Below are positions 1 through 64,000 of a stretch of DNA of 64,000 nt, in pieces. A program made the position numbers and the translations under genes. The number at the start of each line of letters is the position of its first letter. The first letter of the stretch is position 1. Under the pieces are notes generated by a model. That model was not told the origin of the DNA. It saw only the letters and a list, made by a program, of their open reading frames with translations, and did no database searches. The stretch is from Lacipirellula parvula (GTDB lineage: Bacteria; Planctomycetota; Planctomycetia; Pirellulales; Lacipirellulaceae), in contig NZ_AP021861.1 of NCBI RefSeq assembly GCF_009177095.1, forward strand, positions 3,764,501 to 3,828,500. Reading direction: 5' to 3'.

Positions 1-478
1 TCGGCGTGCGGCCTTCCATATAGGGGTTGTCTTGGTTCGGGGTGCTCTCAACGAGCAGCTTGCCGCTCTTATCGACGCTCAACCACGACCAGCCGCTGCC
101 GAACCGCGTGATCGCGGCGTTCGTGAGGGCTTCCTTCGTCTTCGCGAAGCCGCCAAGCTCGGCGTTGATCGCGTCGGCCAGGGCGCCGGTCGGCTCGCCG
201 CCGCCGTTCGGGCTGAGGATCAACCAAAACAGCGAGTGGTTGGCGTGACCGCCGCCGTTATTCCGCACGGCGCCGCGAATCTTCTCGGGAATCGAGTTGA
301 TGTTGCGGCAGAGGTCTTCGATCGATTGCTCCGGCACGTCCGAACCGGCGAGCGCTTCGTTCAGCTTGGTGACGTACGTCGCGTGATGGCGATCATGGTG
401 GATCTCCATCGTCAGCGCGTCGATGTGCGGCTCGAGAGCGTTCTTCGGGTAGGGCAACTCGGGAAGCGTGTAAGCCAT
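1..478 (-). CDS. sod: Fe/Mn superoxide dismutase (C-terminus cut by window edge)
   Basis: The enzyme converts superoxide to peroxide and oxygen with an Fe or Mn cofactor. The reading frame starts at an ATG whose product begins [20 protein letters not shown] and runs off the left edge after about 159 residues. Visible family signatures are the first metal-ligand region [13 protein letters not shown], the second ligand region [11 protein letters not shown], and [15 protein letters not shown] just before the edge. The last third, with the DVWEHAYY-type ligands, lies outside the window. Metal preference cannot be decided without it. The gene is transcribed away from the 500-bp repeat-bearing spacer to its right. 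Confidence 0.95.
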
Positions 479-990
479 GACTGTTCTCCCTCGTGTATCG
501 TGACTGCGTCGAAAGCGACGCCCGTTCCGTGCGATCAATCGCCGAAAACAAGCCCCAGTTCATCCGGGGACGGCGAAACGCTCAAGATACCGGAGCGGCT
601 AATGGCTGACAATTGCCGGCCATTAGCCGAGCGACAACTGAGTCAGCAATTAATGTTCTGTTAGGCAGAAGGCCTAGCGACTTGGCCGAATGCTACTCGC
701 GCTAACGTAGCCCCGACAGGGGCGACATGTTGTAGCCGGGGGCGTAAGCCCCCGGACAGCGATGCCGTTACGAGCAGAGCCCCGGCGGGGCGACACCATT
801 CGTGCTGCTTGGAAATCTGTCGCCCATCCGGGGCTTCAAATGACATTGTGCGCGGCAACCGGGGGCTCACGCCCCCGGCTACATCATTCCGCCCTTCGGG
901 GCTATATCATTGCTCAACGTCCGCTAAGCTCCACACCGCTCCACCGGATCCTGAAGGCCTTCGGCCAATGAATGCTCGGCCGCAACCTGC
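479..990. other. Intergenic spacer with a palindromic repeat
   Basis: No convincing gene in either strand. The stretch holds a pair of inverted GC-rich hairpin repeats (about 732-756 and 857-882) and short satellite copies such as GCCCCGACAGGGGCGACA and CCGCCCTTCGGGGC, which together look like one composite repetitive extragenic palindrome of about 200 bp. Confidence 0.6.
732..882. repeat. REP-like palindrome, GTAGCCGGGGGC family, inverted pair
   Basis: Left arm GTAGCCGGGGGCGTAAGCCC (continuing to 756) and right arm at 857-882 are near-perfect inverted copies of each other, and each is itself a hairpin (CCGGGGGC facing GCCCCCGG). Between them lie further GGGGCG/CGCCCC pieces. This arrangement is typical of repetitive extragenic palindromes. 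No REP-associated transposase is present in the window. Confidence 0.75.
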
Positions 991-1326
991 TCAGTTCGCC
1001 ACGCGATCCACGCGGCGCCGACCCGCTTGGTCGAGCAACAGCCGAATCTCGCGCTGCTGCTCGTGCAACAACTCCAGCTGCGCCGAAAGCGACTCCAGCA
1101 ACAAATCGTCCTGCGACTGCGACTCCGTCGCCGTGTGCGAACTGTCGCGGCGGCTTCCGCGCTCCTTGAGCATCGGCATCGACTCGTCGGCAAACGCCGC
1201 GTCGACGGCATGCGGCTGCAGGTCGATGTTCGCGTCGCTGCGCACCGGGCTCGCCATCGGACCGCGCGCCCGGCGCGAACCGACGATGCCTGTTCCCTCA
1301 GCGGTTTCTCGAATTTCTGCACGCAT
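991..1326 (-). CDS. Small hypothetical protein with C-terminal coiled coil
   Basis: Function unknown. About 111 residues: an arginine-rich N-terminal half and a predicted amphipathic helix near the C-terminus (LESLSAQLELLHEQQREIRL) that could form a coiled coil. The ATG at 1326 is preferred because GGGGAG lies 8 nt upstream. A GTG at 1341 would add five residues. The start is about 70 bp downstream of the stop of the GGDEF protein and on the same strand, so the two are probably co-transcribed. The strand choice rests on the Shine-Dalgarno sequence and the helical composition; the opposite-strand frames look like GC shadows. Confidence 0.55.
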   Translation of the reverse strand: MRAEIRETAEGTGIVGSRRARGPMASPVRSDANIDLQPHAVDAAFADESMPMLKERGSRRDSSHTATESQSQDDLLLESLSAQLELLHEQQREIRLLLDQAGRRRVDRVAN

Positions 1327-1396
1327 CTCGCATCTCCCCACGAATTGCCGGCGATGTCCGCCGGACTTATTTGCACGATGACCTCGCCGCGGCCGC

Positions 1397-3721
1397 TTAG
1401 CGCGCCCCGGCCGGCAGCGGACGCGCGTCGGCGTCGACTTCCTTGGCCATCAAGTAAGATTTCAAACTTTGCAGCGCCATCCGCGCCCGTTCCATCTGAT
1501 CGTCCCGGCGACGGTTCCGCCGCTTCTTCGGACGAATCGAAACGTTGATCACGGTCTGAGCGTAGCTCCCCGCTGCGAGGCCGAAGCTGTTGGTCTTCTC
1601 GAGCCGCTCTTCGCTGAACTCCAGCTCCAGGCGATACGCGCTAGGCCGATCGGCCTTCCGCCGATTCTGCCCGACGCGGTCGCTCGAGATTTCAATTTCC
1701 ACGCGGTTATCGCGAATCGAAATAATCTTCGCTTGCTGATCGGTGACAAAGCCGCGCAGCTTCTCGATCGCAATGTCGATTGGCACTTCGGTCGTCAGCT
1801 TCGTTTCAATGAGCGGCGTCGAGCGGAAGAACCCGAAGTCCCACCACTTCTTTTTCGGCGCCTGAAGTTGTTCTTTTTTGCTGCCGAGTTGGACCACTTG
1901 GTTGCGTCCCTGTTCCTTCGCCATCAGCAGCGCGGAGTCCGAACGCCGCAGCAGCGTCTCGGGCGTGTCGCCCGACTGCAGCTGCGCGACGCCGAAGCTG
2001 GAAGTGATCTTCCGCGTGCCGAGGCTGGTGAAGCTCGCTTCCGCGACTCGCTTGCGAATGTTCTCGGCGCGTCCCGCCGCGTCGGCCATTGTGCAGTCGG
2101 CGCACAGCACGGCAAACTCTTCGCCGCCGTACCGCGCGACCAAGTCGCCCGACCGACACGCCTGCGTCAGCACGTTGGCGACCGTGATAATCGCCTCGTC
2201 GCCCGCTTGGTGGCCGAACGTATCGTTGATGCTCTTGAAATGATCGATGTCGGCCATGATCAGGCTGCAGGGGAGGCCTGCCTGTTCATGCGCTTCGATG
2301 AACAACGCCAGCATGCGGTCGAATTCCGCGCGATTGGCGACCTTGGTCATCGGGTCTTTGGTGACTTCCGCATGGAGCGCTTCGCAGCGCTCTTCCAGCG
2401 AAACTTCCGGCTGCGCATCTTGCAGCAGCACGGTCGCCCCGCGCAGGTGTCCGTCGCGGCACACGACCGGAATCGCGTGCAGGTCGATCGCCACATGCTC
2501 GCCTTGACGGCCCAAAATTTCGAGCCGTTGCCGCAATTGGGCATGCGTTGCAATCGCTCGCGCCACGGGGCACGCATCGTCGCGCACCCGCCGGCCGGCC
2601 GTGTTGCACATGTCGAGCAAGCTCGGCGTGAACTGCCGACCTTGCGCCGCCGCACTGCTCACGCCCGTGAGCCGCTCGGCGCCCTTGCTCCACAAGAAAA
2701 TGTTCCGCTGCTCGTCGACGAAAATCACGCCGTCGTGCATCGAGTCGATCAACTGCTGCTCGAACAGCGAGCGATTGTCTTTCACCGCTGCCGGAGCCGC
2801 CGCTGGGGCTGCCGTCGGCGGCAGTTGCGACCACGGCAATTCGGTCTGCCGCTTGCCGAGCTCGTTCAGCCAGCGTCCAGCGACTTGCTGCGTCAGCAAC
2901 TCTTGATCGTGCGACAACAGCTCGATGAACTGGTTGACCAGAATCGGATCGAACTGCGTCCCAGCGCCCACGAACAATTCGTGCAGGGCCGCTTCCCGCG
3001 ACAGCAGTTCGCCGCGCAGCGGGTCGGCCGTCATCTGGTCGAACGCATCGACGATGGCGATCATCCGCGCTTCGAGCGGCAAGTCGTCGCCGCCCACCGG
3101 CGAGGCGCCGCCTAGCCCGTCGAACCGCCGGCCCGCGTAGCGAACCGCGTCGAGCACGCGCTGCGAACTGCAACAGCAAGCGAGGATATGCACCCCCGCC
3201 TCCCAATGCGTTTGCAGCATCGCCTCTTCTTCGGGAGTAAGACCCGTCGTCTTCGTGAGCACGCCGTCGGGGATCGAGACTTTGCCGACGTCGTGCAACA
3301 GCGAAGCCGCTTCGATCGCGTCGCGGGTCTCGTCGTCGAGCCGCTTGTAGAGCGCCCAAGTGCTGCAGCCGAGCGCGACCCGCAAGCTGTGCGACGCCGT
3401 CGGCGGGTGCTTGTGCTGCAGCGCCGCGTACAGGCCGCTGGCGAGTCCCAGCCGCACTTGCACGAGCGAGTTTTGGTGATGATCAATCGGCCGCGAAGGC
3501 GCGGGCGCCGCTGGCACCGGCGTCTTCTTATTGTTGTTACTGGCGCTGCGCGGCGCCGGCTTCGTTTCCGCCGTCGCTTCTTCGAGAGCGCTTAGCAGCG
3601 AGCTGATTTCCGCCACCCGCGACTCAGTCTCCAGCCGCCGCCGCGTCGAAAGGGCGCGCATGTCCGCCGGCGGCGAGTTCGTCGCGTTCGGATCGACAGA
3701 GGAGTGGTCGGTATCGGGCAT
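1397..3721 (-). CDS. HD-type domain / PAS / GGDEF diguanylate cyclase
   Basis: A 774-residue signalling protein that probably makes cyclic di-GMP. Order: a low-complexity N-terminus (~1-95), an HD-type metal-dependent phosphohydrolase-like region with LLHDVGKVSIPDG (~105-290), a PAS domain starting at LIDSMHDGVIFVDEQRNIFL (~325-440), a GGDEF domain with the active YGGEEFAVL signature, and a basic C-terminal domain of about 170 residues I do not recognise. An RSGD motif sits five residues before GGEEF, matching the RxxD inhibitory site, so product feedback is expected. Only HDVGK of the HD-GYP signature is clear, so phosphodiesterase activity is uncertain. No transmembrane segment is evident. 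Confidence 0.88.
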   Translation of the reverse strand: MPDTDHSSVDPNATNSPPADMRALSTRRRLETESRVAEISSLLSALEEATAETKPAPRSASNNNKKTPVPAAPAPSRPIDHHQNSLVQVRLGLASGLYAALQHKHPPTASHSLRVALGCSTWALYKRLDDETRDAIEAASLLHDVGKVSIPDGVLTKTTGLTPEEEAMLQTHWEAGVHILACCCSSQRVLDAVRYAGRRFDGLGGASPVGGDDLPLEARMIAIVDAFDQMTADPLRGELLSREAALHELFVGAGTQFDPILVNQFIELLSHDQELLTQQVAGRWLNELGKRQTELPWSQLPPTAAPAAAPAAVKDNRSLFEQQLIDSMHDGVIFVDEQRNIFLWSKGAERLTGVSSAAAQGRQFTPSLLDMCNTAGRRVRDDACPVARAIATHAQLRQRLEILGRQGEHVAIDLHAIPVVCRDGHLRGATVLLQDAQPEVSLEERCEALHAEVTKDPMTKVANRAEFDRMLALFIEAHEQAGLPCSLIMADIDHFKSINDTFGHQAGDEAIITVANVLTQACRSGDLVARYGGEEFAVLCADCTMADAAGRAENIRKRVAEASFTSLGTRKITSSFGVAQLQSGDTPETLLRRSDSALLMAKEQGRNQVVQLGSKKEQLQAPKKKWWDFGFFRSTPLIETKLTTEVPIDIAIEKLRGFVTDQQAKIISIRDNRVEIEISSDRVGQNRRKADRPSAYRLELEFSEERLEKTNSFGLAAGSYAQTVINVSIRPKKRRNRRRDDQMERARMALQSLKSYLMAKEVDADARPLPAGAR

Positions 3722-4048
3722 AATTACGGTGGGCCGACCTGCTGAGGGTCGGATTGCGCAAAAACTTCACGGTGAGGACCTTCGGCCCGCTTAACCGTAG
3801 GTCACTCGCCCCCACCCGGCAAACTTCGCGGACACACAATTCTTGCGCAATCGCGCACGGCGAGAATGCCCGGCACGGCAGGAAGTGCAAGCGACATGTG
3901 GCGCTGGGGAACACGAACCGTTGCAACCGTCACAACCCGCTCCGCAGCCGCCTTGCCGTCCCCATACGCCCGCCGCTTGTTCCCGCGCACGACGACCGAT
4001 AGGCTGGCAGTTTCACCAGCGACTCGGAATCACGCCTCGGAGACGATC
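3722..4048. other. Divergent intergenic region
   Basis: About 330 bp between the divergently transcribed GGDEF protein and FAH-family hydrolase genes. Promoters for both must lie here, but I see no clear -35/-10 pair and no repeat. Open frames crossing it carry no family signature. Confidence 0.4.
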
Positions 4049-4933
4049 ATGCGGCTTGTAACGTTTGAATCAAATGGAGCGCCGCGGGCCGGCGGACTGC
4101 GCACCGGTTCCACCGGCGTCCTCGAGGTCGTCGACCTGCAAGCCCACGAGCCCTCGCTCCCCGGTTCGATCAAAGAGATCCTCGCCGCCGGCCCCGACGT
4201 GCGGCCGATCGTCGAACGGGCCATCGCCGCCGAGCATTGCACGCCGTTCGATCAGGTGAAGCTGCTCGCCCCGATCCTCGATCCGCAGAAGATCATTTGC
4301 GTCGGCCTCAACTATGCCGACCACGCCGCCGAAACCGGCGCGCAAGCCGGCGACGAACCGGTGATCTTCTGCAAGTTCCCGACGACGCTCCGCGGACCGG
4401 AAGCAGAGATCGAACTGCCGCCCGAATCGAACCAGGTCGACTACGAAGCGGAGCTGGTAGTCGTCATTGGGGCCCGCGCCCATCGCGTCAGCCGCGCCGA
4501 CGCTCTATCCCACGTCGCCGGCTACTGCTGCGGCAACGACGTCTCAGCTCGCGACTGGCAAAAAGGAAAACCGGGCAAGCAGTGGCTCCTCGGCAAGTCG
4601 TTCGACTCGTTCGCGCCGCTCGGCCCCTGGATCGCCACGAGCGACGAGATCGCCGACCCGGGCCAACTCGACATCACGATGCGGCTCAACGGCGAGTTGA
4701 TGCAAGACTCGAACACCCGGCAGCTGATCTTCCCGGTCGACTATCTGGTGAGCTACCTCTCGCACGTCTGCACGCTGCTGCCGGGCGACCTCATCTACAC
4801 CGGCACGCCGTCTGGCGTCGGCTTCGCCCGCGACCCGCAAATCTTCCTGCAACCAGGCGACGTCTGCGAAGTCTCCGTCACCGGCCTCGGCACGCTGCGC
4901 AATAAGGTGCGCATCGAGACCGAGTACCACTAA
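4049..4933 (+). CDS. Fumarylacetoacetate hydrolase (FAH) family protein
   Basis: A 294-residue cytoplasmic enzyme of the FAH superfamily, which hydrolyses, decarboxylates or isomerises acylpyruvate-like substrates with a divalent metal. The N-terminal lobe is short; the catalytic lobe begins at KIICVGLNYADHAAETGA. NQVDYEAELVVVIG carries the E-x-E metal ligands, GYCCGNDVSARDWQ and KSFDSFAPLGPW follow, and the C-terminal signature is GDLIYTGTPSGVGFARDP. The ATG at 4049 has GGAG 6-7 nt upstream. Closest functional labels would be ureidoglycolate lyase or 2-hydroxyhepta-2,4-diene-1,7-dioate isomerase, but these cannot be separated by motifs alone and the neighbours give no pathway. Confidence 0.9.
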   Translation: MRLVTFESNGAPRAGGLRTGSTGVLEVVDLQAHEPSLPGSIKEILAAGPDVRPIVERAIAAEHCTPFDQVKLLAPILDPQKIICVGLNYADHAAETGAQAGDEPVIFCKFPTTLRGPEAEIELPPESNQVDYEAELVVVIGARAHRVSRADALSHVAGYCCGNDVSARDWQKGKPGKQWLLGKSFDSFAPLGPWIATSDEIADPGQLDITMRLNGELMQDSNTRQLIFPVDYLVSYLSHVCTLLPGDLIYTGTPSGVGFARDPQIFLQPGDVCEVSVTGLGTLRNKVRIETEYH

Positions 4934-4975
4934 GCGTGCGAGCGCGACGCATCATCGCAGCGCAACCTTCTTACT

Positions 4976-5063
4976 GAATTTTGTGGCTCCCTCCCCCTGG
5001 AGGGGAGGGCTGGGGAGGGGGGTAGAACCCTGGTACCCGCTGCAATCACCCCTCCCTAACCCG
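4976..5063. repeat. GGGGAGGG-type dispersed repeat, copy 1
   Basis: Begins TGAATTTTGTGGCTCCCTCC and contains a CCCTCCCC/GGGGAGGG palindrome followed by CCCTGGTACCCGCTGC. A copy with only a few differences is at 16864-16972. Both copies lie just beyond the 3' end of a minus-strand gene. Past 5063 this copy diverges and seems to be missing its last part. Confidence 0.75.
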
Positions 5064-5149
5064 GTGCTTCACACGGACTACCGCCTGCGCTCGATCGCCA
5101 CTGGCGATCGTGCTCGTTGCTCCCGTCGAGGGGAGGGGACCACACAATT

Positions 5150-5617
5150 TCATGTGGGTACCGCCCGCAGCGCCCCCGCAAACTTCGCCAGCGCTTCCGC
5201 CGGCTCCAAATTAAAAATCACGCGCCCATCCGTGCCCCACGCGTGCCGACGATACACAAACGTCGCGGTCGCCGAGCGGAGATTGCCGACCGCTTCGACC
5301 TCCTCCATCCCGCCCCCTTCGATCGCCGCGAAGCTGACGGTCGCCGCCACGAGCGCGACAAGTTCCCCTGTCGCCGTATCCACGGCAAACAGCGGCGCTC
5401 CCTGCAACTCGCACCCGGTCCACCGCAACCCGCGCGGCTTGCCGCTTAGTGAAGCCGCTTCCAGAAAGCGCTGCGCCAGCTCAGCCTGTTGACCGCTGAA
5501 CTCCTGCATCGCCATCAAGCGATGTTGCGCGCGCCCGCGCTGAATGAACTTCCACACGACGTAGACGAACGCCGCCCCAACCAGCAACTCGCTGAGATAG
5601 ATAAACAACAGCGTCAT
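5150..5617 (-). CDS. Small membrane-anchored hypothetical protein
   Basis: 155 residues, function unknown. The N-terminus is one transmembrane helix (LLFIYLSELLVGAAFVYVVW) followed by a basic stretch (KFIQRGRAQHR), so the remaining ~125 residues are probably cytoplasmic. That part has alternating hydrophobic strands (ELVALVAATVSF, TATFVYRRHAW, GRVIFNL) suggesting a compact alpha/beta fold. No catalytic motif is visible. It stands alone between two repeat elements. Confidence 0.7.
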   Translation of the reverse strand: MTLLFIYLSELLVGAAFVYVVWKFIQRGRAQHRLMAMQEFSGQQAELAQRFLEAASLSGKPRGLRWTGCELQGAPLFAVDTATGELVALVAATVSFAAIEGGGMEEVEAVGNLRSATATFVYRRHAWGTDGRVIFNLEPAEALAKFAGALRAVPT

Positions 5618-5682
5618 ACCGCCAAGCTCCCCCGCCGAGCCGGCAGCCCTGCCAAATCATCCCCAGTGGCTGCCTTAGCCCC

Positions 5683-5774
5683 TGTGGGAGGCGTCTCCGA
5701 CGCCGATTACGCTCACCACCACGAACGACCACCGGTAGCGCGACGCTGCTTCGGGGTCGGAGACCCCTCCCACA
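5683..5774 (+). repeat. 92-bp palindromic element, copy A
   Basis: Starts TGTGGGAGGCGTCTCCGACG and ends CGGAGACCCCTCCCACA, so its termini are inverted repeats. A second copy in opposite orientation lies at 6353-6443. The two bracket the secreted-protein gene between them. Confidence 0.8.
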
Positions 5775-5807
5775 ACTCTTCCCGCTAGGCGACCGCGACG
5801 AACCGGC

Positions 5808-6290
5808 TTAACGCCACGTCAGGTTGTCGTCTCGCTGCGCCGCCGCCGGCGCCGCCATCTGCTGCGAGAAGCTTGGCTGCATATAACCGACCGGCCCCGC
5901 ACTCGGTGCTGGCGTCGGCGTCGGCGCCACATACGCCGGCCCGTAAGCTCCGCCATACGCGCCATCACCATACCCAGCCGCGCCATTGCAGCCGCAGCCC
6001 GCACCGCCGCTAGCACCGTAGCACCCTATCGGAGCATACGGGGCGGGGCAAGAGAGCCCGCACCCGCCCGGCCACTTTACACGCCGCGGTCCGCTGTTCA
6101 CGCACGCCGCGCCTGGCGTGAAGATCATCGGAGCATGATGCCCCGGGCCATAGCCGTACCCCCACCACTGGGCGCAGGTGCTCGGCAACGGCGGGCACAC
6201 CGGCGTCAGCGCCGCCGCCTCGCCAGCAGCCCCCGCCAGGCCGCAAATCGCCAACAGCCCCGCCGCCAGTTGCATCCGAGTCGACTTCAT
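5808..6290 (-). CDS. Secreted Gly/Cys/Pro-rich protein
   Basis: 160 residues with a signal peptide (MKSTRMQLAAGLLAICGLAG, probable cleavage after EAAA). The mature part is rich in Gly, Pro, Tyr and Cys, with eight or so cysteines (for example PVCPPLPSTCAQWWGYGYG and GGCGLSCPAPYAPIGCYG), which suggests a disulphide-bonded extracellular protein. The C-terminal third is low-complexity Ala/Pro. I recognise no family. The gene is bracketed by two inverted copies of a 92-bp palindromic element. Confidence 0.7.
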   Translation of the reverse strand: MKSTRMQLAAGLLAICGLAGAAGEAAALTPVCPPLPSTCAQWWGYGYGPGHHAPMIFTPGAACVNSGPRRVKWPGGCGLSCPAPYAPIGCYGASGGAGCGCNGAAGYGDGAYGGAYGPAYVAPTPTPAPSAGPVGYMQPSFSQQMAAPAAAQRDDNLTWR

Positions 6291-6352
6291 GGCACGCCCG
6301 ACGGTAATAGAGAGAGCACGACGTTCGCCGTTTCAGCGATGCCGCGGCATTT

Positions 6353-6443
6353 TGTGGGAGGGGTCTCTGACCCCGAAGCGGCTTCGAGCCACCGCGACGC
6401 GCTGCGGTGTTGAGCGGAATCGGCGTCGGAGACGCCTCCCACA
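6353..6443 (-). repeat. 92-bp palindromic element, copy B (inverted relative to copy A)
   Basis: Reads TGTGGGAGGGGTCTCTGACC at its left end and GGCGTCGGAGACGCCTCCCA at its right, matching the reverse complement of 5683-5774 along most of its length, including AATCGGCGTCGGAGACGCC. Confidence 0.8.
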
Positions 6444-6768
6444 GAACTCCGGTGGGCACAGCCTTTCCTCATACCATCGAACCGCCGCCGCTCCCCGCAA
6501 CCGGAAACCAGCGCGTGATAGCGTGACCGTTGCGATCTGCCAGCACGCCGCCAACCCGCAAGGTTTTACTCCTTTACGCACGTAGAACGCGCGCGTCCAA
6601 GTTTTATCGATTCTCCGCCCTGGTGCGGTTATTCGCGTTGTTACGGACGCTCTCAGCACGCCGATAACAGGGGTAGAACCGATTGCTCCGCCCCAGGCCT
6701 TCCCGCGGCTCGGGGCGGAGCTCGGCTGCCCGACGACCCACCGCGCCACCCAGGGCGCCCACAATCCG
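6444..6768. other. Upstream region of the DUF1207 gene
   Basis: About 325 bp with no convincing gene. It separates the divergent secreted-protein and DUF1207 genes and should contain promoters for both. I cannot identify a confident -35/-10 pair. Confidence 0.4.
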
Positions 6769-7944
6769 ATGAAACTCCACCACCCGCTGACGGCAGCGGT
6801 TGCGGCTTGGCTCTGCCTCGCCCCGACCTACTGCCTGGCCGACGCCCCCTCGTCGGCAAGCGCTGCAACCACCGAGGCAACCGCCGCCGCCGACAACGAC
6901 GACGAAGGCTGGTTCGACGGTTGGAAGCCGCGCTTCATCACTGAACGCTTCGGCCGCGGCCGCAAAGAAGCCGCGCCGCCCGACGGCACGATCGTCCTCA
7001 CCGGCGGTCAGGAAGCGTTGCCGCCGCTCGGGCCCGTCAACGAACCAGGCCTCAACGATCCCTACGTCGCCGGCTCGCTCGGCGCCACGAACGGCATGGG
7101 GCAGCCGCTCCCTGCTTACACCGACATCCCCATGCCGCGCGACGGCGGCGGCTACTACTCCGGCACCACCGGGCTCGTCAGCGGCCAGCCCTACACCTGG
7201 CAAGTGATGCCGCAAGGTTTGATCTATCGCTCGTATCTCGCCGGCGAAAAAGAATCTCGCCTCCGCTCCTTCTGGTACGGCGAGCATGGGCGCGCGCTGT
7301 GGGATCTCACCCTCGGCGGCAACGTCGGCCTCATTCGCTACGGCACCAGCGGCACCGCTCGGCCTGAAGGTTGGCAACTCGGCCTCGAAGGCGCCGGCCT
7401 CGTCCGCCTCGACATGGACCAGAACCGCGACGTCGACTCAGACGATTTCCGCGGCGGCGTGCCGATCACTTGGGGCGACTCGGTCCACCAGGTAAAGATC
7501 GCCTACTACCATCTCAGCTCGCACCTCGGCGACGAGTACTTGCTGAAGCACCCAGGCTATCCGCGGCTCAACTACAGTCGCGACTGCATCGTGTGGGGTC
7601 ACTCGATGTACACCACTGAAAACTTCCGCGTCTATGGCGAAGTCGCGTATGCGGTCGCCTACGACGTCGGCAAGCCGTGGGAGTTCCAGCTAGGTTTCGA
7701 CTGGGCGCCCGGCTACGCCACCGGCAAGCATGGCGCCCCGTTCGTCGCGTTCAACGCCCACTTGCGTGAAGAACACAACTTCGGCGGCAACGGCGTCATC
7801 CAAGGCGGCTGGGCGTGGCGCGGCAGTCCGTCGTCCGGCCTGTTCCGCGTCGGCGTGGAATACTTCAACGGCAAGGACGACCAGTTCTCGTTCTACGACG
7901 ACAGCGTCCAAAAAATCGGCGGCGGCATCTGGTACGACTTCTAA
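6769..7944 (+). CDS. DUF1207 family outer-membrane protein
   Basis: 391 residues. A signal peptide (MKLHHPLTAAVAAWLCLAPT, cleavage near YCLADA) is followed by a variable Ala/Pro-rich segment (~25-135) and a conserved domain starting at WQVMPQGLIYRSYLAGEKES. DUF1207 landmarks include ERYNRSRD-like KHPGYPRLNYSRDCIVWG and YHLSSHLGDEYL. The chain ends GGGIWYDF, with a terminal Phe typical of outer-membrane beta-barrel insertion signals. The many alternating aromatic strands support a barrel. Function of the family is unknown. The gene stands alone, with REP-like repeats downstream. Confidence 0.85.
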   Translation: MKLHHPLTAAVAAWLCLAPTYCLADAPSSASAATTEATAAADNDDEGWFDGWKPRFITERFGRGRKEAAPPDGTIVLTGGQEALPPLGPVNEPGLNDPYVAGSLGATNGMGQPLPAYTDIPMPRDGGGYYSGTTGLVSGQPYTWQVMPQGLIYRSYLAGEKESRLRSFWYGEHGRALWDLTLGGNVGLIRYGTSGTARPEGWQLGLEGAGLVRLDMDQNRDVDSDDFRGGVPITWGDSVHQVKIAYYHLSSHLGDEYLLKHPGYPRLNYSRDCIVWGHSMYTTENFRVYGEVAYAVAYDVGKPWEFQLGFDWAPGYATGKHGAPFVAFNAHLREEHNFGGNGVIQGGWAWRGSPSSGLFRVGVEYFNGKDDQFSFYDDSVQKIGGGIWYDF

Positions 7945-8090
7945 AGCATAGAAGCACCGCCATATGAAAGCGAAGCGTCCGCGCCAGCGGAAGCCAGCCC
8001 GCACCATCTCGAACACCCCCTCCGGCCGCGGCAGCGATTCCCCCTCGCTCCGCGGCCTTCTTATTTTCTATTCCGCAACCGCGCCGCCAG

Positions 8091-8120
8091 TAGCCGCGGG
8101 GCAACGCCCCCGCCGGAGCG
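8091..8120 (+). repeat. REP-like repeat TAGCCGCGGGGCAACGCCCC family, copy 1
   Basis: 30-bp hairpin-forming sequence identical to 15021-15050 and with a close variant at 16778-16805. Confidence 0.85.
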
Positions 8121-8182
8121 AACCTCAGTTCGCGTCACCCCCTCGTCAATCCCCAAATATCTGCCGCGCATCCACTTTCCTT

Positions 8183-8208
8183 AGCCCCCGGTTCTTCAAA
8201 CCGGGGGC
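8183..8208 (+). repeat. Hairpin repeat AGCCCCCGGTTCTTCAAACC family, copy 1
   Basis: 26-bp palindrome, CCCCCGGTT facing AACCGGGGG with TCTTCA between. An identical copy lies inside the coding sequence of the following gene at 9269-9294. Variants with the same layout are at 8361-8383 and 8434-8457. Confidence 0.85.
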
Positions 8209-8360
8209 GAACCGCTGCGCCCTTCATCCCGCAGATTGCAAAACCAACGCGCGGCCAAATTTAGTTGTCGAAACTAGGCCACCGATTCTGCTAACGTGAA
8301 CGCCAGTTCACATCGCAACATGCAGCGCCGCGCACGCAGCGCCGCGATTACGGCCAGCGA

Positions 8361-8457
8361 GCCCCCTGGTTTATCCAGGGGGTCGTCCGCAGCGCACCAA
8401 GCACCGCCGACCGCAACGCACCACCAACCGAATCCCCCCCGGACAAGCCGGGGGGCT
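8361..8457. repeat. Two variant hairpin repeats
   Basis: GCCCCCTGGTTTATCCAGGG at 8361 and CCCCCCGGACAAGCCGGGGG at 8434 are short perfect hairpins of the same general design as the repeat at 8183. Confidence 0.7.
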
Positions 8458-8582
8458 CGCCATCACACAATCACGCAGCGCCAAGCGCGCCCCTTACCTA
8501 CTCGCCTAAACACCTACTCACCAACCAAATCAAACGATTCAACAACTTCAGTCGCACATTCCAAACAGAGGAGAACCTTCCC

Positions 8583-9467
8583 ATGCAACGCCAATACATC
8601 CGCCAGCGCGAGCGCGTCTTCACCGAAGAAATGAAAGTGAAATTCTGCGAGCTAGTCAGAAAGAGCTACTCGCTCGCCGAAGCGGCCCAAGGCGTCGGCG
8701 TGACGCTTCGCACAGTCCAGCGCTACCGTAGAGAAGAAGAGGACTTCGACCAAGAAGTGCGCATGGCGAAGCTCTCTAAGCCCGACCCCTTAAAACTGAT
8801 GGAATCAGCCGCGAGAACGCATTGGCGGGCCGCCGCCTGGCTGCTCGAGCGCACTAAACCCGAAACCTACGCCCGCAAACGCGGCGACCTCGCCTCGGGC
8901 CTGAAAGTCACGAAGGCGCTGCGGTTAATGATGGAAACCGCGCTCGCCAACACGCCCGAGGAAGCGCGCAGCGAACTGTTCAAGCACCTCGACAAAACCT
9001 ACGAACACGCTCTCGACTGCTGCTTCCCGAGCCTCGGCCCCTGGGACCGCCCGCGCGAACCAAAGATGGCCGACACCCCCATCGTCTTCCGCGAACGTGC
9101 CAAGTCGGCGCCCGTCATCCACAACTATGGCCTCGGCACCCCCGACGAATGGTCCTTCGCCGCGCCGCAACCGGCCTCTCGTTCCCACGCTCCGCGTGGG
9201 AACGCACCCGCTGACGCTCCGCGTCGCGAACCCAACGTCGCGGCCACCACTCAGCCGTCGGCACCCTCAGCCCCCGGTTCTTCAAACCGGGGGCCGGCCC
9301 CGCCACAAGACGCCGCCCCCCTCGACACTTCACGCCAAACGAAAAAACCCATCCTGCGCAATCCCCGCACCATCCGCTTAATGTCGCCAAAAATGCAAAA
9401 CACGACACTACGAAGCGACATGCGACACGACAGGCCACGCGTCGCCTCGCCTCCACGGGCCGCGTAA
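8583..9467 (+). CDS. HTH protein resembling a terminase small subunit, with repeat-derived C-terminal tail
   Basis: 294 residues. Residues ~15-60 form a helix-turn-helix of the Psq/terminase-small type (SLAEAAQGVGVTLRTVQRYR). The section to ~150 (MESAARTHWRAAAWLLERTK) resembles conserved regions of phage-type proteins. AGGAG precedes the ATG by about 10 nt. From ~200 onward the protein is low complexity, and its DNA contains two dispersed palindromes read in frame: CGTTCCCACGCTCCGCGTGG at 9180, encoding RSHAPRGNA, and the AGCCCCCGGTTCTTC hairpin at 9269, encoding APGSSNRGPA. DNA binding is likely; a phage origin is possible, but no other phage genes adjoin. Confidence 0.65.
   Translation: MQRQYIRQRERVFTEEMKVKFCELVRKSYSLAEAAQGVGVTLRTVQRYRREEEDFDQEVRMAKLSKPDPLKLMESAARTHWRAAAWLLERTKPETYARKRGDLASGLKVTKALRLMMETALANTPEEARSELFKHLDKTYEHALDCCFPSLGPWDRPREPKMADTPIVFRERAKSAPVIHNYGLGTPDEWSFAAPQPASRSHAPRGNAPADAPRREPNVAATTQPSAPSAPGSSNRGPAPPQDAAPLDTSRQTKKPILRNPRTIRLMSPKMQNTTLRSDMRHDRPRVASPPRAA
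9180..9294 (+). repeat. Two palindromic repeats inside a coding sequence
   Basis: 9180-9204 is the perfect palindrome CGTTCCCACGC/GCGTGGGAACG, and 9269-9294 is an exact copy of the intergenic hairpin at 8183-8208. Both lie within the C-terminal low-complexity part of the HTH protein and do not break the frame. Confidence 0.8.
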
Positions 9468-9605
9468 GCCGCCCGCTACGGCTCAGCCTTCATCCCCCCC
9501 CCATTCGGCCTTAACAGGCTCTTCACTCGCCGTCGTTAGCATCGCCCCCGGGCGGTTGCACGTTGCGACTGCGCACATCGTGGACTTCGACGAAGAGGGA
9601 TGCTC

Positions 9606-10250
9606 ATGAAGCGGGCTTTAACCATTTGCACGTTGGCCATCGCGGCCCTGTTGACGGGGCGCGCCGACGCCGCGATCCAGATCACCGAGTGGATGTACGC
9701 CGGCGCCAACGGCGAATTTATCGAATTTACCAACACGGGCGCGGCGCCCGTCGATCTCACCGGCTGGAGCTACACCGACTCGGCCCGCACCCCGGGGCAG
9801 GTCTCGCTCGCCTCGCTCGGCACGATCGCCGCCGGAGAATCGTTCATCGTCACCGAAACGGCCGACGCCGCGTTCCGCACCGCGTGGAACCTGCCGGGTA
9901 GCGTGAAAGTGTTCGGCGGCAACACGACCAACCTCGGCCGCGCCGACGAAGTGAACATCTACAACGGCACGACGCTCGTCGATCGCCTCACCTACGACGA
10001 CCAAGGCATCGCCGGCTCGATCCGCACCCAAAACAAGAGCGGCATTCCCTCGTCGCTCGCCGCCCTCGGCGCCAACAACGTGCTGCAGTGGCAATTCGCT
10101 GCGAACGGCGACAGCTTCGGCTCGGTCGCCAGCGTCGGCGGCGACATCGGCAACCCGGGCCGGTTCACGCTGGTTCCTGAACCAGCGACGCTCGCGCTCG
10201 CCGGCCTCGGCGCCGTGGCGATCGCCGCGCTCCGCCGCCGGTCGCGCTAG
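9606..10250 (+). CDS. Lamin-tail-domain PEP-CTERM secreted protein
   Basis: 214 residues, exported and probably anchored by the exosortase pathway. A signal peptide (MKRALTICTLAIAALLTGRA) is followed by a lamin-tail-like beta-sandwich (ITEWMYAGANGEFIEFTNTG, VDLTGWSYTDS) and a PEP-CTERM sorting signal, VPEPATLALAGLGAVAIAAL then RRRSR. The ATG at 9606 has GAGGG at 9595-9599, six nt upstream; the ATG at 9600 is too close to it. The gene ends in a strong intrinsic terminator, so it is monocistronic. Lamin-tail domains in bacteria often accompany surface or extracellular nucleic-acid-related proteins; the specific role here is unknown. Confidence 0.88.
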   Translation: MKRALTICTLAIAALLTGRADAAIQITEWMYAGANGEFIEFTNTGAAPVDLTGWSYTDSARTPGQVSLASLGTIAAGESFIVTETADAAFRTAWNLPGSVKVFGGNTTNLGRADEVNIYNGTTLVDRLTYDDQGIAGSIRTQNKSGIPSSLAALGANNVLQWQFAANGDSFGSVASVGGDIGNPGRFTLVPEPATLALAGLGAVAIAALRRRSR

Positions 10251-10280
10251 TTTCTAGCGATAAGAACGAAGACTCCTGAC

Positions 10281-10324
10281 AGAAGCCGTTGCACAGCACC
10301 TGCTGTGCGGCGGCTTCTTTTTTT
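10281..10324 (+). terminator. Rho-independent terminator after the PEP-CTERM gene
   Basis: An AGAAGCCG/CGGCTTCT stem is extended by GCACAGCA/TGCTGTGC, with a small CC loop, followed by a run of seven or more T. It lies 30 bp past the stop. Confidence 0.92.
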
Positions 10325-10571
10325 GCAAACCCATAAAAGCCACCGGCTCCGCCGGTGGACGAACTGCCAATCCGCCGCCCATTCACTCCGCCCATCGGCA
10401 GAGCCAATGGCTTTTAATCGCACGCGCGCTCGCACCGGTTCTGCGGGTTGCATCGCCCCGCCGCTCGCCATCCCTCCGCATGGCGCCACATCGCGCGATT
10501 CCGCCGCCCACCGCGAGCCTAGACTTTGGCTCCTCGGTCATCGACACCCGCGCCGCCGCCGATCGCCCGCC

Positions 10572-11186
10572 ATGTCCAAATCGAAGTACGCCATCGACCG
10601 CCGGCAGGGCAGAAACGGTATCGACTCGTGCGGCGCCTGCGGCTCGAGCATCGCCCTCGTCCACCCCACGCCCGATCATCCCGCGATGCCCTGGCGCTGC
10701 CGCACGTGCGACGCGCTCTACCTCGCCGCTCCGCAAAAGCGTTTGGGCACGACGTTCCAGGGGGGCGTTCGCCAAGCCTTTTACATGGACGTCATCGAGC
10801 GAGCCGCGCTCGCCGCTCCGAACCAGCAGCCGGAACTGTCGAGCGAAGACCTGCTGCAACTTCAGCAATGCACCCGCAGCGCCGTCACGCGCACCGGCGA
10901 ATCGCGCAGCCAGTTGCGTTACCCGGTCGTGACGCCGGTCTCGGTCTTGCCCCTGGCGGCCGACTTCCGCATCGCCGGTCCGCTGACGACCGCCCACACA
11001 ATCGACGTCAGCTGCGGCGGACTCGGACTGTCGATCTCAAACCCCACGTCGGCCGCGTACTTTGCTGTGGAGTTTTTGATCGAAAGCATCTCGATGCCCG
11101 CCGTCATCCTGCGGCCCGTACGCCGCGAGGGGGGTGGCCAGGAATTCACCGTGGCAGGCGAGTTCGTCTGCCGGATACAATACTGA
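10572..11186 (+). CDS. PilZ-like protein with N-terminal zinc-ribbon-like cysteines
   Basis: 204 residues. The first part has two CxxC pairs (DSCGACGSS and WRCRTCDALY) suggesting a small metal-binding ribbon. The last ~95 residues look like a PilZ-type beta-barrel (SQLRYPVVTPVSVLPL, TIDVSCGGLGLSIS), where an R...R and a D-x-S-x-G-G-like element normally bind cyclic di-GMP. The start MSKSKYAID is chosen because the upstream extension is low-complexity and crosses the terminator. No Shine-Dalgarno sequence is obvious. A c-di-GMP receptor role fits the GGDEF protein encoded 7 kb away but is an inference. Confidence 0.65.
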   Translation: MSKSKYAIDRRQGRNGIDSCGACGSSIALVHPTPDHPAMPWRCRTCDALYLAAPQKRLGTTFQGGVRQAFYMDVIERAALAAPNQQPELSSEDLLQLQQCTRSAVTRTGESRSQLRYPVVTPVSVLPLAADFRIAGPLTTAHTIDVSCGGLGLSISNPTSAAYFAVEFLIESISMPAVILRPVRREGGGQEFTVAGEFVCRIQY

Positions 11187-11398
11187 CGTGGCGAAAATTG
11201 GCTCGGGCGTTTCCCAGGCCGCACAGTTTATCAGGCCTGATGATCGATTCCGAGAAATAGAGTTGCCGCGCGAGCGGCAGCCGCCACAATAAGGCACGCG
11301 GCGTGTGGCAGCCGTTCGATCGACCAACGACTGCCGCCGGCGATCACTCCCCAAATGGGTGAGACGCCGCACGCTTCTCTCTTCAACCTGAAAGTCCT

Positions 11399-13390
11399 GT
11401 GGCCCCATCGCGATCCACAACCGACGCAGCCGCCGACCCGGCGTCGCTTATCGACGGCTGGTGCGACGTGCTCCAGCGCGAGCGGATCTTTTTCCGCGTC
11501 GATGCGAAGAACCGGCTCCTCGCAGTTTCGCCGTCGGTGCAGGAGCAAATGGGCTACGACCCCGACGAGCTCGTCGGCCGCGACTATCACGATTACTTCG
11601 ACGTCGATCACCCGCTGCTGGCGAAGTTCCTCGACGCCTCCGGCCGCTTCATCCAGTACGATCCGCCCGGCCTCCGGCGATCGATCGGCCGGAAGAATAG
11701 CGGTGAGTTGATCTACCTGATCCTCCGCGAGCAACCCGCTCCCAGCGAGGAAGGCCCCGCGATCGATTACATGGCCGAGGACCTCACAGTCCGCGTCCAA
11801 GCGGTGCTGACGATGCAAGACAGCGAGCGGCGCTACAACCGACTCGTCGAAGGCCTCCGCAACGACTACATCATCTACTCCCGCGACGCCGAAGGCCGCA
11901 TCACGTACGTCAGCCCGTCGACGAAGAACGTCCTCGGCTACGAACCTGAGCAGATGATCGGGGTTTACGCCCGCGATACGTTTGCCGACCCTGCCGCCGG
12001 GCACGCAATGGTCGATCAGTTCATCCAGGACATCGAAGCAGGGCGGCGAGCGGTTCACACGGAACGGATCGAAGTTCGTCACCACAACGGCGCCGTCCGC
12101 GTGATGGAAATCGACGAGTGGCCCGTCTTCGGCGTTGACGGCCGGATCAAGTCGATCGAAGGCATCAGCAAGGACGTCACCGAGGCCGACGCGATCGATC
12201 GGCGGATCCGCAAATCGAACGAAGACCTCGAACGGCACGTCGCCTTCCGCACCGGCGAGCTCACCTCGATCAACGAGGAACTGCGCGCCAACGAAGCCCG
12301 CTACCGCGACGTCATCGAAACGCTCAACGACTTTATCGTGCGCTGGAAGCCAAGCGGGGTACGAACCTTCGTCAACGAAGCCTTCTGCCGATTTCACAGC
12401 GTTACGGCGGCCGAACTCGTCGGCACGAGCTTCGTGCCGCAGATCCACCCCGATACGCAAAGCATTTTCCACGCCGCGCTCGATTCGATCACTCCGCAGA
12501 ATCCTTCGGTCAATTACGAAATCCGCGTCGCGCGACGCGACGGCAGCTGGCCTTGGGTGCAGTGGAACACCCGCGCCAAGTTCAGTCCCGACGGCGAGAT
12601 CGCCGAATATCAATCGGTCGGCCGCGACGTCACGGCGCTGAAAGCCGCCGCCGACCTGCTGCGTCAGAAGGAAGCCCACCTCGCGCACCTCTCGCGATTG
12701 GCGACGATGGGCGAAATGGTCGCCGGCATCGCCCACGAAATCAATCAGCCGCTCCACGCGGCCAAGACCTTCGCCGAAGCCGCCCGCCGCAACCTACAAA
12801 CCGGCGGGCCCGGCAAAGTCGAGAAGGCCATCGAGTGCGCCGAGGAGATTTCGCAGGCAATCACGCGCACCGTCGGCATCATCCGTCGCCTCCGGGAGTT
12901 TACGAAGGCGCAACCGTTCGAACTCGAGGCGTTTCAGATCAACTGCATCGTCAAAGAAGCAACCGAGTTGGCGGGCTACGTCATCCGCCGCACCGGAGCG
13001 GTGGTCCGCCTGGAACTGACGGACGACTCGCCGACGATCCTGGGCGATCGTATTCAACTAGAACAGCTGGTGGTGAATCTGCTCATCAACGCCTGCGAGG
13101 CGATGGAGCAAACTCCTCAGAACGAACGAATCATCCACGTCCGCACCAAGACGGAAGGGAAAGAGCTCGCGATCTCCGTCTCCGACGCCGGCAGCGGCGT
13201 CGACGACGAGGGGATGACGCGCCTCTTCGAAGCCTTCTTCACGACCAAGCAAGAGGGCATGGGCATGGGGCTTGTCCTGTGCAAAAGCATCGCTGAAGCC
13301 CATGGCGGCGATCTCTGGGCTGAACGCAACGCCGACGGCCCCGGCATGACCTTTATTCTCACGTTGCCTATTTCGGGAGAACGTCCGTGA
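11399..13390 (+). CDS. Multi-PAS sensor histidine kinase (FixL-like)
   Basis: 663 residues, cytoplasmic, GTG start. Three PAS domains are visible: ~20-130 (FFRVDAKNRLLAVSPSVQEQ), ~150-270 (YIIYSRDAEGRITYVSPSTK) and ~305-420 (FIVRWKPSGVRTFVNEAFC), joined by a coiled-coil linker around 270-300. The dimerisation/phosphoacceptor box is MVAGIAHEINQPL with His446. ATPase motifs are VVNLLINACEAM (N), SDAGSGVDDEG (G1) and GMGMGLVLCKSIAEAHGG (G2). The stop overlaps the GTG of the next regulator (GTGA), so kinase and regulator are translationally coupled. The sensed signal is unknown; no haem-binding PAS His is obvious. Confidence 0.92.
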   Translation: MAPSRSTTDAAADPASLIDGWCDVLQRERIFFRVDAKNRLLAVSPSVQEQMGYDPDELVGRDYHDYFDVDHPLLAKFLDASGRFIQYDPPGLRRSIGRKNSGELIYLILREQPAPSEEGPAIDYMAEDLTVRVQAVLTMQDSERRYNRLVEGLRNDYIIYSRDAEGRITYVSPSTKNVLGYEPEQMIGVYARDTFADPAAGHAMVDQFIQDIEAGRRAVHTERIEVRHHNGAVRVMEIDEWPVFGVDGRIKSIEGISKDVTEADAIDRRIRKSNEDLERHVAFRTGELTSINEELRANEARYRDVIETLNDFIVRWKPSGVRTFVNEAFCRFHSVTAAELVGTSFVPQIHPDTQSIFHAALDSITPQNPSVNYEIRVARRDGSWPWVQWNTRAKFSPDGEIAEYQSVGRDVTALKAAADLLRQKEAHLAHLSRLATMGEMVAGIAHEINQPLHAAKTFAEAARRNLQTGGPGKVEKAIECAEEISQAITRTVGIIRRLREFTKAQPFELEAFQINCIVKEATELAGYVIRRTGAVVRLELTDDSPTILGDRIQLEQLVVNLLINACEAMEQTPQNERIIHVRTKTEGKELAISVSDAGSGVDDEGMTRLFEAFFTTKQEGMGMGLVLCKSIAEAHGGDLWAERNADGPGMTFILTLPISGERP

Positions 13391-14022
13391 GCGAAGATCA
13401 ACCAACGGTATACGTCGTCGACGACGACGCACAAGCCCGCAAAGCGGTGACGACGCTCATCGAAGCGATGGGCGTCGCCACCATCGGGTTCAACTCCGCT
13501 GAGGAGTTTCTCAGCGGTTACGACGGCCGCCGCCCGGCGTGCCTGGTCACCGACGTCCGTATGATCGGCATGAGCGGGCTCGAATTGCAGGAAGAGCTCA
13601 TTCGCCGCGGCGTCGACATCTCCGTCGTCGTCCTCACCGGCTTCGCGACGACCCCCGGCACGGTCCGCGCCATGAAGAACGGCGCCCTCACGCTGCTTGA
13701 AAAGCCCTGCCGCGATGACGAACTGTGGGAAGCGATCCGCGACGGCCTCGCGGCCGATCGCGCCGCCCGCTCGGAGCAGGCGAACATCGGCGAGATTCAA
13801 GCTCGCTTCGACAGCCTCACCGCGAAAGAACGGGACGTCCTGTCGCACGTCGCCGCGGGCGAAGCCAACAAGGTGATCGCGCGCCGCATGGACGTGAGCC
13901 TGCGAACCGTCGAGCTCCATCGCCAAAATGTCTTCCAAAAAATGGGCGCTGATTCGCTGGCGGAACTCGTGCGGATGGTGGTCGCGATCGAGGGCGAGAA
14001 GAAGCCGCCTGCCGGAGGCTGA
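13387..14022 (+). CDS. FixJ/NarL-type response regulator 1
   Basis: 211 residues. The receiver domain has the acidic pocket (VYVVDDDAQ), phosphoacceptor Asp56 in VTDVRM, switch Thr (VLTGFA) and Lys (EKPC). The output domain is a LuxR-type helix-turn-helix (LTAKERDVLSHVAAGEANKV, RRMDVSLRTVELHRQNVFQK). It starts with GTG overlapping the kinase stop, so it is the cognate partner of the upstream PAS kinase. Targets are unknown. Confidence 0.92.
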   Translation: MSEDQPTVYVVDDDAQARKAVTTLIEAMGVATIGFNSAEEFLSGYDGRRPACLVTDVRMIGMSGLELQEELIRRGVDISVVVLTGFATTPGTVRAMKNGALTLLEKPCRDDELWEAIRDGLAADRAARSEQANIGEIQARFDSLTAKERDVLSHVAAGEANKVIARRMDVSLRTVELHRQNVFQKMGADSLAELVRMVVAIEGEKKPPAGG

Positions 14023-14242
14023 GGCTCGCGTTTGCGGCGATTAGCGGAAGCCGAGCGTTAGCGGCGAGTCGATCGAGTCGACCGGTCGTTTCGGGGAGCA
14101 GCGCGTTCTCTGCGGCAAGCCGCACGGAAACGACGGTTTCTGCTGATACGCCTGCTAGCCGAGGCATGTATTATTGGATTAGTCAATGGCGTCCGCAGCG
14201 GTCGTCTTTCTTGGCTGCCTGCATCAACCCAAGGGGCCTCCC

Positions 14243-15019
14243 ATGTCCCTCCCGCCCACTACCAGCCGTCGCTCACGCCGCGATGGCGCCGAGTTGGCCC
14301 AGTTGCTCGAATCCCGGAGCCAGGCCCAACCTGTCCCAGAAATGTCAGAACCGATTGTATTTGTGATTGACGACGACGCCCAAGCCGGGCGAGCCGTCTC
14401 TGAGCTGGTCCGGACGTTTAACTACGAAGTCCGGACGTTCCAGAACCCGCGCGATTTCCTCGAAGCTCTCCAAGAGCTCGACGACTATCAGGTCGGCTGC
14501 GTCATCACCGACCTGCGGATGAGCGGCGTCGACGGCATGGAGCTCCTCCAGCGTCTCAACGAGCGTTCCTCGACCCTGCCGGTGATCATCATCACCGCCT
14601 ACGCCGAAACCTCGACCACCGTCCGAGCCCTGCGCCGCGGGGCAGTCGCAGTGCTCGACAAGCCGTTCCGCGACGACGAGCTGTGGGGCTTCATCCAAGA
14701 GGGCGTTTCGCGCAGCGTTAGCGAGGTTAGCCGCCACCGCCGCCAGCAGGAGCTGGAAGAGCGGTTTAAGCGTCTCTCGCCGCAAGATCGCGAAGTCCTG
14801 AAGTTGATCATGGAAGGTTCCAAGAACCGCACCATGGCCAAGCGGCTCGACGTGAGCCTGCGAACCATCGAAAACCGCCGCCGGCGGATTTTCGACGTGA
14901 TGCAAGCCGACTCGGTTGCCGAATTAACCCGCATGGTGGTGGAGTACGAGTACCGCCTGCCAGCCACCTCGCCCTCCGAGGAAACCTGGCTCCACCTCCC
15001 CTTCGAACGGGTCGCCTAA
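14243..15019 (+). CDS. FixJ/NarL-type response regulator 2
   Basis: 258 residues from the ATG at 14243, which has AAGGGG six nt upstream; ATGs at 14186 and 14342 are alternatives. After a 33-residue extension comes a receiver domain (VFVIDDDAQAGRAV, Asp90 in VITDLRM, IITAYAE, DKPF) and a LuxR-type output domain (LSPQDREVLKLIMEGSKNRT, RLDVSLRTIENRRRRIFDVM). It shares the FRDDELW/CRDDELW linker and output layout with regulator 1, so the pair looks like a local duplication. About 220 bp separate them, so it may have its own promoter. It is probably a second target of the same kinase. Confidence 0.9.
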   Translation: MSLPPTTSRRSRRDGAELAQLLESRSQAQPVPEMSEPIVFVIDDDAQAGRAVSELVRTFNYEVRTFQNPRDFLEALQELDDYQVGCVITDLRMSGVDGMELLQRLNERSSTLPVIIITAYAETSTTVRALRRGAVAVLDKPFRDDELWGFIQEGVSRSVSEVSRHRRQQELEERFKRLSPQDREVLKLIMEGSKNRTMAKRLDVSLRTIENRRRRIFDVMQADSVAELTRMVVEYEYRLPATSPSEETWLHLPFERVA

Positions 15020-15020
15020 G

Positions 15021-15050
15021 TAGCCGCGGGGCAACGCCCCCGCCGGAGCG
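15021..15050 (+). repeat. REP-like repeat TAGCCGCGGGGCAACGCCCC family, copy 2
   Basis: Identical over 30 bp to 8091-8120. It begins one base after the TAA stop of the response regulator. Confidence 0.85.
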
Positions 15051-15210
15051 GCACTTAAACCACGCCGCCCCCACGCGCCATCCGTCCGAAAAATCAACGC
15101 AACCCGCCCCCACAACGCATCTTGCGTCCCCGGGGCCCCTCGCTACAATACAGGGCTCTGCTGGCCAAACGTACGGCTAGCACCATCGATTCACCGTATA
15201 CCGTTCTGCT

Positions 15211-15462
15211 ATGATTCCCGAGCGCAAACCGACCTCGACCCGCCGCGTCGTCAAGAAGGACCCCGTCTGCGTGGACGGCGTCCGCCCCCGGCCGATGTTC
15301 ATCGACTACAAGGATCTTGACCTGCTGAGCAAGCTGACCAACCGTCACGGCCGCATCGTCAGCCGCCGCAAGACCGGTTGCCACGCGTCGAGCCAGCACG
15401 CCGTCGCGAAGGCGATCAAGCGGGCCCGCTTCATGGGTCTGATGCCGTACATCGGCGGCTAG
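15211..15462 (+). CDS. rpsR: 30S ribosomal protein bS18
   Basis: 83 residues, a small-subunit protein that binds near the mRNA platform with bS6. Family features are CVDGVRPRPMFIDYKDLDLL (core), GRIVSRRKTGCHASSQHAVA and the conserved IKRARFMGLMPYIGG end. It carries Cys residues at CVDG and GCHA. It is separate from rpsF or ssb, its usual neighbours. No Shine-Dalgarno sequence is visible in front of the ATG (TATACCGTTCTGCTATG), so a leaderless or SD-independent start is possible. Confidence 0.95.
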   Translation: MIPERKPTSTRRVVKKDPVCVDGVRPRPMFIDYKDLDLLSKLTNRHGRIVSRRKTGCHASSQHAVAKAIKRARFMGLMPYIGG

Positions 15463-15471
15463 CAAGCTAGT

Positions 15472-15630
15472 GATCGGTTACTGGTGATCGGTGATCGGTA
15501 AAGATCGAAGCCATCGGCTTCTCTTACCGATCGCCAATCATCGAATCTCGGTGGCTAGCCGGGTGATGACGTGCGCTTCGTTCGAGCGGTTCGCGTTTCC
15601 GATCACCAGTCCCCGATCACCGATCACCTC
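15472..15630. repeat. GATCGGTGATC / GATCACCGATCACC inverted repeat cluster
   Basis: Left half has GGTTACTGGTGATCGGTGAT tandem units, right half has CCGATCACCAGTCCCCGATC then ACCGATCACC, so the two halves are inverted. The right end directly abuts the start codon of the thioesterase gene and replaces any Shine-Dalgarno sequence. Confidence 0.7.
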
Positions 15631-15634
15631 CTCC

Positions 15635-16054
15635 ATGCCCGAGCCGTTCCACACGTCGCGTCTGGTTGAATTCCACGACACCGACATGGCCGGCATCATG
15701 CACTTCGCCTCCTTCTTCATCTACATGGAGTCGGCGGAGCATGAACTCTATCGCTCGCTCGGGCTGAGCCTGCACACCGAGGTCGACGGCGAGCTGATCA
15801 GCTTCCCCCGCGTGAGCGCCGCGTGCGACTACTCGTCGCCGGCCCGCTGCGAGGAGATTCTTGATATTGCCGTCTCGGTCACTCGCATCGGGACGAAGAG
15901 CATCAGCTATGAGTTCCGCTTTACTCGCGCGGGGACGCTGCTTGCCATCGGCAAGATGACGAGCGTCTGTTGCCGCGTGGTCCATGGGCAGCCGCCCGTC
16001 TCGCGGCCGATCCCGGCGGAGATCGCCGACGGGCTCCGCAAGTACGCGATGTAG
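15635..16054 (+). CDS. Hotdog-fold acyl-CoA thioesterase (YbgC/4-HBT type)
   Basis: 139 residues, a standard length for the family. The active-site helix region reads EFHDTDMAGIMHFASFFIYM, where the second Asp (Asp17) matches the catalytic Asp of 4-hydroxybenzoyl-CoA thioesterase and the D-x-D-x-x-G-I pattern. It hydrolyses acyl-CoA esters; the acyl group cannot be inferred. The start MPEPFHTSRL is chosen from the family N-terminus. The open frame extends upstream only through repeat DNA. Confidence 0.88.
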   Translation: MPEPFHTSRLVEFHDTDMAGIMHFASFFIYMESAEHELYRSLGLSLHTEVDGELISFPRVSAACDYSSPARCEEILDIAVSVTRIGTKSISYEFRFTRAGTLLAIGKMTSVCCRVVHGQPPVSRPIPAEIADGLRKYAM

Positions 16055-16092
16055 ATTAAACCGACGCTTTGTGTGGCGGCCGCCGGCACTCG

Positions 16093-16098
16093 CTACAA
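16093..16098 (+). promoter_or_regulatory. Candidate -10 box before the LolD-like gene
   Basis: TACAAT in the context ACTCGCTACAATGCGG, 8 bp before the ATG. The same CGCTACAAT string occurs at about 15141 upstream of rpsR. No good -35 was found at standard spacing, so this is weak. Confidence 0.3.
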
Positions 16099-16105
16099 TG
16101 CGGCC

Positions 16106-16780
16106 ATGCCCACGCTCAACGCTTCATCGCTCGCGAAGTCGTACCCCATCGCCGACGGCGAGCTCGTCGTCTTGCGCGAGGCGACGCTGCAGTTGGAGCG
16201 GGGCGAGTCAGCCGCGATCGTCGGCCCCAGCGGCTCGGGCAAGAGCACGCTGCTGTCGATCCTCGGCACGCTCGAAACGCCCTCGACCGGAACATACGAA
16301 CTCGGCGGCGCGGCGCCGTTCAGCCTCAGCGAGCCGGAACTGGCGAAGTTCCGCAGCCGGCAGGTCGGCTTCATCTTTCAGGACCACCACCTGCTGCCGC
16401 AGTGCTCGGTGCTGGAGAACGTCCTGGTGCCGATGCTCGCTGATGGCGCGGCAGGCTCAGCCGATGTGGAGCGGGCGGAGCAACTGCTCGATCGCGTCGG
16501 CCTTGCGGAGCGGCGTCACCATCGGCCGGCCCAACTCTCCGGCGGCGAACGCCAACGCGCCGCCATCGCTCGAGCCCTGTTGCGTGAACCGACGCTCCTG
16601 CTTGCCGACGAACCGACCGGCAACCTCGACCGCCACACCGCCGATGCGATCGTCGATCTGCTGCTGGAACTCCAAGCCGAGCGGAACGCGATCTTAGTCG
16701 CCGTCACCCACAGCGAGCCCTTGGCAGCACGCCTGCAACAACGCCACACCCTCAACGACGGCCGACTCGAACGCCAGTAG
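16106..16780 (+). CDS. ABC transporter ATP-binding protein, LolD/MacB type
   Basis: 224 residues. Walker A GPSGSGKSTLL, Q-loop FIFQDHHLLPQ, signature LSGGERQRAAIARAL and Walker B LLLADEPTGNLD are all present. The HLLPQ and EPTGNLD spellings are typical of the LolD/MacB/FtsE group that powers lipoprotein release or mechanotransmission. No permease gene adjoins: downstream is a repeat and then a convergent DUF1559 gene. Its partner must therefore be encoded elsewhere. The TAG stop is the first triplet of a REP-like repeat. Confidence 0.9.
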   Translation: MPTLNASSLAKSYPIADGELVVLREATLQLERGESAAIVGPSGSGKSTLLSILGTLETPSTGTYELGGAAPFSLSEPELAKFRSRQVGFIFQDHHLLPQCSVLENVLVPMLADGAAGSADVERAEQLLDRVGLAERRHHRPAQLSGGERQRAAIARALLREPTLLLADEPTGNLDRHTADAIVDLLLELQAERNAILVAVTHSEPLAARLQQRHTLNDGRLERQ

Positions 16781-16805
16781 CCGCGGGTCAACGACCCGCC
16801 GGAGC
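16778..16805 (+). repeat. REP-like repeat TAGCCGCGGG family, variant copy 3
   Basis: TAGCCGCGGGTCAACGACCC then GCCGGAGC. The compensating changes GTCAACGAC keep the hairpin. Its first three bases are the stop codon of the LolD-like gene. Confidence 0.8.
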
Positions 16806-16863
16806 ATCTACCGGAATGGCGAGGCTTCCTGCAGAGAAGCTTACTCAAGCGACCGCGCTACCG

Positions 16864-16972
16864 CGATGAATTTTGTGGCTCCCTCCCCCTTGAGGGGAGG
16901 GCTGGGGAGGGGGTGGAGCCCTGGTACCCGCTGCCGTCACCCCTCCCTAACCCTCCCCCTCAAGGGGAGGGG
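16864..16972. repeat. GGGGAGGG-type dispersed repeat, copy 2
   Basis: Starts GATGAATTTTGTGGCTCCCT and matches 4976-5063 closely, then ends with CCTCCCCCTCAAGGGGAGGG. It abuts the 3' end of the DUF1559 gene. Confidence 0.8.
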
Positions 16973-16988
16973 ACCTCAGGGTTTTGTT

Positions 16989-17972
16989 TTAGAACGCCGC
17001 CGGCAGGATCTCGTCCCCTGCCCGCGTCAGCAGCGCAATCCCCACGCCCATCTCCACCTCTTGGCCAATCATCGTCACGTGCCCATCGGCGAAGCAAAAA
17101 GGCGCCCCGCCGACGTGGAAGCTGTAGATCTCGGTGAGGTTAGTGTAATTGATGAACTGCGCGTTGTTGTTCACGGTGAAGCCGTTGTCGGGATCAGCCC
17201 AACCGACGCCTTCGGCGACCGACGTCAGATTCCCTTTCGAGTCGCCACGTTGCCCCTTGGTGTAGAGGTCGGGCTTGCCGGCTCCTTCAGAGATTAGCAG
17301 CGTATTCGAAGTCCCGTCGGTGATCTCCTTCAAACGGCAGGGAGGACGCGTGAGGACTTTGGTCAGCACGCCGATCACGCGATCGCTGTTGTCATCCATG
17401 CCGTCGAGGTCGCCAGGGTAAGGCCCGAGCGAGGGCTGGGCAGAGTTCCACGCAGTCGCTCGAACTCCGTTGGTGCAACCGTAGTCGCCCGCCGCCGGCT
17501 TGAGAACAGAGGTAAAGTTGGCGTCAAATCGATCGCCTTCAGGCACGCTGGGGCAACGGAAGAAGGAGATTGGTGCGCTCACGGCCGCGCGATTATCGGC
17601 GTGAAACCAAGCCTTCTTCAGATCGTATTGCTGGGCAATACCCGCCTGCTCGGCATAGGGCAGGGCGACCGCTTGCCACGAGTGGTCGTTGCTCTTCGTG
17701 GACGTGCGGTCGGCAACGTCGTGCTTGCTCGTATCGGCAGGATTGACGTTCCACCGTCCGCGCGGGAATGCGCCCCGGGCGCTCTCGTAGTTGAGCAGCG
17801 AAAGCCCCATCTGCTTCATGTTGTTGAGGCACTGCCCCCGCCTCGCAGCTTCTCGGGCCGCCTGTACCGCCGGCAGCAATAGCGCGACCAAAACGCCGAT
17901 GATGGCGATCACTACCAAAAGTTCGACGAGCGTGAATCCAGCCACGCCGCGAAGATAATTGCGAGTACGCAT
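16989..17972 (-). CDS. DUF1559 pseudopilin-like protein
   Basis: 327 residues. The N-terminus is a type IV pilin-like methylation/cleavage site and helix (GFTLVELLVVIAIIGVLVAL) followed by QAAREAARRGQCLNNMKQMG. The C-terminal part holds the family's H-x-G-G-x-x-F-x-x-A-DG signature as FHVGGAPFCFADGHVTMIGQ. Such proteins are present in many paralogues in Planctomycetes. They are thought to be processed by prepilin peptidase, but their role is not established. It is encoded upstream of, and convergent with, nothing functionally obvious. Confidence 0.95.
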   Translation of the reverse strand: MRTRNYLRGVAGFTLVELLVVIAIIGVLVALLLPAVQAAREAARRGQCLNNMKQMGLSLLNYESARGAFPRGRWNVNPADTSKHDVADRTSTKSNDHSWQAVALPYAEQAGIAQQYDLKKAWFHADNRAAVSAPISFFRCPSVPEGDRFDANFTSVLKPAAGDYGCTNGVRATAWNSAQPSLGPYPGDLDGMDDNSDRVIGVLTKVLTRPPCRLKEITDGTSNTLLISEGAGKPDLYTKGQRGDSKGNLTSVAEGVGWADPDNGFTVNNNAQFINYTNLTEIYSFHVGGAPFCFADGHVTMIGQEVEMGVGIALLTRAGDEILPAAF

Positions 17973-18020
17973 CGAGCGAGAATTTTCCTGTAAGTGTTCA
18001 GAGCGAGCCGTTTGGTGCGG

Positions 18021-19304
18021 CTATTGATGACGGCGGCGACGAATAAACCCAACAGCGGCCATCGCGGCCAAGCAGGCCGTGCTGCATTCCGGCACCGCAG
18101 CCACTGCGACAGTTCCCGCAGCGCCAAACGCGCCGCGCCACACGGCGAGGTCGGTCCCATCCACGACGCCGTCGCCGTTCAAATCACCGTCCGTAAGCGA
18201 AGGTTGGGCCTTGCCGAAGCCCCGCTGCCAAGCGAGAAAGTCGCTGCCGTCGACGACGCCGTCGAGGTTCGCATCGCCGGTCTTCAGCCAATTCCGCAAC
18301 GGCGAGAGGTCTTGCACGCCGCTGCCGCTGCTCCAGATGTTCGGCTCGCCGAACGAGCTCGACGAACCATCTTGGTAGTTGTTCAGCCACGCATCGAGGT
18401 ACTTCTGCTGCGTGGCGTTGGAGCCGACGGCGAAGCCTTCAAGCCGCACAATTTCCTGCGAGTTGACGCTCCAATTCGCGGCGACCGGTTGCCCCGTGAT
18501 CGGGCTGACTGCGGTGACGCCCGTGCCGGTTTCGCCGAGGGGCCCTTGAACGACATTGCCGGCGGCGTCTTTGATCGTCCACTGCCAGCTGTCGTTGTTC
18601 ACTGCGTAGAGGCCGGCTTCGTCGGAGCCGATCGGCAGCGGATTGTTCGGATCGCCGTCGACGACGCTGCCGCTGAAGTTGAAATACTTGAAGCTGTTGT
18701 CAGCGTTTCGTTCGCCGGCCCAGATGTTGATGTTCCAGTCGCCCGCCGCGCCGCCGCCGCCGTTAGCGAGCGGGTTCCAACCGACGTTGGTCGAGAAGTC
18801 TTTGAGCGTGTGAATGGCGGGGTTGTAAGCGTCGCCGCGCTGCTGCCCCAGGCCGGCGATGCCGCCCATGCGGTCGAGGCCGCCGTTGAGATCGCTCACT
18901 GGCTGGTACCACGCCTGCTTCCACTCGTTGATCGTCAGCATCGTGCCGACCGGCACGGCGGCCCAGAGCGGGTCGTTGGTGAACATGATCGTGCCCGAGC
19001 CGTATTGGTTTGGATCGGCGGGATCCTGCTTGTCGTAGGCCCACTCGAACTTCCAGCCGCGCAAATCGAGCGTGTTCTTGAACTTGCCGCCGCCGAGTTC
19101 ATCGCCCTGGACGGTGATGAACTCAAGCCAATTCTGGCCGTTGCCTTGCAGGCGGCCCAGCGTCGTATCGAACTTGTTCGACTCGAGAAACTTCGAGCCA
19201 GTGACTGCGTTCGCTTCGTTCAGCATGAACGAGTTACGGACGGCGGCCGAGGCCGTGGAAGAAACGCATAGAATTGCCGCACACCACAGAACGAATCGCC
19301 GCAT
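18021..19304 (-). CDS. Secreted dockerin-type protein with PEP-CTERM-like tail
   Basis: 427 residues from the ATG at 19304 (GGAG upstream), with signal peptide MRRFVLWCAAILCVSSTASA. The main domain (~25-340) has a lamin-tail/beta-sandwich look (SFMLNEANAV, WLEFITVQGDEL, LDLRGWKFEWAYD). A type I dockerin repeat pair follows: GDANLDGVVDGSDFLAWQRG and GDLNGDGVVDGTDLAVWRG. The end is VPECSTACLAAMAAVGFIRR then RRHQ, a PEP-CTERM layout in which the usual PEP is PEC. It is transcribed in the same direction as the DUF1559 gene 50 bp downstream. Confidence 0.82.
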   Translation of the reverse strand: MRRFVLWCAAILCVSSTASAAVRNSFMLNEANAVTGSKFLESNKFDTTLGRLQGNGQNWLEFITVQGDELGGGKFKNTLDLRGWKFEWAYDKQDPADPNQYGSGTIMFTNDPLWAAVPVGTMLTINEWKQAWYQPVSDLNGGLDRMGGIAGLGQQRGDAYNPAIHTLKDFSTNVGWNPLANGGGGAAGDWNINIWAGERNADNSFKYFNFSGSVVDGDPNNPLPIGSDEAGLYAVNNDSWQWTIKDAAGNVVQGPLGETGTGVTAVSPITGQPVAANWSVNSQEIVRLEGFAVGSNATQQKYLDAWLNNYQDGSSSSFGEPNIWSSGSGVQDLSPLRNWLKTGDANLDGVVDGSDFLAWQRGFGKAQPSLTDGDLNGDGVVDGTDLAVWRGAFGAAGTVAVAAVPECSTACLAAMAAVGFIRRRRHQ

Positions 19305-19437
19305 TACCGCTCCACGCTTACGAGTGACTGCTTCTAACTGGGAAGCAGTTCGCAGCAGCGTACGCGGGTTGCGTGAAGACGGGGTGAAGAAAAGATGCAG
19401 ATCGCCGACGTTGATTGGGAGCGCTCGGCGGACCTTG

Positions 19438-20844
19438 CTAGGCGACGAGGCGGCGGTAGAGTTCGAGCGTACGGCGAGCCATCGTTTCCGCTTGGTAACG
19501 ATCGACGATCGCCTGCCGACCGCGCTCGCCAAAGCCGGCGGCCGCTTGCGAGTCGGCGAGCATAGCCGCCAGCTTCGCCGCCAGATCGTCAGGGCTCAGC
19601 GGTTCATGCAAGACGCCGCCGCCGGTATCGGCGAGCAATTCTGGGAACGCCCCGTGAGCCGGCAGCACAACGGGGACGGCGTTGGCCAGCGCTTCAAGAA
19701 TCGACAGCCCTTTGCTCTCGCGGTAGACGGTCGGCACGGCCATCACGTGGAGTGACTGGAGGAATTTGATTTTCTCTGTGCGGTCGAGCTCACCATGGTA
19801 GGTGAAACGGCCGGCGAGGGGTCCGCGCGCGACGCGCTGCTCAATCTCGGCGAGGTACGCGCGATCGCCGCCGCCGAGATAGCCGGCAGCGTGGATTTCG
19901 AATGGGGGCGTTGGTCCCTCTCCCCCGAGGGGAGAGGTCAGGTGAGGGGTTTGCTGTTGCTGCGACGGGTTCGGGCTTGTGGAAGATGGATGCGTCGGGA
20001 ATCCCTCCCCTGGCCCCTCCCTGCGAGGGAGGGGGATTTTGGCCAGCCGCTCCGCCGCGTCGATAAGGAGGTGCAGCCCCTTGTCGTAGCAAATGCGGGC
20101 GAAGTAACCGATCCGCCGCGGGGCGCCATTGGCGCTCGGCTGGCGCTGGCCATGGCCTGCGAGGTCGAGGCCGTGCGGGATGACCTCGATCCGCTCGCGC
20201 GGCACGCTCATATAATCCGCCATGAAATCGGCGAAGTAATTGTTGAGCGCGACGAAGGCGTCGACGTCAGCGGCCCGCTCGCGGATCAGCTGTCGGGCTT
20301 GCTCGTAGTGGGGCGGCGTCAGCTTTTCGAGAAAGATGTCTTCGCCCGAGAGCGAGCAGACGATCGGCGGCCCGCCGCGCTGGCGGATGAGCCGCGCGAG
20401 GCCGAGCATCATCGAATTCGAAAGGTGCACGACGTCGGGCTTCGCTTCGTCGACGAGCCAATCGACAAGCTTTTCAAGTTCCTTCCGCTGGTTGCCGAGC
20501 TCGCCCCGCAACATCGAGACGGTCATATCGCCAAGCTTCGACGCATCAACGCTCGCGGCGTTCTTGGTCGCTAGATTGAGCAGCTTCGGGTTGTCGAGCC
20601 AACCGTCGAGCCACCGCGGCGTGCGGCGGAAGATTGGGAACTTCTGCTGCAAGTAGGCGTTGATGCCGCCAAAGAAGACGCGCGGTTCGCTGACGTCGAC
20701 TTCGTCGGTCCGAATCGGCGTGTAGATCGGCGCGAGGATCACGTCCTCGCCCAGCTTCAACAGCGCAGCAGCCAGCGTGTTGTCGTGGAGACAACTCCCG
20801 CAGTACATGCCGGCGGCGCCGGCGGCGAGGTAGGCGATGCGCAT
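19438..20844 (-). CDS. GT4-family glycosyltransferase with in-frame repeat insertion
   Basis: 468 residues. The N-terminal Rossmann lobe begins MRIAYLAAGAAGMYCGSCLH, and the C-terminal lobe has the nucleotide-sugar signature around ESKGLSILEALANAVPVVLP (E-x7-E). It transfers sugar from an NDP- or GDP-sugar; acceptor unknown. Residues ~268-309 (IPLPRREGPGEGFPTH through TSPLGGEGPTPPF) are low-complexity and coincide with a CCCTCCC/GGGAGGG palindromic repeat in the DNA (19914-20040), placed in the loop between a helix (LHLLIDAAERLAKI) and the next strand (FEIHAAGYLG) of the C-terminal lobe. The frame and all other family motifs are kept. Confidence 0.88.
   Translation of the reverse strand: MRIAYLAAGAAGMYCGSCLHDNTLAAALLKLGEDVILAPIYTPIRTDEVDVSEPRVFFGGINAYLQQKFPIFRRTPRWLDGWLDNPKLLNLATKNAASVDASKLGDMTVSMLRGELGNQRKELEKLVDWLVDEAKPDVVHLSNSMMLGLARLIRQRGGPPIVCSLSGEDIFLEKLTPPHYEQARQLIRERAADVDAFVALNNYFADFMADYMSVPRERIEVIPHGLDLAGHGQRQPSANGAPRRIGYFARICYDKGLHLLIDAAERLAKIPLPRREGPGEGFPTHPSSTSPNPSQQQQTPHLTSPLGGEGPTPPFEIHAAGYLGGGDRAYLAEIEQRVARGPLAGRFTYHGELDRTEKIKFLQSLHVMAVPTVYRESKGLSILEALANAVPVVLPAHGAFPELLADTGGGVLHEPLSPDDLAAKLAAMLADSQAAAGFGERGRQAIVDRYQAETMARRTLELYRRLVA
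19914..20040. repeat. Dispersed palindromic repeat read in frame inside a glycosyltransferase gene
   Basis: Ends are CTCTCCCCCGAGGGGAGAGG and CCCTCCCTGCGAGGGAGGGG, two GC hairpins bracketing a T/G-rich middle. It adds about 42 residues to the protein without frameshift. Confidence 0.75.
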
Positions 20845-20879
20845 GCGGGACGTCAGTAGAAGTTCGAAGAATGAATACT

Positions 20880-21010
20880 TTCAACACAGAGAGCACAGAG
20901 GACACGGAGAAATGCGAAGACTTCCGGTCGATACGCCGCTGCTTACTTCACTCGCGTTCGATAACTGATGCTCGTAATTCCTCTGTGCTCTCTGTGTCCT
21001 CTGTGTTGAA
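20880..21010. repeat. CACAGAGGA/TCCTCTGTG inverted repeat
   Basis: Left arm TTCAACACAGAGAGCACAGA (continuing GGACAC) and right arm CCTCTGTGCTCTCTGTGTCC (continuing TCTGTGTTGAA) are inverted arrays of a 9-bp unit. The element fills the gap between the glycosyltransferase start and the halogenase-like gene's stop. Confidence 0.8.
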
Positions 21011-21018
21011 AATTCTTC

Positions 21019-22353
21019 CTAAGCCAGCGCCGGCACGTCGGCGTCTTCTGGTTCGGCGTTCGGATCTTCCGGCGGCAGCTCGTCCTTCATCCGTTCCATG
21101 AACGGGTCGAGATCCTTAAAAATCCCGCCGACGCGATCGTTGAACACCCGGCCAACCAGCAGGTCGGTCAGCTCGCCGCGGTGGTGCGGGAATTCCTTCA
21201 CGAACTTGCCGACGCGGAAGCCGCCCGAGTAGAACGCGTGAACCAGCTTGCGAACCCAGTTGGTCTTCTCGCTGAACCCGGGAACCCACTTACCAAGCCG
21301 TTCGGCCGACGGATCGTTCGCTTGGAGGGCGTCGACAATGCACTCCGACGCCAGCTCGCCCGACTTGAGCGCAAAGAAGACGCCCGACGAATAGACAGGA
21401 TCGATGAAGCCCCACGCATCGCCGACGAGGGTCCAGCCGTCGCCGGCCGAGCGGTCGGTGAGGTACGAGAATTCCTTAGCGACGACGAGTTCGTCGACCT
21501 GCGTCGAGCCTTCCATCCGCCACTGGAGGGCAGGGCACTTGGCGACCTCTTGGAAGAAGACTTCCGACGGCGTGCCGCGGCCCTTAAGCATGTACTCGTT
21601 GTCGCCCACGACGCCGATGCTCACCACATCGTCGGCCTGAGGTATGTACCAGAACCAACTCTTTCGCTGGCTGGTGTGGAGCACAATCGTGTAGACGCCG
21701 CCATGCTCGGTGTCGCGCTTGGCGCCTTTGAAGTGGCCCCAAATCGCCGCCTTCTTGAGGTCGGGATTCACACGGCGGAGGCCGAGCTTGCTCGACAGAA
21801 TCGCCGATTGACCAGTGGCGTCGACGACGACCTTCGCGCGAATCTCACGCGTTTCTGTTTTGCCGTCGGCGCCGGTGAACTGCAACTTGGCGCCAACCGC
21901 TCGTTCGCCTCCCATTAGCACGTCGAGCACGCGCACGCCCTGTGCAGCGTCGGCGCCGTTCTCGGCGGCCGTGTCGAACAGCATCTGATCGAACTCAGGC
22001 CGCGGGATGTGCCACGTTTCGCTCCACTCGTTTGGATCGTTCCAACGGAACAGGAACGGCGCCGACTCGCGGCCGGCGTGGTTCACGAACTGGACGCCGA
22101 CTTTCTTCGCGTAGCCGCTTTGCTTCAGCTTGTCGAGAATGCCGAGCTTCTCGAATACGAAGTAAATGTCGGGCATGAGCGACTCGCCGACGTGGCGACG
22201 CGGGAAGCGTTCGCGCTCGACGAGCAACACCTTGAACCCCGCCTTCGCGACAAGCGTGGCGGTGGTCGAACCCGACGGCCCCGCGCCCATCACAATGCAG
22301 TCGTACGAGTCATGCAGTTCCGCGGGCGACTTTTCGAGAGTGCTCGTGCTCAT
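21019..22353 (-). CDS. Flavin-dependent halogenase-like FAD oxidoreductase
   Basis: 444 residues. The FAD-binding GxGxxG is at the start (DCIVMGAGPSGSTTATLVAK), with VGESLMPD and a second FAD motif LVGDAWGFIDPVYSSGVFFA. Residues 233-238 read WFWYIP, matching the WxWxIP motif of flavin-dependent halogenases. GYAKKVGVQFVN places Lys where the catalytic Lys of these enzymes sits. Geranylgeranyl-reductase-like oxidoreductases share the fold, so the substrate is uncertain. The ATG overlaps the stop of the chorismate-lyase-like gene (ATGA), implying coupled translation and possibly a hydroxybenzoate-type substrate. Confidence 0.75.
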   Translation of the reverse strand: MSTSTLEKSPAELHDSYDCIVMGAGPSGSTTATLVAKAGFKVLLVERERFPRRHVGESLMPDIYFVFEKLGILDKLKQSGYAKKVGVQFVNHAGRESAPFLFRWNDPNEWSETWHIPRPEFDQMLFDTAAENGADAAQGVRVLDVLMGGERAVGAKLQFTGADGKTETREIRAKVVVDATGQSAILSSKLGLRRVNPDLKKAAIWGHFKGAKRDTEHGGVYTIVLHTSQRKSWFWYIPQADDVVSIGVVGDNEYMLKGRGTPSEVFFQEVAKCPALQWRMEGSTQVDELVVAKEFSYLTDRSAGDGWTLVGDAWGFIDPVYSSGVFFALKSGELASECIVDALQANDPSAERLGKWVPGFSEKTNWVRKLVHAFYSGGFRVGKFVKEFPHHRGELTDLLVGRVFNDRVGGIFKDLDPFMERMKDELPPEDPNAEPEDADVPALA

Positions 22354-22976
22354 GCTTTCACGATCTCCAGGAGTTCAACGGCAGGCCGCCCCTCGACGAC
22401 GATGCGGGCCGTGCGGCCGTACAGTCGTTCGGCGTCGAGAGACTTCTGAGTTGGCAGTTTCGCAAGGTTGAAGACGCTGATCGACGAATCGTCGCTCGTC
22501 GACGCCGCCGTTCCAGCAGGTTGGTTGACGGCGGGAGCGATCTGATAGATCAACCGCCGCTGCAATTCGCGCCCAGGCTTAATTCGCCATAGGCGATGTA
22601 ATTCTACATGCCGCAACACGTTGTGGCGAATGAGCACCCGCCCCAGCGGCGTACCGCGCGACTCGATCTCCTCACGCACAATCTGCGGCAACCCGCTCAG
22701 ATCGATTCGCATGACGCCGAACTGGACAATCTTGCGGCTCTGCCGGCAGATGAGCAGGCTGGTGCGGCTGTAGTAATCGCCTTCCCGGTGTTCGTCGAGC
22801 ACGGCGACGTCGACCATGGAATTGTGAAACGCCTCGACCGTGACCGTCATGTGGGCGTCGTGGGCGAGCAGCGTCTGGTAGTCAGCCGGCATATCGTCGA
22901 CAGCGACGAGCCGAAACTCGCCGAGTTCGGCGAGCGTGGGGAAAAAGGGGGCGGTGATCGTCTCGAGTTGGGGCAC
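22350..22976 (-). CDS. Chorismate-lyase-like protein (UbiC / DUF98-related)
   Basis: About 208 residues from a GTG at 22976. The frame stays open to 23306, but that part overlaps a repeat and the 3' end of the M56 gene. Features that recall chorismate pyruvate-lyases are SRTSLLICRQSRKIVQFGVM, a strand followed by LPQIVREEIESRGTPLGRVL, then IRHNVLRHVELHRLWRIKPG, ending ERLYGRTARIVVEGRPAVEL. Those enzymes release 4- or 3-hydroxybenzoate from chorismate. The match is by pattern, not by a unique signature, so confidence is moderate. It overlaps the halogenase-like gene by four bases. Confidence 0.6.
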   Translation of the reverse strand: MPQLETITAPFFPTLAELGEFRLVAVDDMPADYQTLLAHDAHMTVTVEAFHNSMVDVAVLDEHREGDYYSRTSLLICRQSRKIVQFGVMRIDLSGLPQIVREEIESRGTPLGRVLIRHNVLRHVELHRLWRIKPGRELQRRLIYQIAPAVNQPAGTAASTSDDSSISVFNLAKLPTQKSLDAERLYGRTARIVVEGRPAVELLEIVKA

Positions 22977-23140
22977 GAGAGGATGGGCGAGGGTGGGAAG
23001 TGGGCGGAAGGGCGATGAGTCGGAGCGTTGCGGCAGACGCTGAATGAAACCCCGGAGACGGGTCAAAGGGGCGGTGCTGGCGGCGAACCGTTGATTGTCC
23101 CGCGGGAGAGGGGGTTCGGCAAGGCAGGGGCCGGTTGCCG

Positions 23141-23248
23141 TAGGTTGGGCTTTTAGCCCGACAGCGCCGTCTGGATGATCAGCAAACGATAGCCGGGGCT
23201 TGCTGGATGCGCCCCTTGGCACGCTGTCGGGCTGAAAGCCCAACCTAC
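23141..23248. repeat. TAGGTTGGGCTTTNAGCCCG inverted repeat pair
   Basis: Left arm TAGGTTGGGCTTTTAGCCCG (then ACAGCG) and right arm CGCTGTCGGGCTGAAAGCCC (then AACCTA) are inverted. The right arm, read on the minus strand, supplies the TAG stop of the M56 gene. Confidence 0.85.
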
Positions 23249-26200
23249 TTGACGGCGTCGCCGAGCGTGCTGCTTTTAAATTCCAGTGGCAAAGGCTTGG
23301 GCTCAAGCCCTCCCATCGGGTAACTCCACGGTTTGGTGCGATCGATGAGGCTCACCGCCTGAATGTCCGCTGACTGAATAGCAGCGTGACCGACGCTGGA
23401 CTGTAGCGTTGGCGAAACGGGCGGCGGTTCGACGGGCTTGGTGGCGAGGGGTACTGAACGCAGTGATTTTACGGCGCCTTGGTTGGCCGGCTCTTGCATT
23501 GGTCTCCGCTCCTCCGGACCATTCTGCTCGCCGCGAAACGGTTTGCCTGCTCGATACAGTTCCAAGCGTCGTTCATACGATTGACGCACCCCTTTGTTCT
23601 CAGAGCTTGGGATTGATTCAATCGCCTCCTCTTGTACGGCAATGGCCTTAGCGAAATCTCCTGATTCAGCATGAGCCGCGGCTACGAAACCAAGATACCG
23701 AGCCATGGTCGCTGCATCCGCGTGATTGGCTTTCGCCATAGCAACGAGTTCTTCCGCATACTTGAGGGCCCGCTTTCCGTCCCGGGTCGCTTCCACCGGC
23801 GATATCGCGAGAAGATCCGCCAAGATGTATCTGGCTTGAGAATCATCGGGAAAGCGTTTGAGCATTTCTTCTGCGTCGGCGATCGCCTCGGCGTAGTGGC
23901 CGGAAGTTCGGTACGCGTAGCATCGCCCGGAAATCGGTTCGTAGTCGTTCGGACGCGCAGCCACCATGGCGTCAAAGGCGGCGATGGCTTCGTCCGACTT
24001 TCCCGCCCTCAGGAGCTCGTAGGCCTTGGATTGCTCTGCACGAAATTGCTGGAGCTGCGGCATGGAGCGGACGGCCAGCTTTGTCGAGACGCTCTCTCCG
24101 AAGTGGAGGTCGATCGCTGCCGCCGAGCGATCGAAATCATCGCCGGAACGGTAGATGACTTGATACGAGATTCCCGGTTTGTCGACGACTTCGACCCCAA
24201 TGCGGAACCTGCCCGGCAAAGAACTGAACGTGAACGTTCCATCCTTTGAAATCGGCACGCGCTGATGCGGATTTTGCTGCTGGCGGTAATCGCTGCCACG
24301 CAAGGCCATCGGGACGGCGACGGCGTTGCCATCGAGTTGCAACGGCTCGCCCGTCTCGGCGTCGACGAGTTGCACCGTCACTGTCGCCGGCCGACCGACG
24401 ATCATGTCGGGCGCCTGCGTCGGCTCATTGCCGGCCGTCGTCACGACGCCGCTCGCTCCTTGCGACGCGTGCTTGAACGGCCGGCCAGGCGTGCTCTCTG
24501 AATCGACCCAGAGGTTGTAAGTTCCCGCAGGCAAGTTATCCAATCGATAGTTTCCCTGAGCATCGGTGCGAACCGACGCGCTGTGCGAGTAGGGAACCCG
24601 ATAGGCCAGGACGTTGCCTTCCTTCTCAATTTGAGGCGGACCGGTCGGATCGCCCAGCGCTTGCACGGTCACGCCCGCGACAGGCGCTCCTGATTGGTGA
24701 TCGATCACGCGACCGACGATGGAAGTCGCGGCAAGCATTTGAACGTCGGCGTTACCGGGAACGTCGCCCCCTTCGATGCGTGTGACGGCGAATTTGGGAT
24801 GCGTGACGACAAGATCGGAGACATTCTTTGTCGTTGGATCTTCGGCTGCGGCTGGGCTTGGCTGAGGAGCAGGCGAGTGTGCGGTTGCAGCCAAACTCAT
24901 GAATTGGTTCGCTTCATTCGCCGCTGCGCGTTTGAATGGGCCGCGATCGTCGAACTCGAATCGGCCAGCGGCGTCGGTGGCGACGGCGTTCACTCCTGCA
25001 ATGCTGCGGCTACCGGCAAACGCCCCGGCGGAGACGACGGCGTCGGCGACAGGTTTTCCTGCTGGATCGGTGACGCGGCCGCTTAGCTTCACGGCCGGCC
25101 GTAGCATGATCGTCCGCTTGCTTCCGCCGAGCGCTAGTTCTCCTGCCGACTGGTAGAGAAGGGCGGTCGCCAGCCCGGGATATTTCAACGCGATGAGGTA
25201 AGTCCCCTGCGAACCGCCGATGAACTCGCCGGCGGCTTTGAGCGCTGCGAAGCGGGCGATTTGATCGGCCGGTACGACGTCGGCGAAGAGGGCGTTGCCG
25301 GCGGCATCGGTCACGAGCGTTTTGATCGGCTTCGCTTCGCCACGGGAAGACGCCGCGCTGTAGAGCGTCGCTTCGACGCCGGCGAGGGGTTGGTTGCTCT
25401 CGTCGACGATGTGGAGCTGGAGGGCGTTTGGTTGGTGCTTGGAAGGTTCAAGCGGCGTGAGCGCCCATTCGCCCATGCCGACAGTTTGGTGCGTTGTTTT
25501 CGACGGGGCGGTGTACGCCGCCGAAGGAGTTTTTTCCGCCGGACTCCCAGCGTCGTCGATGGATGGAGTCGCAGACTGCGGCTTAAGCGGCACGGCGCCT
25601 GGCTGCTCGCCGTCTGCGGGCGTCGTCGATGGCTGAAAATGGCTCGTTTCGGGCGGAGGCGAAGCTTGAGTTTCGACGACAGCGCCGTCGGTGGCTGCGG
25701 GCGCCACGGCGGCGACGACGCCGGATGCCATTTGTAGAGGAAACTCGATTAGCGGAACGGCGAGTTCCAATGTTTCGCCTTCGCGGACTTCAAATTCCGC
25801 CACCGTCGACTTTCCATCGAGCGACCGCGACTCGAGATTGGGATCGAGGCCTTCGCCCGGGATCGACACGAACAGCCCGTATCGGCCCGGAGCGAGCTGC
25901 GCTTCGCCGACGCCGTCGACAGTGAAGTCGGAGATCTGCGAGTCCATGCGCGGAGCACCGATAGCGCCGGACGTCAGTCGTTGGGGCAAAATGTATCCCT
26001 TACGGCCCGCCTCGAATTTGAACGGCTGCTTGTTCGCGGCGTCGAGGAGTTTCACGCGAACGATGGCGCCAGGCGTCAACACCACGTCGGGGGCGGCCGC
26101 CGTTTGACCAGCGCCCACGGCGACTCCTGTAACGCCAGCGGTCGTGAGGTCTGGCGCCGTCGCGGTCACCGCATACTCGCTGGCGGGAAGCGACGTGAAG

Positions 26201-29200
26201 GCGTAGTTGCCATCGTCATCGGTTGTCGTCTGCTGCTCGACTGGTGTGTACGCTGCTTTGGGATCGCGAATGGGCTGCATGGTCCGCATGATCCACACGG
26301 GGACGTTCGCTAAGGGCTTCGATTCATCGCTAGGCCCTCGCAACTTGGCGACAACTCGCCCTTTGACGGTGGATCCGGGGAGGAGCGCGAGGTTTAACTC
26401 GCCTGGAACTACCTGAAGGTTGACGCGCCGCGTCGCGAAGTCAGAGTGCTGGACCGAGAGGGCTGGGCCCGGCGGCGAGAACATGGCCCACGGCTCTTTT
26501 CGCTCGCGGGCCGCCGCGAGTTCTCGGACTCGCTCGTCGGCGTCGAAGCGAGGGAGATCATCGATCGTGTAGCGGCCGTCGGCGTCGGTACGAGCACTGA
26601 GATTGGCTCCGGGAACATAACCGCCGACGCTTAACGTCGTGTTGACGACGGCGCCGGCGACTGGTTGCCCTTTCCCATCGGTCACTCGGCCGGTCAATTT
26701 CCCGGCCGGCTTCATCTGCAGCATGGCGCCTTGGCCTCGCTTCACGAATCGGTGGAGAACTTCGTTTTGAAACTCGGTCGTGAGGCCCGGCGACTTCGCG
26801 ACTGCAGCGATGACCTTCACCGGTGCGGTGACGAAATTTTCCTCAGGAACTCCGTTTGGGAATTCCTTTGCAACGTCGACTGGCTCATTGAACTCGAATT
26901 TGCCGTCGGAGCCCGTCCGCGTGCGGGCGAGCGGTTCGACGCTTTCCTGAGCGGAGCCGTTGTAGACGAAGAGCGAGACGTCGACGCCAGCAATTGGTTG
27001 AGCGGCTTCGTCGATACAGAAGCCCATGAAGACGTTAGGGCCGGGGGTGACTTGCTTGCCAAGCGCGGAACCTCGCTCAGCGACTTCTTTCGCCTGACGC
27101 TCGCGATCGCCAGTTGTTGCAGCGGTCGGCGGAGCAATGCCCGCCTGCGGCGCCGAGATGGTTGTAGGTGGCGTTGTAGGAACGGCGCCTAGCGGCACCG
27201 GCACACCGGAAACGCCGACGCCCGTGGGCTGCGGGGCGTAGTAGGGCGATAGGCTGGGAATTTGGAGATCGAGGGAGGGGGAGGGCGGACTGACTGGGTT
27301 GTGGTAATCAGCGGGCGAGAACGAACTCATCGGCACGGTGATTTCAACAGTCGCTCCTTCCACGACATCCACGAACTCGGCCTCACCGTTGGACGTGGTG
27401 ATTCTCTCTGAAACCGAAGTCCAAACCGATCCGGAGGAGACTGCGGGGAGGAGCGTGAAGAACGAATACCGACCGGCGGGGAGGCGAAGTTCCGTTTCCG
27501 CCTGCTCGTCGATTGGGCGAGCGATTCGAAATGCATAAGGCCGCTCGACGTCTGCGATTCGGCGTGGCGTGATATGGGCTCGCGCCCCCTTGGCGGTAAG
27601 CAGCGGCTTGCCGGTCGCCGCGTCGATAAGTTTCATCCGGACGATCGCTCCGTCGGTGAGAACCATGTCGGGGACTTCGACAGTACTTCCTGGTTCCATC
27701 GGCAGCGATTGTGCACCCGCCTCGATGCCCGCCAGGCCCTCCGTCACGCGATCGGGCGCCGAGGCGTTGACGGCGTAGGTTCCGCCAACCAGTCCGCGTA
27801 GTTCGTAGCGGCCGTCGGCGTCGGTGACGGCGATTCGCTGTCCGTCTTCCTCGTCATTAGCAACCACTGGTCTGCTCCCCGCGGCCCAGACTCGGACCCC
27901 GGCGACGGGGACGCGTGGTCCGTTGCGGTCGGCCGGCTGATAGACGACGCGGCCGGCAATGATCGAACCATGACGCATCTTCACGTCGAACTCGGTCGAG
28001 TTCGACGCTTGCTTGGCGAACTTAGCGACATAGTCGGGATGGGTGACGATCACCGACGCGGGGACAACCGGCGTGGCGGGGGGCATTGAGTTGAGTTGGA
28101 AGCGCCCCTCGGCGTCGGTACGGGTCAGCAGCCCTGCGTTCGAAATGAGATAGCCCCAATTGGCGGCAACGACCGCGTCGGCGATCGGGTTGCCGGCGAG
28201 GTCAGTCACGCGACCTGAGAAGGTGGCCGCGGGAACTAACGGTAGTCGGCTCGTCTTGCCGCGAGATGCGACCAAGGAGATGCTTTCGAGCGAACCGCCG
28301 GTGGCGCGGCCTGGCGCCTGCGCAATCACCGCGACTTGCTTGCTCGCCGCGTCGACAGCGTGATTCTCGGCAAGTTCGACGACGTTCTCAAAGCGGAATC
28401 TCCCGTAGGCATCGGTCTTCATGACGGCCGCGGGCTCGACGTTCTCGGCTGGAGGATTTCCGACATCGAAATTCCCGTAGACAAAGAGCGAGACTTCAAC
28501 GCCAGGCAAAGGCTTGTCCTGTTCGTCGACGCAGATGCCTGCATAAGTGTTGGGTTCAGCAACTCCTGCCTCTTCGTATTGCGCAACAGGAGCGATAGTA
28601 AAATCGGCTGGCTGCTCGGCAGTGGGAGCTGAGGCTTTGTTGTCTGCAGTGTTGTCTGTAGTTCCGGCGGCGGGCTTCGCATTCGTAGCGTCGTCATTGC
28701 CAACGACAGGCGTCGGTTGCAGCGTAACCAACGACAACGCTAGCGCCGCGACGGCGAGCGATGCGATGCAGACGCGGCGCCAAGCGGCCGAGCACGATCG
28801 CATCACGTTGAATTTTTCGTTGAGCAGCACCGCAATGCGGCGTTTGAGTTGCGACGGGCCTTCCCACAGGCCGACGGCGCCGGCGAGGCGCGGGGGGCGT
28901 TGTGTGCTGGCCGTGCGGGCCCAGGCGAGGAGTTGTTGGGCATAGTCGAGTCGGCCGGCGCGGTCAGCGGCGGCGGCGTCGGCGAGGGTTTCTTGGTCGA
29001 GGCGGATCGTGCGGCGGAGGAGCCAGAAGAGGGGCTGCGGCCAGAGGAGGATCAGCAGTAGTCGCGTCGCGGCGAGGGTGTGGAGGTCGCGGTGCTCGAG
29101 GTGGGCCCATTCGTGGGCGAGGATGGGGAGGAGCTGCGCGGGTGAAAGGTTGAATGCGGAATGCTGAATGGGGAATGTGGAGGCGGGCAGTAAGATCGCG

Positions 29201-29787
29201 GGGCGGCGGAGGCCCATGGCGACGGGGGCGGCGATGTGGTTGCTGAGGAGGAGCTGCGGCGGGTGGGCGACGGGGCCGGTGATTTGGGCGAGGAGTTGCT
29301 CAAGTTCCGGCGGAGCGGGCGTTGCTTGGCTGAGCACGCGCCGGGCGAGGAGGCCGCCGATGGCGAGCCAGAGCGCGACGAGCGCGCAGCCCCCGGCGTA
29401 GAGGGTGACGATCGCGGCGGGCCAGTTGATTGGTTGGGCGGGCGGAGGCGTCGGCGGCTCAGCGATCGTGGTGACGACCGGCGATGGCGCCGCGGCGACA
29501 GGTTCGAAGGATGGCATCGCGGGAGCGTGCGGTGCAGGAGCAAAGTCGGCAAGCAGGGCCGAGCTCGCGGTGGGAGCTGGCGGCGGTTGCTCATTCAGCA
29601 AATGCACGAGCGACCAGCCGGGAATCGCGCAGAGCAAGGCGAGCGCCGCGAGGGCGACGAGCGTCGACTTCGCGACGGCGAGCCGCTGCGCCGGTTGGCG
29701 GAGCAGGGCGATGGCGAGCATCACGCTGAGGAGAAGAGCGGCAGCGAGAAGCTGAAAGTCGGCGAGCCAGGGGGCAAGAAGCGCCAT
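23245..29787 (-). CDS. Giant M56 (BlaR1-like) metallopeptidase with repeated carboxypeptidase-regulatory-like modules and TPRs
   Basis: About 2180 residues from the ATG at 29787; a GTG at 29799 would add four. Residues 1-150 hold three hydrophobic helices. The M56 zinc motif HEWAH lies at ~225-229, with LDQETLADAAAADRAGRLDY as the downstream Glu region. After a fourth helix (CIASLAVAALALSLVTLQ) come three related long modules near 413, 915 and 1454, each opening with a G(V/I)CVDE-like strand and containing SGRVTDLAGNPIADAVV-type beta-sandwiches. TPR-like helices follow at ~1919-2062. It lies just downstream of blaI, so it probably acts as the membrane partner that relieves BlaI repression. 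The external modules may bind ligand or cell wall. In-frame CATTC micro-repeats occur at ~29150. Confidence 0.88.
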   Translation of the reverse strand: MALLAPWLADFQLLAAALLLSVMLAIALLRQPAQRLAVAKSTLVALAALALLCAIPGWSLVHLLNEQPPPAPTASSALLADFAPAPHAPAMPSFEPVAAAPSPVVTTIAEPPTPPPAQPINWPAAIVTLYAGGCALVALWLAIGGLLARRVLSQATPAPPELEQLLAQITGPVAHPPQLLLSNHIAAPVAMGLRRPAILLPASTFPIQHSAFNLSPAQLLPILAHEWAHLEHRDLHTLAATRLLLILLWPQPLFWLLRRTIRLDQETLADAAAADRAGRLDYAQQLLAWARTASTQRPPRLAGAVGLWEGPSQLKRRIAVLLNEKFNVMRSCSAAWRRVCIASLAVAALALSLVTLQPTPVVGNDDATNAKPAAGTTDNTADNKASAPTAEQPADFTIAPVAQYEEAGVAEPNTYAGICVDEQDKPLPGVEVSLFVYGNFDVGNPPAENVEPAAVMKTDAYGRFRFENVVELAENHAVDAASKQVAVIAQAPGRATGGSLESISLVASRGKTSRLPLVPAATFSGRVTDLAGNPIADAVVAANWGYLISNAGLLTRTDAEGRFQLNSMPPATPVVPASVIVTHPDYVAKFAKQASNSTEFDVKMRHGSIIAGRVVYQPADRNGPRVPVAGVRVWAAGSRPVVANDEEDGQRIAVTDADGRYELRGLVGGTYAVNASAPDRVTEGLAGIEAGAQSLPMEPGSTVEVPDMVLTDGAIVRMKLIDAATGKPLLTAKGARAHITPRRIADVERPYAFRIARPIDEQAETELRLPAGRYSFFTLLPAVSSGSVWTSVSERITTSNGEAEFVDVVEGATVEITVPMSSFSPADYHNPVSPPSPSLDLQIPSLSPYYAPQPTGVGVSGVPVPLGAVPTTPPTTISAPQAGIAPPTAATTGDRERQAKEVAERGSALGKQVTPGPNVFMGFCIDEAAQPIAGVDVSLFVYNGSAQESVEPLARTRTGSDGKFEFNEPVDVAKEFPNGVPEENFVTAPVKVIAAVAKSPGLTTEFQNEVLHRFVKRGQGAMLQMKPAGKLTGRVTDGKGQPVAGAVVNTTLSVGGYVPGANLSARTDADGRYTIDDLPRFDADERVRELAAARERKEPWAMFSPPGPALSVQHSDFATRRVNLQVVPGELNLALLPGSTVKGRVVAKLRGPSDESKPLANVPVWIMRTMQPIRDPKAAYTPVEQQTTTDDDGNYAFTSLPASEYAVTATAPDLTTAGVTGVAVGAGQTAAAPDVVLTPGAIVRVKLLDAANKQPFKFEAGRKGYILPQRLTSGAIGAPRMDSQISDFTVDGVGEAQLAPGRYGLFVSIPGEGLDPNLESRSLDGKSTVAEFEVREGETLELAVPLIEFPLQMASGVVAAVAPAATDGAVVETQASPPPETSHFQPSTTPADGEQPGAVPLKPQSATPSIDDAGSPAEKTPSAAYTAPSKTTHQTVGMGEWALTPLEPSKHQPNALQLHIVDESNQPLAGVEATLYSAASSRGEAKPIKTLVTDAAGNALFADVVPADQIARFAALKAAGEFIGGSQGTYLIALKYPGLATALLYQSAGELALGGSKRTIMLRPAVKLSGRVTDPAGKPVADAVVSAGAFAGSRSIAGVNAVATDAAGRFEFDDRGPFKRAAANEANQFMSLAATAHSPAPQPSPAAAEDPTTKNVSDLVVTHPKFAVTRIEGGDVPGNADVQMLAATSIVGRVIDHQSGAPVAGVTVQALGDPTGPPQIEKEGNVLAYRVPYSHSASVRTDAQGNYRLDNLPAGTYNLWVDSESTPGRPFKHASQGASGVVTTAGNEPTQAPDMIVGRPATVTVQLVDAETGEPLQLDGNAVAVPMALRGSDYRQQQNPHQRVPISKDGTFTFSSLPGRFRIGVEVVDKPGISYQVIYRSGDDFDRSAAAIDLHFGESVSTKLAVRSMPQLQQFRAEQSKAYELLRAGKSDEAIAAFDAMVAARPNDYEPISGRCYAYRTSGHYAEAIADAEEMLKRFPDDSQARYILADLLAISPVEATRDGKRALKYAEELVAMAKANHADAATMARYLGFVAAAHAESGDFAKAIAVQEEAIESIPSSENKGVRQSYERRLELYRAGKPFRGEQNGPEERRPMQEPANQGAVKSLRSVPLATKPVEPPPVSPTLQSSVGHAAIQSADIQAVSLIDRTKPWSYPMGGLEPKPLPLEFKSSTLGDAVK

Positions 29788-29840
29788 GGGTGGACTCACA
29801 GGGAAGAGGGTTCAGGTGCGAGGGTTCAGGAAATCCCAAA

Positions 29841-30322
29841 AAGCCGCGACCGGTGGTCGTCAGCCGCTCGTCACGGTCAGTCGCCAGTTCCTTCCGCCCG
29901 CTTGCGCGCCGCATCGATCATCGCCTGAAGTTCATCAAGCTGCTTCGCATCAAGCGGCCGAGATTCGAGGGCATGCACGAGATACTCGTCGACGGCGCCG
30001 TCGAAGACCCGCTCGAGGAAGCCCCCGGCGATTTGGCGGAACGTTTCCGTCCGCTTGATGAGCGGCAGGTAGACATAGGCCTTGCCGTCGCGGCGATGGG
30101 AGACGAGCCCCTTCTGTTCCATCACCTGGAGCAGGCTGAGAACGGTCGTGTAGGCGAGCTCGGCGCCGCGGGCGTTCATCGCATCGCACACGTCGCGGAC
30201 GGTTGCCTCGCCGCGGTCCCAAAGGACCTTCAATGCGTCGAGTTCACGGTCGGTGGGGGGAAGCATCGAGGGTTCAGTTGTTAGGGTTCGGGGTACGGCA
30301 AAGCCGCGACCGGTGGTCGCGG
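29841..30322. repeat. AAGCCGCGACCGGTGGTCG palindrome, two copies (29841-29860 and 30301-30322)
   Basis: Each is the hairpin CGCGACCGGTGGTCGCG or a close form. One lies between blaI and the M56 gene, the other between blaI and its operators, each next to an AGGGTTCAG-type short repeat. Confidence 0.65.
29877..30266 (-). CDS. blaI: BlaI/MecI/CopY-family repressor
   Basis: 129 residues, a standard BlaI length. Winged helix: LPPTDRELDALKVLWDRGEA, TVRDVCDAMNARG, LAYTTVLSLLQVMEQKGLVS, HRRDGKAYVYLPL. The C-terminal dimerisation helices include GFLERVFDGAVDEYLVHAL. It should repress its own transcription and that of the M56 gene 90 bp downstream until proteolysis. Two copies of CTACTG-N6-CAGTAG lie 67-119 bp upstream of the start. 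Confidence 0.93.
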   Translation of the reverse strand: MLPPTDRELDALKVLWDRGEATVRDVCDAMNARGAELAYTTVLSLLQVMEQKGLVSHRRDGKAYVYLPLIKRTETFRQIAGGFLERVFDGAVDEYLVHALESRPLDAKQLDELQAMIDAARKRAEGTGD

Positions 30323-30332
30323 ATCGCGGCGT

Positions 30333-30350
30333 CTACTGGCTAGACAGTAG
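30333..30350. promoter_or_regulatory. Putative BlaI operator 1
   Basis: CTACTGGCTAGACAGTAG, a dyad CTACTG-N6-CAGTAG. It is 67 bp upstream of the blaI start. Confidence 0.75.
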
Positions 30351-30367
30351 GTCGCCTCAGCGAGATT

Positions 30368-30385
30368 CTACTGGCCAGGCAGTAG
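30368..30385. promoter_or_regulatory. Putative BlaI operator 2
   Basis: CTACTGGCCAGGCAGTAG, the same dyad as operator 1, starting 35 bp further upstream. The duplication supports cooperative repressor binding. Confidence 0.75.
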
Positions 30386-30723
30386 GTGTCAAGAAAAATC
30401 GTGTAAGGTGCGTTCTCAAAACGATTTATGGAAGTTTCCCGCAATGTCCATGGTCGGCGGCCCGTTGTCAGTAGCTGAAGAACGCGAAGCCGACACCCAC
30501 TGCCCACTGACAATTGACAACCGCCCACCTTGCCCAATCTCCGCGACCCCGGCTTCCAGACCAATTCACAGTTAGCGCGGTTGAAATGCCGATGCGGATT
30601 GTATGGGTGGAGCGACTCGACGACGGGAGCGCTGCGCGGCGACGCGCAGCCGCTAGCAGTCGAGCCGCTCGCTCGCGGTGTTGTGCTGACAACGAACATC
30701 ATCTTGGCTCGGTGGCATTCAGT
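30386..30723. other. Divergent upstream region of blaI and a membrane protein
   Basis: About 340 bp with no supported gene. The blaI promoter should lie around 30386-30420 (minus strand). No confident element was found for the plus-strand gene. Confidence 0.4.
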
Positions 30724-31788
30724 ATGGCGCGGGTAGGACGACGGCGGCGTGTGTTGAACGACGAGGTACGGAGCGCCGCGGGCGCGACGGCGTACGAGGC
30801 GTTCGATCCCGATGCGCCGCGCTACGGCGAACAAGCCAACATTGAAAATCACCCCCAGGTGACCGATCTCATTCCGCGGCGTAAGCTGGCGGTGCTATCG
30901 ACGATTCTGACCGGCATCGGCACGGCGGCGGCGGCGGCGGCGATCACGCATTTCGCCGACCCGATTGCGAACAAATTGCCCGGCGTTTCAGCCAGCGATC
31001 TGCGCGACGGCATGTCGGCCGGCGTTACGGCATGGTCGACAGCGATCGCAATGCTGATGATCGCGATGCTGGCGAAGCTGACCTACTCGCTGCGGCGGCA
31101 TCGCGTCGACGACTACGCGGGCCGATACCGCGTATGGAAATGGGTTGGCTGTGGTGCGCTGGCGATGAGCGTCAATGCGGTCGTTCCGCTGCATGGGTTG
31201 TTCGTGAAGTGCGCCGTGGCTGCGACCGGCTGGTCGTTGACGACTTCCGGCGTCGAGTGGTGGCTGGCTCCGCTCGCGCTAGTCGGCGGCTGGATATTTG
31301 TTCGCCTACTTCTCGAAGTGAAGGAATCACGATCGACCCTGGCGATTCTGCTCACCGGCGCCGCGTGCTATGCCGCTGCGACCGCAGCAGTGCTGGGCTT
31401 TGTGCCGGCGACAGCCGCCGCTTGGGCCGGCATCGCAGCGAGTGCATTGCCGCTCGTGGGCGCGACGTTCTGCCTCGCGGCGGCGATGGTGTTCGCTCGC
31501 TACGTGGTGCTCGACGTCCAGGGCCTGATCGATCACGCCCCGCCGGTAGCACCGGAAAAGCCCGCTGTCGTCGAAAAGGAAAAGAAGCCGGCGGCTGTCG
31601 CAACTTCAACTCCAGCCGCGGCTGCGGCACCCGCTCCGGTGAAGCCCGTCGCAGCCAAGGCGGCGCCGCAAGTCGAAGCGCAAGACGACGAGTGGTCCGA
31701 CGAGGACGAAGACGAGGATGGCTACGACAACCGCAAGCTGTCGAAGGCCGACAAGAAGCGGCTGCGGCGGCAGAATCGGGCCGCGTAA
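30724..31788 (+). CDS. Multi-pass membrane protein, function unknown
   Basis: 354 residues from the ATG of MARVGRRRRVL. Five to six hydrophobic segments are visible, for example AVLSTILTGIGTAAAAAAIT, AIAMLMIAMLAKLTY, LAPLALVGGWIFVRLLL, LAILLTGAACYAAATAAVLG and LVGATFCLAAAMVFARYVVL. The C-terminal ~100 residues are cytoplasmic-looking: Ala/Pro/Lys repeats, an acidic run (EWSDEDEDEDGYD) and a basic end (KADKKRLRRQNRAA). I recognise no family. It precedes gltX by about 100 bp on the same strand. Confidence 0.7.
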   Translation: MARVGRRRRVLNDEVRSAAGATAYEAFDPDAPRYGEQANIENHPQVTDLIPRRKLAVLSTILTGIGTAAAAAAITHFADPIANKLPGVSASDLRDGMSAGVTAWSTAIAMLMIAMLAKLTYSLRRHRVDDYAGRYRVWKWVGCGALAMSVNAVVPLHGLFVKCAVAATGWSLTTSGVEWWLAPLALVGGWIFVRLLLEVKESRSTLAILLTGAACYAAATAAVLGFVPATAAAWAGIAASALPLVGATFCLAAAMVFARYVVLDVQGLIDHAPPVAPEKPAVVEKEKKPAAVATSTPAAAAAPAPVKPVAAKAAPQVEAQDDEWSDEDEDEDGYDNRKLSKADKKRLRRQNRAA

Positions 31789-31892
31789 AGCGGCGGGCCG
31801 CGCAGCGCGGGCCCTCGCGGGGGCGGCGGCCGATTTGGTAGGCTAGGCCGATTGTCCCGTCCTCGGCCTGCTCGCCTCGTTGAAAGAGATTG

Positions 31893-33452
31893 ATGACCGT
31901 CAGAACTCGATTTGCTCCCAGCCCGACCGGCTACCTTCACATCGGCGGCGTGCGGACGGCCCTGTTCAATTGGCTTTTCGCGCGGAAGCACGGCGGCCAG
32001 TTCTTGCTGCGGGTCGACGACACCGATCAGCAGCGGAACGTCGACGCGGCGCTGGCGCCGATTTTGAACGGCTTCCGTTGGCTAGGCATGGAGTGGGACG
32101 AAGGCCCCGAGGCGGGGGGCGAGTTCGGGCCGTACTATCAGTCGCAGCGCGGGGAGTTGTACCAAGCGGCGGTCGAAAAGCTGCTGGCGAGCGGCCACGC
32201 TTATCGCGATTTCGCGACGACCGAAGAGTTGCAAGCGGAGCGCGAAGCGGCGCAAGCGGCCGGCGGGCAGTTTACTTATAGCCGCCGTTGGATGGCCGAG
32301 ACTGAAGCCGACGCGGCGAAATTCGTCGCCGAGGGTCGGCAGGGCGTCGTGCGACTAAAGATGCCTCGCGAGGGGGAGCTCGTGCTGAGCGACCTCATTC
32401 GCGGAGAGGTGCGCTTTGCGTGGGCGTCGGAGCAAGATCACGTCATTCAGCGGGCCGACGGAACGTGCCTCTACCACCTCGCGTCGGTCGTCGACGACGA
32501 AGCGATGCGGATCAGCCACGTCATTCGGGCCGAGGAGCATTTGCCGAACACACCGCGGCAGGTGTTCATTGCGCTATCGCTCGGGTACGAGTTGCCCGCT
32601 TACGCCCACTTGCCGTACGTGGCGGAGCCGGGGAGCAAGACGAAGCTGAGCAAGCGAAAGCTCGACAAGTACCTGAAGAATCGCTACTTCGCGGCGCTGA
32701 TGGAGCGGGGCAACTCGATCGCCACTCGCCTTGGACTGGCGACGACGGCCGACACGTTTAATCCGGTGATCGTCGATTTCTACGAGCGGATCGGGTTCCT
32801 GCCTGACGCACTGCTGAACTACTTGCTGCTGCTTGGTTGGTCGCTCGACGGCGAGCGCGAGGAATTCACTCGCGAAGAGATGATCGAACACTTCTCGCTG
32901 GAGCGCGTGAACAAGGCGCCGGCGAGTTTTGATCCGCAAAAGCTGCTCGCGTTTCAAGATCGCGCGATGCAGCAGTTGCCGCTGAAGCAGAAGACGGCGA
33001 AGTGCCTGCCGTTCCTGCAAGAGGCTGGACTGGTCGCTTCGCCGCCGCCGTGCGAGACGGGGCCGTATTTGTCGTCGATTCTGGAAGCGGCCGGCGATCG
33101 CGTGAAGATGGCGGGCGACGTCATCGACTACACGGAGTTCTACGTCGCGGACGAAGCGCTGCCGTATGATGCAGCGGCGGTCGAGAAGCGGATCACGAAG
33201 CCGGAAAACGCGCGACCGCTGCTCACGTCGTACGCCGCAGAGCTTGCGAACGTCGAGCCGTTTGAACCTGCAGCGCTCGAAGCCCATTTAAAAGAATTCG
33301 TCGAGCGTCAGGGCGTGAAGATTGGCGATCTCGTTCACGCGGTGCGAGTGGCGATCACCGGCAAGGCAGTGGGCTTTGGGTTGTTCGAGACGCTCGCGAT
33401 TCTTGGACGCGAGCGGTGCGTGCGGCGGATTGAGCGGGCGCTGGCGTTGTAA
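31893..33452 (+). CDS. gltX: Glutamyl-tRNA synthetase
   Basis: 519 residues, class I aminoacyl-tRNA synthetase that charges tRNA-Glu (and tRNA-Gln if the indirect pathway is used). The first signature is [20 protein letters not shown] (HIGH-type motif at 16-19) and the second is KLSKR at 251-255. The anticodon-binding domain fills the C-terminal part ([20 protein letters not shown]). The ATG at 31893 follows AAAGAGA. The full length and downstream domain exclude the shortened GluQ enzyme. Confidence 0.96.
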
Positions 33453-33551
33453 ACGCGAGTGCCAGCAGTTTCCTCAACGCGCGACGGCATCCACCGGCAT
33501 GGACGCCTACCACCGGGCGGAGCCGGGGCTAATTGAGAGGCAAGCGGCGCC

Positions 33552-36500
33552 CTAGTCGCGGCCGCGGCCACGATCACTGCCGCGGTCGCCTCTACCGCGA
33601 TCGCGATCACTGCCGCGATCCCCGCTGCGACGTTCGCCGTCGCCGCCGCGAGAGCTGCTTTCTCCGCCGCCTCGACTGCCGCTCGCGGCGCCTTCGGGCG
33701 GCTTATTGCCCTGCCAAGGACGGGCGAGGGCTGTGTTCAGCACCGCCTGCAGATCAGTCGCCTTGAGCGAGCCGCGAAGTTCGTGGACTTGCACCACGGT
33801 ATCGGGCTTCGCTTTCTCGTCGAGCGAAACGGCCAGGTCGCGAACATTCTCCCAGATCGTGTCGTCGGCAGAGATGATCAGTGAGTTGGAGATTTCGTCG
33901 ACGCCGATCGAGAGGGCGCCTTCGAACGACATTTTCATGGGAGTCGACTTCTGGCTGCTTGAACTTGAGCCGCCGAAAAAGCTGAACCGCTCGCTGCGGC
34001 TGCGACCGCCTTCGTCCCCTTCGCGGCCGCCGGCCTGGAACTCTTTGTCCTTGGAACTGAGCAGGTCGCGATAGACCTCTTTGATCGCCGTGCCAATATC
34101 TTGGGCGTTCGAGTAACGAATCGGCACGACGTCGGTGCGACGGCGAGTAACCGAGTCCTCGCTCGGCGGTTGATCGTAGATCTTGATGAGGTTGCGGATG
34201 ACTTCGAGTTGAGCTTCCGTCGCGTTTTGAGCGATGATCGTGTTTGTATCGCTGTCCCAGATAAAGCGGAGCTTCCGAGCCTTCCCGAGCGTGGCAGGAT
34301 CCTCTTCCTTACCGCTGCTGTCGTCCCACCACCAGCCAAAGCTGTCGGTGTCTTTGTCGTCGCTCAGTTCATCGGCGAAGTATTCTTCCAGGTTGAGCGA
34401 GACAAGTGACGCGCGCGAATTCGCGAGCGGAAAGACTTCGAAATCTTGCTTCGGCGGTTCGAGTTCGCTCATCAACTCTTCAAGTTGGTCGAGCGCGGCG
34501 ACGTCGTCGGAGCTGATAATCATGCGGCCGTCGGGCGTGACGGTGATGTTGATCTCTGGCGGCGTCTGCACGGCAGTCGTTTGAGCGTCGGGGGCAGGCG
34601 TCGCCTCGACTGCGGTTGGCTCGGCAGCAGCCGCCGGTTCCACCGCTTTTTCACCGCTTTCGGCGGCAGGCACGTACTGAGGCGCGACCGCCGTTTGCAC
34701 CGCGAAGCGGAACGGAACGGCAATCGACGTGATTTCGTCTTTGTTAGGCGCAGGCTCGGCAGCCGGCTCTTGCTTCACGGCGGGCGGGGCCGCTTCATTC
34801 TCCGCTGCGGGAGCGACGTTGATGTTAAGCTTGTTCTGTCCCGACCAGGTTTGCTGCAAGCGCTCGATCAGTTCCTTGGTCTCGGCCGGCGTGCGGGCGT
34901 CGATGACGCGCCACTTGTTGGGATTGCTGCCCGCACCGGCGGCGACGGCGCCGAGATCCTTTAGCAGGGCAGAAACTTCTTTGTACTCGTCGTCGTTCGC
35001 CCAGAGGAGCAGGCGGTTGTTTTCGACGTCGGCCTGAATCCGGAACGCTGCGGTCTCCTCTTCATCGCCGCCGCCGTTGTCATCCCATGGCGACCAGTAG
35101 TAGCGGCTGCGGCTGTTGTCTTCCTTTTTCTTCTCGCCGACCATGAGGGCTTTGATCGTGCCGGCAACCTGATCCGCACGAGTTCGGCGGCTGAGCCAAA
35201 TCACTTTCAGGCCGCGCCCGGTGCCGTCTAGCTTGTCGATTAGCGATTCGATCGTCGCGTGATCGGCAGCCGTGGCGAGCGCGAAGATCGTCTTGCTGCG
35301 ATTGTCGTGCTGCATTTGCGTCAGCGGGTTCAAGCCGCCGAGATCTTGCAGCGCGTCGACGACCTCGTCGGGGTCGATGCTGACGGTCGAGTGGCGCTTG
35401 AAGGTGAGTTCCTCGGAGCCGGTCGCGGCATCCGCAGCGGCGACGGCGCCGCTTTCGGGAACATCGAATTCCTCAATGCTGCGAGCGATGATGTCCATCT
35501 CAGCCGGCGGGGCATTCACCAAGAGGAAGTTGCGACGTTTGTCGACGGCGATGTGCACCGGCGGCCCATCTTCCTTGAGCATCTTGCTCACGTCTTTGCC
35601 CTGCTGCTGCATTTGCATCGCCATCTGGAGCTTTTGCTGCTCCAGTTGCATTTCCATCGGCCCCTTGCGCGAGCTGGGGTCGAGCCCGAGCACTACCATC
35701 ACTTGGTCGGCGATGTAATCGGCGCGGCGATACTTGAACGGGCCGAAGACGCGCGGGCGGACGTCTTTGTCGGCGACCATTTGTTCGGCGTAGAGCAGGT
35801 CGCGAACGTCGCGCAGGTTAGCGACGGCGTCGATCACTTGGATCTGCTTCGAAGCGAGCAGCGGCGTCACTTTGGCCGTGGGGCTAAGGACGACCTTGAG
35901 GTCTTCGACCGCTTTGGCAGGCTCCAGCGTCGGCGGCAATGGGAAGCGGGTGCGGACGAAATCGTGCGGCGGCTGATCGTCGAGATCGTCGGGTTCGACG
36001 CGGCGGACCATGCTGGGGTCGATCTTGTCGATCTTCACCACCGTGAGCACGTCACCGAGCGAGATCATCGTGAAGCCGCGAGCCATCAACGTGCGGTTGA
36101 GCAGATCGCGGGTTTCGTCGATCGTGTAGCGACGCTGCGTCGACAGGTTGACGAAGTCGCCGGGGAGTTCTTGCCAATCGAGGCTCTTCTTCGAGACGCT
36201 GGCGAACCACTCAAGAACGTCGGTCCACGGTTGGCCGCGGAAGGTGAACTGGACCATGCCATCCTTATCGGGGGCGGCCTTCAGCTCCTCGGCGTTGGCT
36301 TGCGGCTTTTCGGTGGGACGCTTGATCGTCTTGGAATCTTCAGCCGGCTTCTCGCCTTCGGGCGGCTTCTCGCCTGCGGGCTTGGGTTGCTCGCCCCCCG
36401 GCGGTTGCTGGCCGGGCTGCGGTCCGCCTTGGCCCATCTGGGCCGCCCGCATTTGAATCATCATTTCGGGCGACATGCCGCCACCCGGTCCGCCGCGACC

Positions 36501-36656
36501 GCGACCACGACCGCCCCGCTCTTGAGCGTAGGCATGCGGCGCCGCCAGCTCGCTCGCGCCGACCGCGACGACGACAACCAGCGTCATGAGACGAAGGAGC
36601 CTACGGGCTGCGGAGTGATCGGTGTGGGAGGGGGGGAGGGAAGGGGCGTCCGCCAT
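33552..36656 (-). CDS. Exported protein with repeated secretin-N-type domains
   Basis: 1034 residues. Signal peptide around MTLVVVVAVGASELAAPHAY; the true start may be the internal ATG at 36587. It is followed by Gly/Pro-rich low complexity to ~115. Then come several alpha/beta modules resembling NolW/secretin-N domains: FTFRGQPWTDVLEWFASVS, FGPFKYRRADYIADQVMVVL, VVPIRYSNAQDIGTAIKEVY and VVQVHELRGSLKATDLQAVL. The last ~60 residues are Arg/Gly/Ser/Asp repeats. No C-terminal secretin barrel is recognisable, so it is not a complete GspD/PilQ. A periplasmic scaffold role is an inference; similar long proteins are common in Planctomycetes. Confidence 0.75.
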   Translation of the reverse strand: MADAPSLPPSHTDHSAARRLLRLMTLVVVVAVGASELAAPHAYAQERGGRGRGRGGPGGGMSPEMMIQMRAAQMGQGGPQPGQQPPGGEQPKPAGEKPPEGEKPAEDSKTIKRPTEKPQANAEELKAAPDKDGMVQFTFRGQPWTDVLEWFASVSKKSLDWQELPGDFVNLSTQRRYTIDETRDLLNRTLMARGFTMISLGDVLTVVKIDKIDPSMVRRVEPDDLDDQPPHDFVRTRFPLPPTLEPAKAVEDLKVVLSPTAKVTPLLASKQIQVIDAVANLRDVRDLLYAEQMVADKDVRPRVFGPFKYRRADYIADQVMVVLGLDPSSRKGPMEMQLEQQKLQMAMQMQQQGKDVSKMLKEDGPPVHIAVDKRRNFLLVNAPPAEMDIIARSIEEFDVPESGAVAAADAATGSEELTFKRHSTVSIDPDEVVDALQDLGGLNPLTQMQHDNRSKTIFALATAADHATIESLIDKLDGTGRGLKVIWLSRRTRADQVAGTIKALMVGEKKKEDNSRSRYYWSPWDDNGGGDEEETAAFRIQADVENNRLLLWANDDEYKEVSALLKDLGAVAAGAGSNPNKWRVIDARTPAETKELIERLQQTWSGQNKLNINVAPAAENEAAPPAVKQEPAAEPAPNKDEITSIAVPFRFAVQTAVAPQYVPAAESGEKAVEPAAAAEPTAVEATPAPDAQTTAVQTPPEINITVTPDGRMIISSDDVAALDQLEELMSELEPPKQDFEVFPLANSRASLVSLNLEEYFADELSDDKDTDSFGWWWDDSSGKEEDPATLGKARKLRFIWDSDTNTIIAQNATEAQLEVIRNLIKIYDQPPSEDSVTRRRTDVVPIRYSNAQDIGTAIKEVYRDLLSSKDKEFQAGGREGDEGGRSRSERFSFFGGSSSSSQKSTPMKMSFEGALSIGVDEISNSLIISADDTIWENVRDLAVSLDEKAKPDTVVQVHELRGSLKATDLQAVLNTALARPWQGNKPPEGAASGSRGGGESSSRGGDGERRSGDRGSDRDRGRGDRGSDRGRGRD

Positions 36657-36809
36657 GGCGAGAGTCCTACCGCGCGGGGAAATATCCTGAAGTCCAAGCC
36701 GCTATTATAGACAGGTAAAGGACTTAACCCCAAACCGCGGGGCGGGAGTCGCCGAAAATGCGGGGCCGGTAGGTGAAGACAGAAGGGGGCGGGAGCCACC
36801 ATTCATGCT

Positions 36810-37223
36810 CTATTCCCGGGCGTCCGGCGGAACAATGAGGATCGACGCCCCGCCGCTGGTAACGGAAATCGCATAAAACCCCTCGTCCGGGGCCGCCCCC
36901 AGGGCGGGCGCCAGGTAGGGGAATACCGCCGGCACTTCGGCCCGACACTCTTCCAAAGAAAAGGCCACGGCGAAGACGGTCGTCGCCTCGCTCTCCTCGT
37001 CGACATCGTCCGACTGGTGGAGAATCGCATCTTCGACCGTCTCCTCGCCGAGCCAACTGCGGGCGATCTCGCCGCCGATGGCGTCTTCGCAATCGAGAAG
37101 CACCACCACCGGCTCGTCGACCTGGCGTTTCACTGCATCGTCGTAGGCCTCGAAGACAAGCGGCAGGCTGGTTTCAAGGAGCCATTGCTGGGCTTCAAGA
37201 GCGGCGTCGAGGTCGTCGGACAT
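36810..37223 (-). CDS. Small acidic hypothetical protein
   Basis: 137 residues from the ATG of MSDDLDAALEAQQWLLETSL. Acidic overall, with a strand-rich core (EPVVVLLDCEDAIGGEIARS, TVFAVAFSLEECRAEVPAVF, FYAISVTSGGASILIVPPD). No signal peptide, membrane helix or catalytic motif is seen. I recognise no family. It is preceded by CTGAACCC-type short repeats instead of a Shine-Dalgarno sequence. It is 150 bp upstream of the secretin-N-domain gene on the same strand. Confidence 0.6.
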   Translation of the reverse strand: MSDDLDAALEAQQWLLETSLPLVFEAYDDAVKRQVDEPVVVLLDCEDAIGGEIARSWLGEETVEDAILHQSDDVDEESEATTVFAVAFSLEECRAEVPAVFPYLAPALGAAPDEGFYAISVTSGGASILIVPPDARE

Positions 37224-37360
37224 GAGGGAGGGTTCAGGGGGTTGGGGTTCGGGGCTCAAGAGAAGGGCGTTGGGGCTGCGATTGACGGGTTGGCTACATC
37301 GTCGGGAGTTGCGGGGGATTGCTCAAGGGGCGGAATGGGAGTGAGAGGAAAGGCGGGCGC
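37224..37360. other. Spacer between the small-transcript terminator and the acidic-protein gene
   Basis: GGGTTCAGG/GGGTTCGG-type short repeats adjacent to the start codon, otherwise featureless. Confidence 0.4.
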
Positions 37361-37398
37361 AAAAAAAGAGCCCGGTCGCCAACGAGGGCGACCGGGCT
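37361..37398 (-). terminator. Strong intrinsic terminator (minus strand)
   Basis: On the minus strand AGCCCGGTCGCC and GGCGACCGGGCT form a 12-bp perfect stem with a six-base loop, followed by CT and seven T residues. It ends the small transcript to its right and insulates the acidic-protein gene. Confidence 0.92.
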
Positions 37399-37428
37399 GC
37401 GATCAACTCTTTTGCTTTGAGAGCAGGC

Positions 37429-37503
37429 TCACGATTTTGAGGTCGATGAGCGGGCGCTCAGAAGCAGGTGGTGGCGCCTCCGAAGGCACCCGCCGGTGGT
37501 CAA
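37429..37503 (-). CDS. Possible 24-codon mini-ORF (second of an overlapping pair)
   Basis: TTG start within TTGA, overlapping the stop of the first mini-ORF. The predicted peptide is LTTGGCLRRRHHLLLSARSS followed by TSKS, with an Arg/His/Leu-rich core. The RNA over it can form a hairpin with a TTCG loop (GGTGCC/GGCGCC) and another, TGAGCG/CGCTCA. It could be a leader peptide, a small protein, or non-coding; nothing else supports translation. Confidence 0.35.
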   Translation of the reverse strand: MTTGGCLRRRHHLLLSARSSTSKS

Positions 37504-37544
37504 CGGAAATCACCACCCAACTGGCGTATATGACTATGGTTCAA
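37500..37544 (-). CDS. Possible 14-codon mini-ORF with strong Shine-Dalgarno sequence
   Basis: On the minus strand AAGGAGGTGG precedes a TTG by seven nt from AGGAGG, and the frame encodes MNHSHIRQLGGDFR then stop. The strength of the ribosome-binding site is the main argument. Its stop overlaps the start of the second mini-ORF (TTGA). Confidence 0.4.
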   Translation of the reverse strand: MNHSHIRQLGGDFR

Positions 37545-37653
37545 CAGACCACCTCCTTCCTTACTGGGTTCTAGCGGCTGCGGCTCCTGCCAGAGGCTCC
37601 GCAAGCGGCCGGGTCAGCCCGTCGTGCCTGCGTTCGGCACGACCTACAACTGC

Positions 37654-37659
37654 ATTATA
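37654..37659 (-). promoter_or_regulatory. -10 box for the small transcript
   Basis: Minus strand reads GCGTTTATAATGCAG with a consensus TATAAT. A TTGCCT at 19-bp spacing is a weak -35. Confidence 0.55.
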
Positions 37660-38031
37660 AACGCAGGTGCGGAAAAAAAGGCAAGCTCAATCTGGCTAAG
37701 ATTGCCAATTTTTACCGCGCTGCACGAAAATAACGACGCAGCAGGGTGAACCTTGGTTCGCGCTGGGGCGACTATTTTCTGTTCCATTGAACTGAATACA
37801 GGAATGCTTAACCACTAAGGCTCTAAGGCGCGAACGGCACACGAAGAGATAAAGAAGAGTTCGAGCAAATATTCATTAACTTTGAATTGGAATTGAAAGT
37901 GGAGTGCAATTTCTAATTCATGCTTTGTCTCACTCGCGTATTCATTCTTCGTGAGAATCTTCGTGGCTTCGCGCCTTAGTGGTTAGTCTTCACTCACGCT
38001 TCGGCATTTGGGATCGGTTAGGGTATCAGGG
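37660..38031. other. Intergenic region with a long inverted repeat
   Basis: AT-richer than the surroundings. It contains an inverted repeat at 37808-37986 (left TTAACCACTAAGGCTCTAAG, right CTTCGCGCCTTAGTGGTTAG, each with ACGAAGA/TCTTCGT). No gene seen. Confidence 0.6.
37808..37986. repeat. CCACTAAGGC inverted-repeat element (~180 bp)
   Basis: The ends are inverted copies with an AT-rich centre, resembling a miniature inverted-repeat element. No target-site duplication was recognised. Confidence 0.75.
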
Positions 38032-39429
38032 ATGAATCGTCGACAACTTCAAAAGCTGGGCGTACCGCCGAAGTTTGCGGCCGCGGCGATTGATGCGCTG
38101 CGTGACGCCGCGTCGCAAGACTTGGGGTTCGGGCTCAAAGGAAAACGAGCGAAGGAGCTGGTGCAGGACGTGGTGCGCACTCCGCAGACGTTCGTGAACG
38201 ATCCGGTCTGGGGGAAGCTCGCGAGCGAGATGCTTGGCTACGAGCCGATCGAGCTGCGCGAGCCGATCTCGTATCGGACCTGGGGCGATGAAATTGATCC
38301 GGCGGCCCACGCGCAAATGCGGGATGCGTGTCGCGTGCCGTCTGCCGTGGGTGCAGCGCTGATGCCTGATGCGCACGTCGGCTATGGTTTGCCGATTGGC
38401 GGCGTATTAGCGTGCGAGAATGCCGTCATTCCTTACGCAGTCGGGGTCGACATCGCGTGCCGGATGAAGCTGTCAGTGCTCGACGTGCCGGTGGAATCGC
38501 TCGCGGAGCGGCGCGAGCCGTTTCGCGTGGCGATTGAGAAAGGAACGCGGTTCGGAGTGGGTTGCGAGCACAAGCCGAAGCAAGCGCACGAAGTGATGGA
38601 CGCCGATTGGAGCGTCTCGCGAATCACGCGCGAGCGGAAAGATACCGCGTGGAAACAACTCGGCACGTCGGGCTCGGGAAATCACTTTGTGGAGTTCGGC
38701 GTGTTGACGCTGGCCGAGCGCGACGAAGAACTGGGGCTCGATGCGGGCGAGTATGTGGCGCTACTGAGCCACAGCGGAAGCCGTGGCGCCGGGGCGGCCG
38801 TTTGCAGCACGTACAGCGCGATCGCGCAATCCCGACTGCCGAGCGAACTGAAACAACTGGGGCGGTTGGCCTGGCTCGATCTTAAGAGCGAGGCGGGCCA
38901 AGAGTACTGGGCGGCCATGAATCTCATGGGCGACTACGCGGCAGCGAATCATGCGGTCATTCACCGCATGGTTTCCCACCTGCTAGGGGCGGAGATCGTT
39001 GCTGGCGTCGAGAACCACCACAACTTTGCGTGGATCGAACAGCATGGCGGACGCGATGTGGTGGTCCATCGCAAAGGGGCGACTCCGGCTGGGGCGGGCG
39101 TACTCGGCGTGATTCCGGGTTCGATGGCGGACCCTGCGTTCATCGTGCGCGGCCGCGGCAACGCCGAGAGTCTCGACTCGGCGTCGCATGGCGCGGGGCG
39201 GCAGATGTCGCGGACGAAGGCGAACGATATGTTCCGCTTCTCACAAGTGCGAAAGGAACTGGCCGAGCGCGGCATCGAGGTGCTGTCGGCCGGTTCGGAC
39301 GAGGCACCGGGCGTTTACAAAAATATCAGACACGTGATGGCAGCACAGCAGGACTTGGTGAAGATCGTGGCGCAGTTCGATCCGAAGATCGTGAAAATGT
39401 GCGGCGACGGCAGCCGGGCGGAGGATTGA
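38032..39429 (+). CDS. rtcB: RtcB family RNA-splicing ligase
   Basis: 465 residues, a GTP- and Mn-dependent ligase joining 2',3'-cyclic phosphate/3'-phosphate to 5'-OH RNA ends. Motifs: PDAHVGYGLPIGGVLA and PYAVGVDIACRM (metal site), LGTSGSGNHFVE, LSHSGSRGAGA, GVENHHNFAW, VIPGSMADPAF and DSASHGAGRQMSR, in which His386 is the guanylylated residue. It starts at the ATG of MNRRQLQKLG. There is no archease or RtcR gene next to it, although the NtrC-like regulator 1.5 kb downstream belongs to the same enhancer-binding class as RtcR; it has its own kinase, so I do not link them. Confidence 0.95.
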   Translation: MNRRQLQKLGVPPKFAAAAIDALRDAASQDLGFGLKGKRAKELVQDVVRTPQTFVNDPVWGKLASEMLGYEPIELREPISYRTWGDEIDPAAHAQMRDACRVPSAVGAALMPDAHVGYGLPIGGVLACENAVIPYAVGVDIACRMKLSVLDVPVESLAERREPFRVAIEKGTRFGVGCEHKPKQAHEVMDADWSVSRITRERKDTAWKQLGTSGSGNHFVEFGVLTLAERDEELGLDAGEYVALLSHSGSRGAGAAVCSTYSAIAQSRLPSELKQLGRLAWLDLKSEAGQEYWAAMNLMGDYAAANHAVIHRMVSHLLGAEIVAGVENHHNFAWIEQHGGRDVVVHRKGATPAGAGVLGVIPGSMADPAFIVRGRGNAESLDSASHGAGRQMSRTKANDMFRFSQVRKELAERGIEVLSAGSDEAPGVYKNIRHVMAAQQDLVKIVAQFDPKIVKMCGDGSRAED

Positions 39430-39478
39430 GGCGGCTTCCGCGGCGGGAAGCTGATACTGACGCCTACCCGCAACCTCC

Positions 39479-39521
39479 GTAAGAAGTTCTCTGCTTATAA
39501 TTGAGTGGAGAGAATTCTTAC
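39479..39521. promoter_or_regulatory. Dyad enclosing a -10 box upstream of the NtrB/NtrC-like operon
   Basis: GTAAGAAGTTCTCT and AGAGAATTCTTAC are inverted (one base inserted), 16 bp apart. TATAAT at 39496-39501 lies between them. A factor bound to the dyad would cover the promoter. It is 33 bp before the kinase start. Confidence 0.55.
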
Positions 39522-39553
39522 GAAAACGTCAGACACCGCATTCAATCCCGCCC

Positions 39554-40948
39554 ATGCGCTGGCCCCTTCGTCGCCAAATCTTACTCCCGCTCGTAGTGGT
39601 CGCGGTCGTTAGCCTAGCGGCGGTCGGCGCCATCAACGCGCGACTGGCGGCGCGACAGACGCGTGAGCAAATCGAGCAGCGGTTGCGCGGCGTCGTCGAC
39701 GTACTGTCGACGACGAACTTCCCCCTGTCGGACAGTGTGCTGCGGCAGATGCGAGAGCTATCGAGCGCGGAGTTCGTGCTAACAGGCGGCTCTGGGGAGA
39801 TTCTGGCGAGCAGCATCGAGAATCCGCCTTCGCAGTTTCCCGCGACTCTGGCGACGAGCGCGCCGCTGGATCGACTCGGCGCGCAGATCGCATGGAACGG
39901 CGCCGAATATTTTCATCACGCGACGCCCCTCCCGGCACGAGACGTCAATGGTTCCTCGCGCGTGCTCCATGTGTTGTTCCCGGTCAGCGAATACCAGCGG
40001 ACCTGGCGCGAGGCGGTCGTCCCGCCGCTGATCGTCGGCGTCATTACCATCGGCGCGGTCGCGATAGTGGCGCAGCTTATTGCCGGGAGGTTGAGCCGCG
40101 CCGCTGCACAGCTTCAGCAGGAGGTGCTGCGGATTGCCACAGGCGACTTCGCTCCGGCTGCGCTTCCTGAAACAAATGACGAAATCCGCGACTTGTCGCT
40201 CGCCGTTAATCAAACGGCGGAGATGTTGGCGGATTACGAACAGCAGGTTCGCCGCACGGAGCAAATGCGCACCGTTGCTCTGTTAGGCGCAGGACTTGCG
40301 CATGAAATGCGCAATGCCGCAACCGGTTGCCGCATGGCGCTCGATTTACACGCCGAACTTTGCGACGCTGAAGACAATGAAAGCCTTTTCGTTGCAAAAC
40401 GGCAGTTGCGTCTAATGGAAAGTCAGCTACAACGGTTTCTAAGAGCAGGGAAACCGCTCGACGATATTGAAAAGCGGGAAGTGAGTTTTTCAGCCTTAGT
40501 GGATGACTCGCTCTCGTTGGTCCAACCCTCCGTTCGCCACGCACGGGTAGAACTCGCCTGGAATCCTCCGCCGTTAGATTTCCTGGTCATGGCCGACCCG
40601 GAGGCGCTCGGTCAGGTGGTGCTCAACCTCTTGATCAATGCGATCGAAGCCGTTCAGCAGAACGGCGACGGCGTTCCGCGCACCATTGACATATCTTTAC
40701 AGCAAACAGTTCGCGAGGAGGCGGAGCTATCCGTCCTTGATTCGGGCCCAGGCCCCAAAAACTCTGTAAATCCCGGGTTGTTTGATCCCTTCGTGACCAG
40801 TAAGGCCGAGGGGGTCGGGCTCGGATTGGCTGTTGCCAGGCAAATTGTTGAAGCGCACGGTGGGTCAATTGAATGGTCACGCACAGGCGAAATCACCACA
40901 TTTAGGGTAGTGATTCCGCTTTTCAGGAAAGGCGCAGCCGGTGTCTAA
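39554..40948 (+). CDS. Membrane sensor histidine kinase (NtrB-like)
   Basis: 464 residues. TM1 (ILLPLVVVAVVSLAAVGAIN), a periplasmic sensor of ~130 residues, TM2 (VVPPLIVGVITIGAVAIVAQ) and a HAMP-like linker (RLSRAAAQLQQEVLRIATGD). Phosphoacceptor His250 lies in LLGAGLAHEMRNAATG. ATPase motifs are VVLNLLINAIEAV (N), LDSGPGP (G1) and VGLGLAVARQIVEAHGG (G2). Base composition drops in the catalytic part (~40300-40900). The stop overlaps the next gene by 8 bp, so the two proteins form one two-component system. Confidence 0.92.
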   Translation: MRWPLRRQILLPLVVVAVVSLAAVGAINARLAARQTREQIEQRLRGVVDVLSTTNFPLSDSVLRQMRELSSAEFVLTGGSGEILASSIENPPSQFPATLATSAPLDRLGAQIAWNGAEYFHHATPLPARDVNGSSRVLHVLFPVSEYQRTWREAVVPPLIVGVITIGAVAIVAQLIAGRLSRAAAQLQQEVLRIATGDFAPAALPETNDEIRDLSLAVNQTAEMLADYEQQVRRTEQMRTVALLGAGLAHEMRNAATGCRMALDLHAELCDAEDNESLFVAKRQLRLMESQLQRFLRAGKPLDDIEKREVSFSALVDDSLSLVQPSVRHARVELAWNPPPLDFLVMADPEALGQVVLNLLINAIEAVQQNGDGVPRTIDISLQQTVREEAELSVLDSGPGPKNSVNPGLFDPFVTSKAEGVGLGLAVARQIVEAHGGSIEWSRTGEITTFRVVIPLFRKGAAGV

Positions 40949-42356
40949 GATTCTGGTGGTAGATGACGAGCCTTCGATCTGCTGGGGACTATCCCGGCTC
41001 GCCGAGGGGCTGGGTCATCAGGTGCAAGCCGCTTCGTCGGCAGAGCAGGGAGTCAGCGTCGCCAAAGAATTTCGGCCGGACTTGATTGTTCTTGACGTAC
41101 GGTTGCCAGGCGTCGACGGCCTGACGGCGATGAAGCTCTTTCGCGGCCTCAATGAGCAGACGCCCATCATTGTGATTACCGCCTTCGGCGATTTGAAGAC
41201 GGCGGTGACGGCCGTCGAGCAAGGTGCGTTCGAGTACATTCTCAAACCATTCGACCTCCATGAGATCCGCACCGCAATAGAAAGAGCGTTACGGCGAACC
41301 CCGCAGTCGGCCGTCGAAGCCGTGCATGAGGCCGCGTCGGAAGGCCTCGAGGGAATGCTGGGCCGCAGCCCGGCGATGCAGGCGGCGTTCAAACGCATCG
41401 CACTCGCTGCCGCGTCTGACGCTGCGGTGATGCTGAAGGGAGAGAGCGGCGTCGGCAAGGAGCTCGCCGCGCACGCGATCCACCGCCACAGCCCGCGCGC
41501 GAACGGTCCGTTCGTCGCCGTCAACATCGCGGCTCTCGCCCCGGACCACGCCGAGGCCGAATTATTCGGGTATGCCGCAGGCACATTCCCTGGCGCGGCG
41601 CACCCCCGTCGCGGCTTGCTGTCGCAAGCAAACGGCGGCACGCTCTTCATCGACGAAGTCGCCGAGATTCCCGCACCGCTCCAGGTAAAATTGCTGCGCG
41701 CCCTCGAACAGGGGGAAGTGTTGCCGGTCGGATCCGATCAGCCCGTGAAAATTGAGTTCCGCGTCGTGTCTGCGACGCATCAGGATCTGCATCAGCTAGT
41801 CAACTCCGGAGAGTTCCGGCACGATCTCTTTTATCGGCTCTGCACGTTCGAGATTCCATTACCGGCCCTACGCGAACGGACGCAGGACATTCCGCTGCTG
41901 GCGAACTACTTCGCCAGCCAGTTCGGCGACGGCCGCGCGGTGCTGGCGACAGAGACCGTCGAAGAACTCGCAAGGCGTCCCTGGCATGGCAATGTCCGCG
42001 AATTGCGGAAGGCAATCGAACATGCGCTCGTGCTGGCCCGCAGTGGATCGGTGCTGCCGAGCCACCTCCCCGCGCCCCTTCCTGCATTCCAGCTGAACGG
42101 AATCAAATCGAGCCCCGAAGGCCGCCTCAACGAGGCAGTGACCGCGCTGGCGCAAACGCTACTCAAGAATCCCGAACTGAGCGGCGACGTTTACGACAGA
42201 TTCTTGCAGGTCGTTGAAAAGCCGCTCTTGGCGACGGCCCTCAGCCAAGCCGGCAATCAGTGCGCCCCCGCGGCCCGCGTGCTCGGACTGCATCGCACGA
42301 CGCTGAAGCGGAAGCTCGACCAGCACGGCATTGCCGAAAACGGCGCAGAGCATTGA
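40941..42356 (+). CDS. NtrC-family sigma-54 response regulator with altered GAFTGA loop
   Basis: 471 residues, GTG start. Receiver domain: KILVVDDEPSICWGL, phosphoacceptor Asp52 in LIVLDVRLPG, VITAFGD, LKPFD. AAA+ domain: Walker A GESGVGKE, Walker B GGTLFIDEVAEI, sensor FRVVSATHQDL and arginine-finger region FRHDLFYRL. The sigma-54-contact loop is GTFPGA (residues 214-219) instead of GAFTGA. A Fis-type helix-turn-helix closes the protein (APAARVLGLHRTTLKRKLDQ). It overlaps the kinase gene. Its ability to activate sigma-54 is uncertain given the loop changes. Confidence 0.92.
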   Translation: MSKILVVDDEPSICWGLSRLAEGLGHQVQAASSAEQGVSVAKEFRPDLIVLDVRLPGVDGLTAMKLFRGLNEQTPIIVITAFGDLKTAVTAVEQGAFEYILKPFDLHEIRTAIERALRRTPQSAVEAVHEAASEGLEGMLGRSPAMQAAFKRIALAAASDAAVMLKGESGVGKELAAHAIHRHSPRANGPFVAVNIAALAPDHAEAELFGYAAGTFPGAAHPRRGLLSQANGGTLFIDEVAEIPAPLQVKLLRALEQGEVLPVGSDQPVKIEFRVVSATHQDLHQLVNSGEFRHDLFYRLCTFEIPLPALRERTQDIPLLANYFASQFGDGRAVLATETVEELARRPWHGNVRELRKAIEHALVLARSGSVLPSHLPAPLPAFQLNGIKSSPEGRLNEAVTALAQTLLKNPELSGDVYDRFLQVVEKPLLATALSQAGNQCAPAARVLGLHRTTLKRKLDQHGIAENGAEH

Positions 42357-42603
42357 TCGTAAGACGAACCAATCTACATCGGTTCGCTCCGCGGTCAGTA
42401 AGCCGACGTTCAGACGGTCGCCGCGCGTCGTCGTCTCGACTCGCCAGGGACAGCGTTGATTAGGCAGGTACGCACCGTTTACGAACGCTTCATCGCGGCC
42501 GCGGTTTCCGCTGGAATGCGAGGAATTGCAGGGGGTTCGAGCATGCGATAGAATGATCGGCTCGATTAAAAGTCTTGTCGCATGAGACAGATTTTAACGA
42601 ATC
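42357..42603. other. Spacer upstream of tRNA-Val
   Basis: No gene. It contains the putative tRNA promoter at its right end. Confidence 0.5.
42526..42554 (+). promoter_or_regulatory. Putative promoter of tRNA-Val
   Basis: TTGCAG (-35) and TAGAAT (-10) with a 17-bp spacer, ending about 50 bp before the tRNA. Confidence 0.45.
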
Positions 42604-42677
42604 GGGCGGCTAGCTCAGTTGGTTAGAGCGCTACGTTCACACCGTAGAGGTCACAGGTTCGAGTCCTGTGCCGCCCA
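42604..42677 (+). tRNA. tRNA-Val(CAC)
   Basis: Acceptor GGGCGGC pairs with GCCGCCC. D-arm GCTC...GAGC; anticodon stem CTACG/CGTAG with loop TTCACAC, anticodon CAC; T-arm ACAGG-TTCGAGT-CCTGT. CCA is not encoded (ACTA follows). A tyrosine integrase starts 120 bp downstream, so this tRNA is a likely island attachment site. Confidence 0.96.
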
Positions 42678-42797
42678 CTACTCAGTAACTTCTGCCGAAC
42701 CAACGTCTTACGATACCTGTCGACGGTCGACAGTGCGGCTTCTAAATCGCTGCCAATCGGGTAGTACTACCCGATCATTGGGCGATAGGAGCGCAGC

Positions 42798-44054
42798 ATG
42801 TCCGTCCGCGTCCCCAAGTATCGCCTCCATAAGGCGACCGGTCAGGCCCTCGTCGAGATCCGCGGGCGCCGCACTTACCTCGGCAAGTACGACAGCCCCA
42901 GCAGCCACGAACGCTACCGGCAGATCATCGCCGAGTTCATGTCGGCCACGCTGGCGTCGGCCCCGACGCCCCAGAAGAGCGTTAAGCCGCTGCAAGTCGA
43001 TGAGCTGATCTTGCTCTACTTCCAGTTCGCGAAGAGCTATTACGTGAAGGATGATGAGCCCACGAACGAAATCGTCGCGATTCGTGCTGCGCTGCGCCGG
43101 CTGCGGGCGATGTACGGCTCGACTCCGGTAAGCGAGTTCGGTCCGAAGGCGTTCAAGCTCGTCAGAGAGTCCCTCATCCAAGAACGGCTGAGCCGAAAGT
43201 ACGTCAACGACTCGATGGCCCGCGTCGCACGAATGTTCCGCTGGGCCGTCGCCGAGGAGCTTATCGCTCCAGTTGTATTCCAAGCGCTCGGCAGCGTCCC
43301 CGGATTGCGGAAAGGGCGCACCAACGCGAAAGAAACCGCGCCGATCGGGCCCGTGAGCGATGTTATCGTCGAGGCGACGCTCCCATTCCTTCCCGACGTG
43401 GTCGCCGATATGGTCCGGCTGCAACGGCTTACCGGAATGAGGCCCGCGGAGGTGTGCATCTTGCGCCCGGGCGATATCGACCGGAGCGGCGAGATATGGA
43501 CCTACCGACCTTCACGCCATAAGACTGAGCACGCGGGAAAAGATCGAACGATCGCTTTCGGTCCGAAGGCGCAGGAAATTCTTCTACGCTACTTGGCTCG
43601 ACCGGGAGAAATGCATTGCTTTCGCCCCTGCGACTCTGAACGTAGGCGGCGTTCTCTTCGGCATGCGGCTCGACAAACGCCATTGAGCTGCGGTAACAAG
43701 CCTGCCATCGAGACGAATTCACGGTCTAAGCGCCCGCCGGGGGAGTGTTACTCGCCGGCTAGCTACCGCCGCGCGATCCACCGTGCTTGCGACAAAGCGT
43801 TTCCACATCCGGTGTTCCATCAGCGTCGCGAACCAACTCTCACCGATGCGGAGCGCCTAGAGCTAGCGGAGTGGGCCCGATCCGTACGCTGGGCGCCGAA
43901 TCAACTAAGGCATTCCGCTGCAACGGAAATTAGGCGCCGTTTCGGGCTTGAAGCAGCGCAAGTTATTCTCGGCCATTCTGCCGCGAATGTAACTCAGATT
44001 TATGCGGAACGGGATAGTCGCCTCGCTGTGACGATCGCAACTGCGATTGGATGA
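42798..44054 (+). CDS. Tyrosine recombinase/phage-type integrase
   Basis: 418 residues. N-terminal: MSVRVPKYRLHKATGQALVE and RRTYLGKYDSPSSHERY, typical of planctomycete integrases, followed by a SAM-like core-binding domain. Catalytic region: Arg in LTGMRPAEVCILR, Lys in a beta-hairpin (YRPSRHKTEHAGKDR), the second Arg in PNQLRHSAATEIR, His in ILGHSAANVTQ and the nucleophile Tyr in QIYAERD. In NQLRH the first His of the usual HxxR box is Asn. AGGAG precedes the start. Its position just past a tRNA gene indicates an integrated element. Confidence 0.9.
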   Translation: MSVRVPKYRLHKATGQALVEIRGRRTYLGKYDSPSSHERYRQIIAEFMSATLASAPTPQKSVKPLQVDELILLYFQFAKSYYVKDDEPTNEIVAIRAALRRLRAMYGSTPVSEFGPKAFKLVRESLIQERLSRKYVNDSMARVARMFRWAVAEELIAPVVFQALGSVPGLRKGRTNAKETAPIGPVSDVIVEATLPFLPDVVADMVRLQRLTGMRPAEVCILRPGDIDRSGEIWTYRPSRHKTEHAGKDRTIAFGPKAQEILLRYLARPGEMHCFRPCDSERRRRSLRHAARQTPLSCGNKPAIETNSRSKRPPGECYSPASYRRAIHRACDKAFPHPVFHQRREPTLTDAERLELAEWARSVRWAPNQLRHSAATEIRRRFGLEAAQVILGHSAANVTQIYAERDSRLAVTIATAIG

Positions 44055-44082
44055 CGTCGAAACACCCAGCGCTTGTAGTCAC

Positions 44083-45018
44083 ATGCCAGAAATGGATGAG
44101 GAAGTTCGCCTAGTTTGGATAGCGCTAACTCAATCGATCCGCTCTACGCGTTTCATGCTTCTAAAACTTGGGGGCGCACTGCACGCGATTCAGTCGCTTG
44201 GAGTTCGCTCCAGCGACTTCCGTGCGCTGTCAGTGGATGAGCTTTGGCGCCGGCGAGAAAATCAAGAGCCTCTTCCCGACGTTCCGCGCACGCTGCTAGA
44301 AGACTTAGATTCACTGAAAATGTGGTCTGACATTCTCCGCAAATCTCAGCGCGGATTGGGGCGTTGCTCCACCGAGCTGAACAGCGCAGTGACCGCTATG
44401 CCAGAAGAGCTCGTCACATTGCTTAGCGGAGTTCGGTGCGCCCCCTGGCGAGCCCATTTCCGCAGGTACTATGCGGATAGGCTCCTTGATTTGCCTAACC
44501 TGGTCCTCAAATTCAGAATGGCACATCTCTGCGAAGAAGCGATCCCGCCCGGATACGATGAGTCATCGACTCTAGCTTCATTACCATACTTGCTTGCTCA
44601 CAGTGAGGTTTGCACACCATTCCCACATTGGAGCCGATTGCTTCGGCGTGCTGACAGCTACGTCGCCGACCTCCACGCAATTGCAGACGACGTAGGCGCC
44701 GCGATTCCTGATGGGCCAGTACCGCCGAACCGATGGCGTCGGGATGGGATCGTCACTGCGCAAGGCATGACGCCATTGAGCTGGAAGCTCGTAACGTTTT
44801 TATGGGAACGTTATAGGCGAGCCGGGACAATTGAAGAATGCGCGGACGCTGTGTTCGGAGAAGACAGTCGAACAGTCGACAAGACACGTACTGGATCGCA
44901 CCGGAAAAAGGTGAACGAGTTCTTTCGCAGCAACGGGATTGGTTGGAAAGTCAAAACTGAGGGGGACTATGTCGTAATGGAGCCGGTCGCGCCTTTGGCC
45001 TCGCCCCCAACTGACTGA
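44083..45018 (+). CDS. Island protein of unknown function
   Basis: About 311 residues from the ATG of MPEMDEEVRLVWIALTQSIR; a TTG at 44047 overlapping the integrase stop would give 323. Predominantly helical, no signal peptide or membrane segment. The C-terminal ~90 residues (GMTPLSWKLVTFLWERYRRA through TGSHRKKVNEFFRSNGIGWK) resemble a winged-helix DNA-binding fold. Visibly less GC-rich than flanking genes, suggesting transfer. It is convergent with the restriction-modification operon 45 bp away. It could be an element-encoded regulator; this is inference. Confidence 0.6.
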   Translation: MPEMDEEVRLVWIALTQSIRSTRFMLLKLGGALHAIQSLGVRSSDFRALSVDELWRRRENQEPLPDVPRTLLEDLDSLKMWSDILRKSQRGLGRCSTELNSAVTAMPEELVTLLSGVRCAPWRAHFRRYYADRLLDLPNLVLKFRMAHLCEEAIPPGYDESSTLASLPYLLAHSEVCTPFPHWSRLLRRADSYVADLHAIADDVGAAIPDGPVPPNRWRRDGIVTAQGMTPLSWKLVTFLWERYRRAGTIEECADAVFGEDSRTVDKTRTGSHRKKVNEFFRSNGIGWKVKTEGDYVVMEPVAPLASPPTD

Positions 45019-45063
45019 TCAGTCACTCAAGTGCGCAGACGCCGGATCACTTCCTCCGCACCC

Positions 45064-46452
45064 TCAGTTTGCCTTAGCAGTTGCTTTGCCGAAGCCGGTG
45101 GGGGCGTAGCCTTCGCGGCGGATCCAGTCGAGCATTGATTTCCAGCGCTTGCGGGTGAAACGTTGCTTGTCGGGATGCCAGCGTTCGAGGATTTCGTGGA
45201 GGATGGCGTTGTCGGTCGGTTCGCGGCCCCAGATAAGGAGGTCGTTCCAGGCGGCGTAGGCGGTGGCGAAGAGTTCGCACTTGTCGGTGTCCCAGCGGCG
45301 CATCAGTTCGATGAGGCCCTGTATCTGTTGGGCGCGGTCGGGCCATAGGGCGGCGAAGTCGTTCGCGTGGCCGCCCGCTTTGGCGAGCGGTTGGTAGGCA
45401 TGGCCGAACGATTCGCGCGGGACTTCGGCGTACCACTCGAGCTTCTTCAAGTCGGCTTCAACGGTGTGGATCATCCGACCATCGAGCGGCCCGGCCGCTT
45501 GGCGGGAGTAGCGGCCGTCGATTTCTTTAAGCTGGGCGATGTGTTCGCAGAGGTGGAGAATCTTTTGGTGCTTGACGCGGCCGAAGGTTGGTTCGTTGTG
45601 TAGCCGGTGGACGACTTCAGCTGAAAGAACGCTCCTTGCTTGGTGGGGAACTAGTGCTTTGTTCGGTGACAGCGTTAGTTCTCGAACGACAGCATCGAGA
45701 AGAGCGGCGTGCCGCTTTTCTTGCTCTTTCAGTTGTTCATTCAGTTGATCGCACAACTTCATCAACTCATTCACCTTCGCCACGATTCGTATCTGCTCGG
45801 CGAGGGGAGGAAGATCGATCGGCAACTGCTGGAGAACTAAAGTATTGAGCTTACAAGTGCCGTGACTAGCGCGATCAATTGCAGCGAGTACTTTCGGACC
45901 AAGCGCTAACAATGAAATAAGTAGATAATCAGTGAGCTCTGCATGCCTTGGAACTAGCGCCTTCATGTCCTGGTTGATTGCAACTTCGCAGCTTGTGACT
46001 GCAACAGGGAATGCGCGCGCTAGAATCATGCCTCGCACTACCATTAATAGGCTGCGAGTCGGAATCATGCGCGCCGAGCAACTGTCGAGCGCTTCTCTGC
46101 TTATGTGATCTTTGGCTGCACTGATCTCAAGTGACTTCATATCCTTTGGGCTTACCCACGGGATGTCACCACTCCAGAATTCGGCACGCTGTTTAGATGG
46201 CGTACCTCCACCTTTAAATTCGCCAAGCTTGCCTAGAGGGATGCGTGACCAAGCGGTGGGAATTCTCTCTTCAGATTCGACCGTGTATGGCGAGAGATCA
46301 GGAAAAGTGGTCGTTATTGGAGCGACTAAATCTGCCTGAGATGTTAGGCGGCCAGTGATTGCTCGCTGGAGAATAACTTGCCGCAGTTTCACTACACCTT
46401 GCGGCGTGCCTGACAGAATCGGGATCAACTCGGATAGTGAGTAGAAAGCCAT
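45064..46452 (-). CDS. hsdS: Type I restriction-modification specificity subunit, single-TRD form
   Basis: 462 residues. The N-terminus (VVKLRQVILQRAITGRLTSQ) is the usual HsdS leading helix. One target-recognition domain follows (~60-235, with FKGGGTPSKQRAEFWSGDIP and INQDMKALVPR) and then a conserved coiled-coil region (PPLAEQIRIVAKVNELMKLC, DQLNEQLKEQEKRHAALLDA). Instead of a second TRD, ~275-462 is a different helical domain (VHRLHNEPTFGRVKHQKILH, EADLKKLEWYAEVPRESFGH). DNA specificity would need dimerisation of half-subunits or a new role for the C-terminal domain. It starts 2 bp after hsdM. Confidence 0.85.
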   Translation of the reverse strand: MAFYSLSELIPILSGTPQGVVKLRQVILQRAITGRLTSQADLVAPITTTFPDLSPYTVESEERIPTAWSRIPLGKLGEFKGGGTPSKQRAEFWSGDIPWVSPKDMKSLEISAAKDHISREALDSCSARMIPTRSLLMVVRGMILARAFPVAVTSCEVAINQDMKALVPRHAELTDYLLISLLALGPKVLAAIDRASHGTCKLNTLVLQQLPIDLPPLAEQIRIVAKVNELMKLCDQLNEQLKEQEKRHAALLDAVVRELTLSPNKALVPHQARSVLSAEVVHRLHNEPTFGRVKHQKILHLCEHIAQLKEIDGRYSRQAAGPLDGRMIHTVEADLKKLEWYAEVPRESFGHAYQPLAKAGGHANDFAALWPDRAQQIQGLIELMRRWDTDKCELFATAYAAWNDLLIWGREPTDNAILHEILERWHPDKQRFTRKRWKSMLDWIRREGYAPTGFGKATAKAN

Positions 46453-46454
46453 CG

Positions 46455-47928
46455 TTAGGCCTCCGCTCCTGAAGCCAGTGATGCTTCAACGAGCTGACGC
46501 TGTATCGCCATTCGCGTGCAGTTTATCTGTTTCAAGAGCTGCTCGTATTCAGGCAGAAGTTTACTAAGATCGCCGGGACCGGAGCCGGCGTTGCGCGGGT
46601 TTCTGAGATCAAGATTGAAGTTGCCAGCTTTGATCTGATCAATCGAGACGCGCCACCCGAATTCGTTTTCCTTGCGGCTCTTGAAGCCATCGGACTCGTC
46701 ACCCCACCAATCTTTCTCCGCCTGAAACTCCTCGATGCGGATCGGCTTCCCCTTGTTGTAGCTCTTGGCGCCGGCGGGGTAGGGGTGTTCGTAGTACCAG
46801 ACGTGGGCGGTGGGGGCGCCCTTGGTGAAGAAGAGGAGGTTCGTGCGGATGCCGGTGTAGGGATTGAAGACACCGTTGGGGAGGCGGACGATCGTGTGCA
46901 GGTTGCACTCGGTGAGGAGCGCCTCCTTGATGCGGGTCTTCACTCCTTCGCCGAAGAGAGTGCCGTCGGGGAGGACGAGGCCGGCACGGCCGCCCGGCTT
47001 GAGAAGCTTCATCAGCAGGACGAGAAACAGGTCGGCCGTCTCGCGGGTGCGGAACTCGGCGGGGAAGTTGGCCTCGATACCGTCCTCTTCCATGCCGCCG
47101 AAGGGGGGATTGGTGACGATGACATCGACCCGCTCCTTCGGGCTCCAATCACGCAAGGGGCGGGCGAGCGTGTTGTCGTGGCGGACGTTGGCGGGGACGT
47201 CGATGCCGTGGAGCAGGAGGTTTGTGATGCAGAGGACGTGGGGGAGGTGCTTTTTCTCGATGCCGGAGAAACAGTCTTGGATCTTGCGTTCGTGGGCGGC
47301 CGTCTTTGCCTGGCGGCGGAGGTGCTCGATTGCACAGACGAGGAAGCCGCCAGTGCCACAGGCAGGGTCTAGTACCTTTTCGCCAAGCTGGGGGTTCACT
47401 TGCTCGACGATGAACTGCGTGACGGCGCGGGGCGTGTAAAACTCGCCGGCGTTGCCGGCCGACTGGAGATCCTTGAGGAGCTTTTCGTAGATGTCGCCGA
47501 AGGTGTGGCGATCGTCCGAGGCGTTGAAGTCGATGGCGTTGATCTTATTGATCACCTGCCGCATCAACGTGCCATTTTTCATATAGTTGTTGGCGTCTTC
47601 GAACGTCATTCGAATGAGGCCAGCGATACGGTCGGCGGCCCCGGCGAGCGTCTTGAGCTTTGACAGGAGCGTGTTGTTGACGAAGTCGAGCAGGGCTTCG
47701 CCGGTCATCCCTTCGTCGTTAGTCGCCCAGGTGGACCAGCGGAGGTACTTCGGGAGGGGCGATTTGTAGTCGTCGCGAAGGAGGGAGATTTCCTGCTCGC
47801 GGTCGTCGAAGATTTTCAGGAAGAACATCCAGCCGAGCTGCTCGAGCCGTTGCGCGTCGCCGTACGTGCCGGCGTCCTTAGCGCATGATGTCCTGGATGG
47901 ATTTGACGACGCTGGAGACGTTTGACAT
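46455..47928 (-). pseudogene. hsdM: Type I restriction-modification methyltransferase subunit, frameshifted near its N-terminus
   Basis: N6-adenine methyltransferase: DPACGTGGF (SAM site) and NPPFGG (catalytic) are intact, preceded by FGDIYEKLLKDLQSAGNAGE and YTPRAVTQFIVEQ. The family start MSNVSSVVKSIQDIMR is present at 47928, but the frame then hits TAA at 47878-47880. Skipping a single T restores KDAGTYGDAQRLEQLG, so one inserted base separates the first 16 codons from the rest. The main frame alone is open from 48020 but begins with hsdR-overlapping nonsense. Restart at the Met of MFFLKIFDD would lose the N-terminus. It is likely inactive unless the shift is an assembly error or is corrected. 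Confidence 0.85.
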
Positions 47929-47931
47929 GGA

Positions 47932-50297
47932 CTAGGCGGCGGTTTGATAGAGCGCGGTTTCCAACTCGCGGATGGCGGCCAGATAGCCGTCTTTACCACC
48001 GAAGAGTTTAATGATCTCAACGGGCGTGCCCAGGCCAGAAAGCGGCGACACTTTCAGGATATCGAGCGATTCGACGCTGGTGATGCCGGCGTCGGCATAC
48101 TTTTGTAGCAGTGCTTCGAGGACTGCGCGGGCTTGATCGCCGTACTTGGCGAAGAGATTTCGCTTTTTCACTTTGTCTGCCCGCTCGCGGCGTGTGAGGG
48201 GTGGCTGGTCGAAGGCGACGTGGCAGATTAGATCAAAAGCGTCGTAGTCGCGGCCGACCTGCTCGGCGAGCTCTTCGAGGAACACCCCTTGACCGGCGAG
48301 CTCGTCGAGAATTGCCTGCTTGCGCTCTGCGTCGTTCCAGACGGTGAGGAACTCAGAGAGGGACGAGTACGCCTTGAGGACCGTCTTGCGAGAGTAATCG
48401 GTGAGGGACTCGGTGATGAGGCGGCCGTTAGCGTCGAGGTATTGGACGCGCTCGGTGGCGACGCGGACTTCGACGTTGTCGACGTAGTACTTTGTGCGCG
48501 GCGGGCGGGGCCCTTCGCCATCGTCGAGGGGATCGCCGAAGTCGTCCACGATCACCTCGTCTTCGGCGCCTTCTTCGCCATCCTCGGGTGGAACTGGAGG
48601 ATCCTCGACGGTCGGCTCGTAGATTTGGACCGGGTCGCCGTCGAAATCGGGATCGGCGAAGAGCGCGGTGGCGCGCTTGAAGTCCATGATCGTGAAAAAG
48701 AGCTTGTTGTAGTCCTCGTTGATCCGGGTGCCGCGGCCGATGATTTGCTTGAATTCTGTCATCGAATTGATGCGACGGTCGAGGACGATCAGGTGGCAGG
48801 TTTGGGCGTCGACGCCGGTGGTCATCAGCCGGGAGGTGGTGGCCACGACGGGGTAAGCCGACTCGGGGTCGATGAAGTTATCGAGCTGGGCTTTTCCCTC
48901 GTCGCTGTCGCCGGTGATGCGCATGACGTACTTGCTGTTGGCGGCGGCAAGGTCCGGATTCGCATTGACCAGTGCTTGCCGCATCCGCTCGGCGTGGTCG
49001 ATGTTTTCGCAGAAGACGATAGTCTTGGCGAAGCGATCGGTGGCTTTGAGGAACTCGGTCACCTTGCGGGCGACGAGCGCGGTCCGTTTTTCAAGGATCA
49101 GGCTGCGGTCGAAATCAAGATCGTTGTACTCGCGGTCCTCAATGACTTGGCCGTACTTATCGGTTTGGCCGACTTCCGGGCGCCAGCCGTCGAGGTCCTT
49201 GTCGAGCCCGATACGCACGACCTTGTAGGGGGCGAGAAAGCCGTCGGAGATGCCCTGGCGGAAGGAATAGGTGTAGATCGGTTCGCCAAAGTACTCGATG
49301 TTTGAGACTTCCTTTGTTTCCTTCGGGGTGGCGGTGAGGCCGATCTGCGTCGCCGACTCGAAATAGTCGAGCACCTGGCGCCATGCGGCGTCGTCGGCTG
49401 CGCTGCCGCGGTGGCATTCATCGACGATGATGAGGTCGAAGAACTCCCAGGAGAACTGCTTGTAGATGTTCTGATCTTCCTCGGTGCCGGTGACGGCTTG
49501 GTAGAGGCAGAGGTAGATCTCGAACGCCTTATCGACCGTGCGATTGGTGATTTTGGTCATCGCCGAACCGAACGGCTTGAAGTCGTTGGTTTTTGTTTGG
49601 TCGGCCAGGATGTTGCGGTCGACGAGGAAGAGAATCCGCTTCTTGGCGCCCGATTTCCAGAGCCGTCAAATGATCTGAAAGGCGGTATAGGTCTTGCCGG
49701 TGCCGGTTGCCATGACGAGCAGGATGCGGTTTTCGCCTCGGGCGATGGCGTCGACCGTTCGGTTGACCGCGACGAGCTGGTAGTAACGGGGGAGCTTTTC
49801 CGTACCGTAGTCGTAGTAATCCTGCGACGCGACGGCCGCTTGCTCGTCGGTGTAACCCTTTGATTTGCGGTAGCGGGCCCACAGTTCGGTAGGGGAGGGG
49901 AATTGCTCGAGCGTTAGCTCTCGGGTGACTGTGCCCTTGGTGACGGTGCGATCATGCTCCAGGAAGCCGTCGCCGTTCGAGCTGAAGGCGAAGGGAACGT
50001 CGAGGATCTCGGCGTATTCGAGGGCCTGCTGCATGCCGTCGCCGACGGCGTGGTTGTTGTCTTTCGCCTCGACGACGGCAATGGGGAGGTTGGGTTTGTA
50101 GTAGAGGATGTAGTCGGCCTTCTTCGCTTCGCCCCGTTTCACTGTCTTGCCGCGGACCATTACCCGGCCCTTCGTAAAAAAGCCTCTTCGCGGATCTGAG
50201 TGAATAGGTCCTACTTCGGCTGCTCGCTCGTTCCCACAATCGTGGGAGTGATGAATTTTGAGCGGACGTCGGCCTCGGTCAGCGATTTCTTGTCCAT
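47932..50297 (-). pseudogene. hsdR: Type I restriction subunit R (EcoEI type), broken by two nonsense codons and a frameshift
   Basis: The product would be the nuclease/translocase of the system. The start [20 protein letters not shown] at 50297 matches the family. Lesions: TAG at 50211-50213 where [11 protein letters not shown] is expected (Trp codon TGG changed); a one-base loss in a T tract near 50175-50180 between EEAF and [13 protein letters not shown] at 49666-49668 where [14 protein letters not shown] is expected (again a Trp codon). Between them the nuclease Glu-x-Lys (AVVEAKDNN), helicase motif I (MATGTGKT), DEAD-like DECH and the EcoEI C-terminal domain ([20 protein letters not shown]) are intact. 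Fragments 47932-49560 and 49666-50160 stay open. Confidence 0.88.
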
Positions 50298-51164
50298 AAG
50301 TTTTCGGGAGCCGAGTCGGGAAGAAGGCCTTGGGGGAAGGCGCGTAAAGCTATCGAGATAGTGTTTTATTCTAATGGTGGTACGTGGCTGCCGCCACGGC
50401 GGTTGCTCGCGCCAGGGAAACCCTGATTCTGCGGATGATTGGCGGCGGGTCTCTGGCTGCTCAAAGCGCCCCCTCACCGTTTAAACGGCGTGAAAACGGC
50501 GGCAATTCTTGGTGAGAGGAAAGTTTCTCTCCGCGGGAGTGAGATTCCCGCGTTCCTCCCGCGTTTCTCCCGGAGCGGTTACTAAGCTTTGCAATCGTTG
50601 GCGCAAGAATCACAACGGTCGCAGGAGTTCAGTAAATGCTTGTCGACGAACCGCTATTACCGGGGCCTGAGGCCATTACTTGCTCCCGAATGACAAGGGC
50701 AACCATCTTTCGAAAATTGCCGAGCTTGAGACGCAGGGTGGCGAGGGCAGGGACGATGTTGCCCCTCTGGAAACTCACAACCTTGACGCGGAATAATACT
50801 GACTAGGCTTTACAACTGCTGGGGGCCGCTCATCGTCACGTTAAGCAGCTTGGCAGACGCAACAGTTGTGGAAGGGAATTCATGACGCCCGATAATTTCA
50901 GCAAATTAGATTTGTTGGAATTAACGATCGCCGGAAATCGCGATCTGCGGGCTGTAATGTAAACGGAAGTTTGAACTCTCCCTGATCCGAGCACACTCAG
51001 GATTAGCCTGAATTGCTTGTACTTTCGTACAGGCTTGCGATACTTGACGGCGCGATTGATCGCTGACGAGCGTGATCGCTAGCGCTGCCGGAATTTGGGC
51101 TCTTTGAACGCGACGACCATTTGGTTCGATTTGCGGGTAAGAGAAAATACGAGGCAGTAACTAA
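50298..51164. other. Island interior without a convincing gene
   Basis: About 870 bp. A 56-codon frame at 50636-50806 has a GGAG upstream and an Arg-rich product (MLVDEPLLPGPEAITCSRMT start) but no recognisable features. A second reading frame over the same bases encodes ordinary-looking residues (NDKGNHLSKIAELETQGGEG), which may mean a decayed gene. No repeats or RNA genes seen. Confidence 0.45.
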
Positions 51165-51517
51165 ATGCCAAGTAGAAGAAAGCGGAAACGAGAACGGCGG
51201 AAATCCGCTGAGGCGACCGCCCCTCCCTCCGAATGCCTCGGGGGTTGGGGGCAGGGTCTGCCCGTCAAGGCTGCGGATATGGCTTTGGTACGCCGAGCAG
51301 TGCGTGAAGATTGGCAAGTTCCTCCCTTAGTTCGAGCAGTCGTAGTCGAAGAGTCACGCAGATTGCCCTCGCCGACGACTCAGACTTGCGGCGTGTAATA
51401 GCTGCCATTCGGGTTCTGATCGATATGGAAGGCGAGAATCAGAAGCGGGAGCACGCGGAGTTGCGGAAACCGCCTTACATGCGCAACTCGTCACCGAGAG
51501 TTTGGCCACTCTCATGA
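51165..51517 (+). pseudogene. Frameshifted remnant of a small phage/island-type gene
   Basis: Two frames join into one plausible product: ADMALVRRAVREDWQVPPLV then RAVVVEESRR in the first, and IALADDSDLRRVIAAIRVLI then DMEGENQKREHAELRK in the second. The switch is near 51359, in CGCAGATTGCC, and needs one lost base. The RRAVREDWxVPPxVR/VIAAxRVLIxMExxN pattern is one I associate with small proteins of planctomycete mobile regions. The product has no known function. Confidence 0.5.
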
Positions 51518-52205
51518 GGTGGCTGCGTTGGAATCTCCACGCGCCGATTTGAAGGGCAGGGGGGGGCGCTAGGCAGTCGACCTAGAGGTCGCTCGTCGTC
51601 GAGCCCATCCGTAGCGGCCGGTTTTAGGGCATTTTTCGCGACGCGGTTTGGCCGCAGACCGCGACTGGCCGGGTAGTGCTGCTTGTTTCAACCTCCACCC
51701 AGTCATTTCTCGCCAAGCTCTGCAGTAACTCACGGGTGCTCTTGGTTTTGGAGAGACACATGGCTGCGGGCGGTTAGAGGCAATCCATGTAGAGGAAATC
51801 ACTACGGCGGTCCGCAATTTAGGACTTAACCGGCCTCCGCAACCTTGAGAAGGCTGGGCACGAATAGCTCACGTTTGACAGCTTCATCGGTTCAGAACTG
51901 TGGGCTGCCACGCCTTATTGCCGTTGCAGGCAGCTATCTTGACGGAGGTAGGCCGCAAGGGGCGCAATCGTGTGGCGTCGTGGGCATGCGTCGACTACGA
52001 TCCAGTTACGACCTCCGACGAGGCTCTGTTCGCTTCGCACTTCTCCTCAATACGTTCGCCACTACTAGTCCTCGATGTGCAACATATTCAATTTGAGGAG
52101 GGATCCCGTAAATCGAGCCGCTGCCGCCACACGGCTCCACCGATTGTCTGGGTTTAGCTGCAAGATTTCAGCGGCATCGACCTGGACTGAGGGCGGGTTT
52201 CCTCA
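51518..52205. other. Non-coding or decayed stretch before the DUF4915 gene
   Basis: About 690 bp. Open frames here have no support. It holds GCGCTAGGCAGTCGACCTAG at about 51570, which recurs with four differences at about 57547 on the far side of the next two genes. Confidence 0.4.
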
Positions 52206-53384
52206 ATGCCGATGACATCGCCCGAAGCCTCGGTGAGCGCGTCCACGAACGTGAGCCCTCCCGCGAATGAAGCGCCGCCGCTGCGTAGCATTCACACCGA
52301 CAACTTTCCAGCTATCTTGCAGGAACTAGACGCTTCACTACTCGTTACCACTTACCAAGCCGGCAAGCTGGTAATGCTCCGTCCGCACGGCGGACAACTC
52401 AACACGCACTTCCGCAGCTTCAGCAAACCAATGGGCCTCGCTGCTGAGGGTGATCGGCTCGCCATCGGCACGAGCGTGGAGATTTGGGAATATCACAACG
52501 CGCCGGCCGTGGCTCGGCAATTGGAGCCTACCGAGACACACGACGCCTGCTTCCTGCCGCGCTCGTCGGTCTGCACCGGCGACATTCAAATCCACGAGAT
52601 GGCCTGGGGCCACGCCCGCGACGGGGAATTGGGAACTGGGACGGAGCGCGACCCTGAATTGTGGTTTGTGAACACGCGTTTCTCTTGCCTGTGCACGCGG
52701 AGCAGGGATCACAGCTTTGTGCCACGCTGGAAGCCTCCGTTTATTTCGGCGCTCGCGCCTGAAGATCGCTGCCATCTGAACGGACTCTGCGTCGCGGAAG
52801 GTCGTCCCACGTTCGTCACGGCGCTCGGCGCGACCGATACGCCCGCCGGCTGGCGAGTAGACAAAAAGAGCGGCGGCGTCGTGCTCGAGGTTTCGTCAGG
52901 AGAAACGATCGCCTCGGGCCTGTCGATGCCGCACTCGCCGCGCTGGTACGACGGCCGCCTGTGGGTGCTTGAATCGGGGCGCGGCAGCATCGGTTGGATC
53001 GATCCTGCTACAGGCCAATACGAGCCGCTTGCCGAGTTGCCCGGATTTACGCGTGGACTCGACTTCTGCGGGCCGCTGGCTTTCATCGGCTTATCGCAGG
53101 TGCGGGAAAGTGCCGTCTTCAGCGGCATTCCAATCGCCGAACGGCCATTAGAAGAACGCTGCTGCGGCGTCTGGGTGGTGAACATCCACACGGGGCAAAC
53201 GATCGCCCGCGTGAAATTTGAAGATGCAGTCCAAGAAATTTTCGCTGTGAGCGTGTTGCCAGGCGTGCGGCGACCCGACGTGATCAACGACGAGCCGAGC
53301 CTAATCGCCGATTCGTTTGTCGTGCCAGATGAGGCGTTAGACCAGGTGCCCGGTCCGCTGCGCCATGCGGCCAGACAGAACTAA
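52206..53384 (+). CDS. TIGR03032/DUF4915 family protein
   Basis: 392 residues. Landmarks of the family are LLVTTYQAGKLVMLRPHGGQ, RSFSKPMGLA, IWEYHN, THDACFLPRSSVCTGDIQIH, LWFVNTRFSCLCTRSRDHSF, RWKPPFISALAPEDRCHLNG and HSPRWYDGRLWVLESGRGSI. The repeated strand pattern suggests a beta-propeller-like fold. Biochemical function is unknown; family members are frequently encoded with very large surface proteins. Here it lies 29 bp upstream of a 1297-residue surface protein, almost certainly in one operon. A role in modification or export of that protein is an inference. Confidence 0.88.
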   Translation: MPMTSPEASVSASTNVSPPANEAPPLRSIHTDNFPAILQELDASLLVTTYQAGKLVMLRPHGGQLNTHFRSFSKPMGLAAEGDRLAIGTSVEIWEYHNAPAVARQLEPTETHDACFLPRSSVCTGDIQIHEMAWGHARDGELGTGTERDPELWFVNTRFSCLCTRSRDHSFVPRWKPPFISALAPEDRCHLNGLCVAEGRPTFVTALGATDTPAGWRVDKKSGGVVLEVSSGETIASGLSMPHSPRWYDGRLWVLESGRGSIGWIDPATGQYEPLAELPGFTRGLDFCGPLAFIGLSQVRESAVFSGIPIAERPLEERCCGVWVVNIHTGQTIARVKFEDAVQEIFAVSVLPGVRRPDVINDEPSLIADSFVVPDEALDQVPGPLRHAARQN

Positions 53385-53413
53385 GACACTTTCATTACCG
53401 CAGAGACGCTTCA

Positions 53414-56400
53414 ATGAATTTTCAGCAACGGATGCGCGAATTGTTCGGTTCTTCCACGAAAGCGACGCGCACTGCGCGCCGCGGCAAGGGGCGTCGCCGT
53501 GCGGAATTTGGATACAAGCCTGGAGTGATGCAGCTCGAAGACCGGCGGATGCTCGCCAACTTCGTGGTGACCAGCGTCGCTGACAGCGGACCTGGTACCC
53601 TCCGCGATGCGATCACGGCGAGCGTTAACAACGGTGCTGGCGCTGACCTCATTCAGTTCTCGACCGAGATCGACGGCGGGACGATCAATCTAACGAGCTT
53701 CGTTAATAATGTTTCGGCCGGCTCGACGATGGCCGGTGCGTCGGCCTTCTTCATCAGCGGCAGCACGTCGCTGGTGATCGACGGATTTACGGGGTTGAGC
53801 CAGGGAATCACGATCGCGCGGAACAGCGCCAGCGCGTTCCGGGTGTTCGACGTCGCGGCCGGCAGCAGCCTGACGTTGCAAAGCCTGACGCTCAGCAACG
53901 GGCTCGCTCAGGGGTTCGCCGGCGGCGGCGCCTACTACGGCGGCGCCGGTGGCGGCAGCGCCGGCTTGGGGGGCGCGATCTTCAACCAGGGCTCGCTGAC
54001 GATCCTCAACAGCACGCTCTCCGGCAACACAGCTCAGGGGGGCGCCGGCGGAACGTCATTGAGCGGAGCGGTCAGGTACGGCGGCGGCGGGGGCGCTGGG
54101 CTGGGGGGCCCCGGCGCAGCGGTGTCCACGCAGAGATACGGCGGGGGGGGCGGCGGACCGAACGGCGGCTCGGGCGGTACGCTGACTACCGGGCAACCCG
54201 CTGGCACCGGCGGCTTCGGCGGCGGCGGCGGCGGTGGCGGCGGCACGGGCACTGGCACGACTTACTCCAACTATTACGACGGGGCGCGTGGCGGATTCGG
54301 CGGCGGTGGCGGCGGCGCCGGGAGGCTCCGCGGCCGAGGTGGAGTCGGCGGCTTCGGTGGCGGCGGCGGCGCTTCGCCAGCCCAGAATAACCCAATCGCT
54401 GGCGGCTACGGCGCCGGCAACGGCGGCCGAAAGGGGCTTGCCGGCGGCGGCGCCGGCATGGGCGGCGCGATCTTCAATAATGAAGGAGGCGTAGTCACGA
54501 TCACCAACAGCACGATCACCGGCAACGCGGCTACCGGAGGTAACCGCGGGACCAGCGGGTCGCAAGCCTATGGCGCCACAGCCGGTACTGGCCTGGGCGG
54601 CGGATTGTTCAACCGCAACGGTACGGTCACGATCACCAACAGCACCTTCTCCTCCAACACGGTGACGAACGGCGACGGCGGCAGCGGCAACGGCCGCGCG
54701 GTCTTCAACATCAGCGATGGCGCCGGCAAGACTGGCACGGCCAACATCACCAACACCATCTTGGGCCAGGCGGGAGCGACGGCGGTCGCAGACTTCGACA
54801 GCGCCAACAACGGCGGCAACGCCCCAATCAACGCGGGCTCCAATAACCTAATGAGCAACCGCGGCTCGTTCCCCGTCGGCGGCGTTATCGTCGCCACGTA
54901 CCCGCTGCTCGGCCCGCTGCAGAATAACGGCGGCGTGACCAAGACGATGGCGCCGCTAGGTGGCAGCCCCGTGCTCGACGCAGGCATTCAGGCGGGGGCA
55001 CCGGCGGCAGATCAACGAGGCCAGCGTCGCGACTCAACGCCTGATATCGGATCTGTAGAGATCAAATTTGTGGGCAACATGGTGGTCAATGTCGCTGCCG
55101 ACGACATCGTCGCTGATAGCTTTTTATCGCTACGCGAGGCAATTAACTTAGCGACTGGCGTGACCGGCTACGGCGCTCTGTCGGCGGCCGAGAAGGCGCT
55201 GGTTACGCGCACCGCGGGCGAGGTTAATACCATCACCTTCGCCAGCAGCGTCGATGGCCAGACCATAGCCCTGTCGAAGTTCGTCAATGACACAGCGGCT
55301 GGCTCCACGATGGCCGGACCTTCGGCCTTCTTCATCTACGAAACGTCCCTGGTGATTGATGGGCAAACTGGATTGAGCCAGGGAATTGCCATCGCACGCG
55401 ACACCAACCCCGCGAGTTATGTAGGCGGGCAAGTGCCGAGCTTCCGACTGTTTGACGTCGACGCCGGCAGCAACCTGACCCTGGAAAGCTTGACTCTCAG
55501 CAGCGGTAGAGCCCAGGGATTCGCCGGCGGCAACGGCTTTCTCGGCGGCGGTGGGGGCGGCAGCGCCGGACTGGGGGGCGCTATCTTCAACCGAGGTTCA
55601 TTGAAGCTCCAAAACAGCACGCTCACGGGCAACGTCGCTCAGGGGGGCGCGGGCGGTGCGAATGACGACAACTCGAGTGGCGAGGGTGGGGCTGGCGGGG
55701 CTGGCTTGGGTTCCAAAGGGTCAAACGCAACATCGAACAACGGCGCCATCGGCGGCGGGCCTAATGGCGGAGCCGCAGGCAGCAGCTACGGCGGCGTCGG
55801 GGGCTTTGGCGGTGGAGGCGGCGGTGGAGCGAGCGATGGCAGTAGTTCCGGCGGCAAGTCTGGCGGCTACGGCGGCTTTGGCGGCGGTGGTGGCGGCGGC
55901 GGCGGCGCAAGCGTCTTCCCTGGCACCGGCGGGGTTGGGGGCTTTGGCGGCGGCGGCGGCGGCACAGGCAGCAGGGCGTCTGCAGGCGCCGGCGGTTTCG
56001 GCGGCGGGGCGGGCAACAACTCGTACGCCGGCGGCGGCGGGGCTGGCATGGGGGGAGCTGTCTTCAATGAAGCAGGCGTCGTCGTCATCACCAACAGCAC
56101 GCTTAACGGGAACGCCGCCATCGGCGGCGGCGGAGGTGGAGAGGCTGGCGCAGGGCTGGGCGGGGCGCTGTTCAATCGCAACGGCACGCTTACCGTCGCT
56201 AGTAGCACCATCTCTGGAAACACGGCCGCGCAGGGTGGCCGCGGGATCTTTAATCTTGGCGACTACATCGGTTCCACCACCGAGTCGACGACCGCCACCG
56301 CCATCGTCACCAACACGATCATAGGCCAGGGGGCGGATGTCGCCGTTGAGGACTTTACTGGTACGACGAACGTCGGCGGAACGAACTCCACTTCTGGCAG

Positions 56401-57307
56401 CAACAACTTGATCCGCAGCTCCAGCGGCTTCGCGGGCGGCATCGTCAGCACGGCGGATCCCAAGCTCGGCGTCCTCGCCGACTACGGCGGATTGACCTGG
56501 ACCATGGAACTCCTACCCGGCAGCCCAGCCATCAATGCGGGAACTCCAGCGTATTCGCCGCCGCCAAACGTTGATCAACGGGGCGTTTCCTTCACGAGAG
56601 TTATCGGCGGGAGGATCGATATCGGGGCGTTCGAAGTGCAGCCCATCGCTCCCGCCTCCGCAGACTTCGATGGGGACGGGAGCATTGATGGACGCGACTT
56701 CCTCGCCTGGCAACGCGGCTTCGGCATCGTCGCGCCTAATGCGGTGAAAGCTAATGGCGACGCCGACAACGACCGCGACGTGGACGCCGCTGACCTAGCC
56801 GTTTGGAAATCCCAGTTTGGTGCACCTCCGACCGTTGTCGCCGTGAGTGTGTCCGCGCAAGCTGGTGCGGCCTCAGAAATATTCACAGACGCCTCGTCGA
56901 CCTTCGAGGCATTTCCAACATACAGCGAGCCCGCACGAATAGCTGCGCTCGACGCGGTAATCGTACCCGGTAAGGCGTCGCATGCTGCTAGCCTTAACAG
57001 CCAGTTGGTCGATGCTGCAATGGCAGAGCGATCAGACGTGTCGCCGCTAACCTCGCAACGCGATGAGTGGTCAGCACAGTTGCGACATCGTAAGCATCAC
57101 GGCAGCGTTCTGAATCCTGTTCTCCGCACACGGGTGGCAGCTCCAATTACCGCGTTTCCGATGCTTCGAACAGCCACTTTACCGTGGGAAGCTGGGTCGC
57201 TTGATGAAGTTTGGTCTGAGCAATGCGACCTAGAGCAACTTGCGGTCGATGCTGATCAGAGCGAGCTTGATGCGATTTCGGCGATCATCTTCGGTGAAGA
57301 ATCGTAA
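53414..57307 (+). CDS. Giant glycine-rich beta-helix surface protein with dockerin domain
   Basis: 1297 residues. The N-terminus carries a basic segment and the planctomycete leader PGVMQLEDRRMLANFVVTSV. Two tandem modules (~48-540 and ~552-1070) each have a CSLREA-like start (DSGPGTLRDAI, DSFLSLREAINLA), right-handed beta-helix repeats (GSLTILNSTLSGNTAQGGAG, GGAIFNQGSL) and long GGGGGAG-type tracts. A type I dockerin pair follows (~1082-1135: ADFDGDGSIDGRDFLAWQRG, GDADNDRDVDAADLAVWKSQ), then a ~160-residue non-repetitive tail. It is probably a cell-surface or secreted protein held by dockerin/cohesin-type contacts. Its product may depend on the upstream DUF4915 protein. Confidence 0.88.
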   Translation: MNFQQRMRELFGSSTKATRTARRGKGRRRAEFGYKPGVMQLEDRRMLANFVVTSVADSGPGTLRDAITASVNNGAGADLIQFSTEIDGGTINLTSFVNNVSAGSTMAGASAFFISGSTSLVIDGFTGLSQGITIARNSASAFRVFDVAAGSSLTLQSLTLSNGLAQGFAGGGAYYGGAGGGSAGLGGAIFNQGSLTILNSTLSGNTAQGGAGGTSLSGAVRYGGGGGAGLGGPGAAVSTQRYGGGGGGPNGGSGGTLTTGQPAGTGGFGGGGGGGGGTGTGTTYSNYYDGARGGFGGGGGGAGRLRGRGGVGGFGGGGGASPAQNNPIAGGYGAGNGGRKGLAGGGAGMGGAIFNNEGGVVTITNSTITGNAATGGNRGTSGSQAYGATAGTGLGGGLFNRNGTVTITNSTFSSNTVTNGDGGSGNGRAVFNISDGAGKTGTANITNTILGQAGATAVADFDSANNGGNAPINAGSNNLMSNRGSFPVGGVIVATYPLLGPLQNNGGVTKTMAPLGGSPVLDAGIQAGAPAADQRGQRRDSTPDIGSVEIKFVGNMVVNVAADDIVADSFLSLREAINLATGVTGYGALSAAEKALVTRTAGEVNTITFASSVDGQTIALSKFVNDTAAGSTMAGPSAFFIYETSLVIDGQTGLSQGIAIARDTNPASYVGGQVPSFRLFDVDAGSNLTLESLTLSSGRAQGFAGGNGFLGGGGGGSAGLGGAIFNRGSLKLQNSTLTGNVAQGGAGGANDDNSSGEGGAGGAGLGSKGSNATSNNGAIGGGPNGGAAGSSYGGVGGFGGGGGGGASDGSSSGGKSGGYGGFGGGGGGGGGASVFPGTGGVGGFGGGGGGTGSRASAGAGGFGGGAGNNSYAGGGGAGMGGAVFNEAGVVVITNSTLNGNAAIGGGGGGEAGAGLGGALFNRNGTLTVASSTISGNTAAQGGRGIFNLGDYIGSTTESTTATAIVTNTIIGQGADVAVEDFTGTTNVGGTNSTSGSNNLIRSSSGFAGGIVSTADPKLGVLADYGGLTWTMELLPGSPAINAGTPAYSPPPNVDQRGVSFTRVIGGRIDIGAFEVQPIAPASADFDGDGSIDGRDFLAWQRGFGIVAPNAVKANGDADNDRDVDAADLAVWKSQFGAPPTVVAVSVSAQAGAASEIFTDASSTFEAFPTYSEPARIAALDAVIVPGKASHAASLNSQLVDAAMAERSDVSPLTSQRDEWSAQLRHRKHHGSVLNPVLRTRVAAPITAFPMLRTATLPWEAGSLDEVWSEQCDLEQLAVDADQSELDAISAIIFGEES

Positions 57308-57998
57308 GACTGCAGCGCAATGAATACCCTATGAGAATCTCGCAAAACATTGAAGCCGTCGGGGATTTGGCAGAACGTGTCTCTCTCTGATCCGCCGTTT
57401 CGAACTGATTCTTCTGCTGCTGAGCACACCCTCGGGGCTGGGTTCTGAGCGGACTTGAAGTGAGCCGCTGGTCAACTGCAACTAGTTCTTACTGGTCTTA
57501 GGCTGTTCGCCATCCAGTTCAGAACGCCAGCAAAATACCCCGTGCGCTAGGTGTTCGACCTAGGGGTCGGAAGAGAGGCTGAGGGCGCCGTGAGCCGACT
57601 ATGTGTAGCAGTTCGCTCTAGTAAGCAGCCGACCGCGTCAATCAAACGGGTAGCTTGACCCGCTAGCTACTCTTCAAGAGCCCACCGACAGCTTAAAATT
57701 GATGGTCTGTCGATGCCTAAGGGCCCGCTCGCGGCTATTAGGGTCCTGATTAGCTGCCCCTCGAAGGGCACGACCGCACACACTCGGTGGCATATTAGGT
57801 TCTGGGGCTGAACGTGCGGATGACCCAATAGCATGGCGTAAGACGATTATTGATCTCGCTCAAGATGGGCCCAAGCGACTTAAGCCGCATCAGCGCGGCC
57901 AAGTAGCGAGCGTGGTGTAGCGCTGGTGGCGCCTCGCCGCTGTCTACTGACGCCCGGCGTCGAATCGTCTACATAAAGTCAGAGCGGGGCGAGTGCGC
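57308..57998. other. Non-coding stretch after the giant surface protein
   Basis: About 690 bp without a supported gene. It includes GCGCTAGGTGTTCGACCTAG at about 57547, similar to the motif at about 51570. No terminator for the upstream gene was recognised. Confidence 0.45.
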
Positions 57999-58034
57999 AA
58001 AAAACGCCGGAGATCGCGTTCGCGTTCTCCGGCG
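57999..58034 (-). terminator. Intrinsic terminator of the cold-shock gene
   Basis: Minus strand: CGCCGGAGA and TCTCCGGCG form the stem, followed by six T. It is 36 bp past the csp stop. Confidence 0.9.
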
Positions 58035-58069
58035 TCGTCATGCATTACTTCAAAAAGATACGGGCGGCC

Positions 58070-58264
58070 TTAGCTCACCCGCACGTTCTCGGCGCACTTG
58101 CCCTTAGGCCCCATGCCTTCGTTGAATTGCACGGCTTGGCCTTCATAGAGGCTGTCGAAGCCGGCTCCTTCAACCGCAGACGAATGGAAGAAGATATCTC
58201 CATTGTCCCCTTGAATGAAGCCAAAGCCTTTGTCAGTCAACTTCTTAATTGTACCTTGCGACAC
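58070..58264 (-). CDS. Cold-shock domain protein
   Basis: 64 residues, a single OB-fold that binds single-stranded RNA/DNA as an RNA chaperone. RNP1 is KGFGFIQ and RNP2 is DIFFHSSAV; the chain ends CAENVRVS. GTG start (SQGTIKKLTDKG follows), with GGAG about 10 nt upstream. The frame stays open upstream but only from Csp-unrelated sequence. It has its own terminator, so it is monocistronic. The 440-bp region upstream is long enough for a structured 5' leader, as is common for csp mRNAs. Confidence 0.93.
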   Translation of the reverse strand: MSQGTIKKLTDKGFGFIQGDNGDIFFHSSAVEGAGFDSLYEGQAVQFNEGMGPKGKCAENVRVS

Positions 58265-58707
58265 GTCACAAATTCTCCAGCACGCAGTTCTCAAACTGAC
58301 GCGCAGCCCTCGCACCGTGCAATTACTCGGGCAACGCATGGGCGGACCCGCTAACGGGAGGCCCAAAAGTAAGAAAGCAAACTGATCCACACCGTAGATC
58401 AACGTCGCTGGAGGCCGGTATGAAGAACGGCCAAGATGAAGGGCAAAGATCAACGAGAAGATTACTGTATCGCCACGCAATGAGTCACAGAGAACTGACT
58501 GATGCGGCGTCTGGCCATGCTTCTCGCAGATGCCTTCGCTGTCTTAGTGGTTTGACTCTACCACAGCATTCGTCGCGGAACTAGTGGATTAAGTTCTTCA
58601 GGAAAGGAGTATAACGGCTGTTGACGCCATTTCGACCGCTGCCAGCAGTTCGAGATTGCGACTTTAGTAGGCGAATCTCAACTCTGTTGCGAATTTTGGA
58701 GCGAAAG
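58265..58707. other. Divergent upstream region of the csp gene
   Basis: About 440 bp between divergent genes. No supported gene. It probably holds the csp promoter and 5' leader on the minus strand; I did not find a clear promoter. Confidence 0.45.
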
Positions 58708-59016
58708 ATGGCAAAGAAGAAAAAGAAGGCGGCGACATTGCGAGAGAAGAAAGCCCTCAGCTACGGCGTGATCTTCCTCGACCAAATCTCGCCTCCGATT
58801 CCTGTCGAAGGTCGCAAGCCGATCGAGATCGACATGACGATGGACGAAGCCCTCAAACTTCACCTGGGATTGTTGCAGGCGCTAACTGAGCTAAATCGGC
58901 TCGATCGGCGTTCGCCGAAGTCCCGAGCACGAGGGATTCGGTTTGCGCTGTATCCAGATCAGCGGCGTATGATGGTTCAACAAGGAAGCGTTAAGGACAA
59001 CAGCGCGCCGCGATAG
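58708..59016 (+). CDS. Small basic hypothetical protein
   Basis: 102 residues from the ATG of MAKKKKKAATLREKKALSYG, with GGAG upstream. The start is Lys-rich; the middle (IEIDMTMDEALKLHLGLLQA) looks like an amphipathic helix. No known family. The strong Lys/Arg content might indicate nucleic-acid contact. It precedes the GH130-type gene by 84 bp on the same strand and may share a transcript. Confidence 0.65.
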   Translation: MAKKKKKAATLREKKALSYGVIFLDQISPPIPVEGRKPIEIDMTMDEALKLHLGLLQALTELNRLDRRSPKSRARGIRFALYPDQRRMMVQQGSVKDNSAPR

Positions 59017-59100
59017 CGGTTGTGAGTGAAGCGTTGCTGTTCTGTCAAATTGATTCGCTGCAGTCGAGTATCAGGAGAAGCGCATGAGCAAGCGCCAACG

Positions 59101-60582
59101 ATGTCATCAGCCAAGAGACCGAGTCGCCGCAAGCCGCTGGCCGTCAAACGCCTGCCTGTTACCTTCGCCAGCGACAACCGCCGCGTCATCACTCGCTTCT
59201 TCGACCCGGGCAGCAAGGGTCGAATGCAGAACATCGTCGAGCGAATCGCTCGGCTAGAAGACGATGAAGTTGCGAGGTTGCTAGACGAGGTCTTCCAGCG
59301 GTTTCGAACGCGACATAGCAACATCGTCGCGGTGCTGGAGCAGAACTTCCGCAATGCCGCGACGTTGCTAGGCGACGCGGGTGACGTTGATCTCAATCGC
59401 CGGCTACTACTCGGCTCGTACTTCACGATGGAGTATTCGATCGAATCGGCAGCGCTCTTCAATCCTTCGATCGTGCCGCACCTGAACCAGCGCAATCTCC
59501 CCGACGGAGCGGTGCGATTTGTCATGAGTCTGCGGGCCACCGGCGAGGGGCACGTTTCGTCGATCGTCTTTCGGACTGGCATCATTTACTCCGATCAACG
59601 GATTCAGGTCGATCCGCTCAGCCGGCATACCAGTCCGATCAGCGTGATGCAGGACAAGCTGTTCGACAAAGCGTTGTTCGCGAGAAAGCTCGGCGACATC
59701 GGCGTGTCGCAGCCAGTCGCAGAGGCGGTGATGAATTGCCTGCCCGGTTCATTCACGATGACTGAGTTGGAGCAGGCGATGATTGCGGTTCGCGAGCGCG
59801 AGCCGGAGCTGGTTCCCTCTCTGGACTCCATGCAGGGAATTCGTTGGCTGGCAATGTCCAACTACCAGCTGAAACTACCGACCGACGCCGAAGCATCGGA
59901 GCTAGTCATCTTCCCGCAGACTATTAACGAGAGCCGCGGCATCGAAGACTTGCGGCTGGTCCGATTCGTTCACGATGACGGCGCGGTGACTTACTTTGGC
60001 ACCTGCACCGCGTATGACGGCTTCCGGACACTACCGGAACTCATCGAGACGAGCGATTTCCAAACGATCGGCGTCCACACGCTCAACGGCGCCAAGGCGC
60101 TGAATAAGGGGCTCGCGCTGTTCCCGCGGAAAATAGACGGCAACTTTGTCATGTGCTCACGGATCGACGGCGAGAATCTCTACATTATGCGGTCGGACAA
60201 CGTCCATTTCTGGGAAACCGCGGACCTATTGCAAATCCCCAAGCAGCCGTGGGAGTTTGTGCAGATCGGCAACTGCGGGTCGCCGCTAGAGACTTCTGAA
60301 GGTTGGATCCTGCTCACTCACGGCGTCGGGCCGATGCGAACCTACTGCATCGGGGCGATGTTGCTCGATCGCGACGATCCGCAACGCATCATTGGCGTGC
60401 TCGACGAACCCCTCATCGTGCCGACCGAGAAAGAACGCGACGGATACGTGCCGAACGTCGCCTACACCTGCGGAGCCATGATCCATAGCGATCAGTTGTA
60501 CATTCCTTTTGCGACGTCGGACACGACAACGCGGTTCGGGATGGTATCGGTGGAACGGTTATTGGACCGCCTCACGAGTTAG
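59101..60582 (+). CDS. GH130-type glycosidase/phosphorylase
   Basis: 493 residues from the ATG of MSSAKRPSRRKPLAVKRLPV. The second half carries GH130-like signatures: a five-bladed propeller pattern with YFGTCTAYDGFRTLPELIET, ALFPRKIDGNFVMCSRIDGE, GNCGSPLETSEGWILLTHGV and GPMRTYCIGAMLLDRDDPQR. Known GH130 enzymes phosphorolyse or hydrolyse beta-mannosides. The N-terminal ~150 residues are a helical extension longer than in minimal GH130 proteins. It is convergent with a GT4/six-hairpin fusion 6 bp away, suggesting a shared mannan- or mannoside-related function. Confidence 0.85.
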   Translation: MSSAKRPSRRKPLAVKRLPVTFASDNRRVITRFFDPGSKGRMQNIVERIARLEDDEVARLLDEVFQRFRTRHSNIVAVLEQNFRNAATLLGDAGDVDLNRRLLLGSYFTMEYSIESAALFNPSIVPHLNQRNLPDGAVRFVMSLRATGEGHVSSIVFRTGIIYSDQRIQVDPLSRHTSPISVMQDKLFDKALFARKLGDIGVSQPVAEAVMNCLPGSFTMTELEQAMIAVREREPELVPSLDSMQGIRWLAMSNYQLKLPTDAEASELVIFPQTINESRGIEDLRLVRFVHDDGAVTYFGTCTAYDGFRTLPELIETSDFQTIGVHTLNGAKALNKGLALFPRKIDGNFVMCSRIDGENLYIMRSDNVHFWETADLLQIPKQPWEFVQIGNCGSPLETSEGWILLTHGVGPMRTYCIGAMLLDRDDPQRIIGVLDEPLIVPTEKERDGYVPNVAYTCGAMIHSDQLYIPFATSDTTTRFGMVSVERLLDRLTS

Positions 60583-60588
60583 ATTGCG

Positions 60589-62898
60589 TCAGCTCGGTTG
60601 CAGCATTGCTGCGGCTTCAGCAGCCCGGCGGAATGCTGCGAGCGAGCTTTCCAGCTGCTGTAGCTCGGCGAGCGACAGTAAGAATGCGAGGGTCGATTCA
60701 GCGCCTTGATTCTCGTTGACGCGGTCGGCATGCAACCCGTCGTGGCAGCCGCCTGTGCTGGCGTCGTAGACTTCCACGCCCAGATCGTTGCGGCCGAGGA
60801 ACCATTCAAAAGCTAGTCGCGCTTCATTCAGCCACGATGCTTCTTCCGTCGTGCGGTACGCCTCGACGCATGCTGCGACCGTCGCCCAGGCCTCGATCGG
60901 TTGTTGGTCGAAATCAGCGCGTGGACCGCCGCGCTTGTGGAAGCCATCGCTGCCAATGGGGCGGAAATGCCCTCGCGGGGCTCGCTGGACGCCGACGAGC
61001 CATTCAAGCGACCGCAGCCCCAACTCTTGAACCGCGACATCTCCCATAGAACACCCGCTGAGGATTAACGCATGCGACAGGGCTGCATTGTCGTAGCTGA
61101 GCGTTTCCTCAAACCATGGCCAAGACGTCGTAGAGACTCGTTGGTGGAGGTCGACCAGCCGCTCAACGAGCGTCGCCCGAACTTGCGTTACCGCGCGGTC
61201 GCCGTCGAAGCGGCGGAGATACTGGTCGATCCCCATTAGCGTCGACGCCCAGGCCCGGGGGGAGTGAATCTCGACGCTCGCCGGCAATGCTCGATGGAAG
61301 ACTTCCATCGCCCAGCACTGTAGGCTCCGTTGCTTCGAACGTCCGATGCAAGTCCCCAGAGCGCACATCGCGCGGCCGAAGCAATCGTCGGAGCCGAGGA
61401 TATCTTCGTGGACCCAGCGGCGGTCGAACGTGAGGAAGTTGCGGAATCGGCGTTGCTCGGGATCGAATGCCGCGTCAACAAATGCCGCGTAACGGGTCGT
61501 GGCGCGCTGCATTTCAAGTGTGTCGAGTCCCATCTCTTCGAGCGCCATGGCGAATTGCAGGCCGCGGGCGTTGTCGTCGGTGCAGTACCCCTCAGCGAAA
61601 TTGGGTAGCGTGTACTTGGCGTGCTGCAAGAGACCGCAGGAGTCTGTCATACGCAGCAGATGCTCCAGACGCCATTTGGGTAGCTCCCACGGGCGCTCGT
61701 CGAGCGTCTGAATCGCCAGCGGTTTCACTTGGCGATCGAAGCGAACGCGCCGCGCCTGCTGAAACGAGTTCATGTAGAGATGGGCGACGTGACTCCAGAT
61801 CATCTCGCGCCCGAGCGTGTACGCTTGGCGTCCCATCGCAACACGCCGCGGATCGTCACGCAGCAGACTGCAGATTTGCTGAGCGATGGCGCTTGAGTCG
61901 CGGAATGGCACAAGGGCGCCGCGGTCTTCGGCCAGCAGTTCCTCGGCGTGCCAGTAGGGCGTCGAAACTACTGGCTTGCCGCAACCGAAGGCGTACGCCA
62001 ACGTGCCTGAGGTGATTTGTGCCGGCTCCAGGTAGGGAGTAAGGTAGATATCGGCGGCAGCGATAAACTCGATTAATTCGTGCCGTTCAACGAAACGGTT
62101 GTAGAAAATGACGTTCTTCCGCACGCCGAGATCGCTCGCCATCCGTTCCAGGCTGAGTCGATACGTCTCGCCTTGTTCGCGAACGAGATTCGGGTGAGTG
62201 GCGCCGAGGACGATGTATACGACGTTAGGGAACTCACGGATGATCTCCGGCAAAGCCTGGAGTGCGTGCTCGATCCCCTTGTTTGGAGAAAGGAGGCCGA
62301 ACGTGAGGATGACGTGCTTCCCCTCGACGCCAAATTGCTCTTTTGAAGCGTTGGGATCGACGAACGGCATATCGGGAATACCATGAGCGATGACGTCGAT
62401 TTTCGCGTCGGGGACGCCGTAAATGTCGAGCAGAAACTCGCGGCCGCGCTGCGACATGACGACAAGTCGCGAAGAGAGATCAGCCAACTCTCGCATCACC
62501 CGGCGCTGGTCGTACGAGGGGTTCTTGAGTACGGTGTGGAGCGTCGTGACCACGGGCATTCTGACATCGTGCAGTAGCGCGAGAATATGCCGCCCCGCCT
62601 GCCCGCCGAAGATGCCGTACTCGTGCTGAAGCGAGACGACGTCAACATTGCTGAAGTTGAGAAAGTCGGCCGCGCGACGATAGGAGTCGAGATCTTGCTG
62701 CTCGAACTCGAATTGCACTTCCCGCGGATAGTCGTATCCCTCGGCGATGTCGTTGACCGGGACGACGCAGCAATCGATCGACGGATACTGCGTCGCCACT
62801 GCTCCAAATAGGTCGCTGGTAAAGGTGGCGATGCCGCACTTGCGCGGCAGGTAGTCGCCGACAAAGCCGAGTTTGCGAAAATCCGTATTGCGAACCAT
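60589..62898 (-). CDS. GT4 glycosyltransferase fused to a six-hairpin glycosidase-like domain
   Basis: 769 residues. Residues ~1-380 are a GT4 transferase: KLGFVGDYLPRKCGIATFTS, SLQHEYGIFGGQAGRH, VIAHGIPDMPF, LTFGLLSPNKGIEHALQALP, and donor-site region PAQITSGTLAYAFGCGKPVV. Residues ~400-769 form an alpha/alpha-toroid-like domain (YCTDDNARGLQFAMALEEMG, RWVHEDILGSDDCFGRAMCA, WPWFEETLSYDNAALSHALI, PRGHFRPIGSDGFHKRGGPR). Acceptor and donor are unknown. It is convergent with the GH130-type gene; such GT4/GH130 pairings fit synthesis and turnover of a mannose-containing glycan (inference). Confidence 0.88.
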   Translation of the reverse strand: MVRNTDFRKLGFVGDYLPRKCGIATFTSDLFGAVATQYPSIDCCVVPVNDIAEGYDYPREVQFEFEQQDLDSYRRAADFLNFSNVDVVSLQHEYGIFGGQAGRHILALLHDVRMPVVTTLHTVLKNPSYDQRRVMRELADLSSRLVVMSQRGREFLLDIYGVPDAKIDVIAHGIPDMPFVDPNASKEQFGVEGKHVILTFGLLSPNKGIEHALQALPEIIREFPNVVYIVLGATHPNLVREQGETYRLSLERMASDLGVRKNVIFYNRFVERHELIEFIAAADIYLTPYLEPAQITSGTLAYAFGCGKPVVSTPYWHAEELLAEDRGALVPFRDSSAIAQQICSLLRDDPRRVAMGRQAYTLGREMIWSHVAHLYMNSFQQARRVRFDRQVKPLAIQTLDERPWELPKWRLEHLLRMTDSCGLLQHAKYTLPNFAEGYCTDDNARGLQFAMALEEMGLDTLEMQRATTRYAAFVDAAFDPEQRRFRNFLTFDRRWVHEDILGSDDCFGRAMCALGTCIGRSKQRSLQCWAMEVFHRALPASVEIHSPRAWASTLMGIDQYLRRFDGDRAVTQVRATLVERLVDLHQRVSTTSWPWFEETLSYDNAALSHALILSGCSMGDVAVQELGLRSLEWLVGVQRAPRGHFRPIGSDGFHKRGGPRADFDQQPIEAWATVAACVEAYRTTEEASWLNEARLAFEWFLGRNDLGVEVYDASTGGCHDGLHADRVNENQGAESTLAFLLSLAELQQLESSLAAFRRAAEAAAMLQPS

Positions 62899-63037
62899 AG
62901 GGCGCTTATCAAATAAAGGGCGACGGTCCGCGTCGCGGCGTCCGATCGGCGCTCGACCGATCGAAAGAACACGCCCCCGGTTCGACAGTGAAGTCGAATA
63001 CAGCGGAGGTGTGATGTACTAACAATTTTCGCAGCGT
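62899..63037. other. Spacer between BON gene and the fusion glycosyltransferase
   Basis: Short intergenic region, no feature seen. Confidence 0.4.
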
Positions 63038-63283
63038 CTAGTGCTGCGGCTTCTTCTCGACAAGGATCATCTGATCGACAATGCGACTAATGCCCGGGAC
63101 GCTTTGTACGGCTTTCATGATCGGGTTCCGCTGAATCGCGTACTGCAGCGAGCCGGTCAGCGTGACCATCCCTTTTTGAACCGTGGCCGTCACGCGAGTT
63201 TGAGAGCCCGAGCCTGAGCGCATCAATCGCTGATTGACGGCCTTCAAAAGATCCTTGTCCGAGACTTGGTTGCGGCCGAGCAT
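63038..63283 (-). CDS. BON-domain protein
   Basis: 81 residues from the ATG of MLGRNQVSDKDLLKAVNQRL, with GGAAAGG upstream. A single BON domain: a helix, then TRVTATVQKGMVTLTGSLQY, AIQRNPIMKAVQSVPGISRI and VDQMILVEKKPQH. BON domains bind phospholipid or attach to envelopes. No signal peptide is visible at this start. A longer open frame upstream does not look coding. Confidence 0.88.
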   Translation of the reverse strand: MLGRNQVSDKDLLKAVNQRLMRSGSGSQTRVTATVQKGMVTLTGSLQYAIQRNPIMKAVQSVPGISRIVDQMILVEKKPQH

Positions 63284-63553
63284 GGCATCGCCTTTCCAAT
63301 AGAAGAAGACGCCGCGATGAGAATACGCGACGCAGGGAAAGGGATCGACCATATGGCCGAGGGCCGGTCAGTGAGAGAGGATCTCCCCTCCAGCATTCAT
63401 CGTACGCTTGTACGGAGCTTCACGCCACAGCGGAAATGTCGTGCCAGAGCTGTTTTTATGACGCATCGGTCAATTTTTGGCTTGCCGACGGATGTGTAGG
63501 GCGGAGTGGCGAACGCTTGCAGGCGGCCATTCCCGTGCTTTAGCGAGTGCATC
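63284..63553. other. Intergenic region
   Basis: About 270 bp, no gene or repeat recognised. Confidence 0.4.
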
Positions 63554-64000
63554 TCAAGGAATTGCCTCTGGCTGCACCACGTCCGTCCATACGCGAAAAT
63601 CTGCTAGTCGATTTGCCCCATAAGTCGTCGTGAGGGCCACGTCCGCGGCGTCGCGGCCACGAGCCATCAGAATCCGACCGATGCGAGGGACGTTGTTCCT
63701 GGCGTCGAAGGAATGCCATGCCGCCCCGAGATAGACTTCGAACCACGCGCTAAAATCCATCGGCGAGGACTGGCGCGGGACGCCGATATCGCCGAGGTAT
63801 CCGGTGCAGTAGCGGGCAGGAATATTCAGCGATCGACAGAAAGTGACTGCAAGGTGCATGTAGTCGCGGCAAACGCCGACGCGCTCGCGATAGACTTCCA
63901 GTGCAGTGCGATTCGCCCGAGCTTTCAAATAGTCGAAGCGAATATGCCGGTGGACAAAGTCGCACACCGCCTGCACCAACGGCCATCCGGCGGGCAGGTG
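63554..64000 (-). CDS. Transglutaminase-like protein (5' part outside window)
   Basis: The frame enters from the right edge and ends at 63554; 148 codons are visible. Transglutaminase-like core: catalytic Cys in VGVCRDYMHLAVTFCRSLNI, His in FSAWFEVYLGAAWHSFDARN, and Asp after it. The upstream residues (GWPLVQAVCDFVHRHIRFDY) continue beyond 64000. Such proteins are predicted cysteine proteases or protein cross-linkers. The missing N-terminus prevents a finer call. Confidence 0.85.
   Translation of the reverse strand, partial: HLPAGWPLVQAVCDFVHRHIRFDYLKARANRTALEVYRERVGVCRDYMHLAVTFCRSLNIPARYCTGYLGDIGVPRQSSPMDFSAWFEVYLGAAWHSFDARNNVPRIGRILMARGRDAADVALTTTYGANRLADFRVWTDVVQPEAIP

Follow-up and report, generated by a model that had tools for sequence, protein, structure and literature searches.

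The window analysed here is a 64,000-nt stretch of Lacipirellula parvula DNA, and the element of interest occupies about 300 nt of its minus strand. Upstream and divergent from it, a homologue of the RNA ligase RtcB (PF01139) is encoded at 38008-39429 on the plus strand. Downstream, on the same strand as the element, lies a gene for a 149-aa protein (36810-37259, minus), for which a Pfam search returned no match, followed by one for a 1034-aa protein with three stretches matching Secretin_N (PF03958; 33552-36656, minus). The original prediction had placed here a self-contained small transcript with two overlapping mini-ORFs. All the elements that it listed are present at the locus; their strand, which it left unstated, is minus. 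The features are as follows, each with its basis:

37679..37684 (-), possible -35 element TTGCCT, weak, with a 19-nt spacer; TTGC recurs in part of the host's own family, by eye
37654..37659 (-), -10 promoter element TATAAT; from the sequence
37620..37644 (-), P1, the 5' hairpin; double-sided changes in the own family
37574..37610 (-), P2 hairpin, with apical loop CUGGC at 37589-37593; limits by eye, loop able to pair with GCCAG of the ORF
37547..37560 (-), very strong Shine-Dalgarno (SD) sequence GGAAGGAGGTGGTC; pairing to the canonical 16S tail
37500..37544 (-), mini-ORF with a TTG start, 14 codons (MNHSHIRQLGGDFR) and a TGA stop; start and stop conserved in the loci read
37521..37525 (-), GCCAG inside the ORF, probably paired with the P2 loop as the 3' side of a pseudoknot; own-family co-variation and family permutation
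37511..37517 (-), P5, 5' strand, formed by the last ORF codons; family permutation tests
37429-37503 (-), second ORF with a TTG start and 24 codons, overlapping the mini-ORF as TTGA; from the sequence
37473..37490 (-), P4 hairpin with a UUCG loop; covariation over 54 sequences
37467..37473 (-), P5, 3' strand; family permutation tests; its own-family sequence is complementary to the SD as well
37457..37465 (-), P6, 5' strand (own family), UGCUUCUGAG/CUCAAAGCA pairing; by eye
37414..37421 (-), P6, 3' strand (own family), UGCUUCUGAG/CUCAAAGCA pairing; by eye
37361..37398 (-), intrinsic terminator, a 12-bp stem followed by T7; double-sided pair changes

Compared with 200 dinucleotide shuffles, the minus strand from 37364 to 37648 folds better than every one (z -3.8). 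Elsewhere in the window AAGGAGGTG occurs at one site, 20065-20073 on the plus strand, with 0.4 sites expected by chance in all.

Our searches identify this locus as one member of a predicted RNA family spread across the Planctomycetota. BLAST with a 321-nt query found the element in 22 of 59 genomes, the host's included, and all 22 belong to the host's own family. Covariance model R1, built from 20 of these 22 loci, matched 37 of 43 genomes at the level of the family and 86 of 246 at that of the order; R2, built from 54 order-wide sequences, matched 267 of 397 genomes of the class; and R3, built from 68 sequences across the phylum, matched 91 of 392 genomes at phylum level, including 55 from beyond the class. 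The outside-class matches were read in 32 of the 55 genomes, and the other 23, many with E values near 1e-4 to 1e-3, may include chance matches. As a control, R3 was run on 33 genomes from other phyla, all chosen for an exact match to a short pattern derived from the RNA, and it matched one (E 7.8e-4). The listed stretches of the scan with that pattern (117 in all) include Rhodopirellula rubra and others matched by the pattern alone; those in other phyla are presumed to be chance. Each matching genome carries one copy, except for two genomes with two each (G191 and G388, in the class scan). Filters were strict in the large scans and some families are poorly fitted by the models, so a missed genome is not proof of absence. 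A lack of conservation in relatives was to count against the original prediction; the opposite was found.

The alignments are subsets of these loci. A1 and A2 omit L011 (at a contig end) and L018 (divergent in its 3' half); A3 and A4 hold 55 and 54 of 82 loci, with L061 omitted from A4; and A5 holds 68 of 75 candidates. L063, from the same genome as L018, was dropped. In L018 (genome G031), where the 3' half of the RNA is divergent, a unit of about 50 nt with GGCTTCGCCAAG stands in tandem copies between the RNA terminator and the next gene.

All 172 loci that were read, which carry 30 family labels (the taxonomic labels of the genomes, entered by hand), have the same arrangement: a near-maximal SD, then an NTG start, then a stop 8 to 18 codons on. 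The SD takes the form (G)AAAGGAGGTG(A/G/T)TC. Start codons are GTG in 104 loci, TTG in 58 and ATG in 10, and stop codons are TGA in 65, TAG in 59 and TAA in 48; the start lies 5 to 6 nt past GGAGGT in 148 of 152 loci. Since start candidates were restricted to NTG codons 2 to 11 nt after GGAGGT that open 6 to 22 codons, and since four starts were picked by hand (L294, L318, L322 and L338, with several NTG codons nearby or unusual spacing), the choice of start was not blind; L270 and L274, whose flanks are cut by contig ends, were also placed by hand. With starts so chosen, the first stop falls at codon 8 to 18 in frame in 152 of 152 loci, versus 12 of 152 in each of frames +1 and +2. Random NTG codons in the flanks reach their first stop at 8 to 18 codons in 186 of 1,227 cases (15%), and 45% of shuffled ORF bodies contain a premature stop. 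The second ORF fares differently. The pair named in the original prediction does exist at this locus, and its first member is found in 172 of 172 loci, but the overlapping NTGA start of the second recurs in only 24 of the 172 (19 of 37 in the own family), and the ORF, where present, is anywhere from 2 to 75 codons long. We therefore rejected a coupled second ORF, neither overlap nor length being conserved, and a coupled protein pair is disfavoured with it.

The strength of the SD calls for comment. In 133 of 152 loci it could pair without interruption over 13 positions or more, G-U included, with the canonical 16S 3' tail, which may not be the host's. A pattern search for the 16S tail with GGNTGGATCACCTCCTT gave no match in the host genome, from which the rRNA may be missing or whose own tail may differ from the canonical one. 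Separately, GGATCACC, a look-alike of the 16S 3' tail, lies 3' of the mini-ORF and P5 in L071-L075, L284 and other Pirellulales and f22 loci; it was not seen in the printed f21 and f23 loci. A helix of this length could make the RNA a ribosome or anti-SD decoy that parks 30S subunits, the ORF serving to clear the rare ribosome that initiates. The at least 13 bp in those 133 loci and the rarity of ATG (10 of 172) are what such a decoy would be expected to have. However, the tail pattern to which it would bind is without a match in the host genome, one gene copy would have to be expressed at a very high level, and the enclosure of the stop codon by P5 (see below) would be left unexplained; we consider the decoy quite unlikely.

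Of the helices, P4 and P5 both covary. Over 54 sequences, 91.8% of the cells of P4 are paired, and its covariation score of 0.345, against 0.227 for shuffled and at most 0.121 for slid alignments, was reached by none of 500 shuffles. Five of its seven pairs change on both sides, a count that 36 of the 500 shuffles reach by itself. Permutation between families gave z -1.3 for P4 and is uninformative here, presumably because the families share its letters. P5 joins the last codons of the ORF to the strand just past P4, so that the stop codon is enclosed. Comparing own and cross pairing locus by locus gave a weak signal for P5, 26 of 171 loci falling below 5%, with a median of 0.24. The decisive test was the family permutation with one representative from each of the 30 families: z was 6.0, and every one of the 20 draws had p<1/2000 (z 4.6 when the helix limits were set differently). 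For control pairings z lay between -0.4 and 0.6.

The P2 loop and the CCAG of the ORF form a probable pseudoknot. CUGGC/GCCAG is replaced by UUGGC/GCCAA in four own-family loci (L014, L016, L021 and L022), and the pairing of loop with ORF gave z 2.6 in the family permutation (median p 0.007, worst draw 0.099). A hairpin loop holds the stop codon in 157 of 172 loci, but also 508 of 755 random flank triplets, and only the family permutation speaks for this hairpin (z 3.2, median p 0.002, worst 0.039). The pseudoknot and the stop-codon hairpin are both moderately supported. P1 is recognisable class-wide, by eye, and in a set of 20 own-family sequences four of its six predicted pairs change on both sides at least once; the same holds for 10 of the 12 pairs of the terminator stem. 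Sequestration of the SD by a downstream anti-SD strand is plausible in the own family, in which the pairing is strong, but was rejected as a phylum-wide feature (z 0.3 over 30 families). Competing helices were recognised in the own family only, by eye.

We then asked what kind of conservation the mini-ORF displays. Among 87 nearest-neighbour pairs the start codon differs in none, and the stop codon differs in 26, always to another stop. Within the body of the ORF the synonymous share of single-base codon changes is 0.30 in frame, versus 0.24 and 0.28 out of frame, and changes by codon position stand at 152:158:172 in the same 87 pairs. Codons 2 to 6, which lie ahead of the pseudoknot and P5, have 76, 93 and 97 changes by position, without clear bias. 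Thus the mini-ORF has no synonymous excess that would mark conservation at the amino-acid level. In 110 of 172 loci we recognised a shared nucleotide motif, CCAR...RGGYGG. Its reading phase is 2 in the own family (f1), f15, f22, f3 and others, but 0 in f21, in f23 and, of the four f26 loci, in three; despite the phase change, the ORF still closes within a few codons. An open frame and the stop class persist through indels and a change of phase.

These data bear on two opposite explanations. In the first, the element is a purely structural non-coding RNA, whose SD-like, NTG and stop letters are pairing or protein-binding letters that are never translated. Many conserved letters of the ORF are indeed explained by P4, P5 and the pseudoknot. 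Yet frame and stop class outlast both the indels and the phase change, the three stops interchange, starts may be GTG, TTG or ATG, and the other frames behave differently, all of which makes this explanation very improbable. In the second, the peptide is the product: a conserved micropeptide of 10 to 14 residues, made from a structured mRNA that controls its own translation. 'QRGG' looks stable in several families, family-level motifs can be written ([S/C/N]-Q-R-G-G or N-Q-R-[RW]-L), RGG is constant between many genera and the ORF is present in 172/172 loci. Moreover, the RNA structure could hide weak selection on a peptide by suppressing synonymous change. Against this, synonymous excess and codon-position bias are both absent, lengths range from 8 to 18 codons, and f21, f23 and f26 read the same nucleotides in another phase, which argues that the C-terminal residues are set by the RNA rather than the other way round. 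A conserved peptide was rejected for want of either bias, and a peptide product is, in our view, unlikely. Taken together, the pattern points to selection that keeps the translation event and not the peptide; with the frame kept and the peptide not, being read by ribosomes may well be part of the RNA's job.

The element also appears to be a gene in its own right. The interval from 85 to 135 nt upstream of the SD end was searched for TATAAT, and 35 of 37 own-family loci have it with no more than one mismatch: the best match has no mismatch in 26 and one in 9, compared with 0.01 and 0.17 for shuffled intervals. A terminator-like hairpin with a T-run lies 40 to 260 nt past the stop in 135 of 168 loci, versus 3 of 168 after shuffling, although terminators are scarcer in f21 (4/12), f48 (1/8) and f23 (10/14). 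The terminator hairpins of L254-L259 (f23 and f26) and of L340 have a recurrent GTATCT. Across the order (60 loci), the most frequent neighbour cluster occurs in at most 13 loci, and crude ORF calls place a downstream ORF at 57 of these loci, the nearest one being encoded on the opposite strand in 30. Within the own family the neighbourhood is steadier. There, 15 of 22 loci have the 149-aa gene next on the same strand, at about 35 to 550 nt from the terminator; it was not found in the other 7, one of which is interrupted by the end of a contig. Among 11 further loci (one a repeat genome), 7 have the gene. ORF clustering, rather than inspection gene by gene, puts an rtcB homologue upstream and divergent in about 14 of the 22. 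With a promoter of its own (in the own family), a terminator of its own and no neighbour fixed across the order, the element is predicted to be an independent gene and not a leader, its product a structured RNA about 280 nt long, and the self-contained small transcript that had been proposed is well supported by sequence.

This bears on the most familiar interpretation of such anatomy, in which mini-ORF and terminator form a leader or attenuator for a downstream gene, here the 149-aa gene. A short ORF with an SD, an intrinsic terminator and, by eye in the own family, competing helices are found, the anatomy of attenuators, and the 149-aa gene does follow in 15/22 own-family loci and in 7/11 of the further ones. 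But neither the own-family nor the order-wide neighbour analysis found a fixed downstream gene. The gap from terminator to gene is variable even where the gene is present, and the gene was not found in 7/22; order-wide, 30/57 downstream ORFs face the other way and no neighbour cluster exceeds 13/60 loci; and the RNA keeps its own terminator. Since there is no common downstream gene beyond part of the own family, we regard a leader as decidedly improbable. The leader peptide, coupled protein pair and regulatory RNA, rated as equal possibilities in the original prediction, are thus not equal: the leader is disfavoured by its neighbours, the pair by its unconserved second ORF and a peptide product by the lack of synonymous bias, and what remains is a structured RNA with a mini-ORF predicted to be translated.

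Our preferred reading is that the element encodes a stand-alone structured RNA with a translated mini-ORF, and that this RNA would be a trans-acting regulator linked to the capacity for translation; we give this a probability of about one half. The near-maximal SD would recruit ribosomes strongly, and there would be room for an initiating ribosome between the SD and the point where the pseudoknot and P5 begin. Ribosomes would then read about 13 codons and terminate inside the P5/P4 fold, where a ribosome at the stop would hold P5 open. Ribosome traffic would in this way open both P5 and the pseudoknot between P2 and the ORF. As no gene follows in a conserved manner, the output would probably be the RNA itself, through its conformation, lifetime or partners, acting in trans. 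A more far-reaching version, which we put forward as tentative and would ourselves sooner doubt than assert, is that this is a phylum-wide, housekeeping-like RNA whose conserved function is being translated, over a frame of 8 to 18 codons that is free in sequence, and which reports or buffers translation capacity in trans. We know of no precedent for a stand-alone, translation-gated RNA.

The family is absent from Rfam 15, as the original prediction, for which no known RNA family fitted, would have it. No Rfam 15 family reached its gathering threshold at the locus, the best sub-threshold match being Pxr with 16.2 bits of the 80 required. Elsewhere in the window there are two matches to Acido-Lenti-1 RNA (RF01687, 46 and 44 bits), at 709-755 on the minus strand and 859-903 on the plus strand, about 100 nt apart. 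Two known RNAs were considered and rejected as identities for the element. The 6S model (RF00013), which matches 5 of 14 control genomes, has no match in the host genome at E<=0.001, and tmRNA is a separate gene there (G000:C1:815651-816015, 158 bits); neither 6S nor tmRNA was found among the matches at the locus up to E 10. In the open-access literature, judged mostly from titles and abstract openings, no report of this RNA was recognised. Weinberg et al. 2010 (PMC2864571) tabulate the Rhodopirellula-1 motif, without an Rfam accession, as a candidate from Proteobacteria and Planctomycetes whose RNA status is given as '?' (ambiguous), probably cis-regulatory. Like our RNA it is a candidate motif reported from Planctomycetes, and the two, compared by that description only, may or may not be identical.

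An SD is also reported for only a small fraction of Planctomycetes genes (PMC5397173), which makes a near-maximal SD conserved across the phylum the more surprising. If our reading is right, a single-copy RNA has gone uncatalogued throughout a whole phylum. Its ORF, very short and seldom started by ATG, is easily overlooked by gene finders, and RNA annotation misses the family because it is absent from Rfam 15. It would also be a natural case in which initiation, frame and termination are preserved and the peptide is not, making 'translation as a signal' separable from the peptide.

Three classes of known RNA invite comparison. tmRNA and 6S RNA are stand-alone RNAs present at about one copy per genome and coupled to the ribosome or to the polymerase; the RNA described here is likewise stand-alone and present at about one copy per genome. 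The trpL and erm leaders are translated leader RNAs that sense ribosomes. A further translated leader reported to sense ribosomes is the E. coli TopAI-YjhQ uORF (PMC12121999). Like our RNA, the trpL, erm and TopAI-YjhQ leaders have a strong SD, a short ORF (about 10 to 30 codons), competing helices and an intrinsic terminator. Their action, in contrast, is in cis on a fixed downstream gene, whereas here the downstream gene is unconserved across the order, and so is the peptide. Finally, SgrS/SgrT and RNAIII are dual-function small RNAs that encode a peptide. Small RNAs with both functions are also the subject of PMC5521070. These too, like our RNA, are stand-alone small transcripts with an internal ORF and an intrinsic terminator; the ORF described here differs in having 8 to 18 codons, in being part of the fold and in showing no selection at the level of the peptide.
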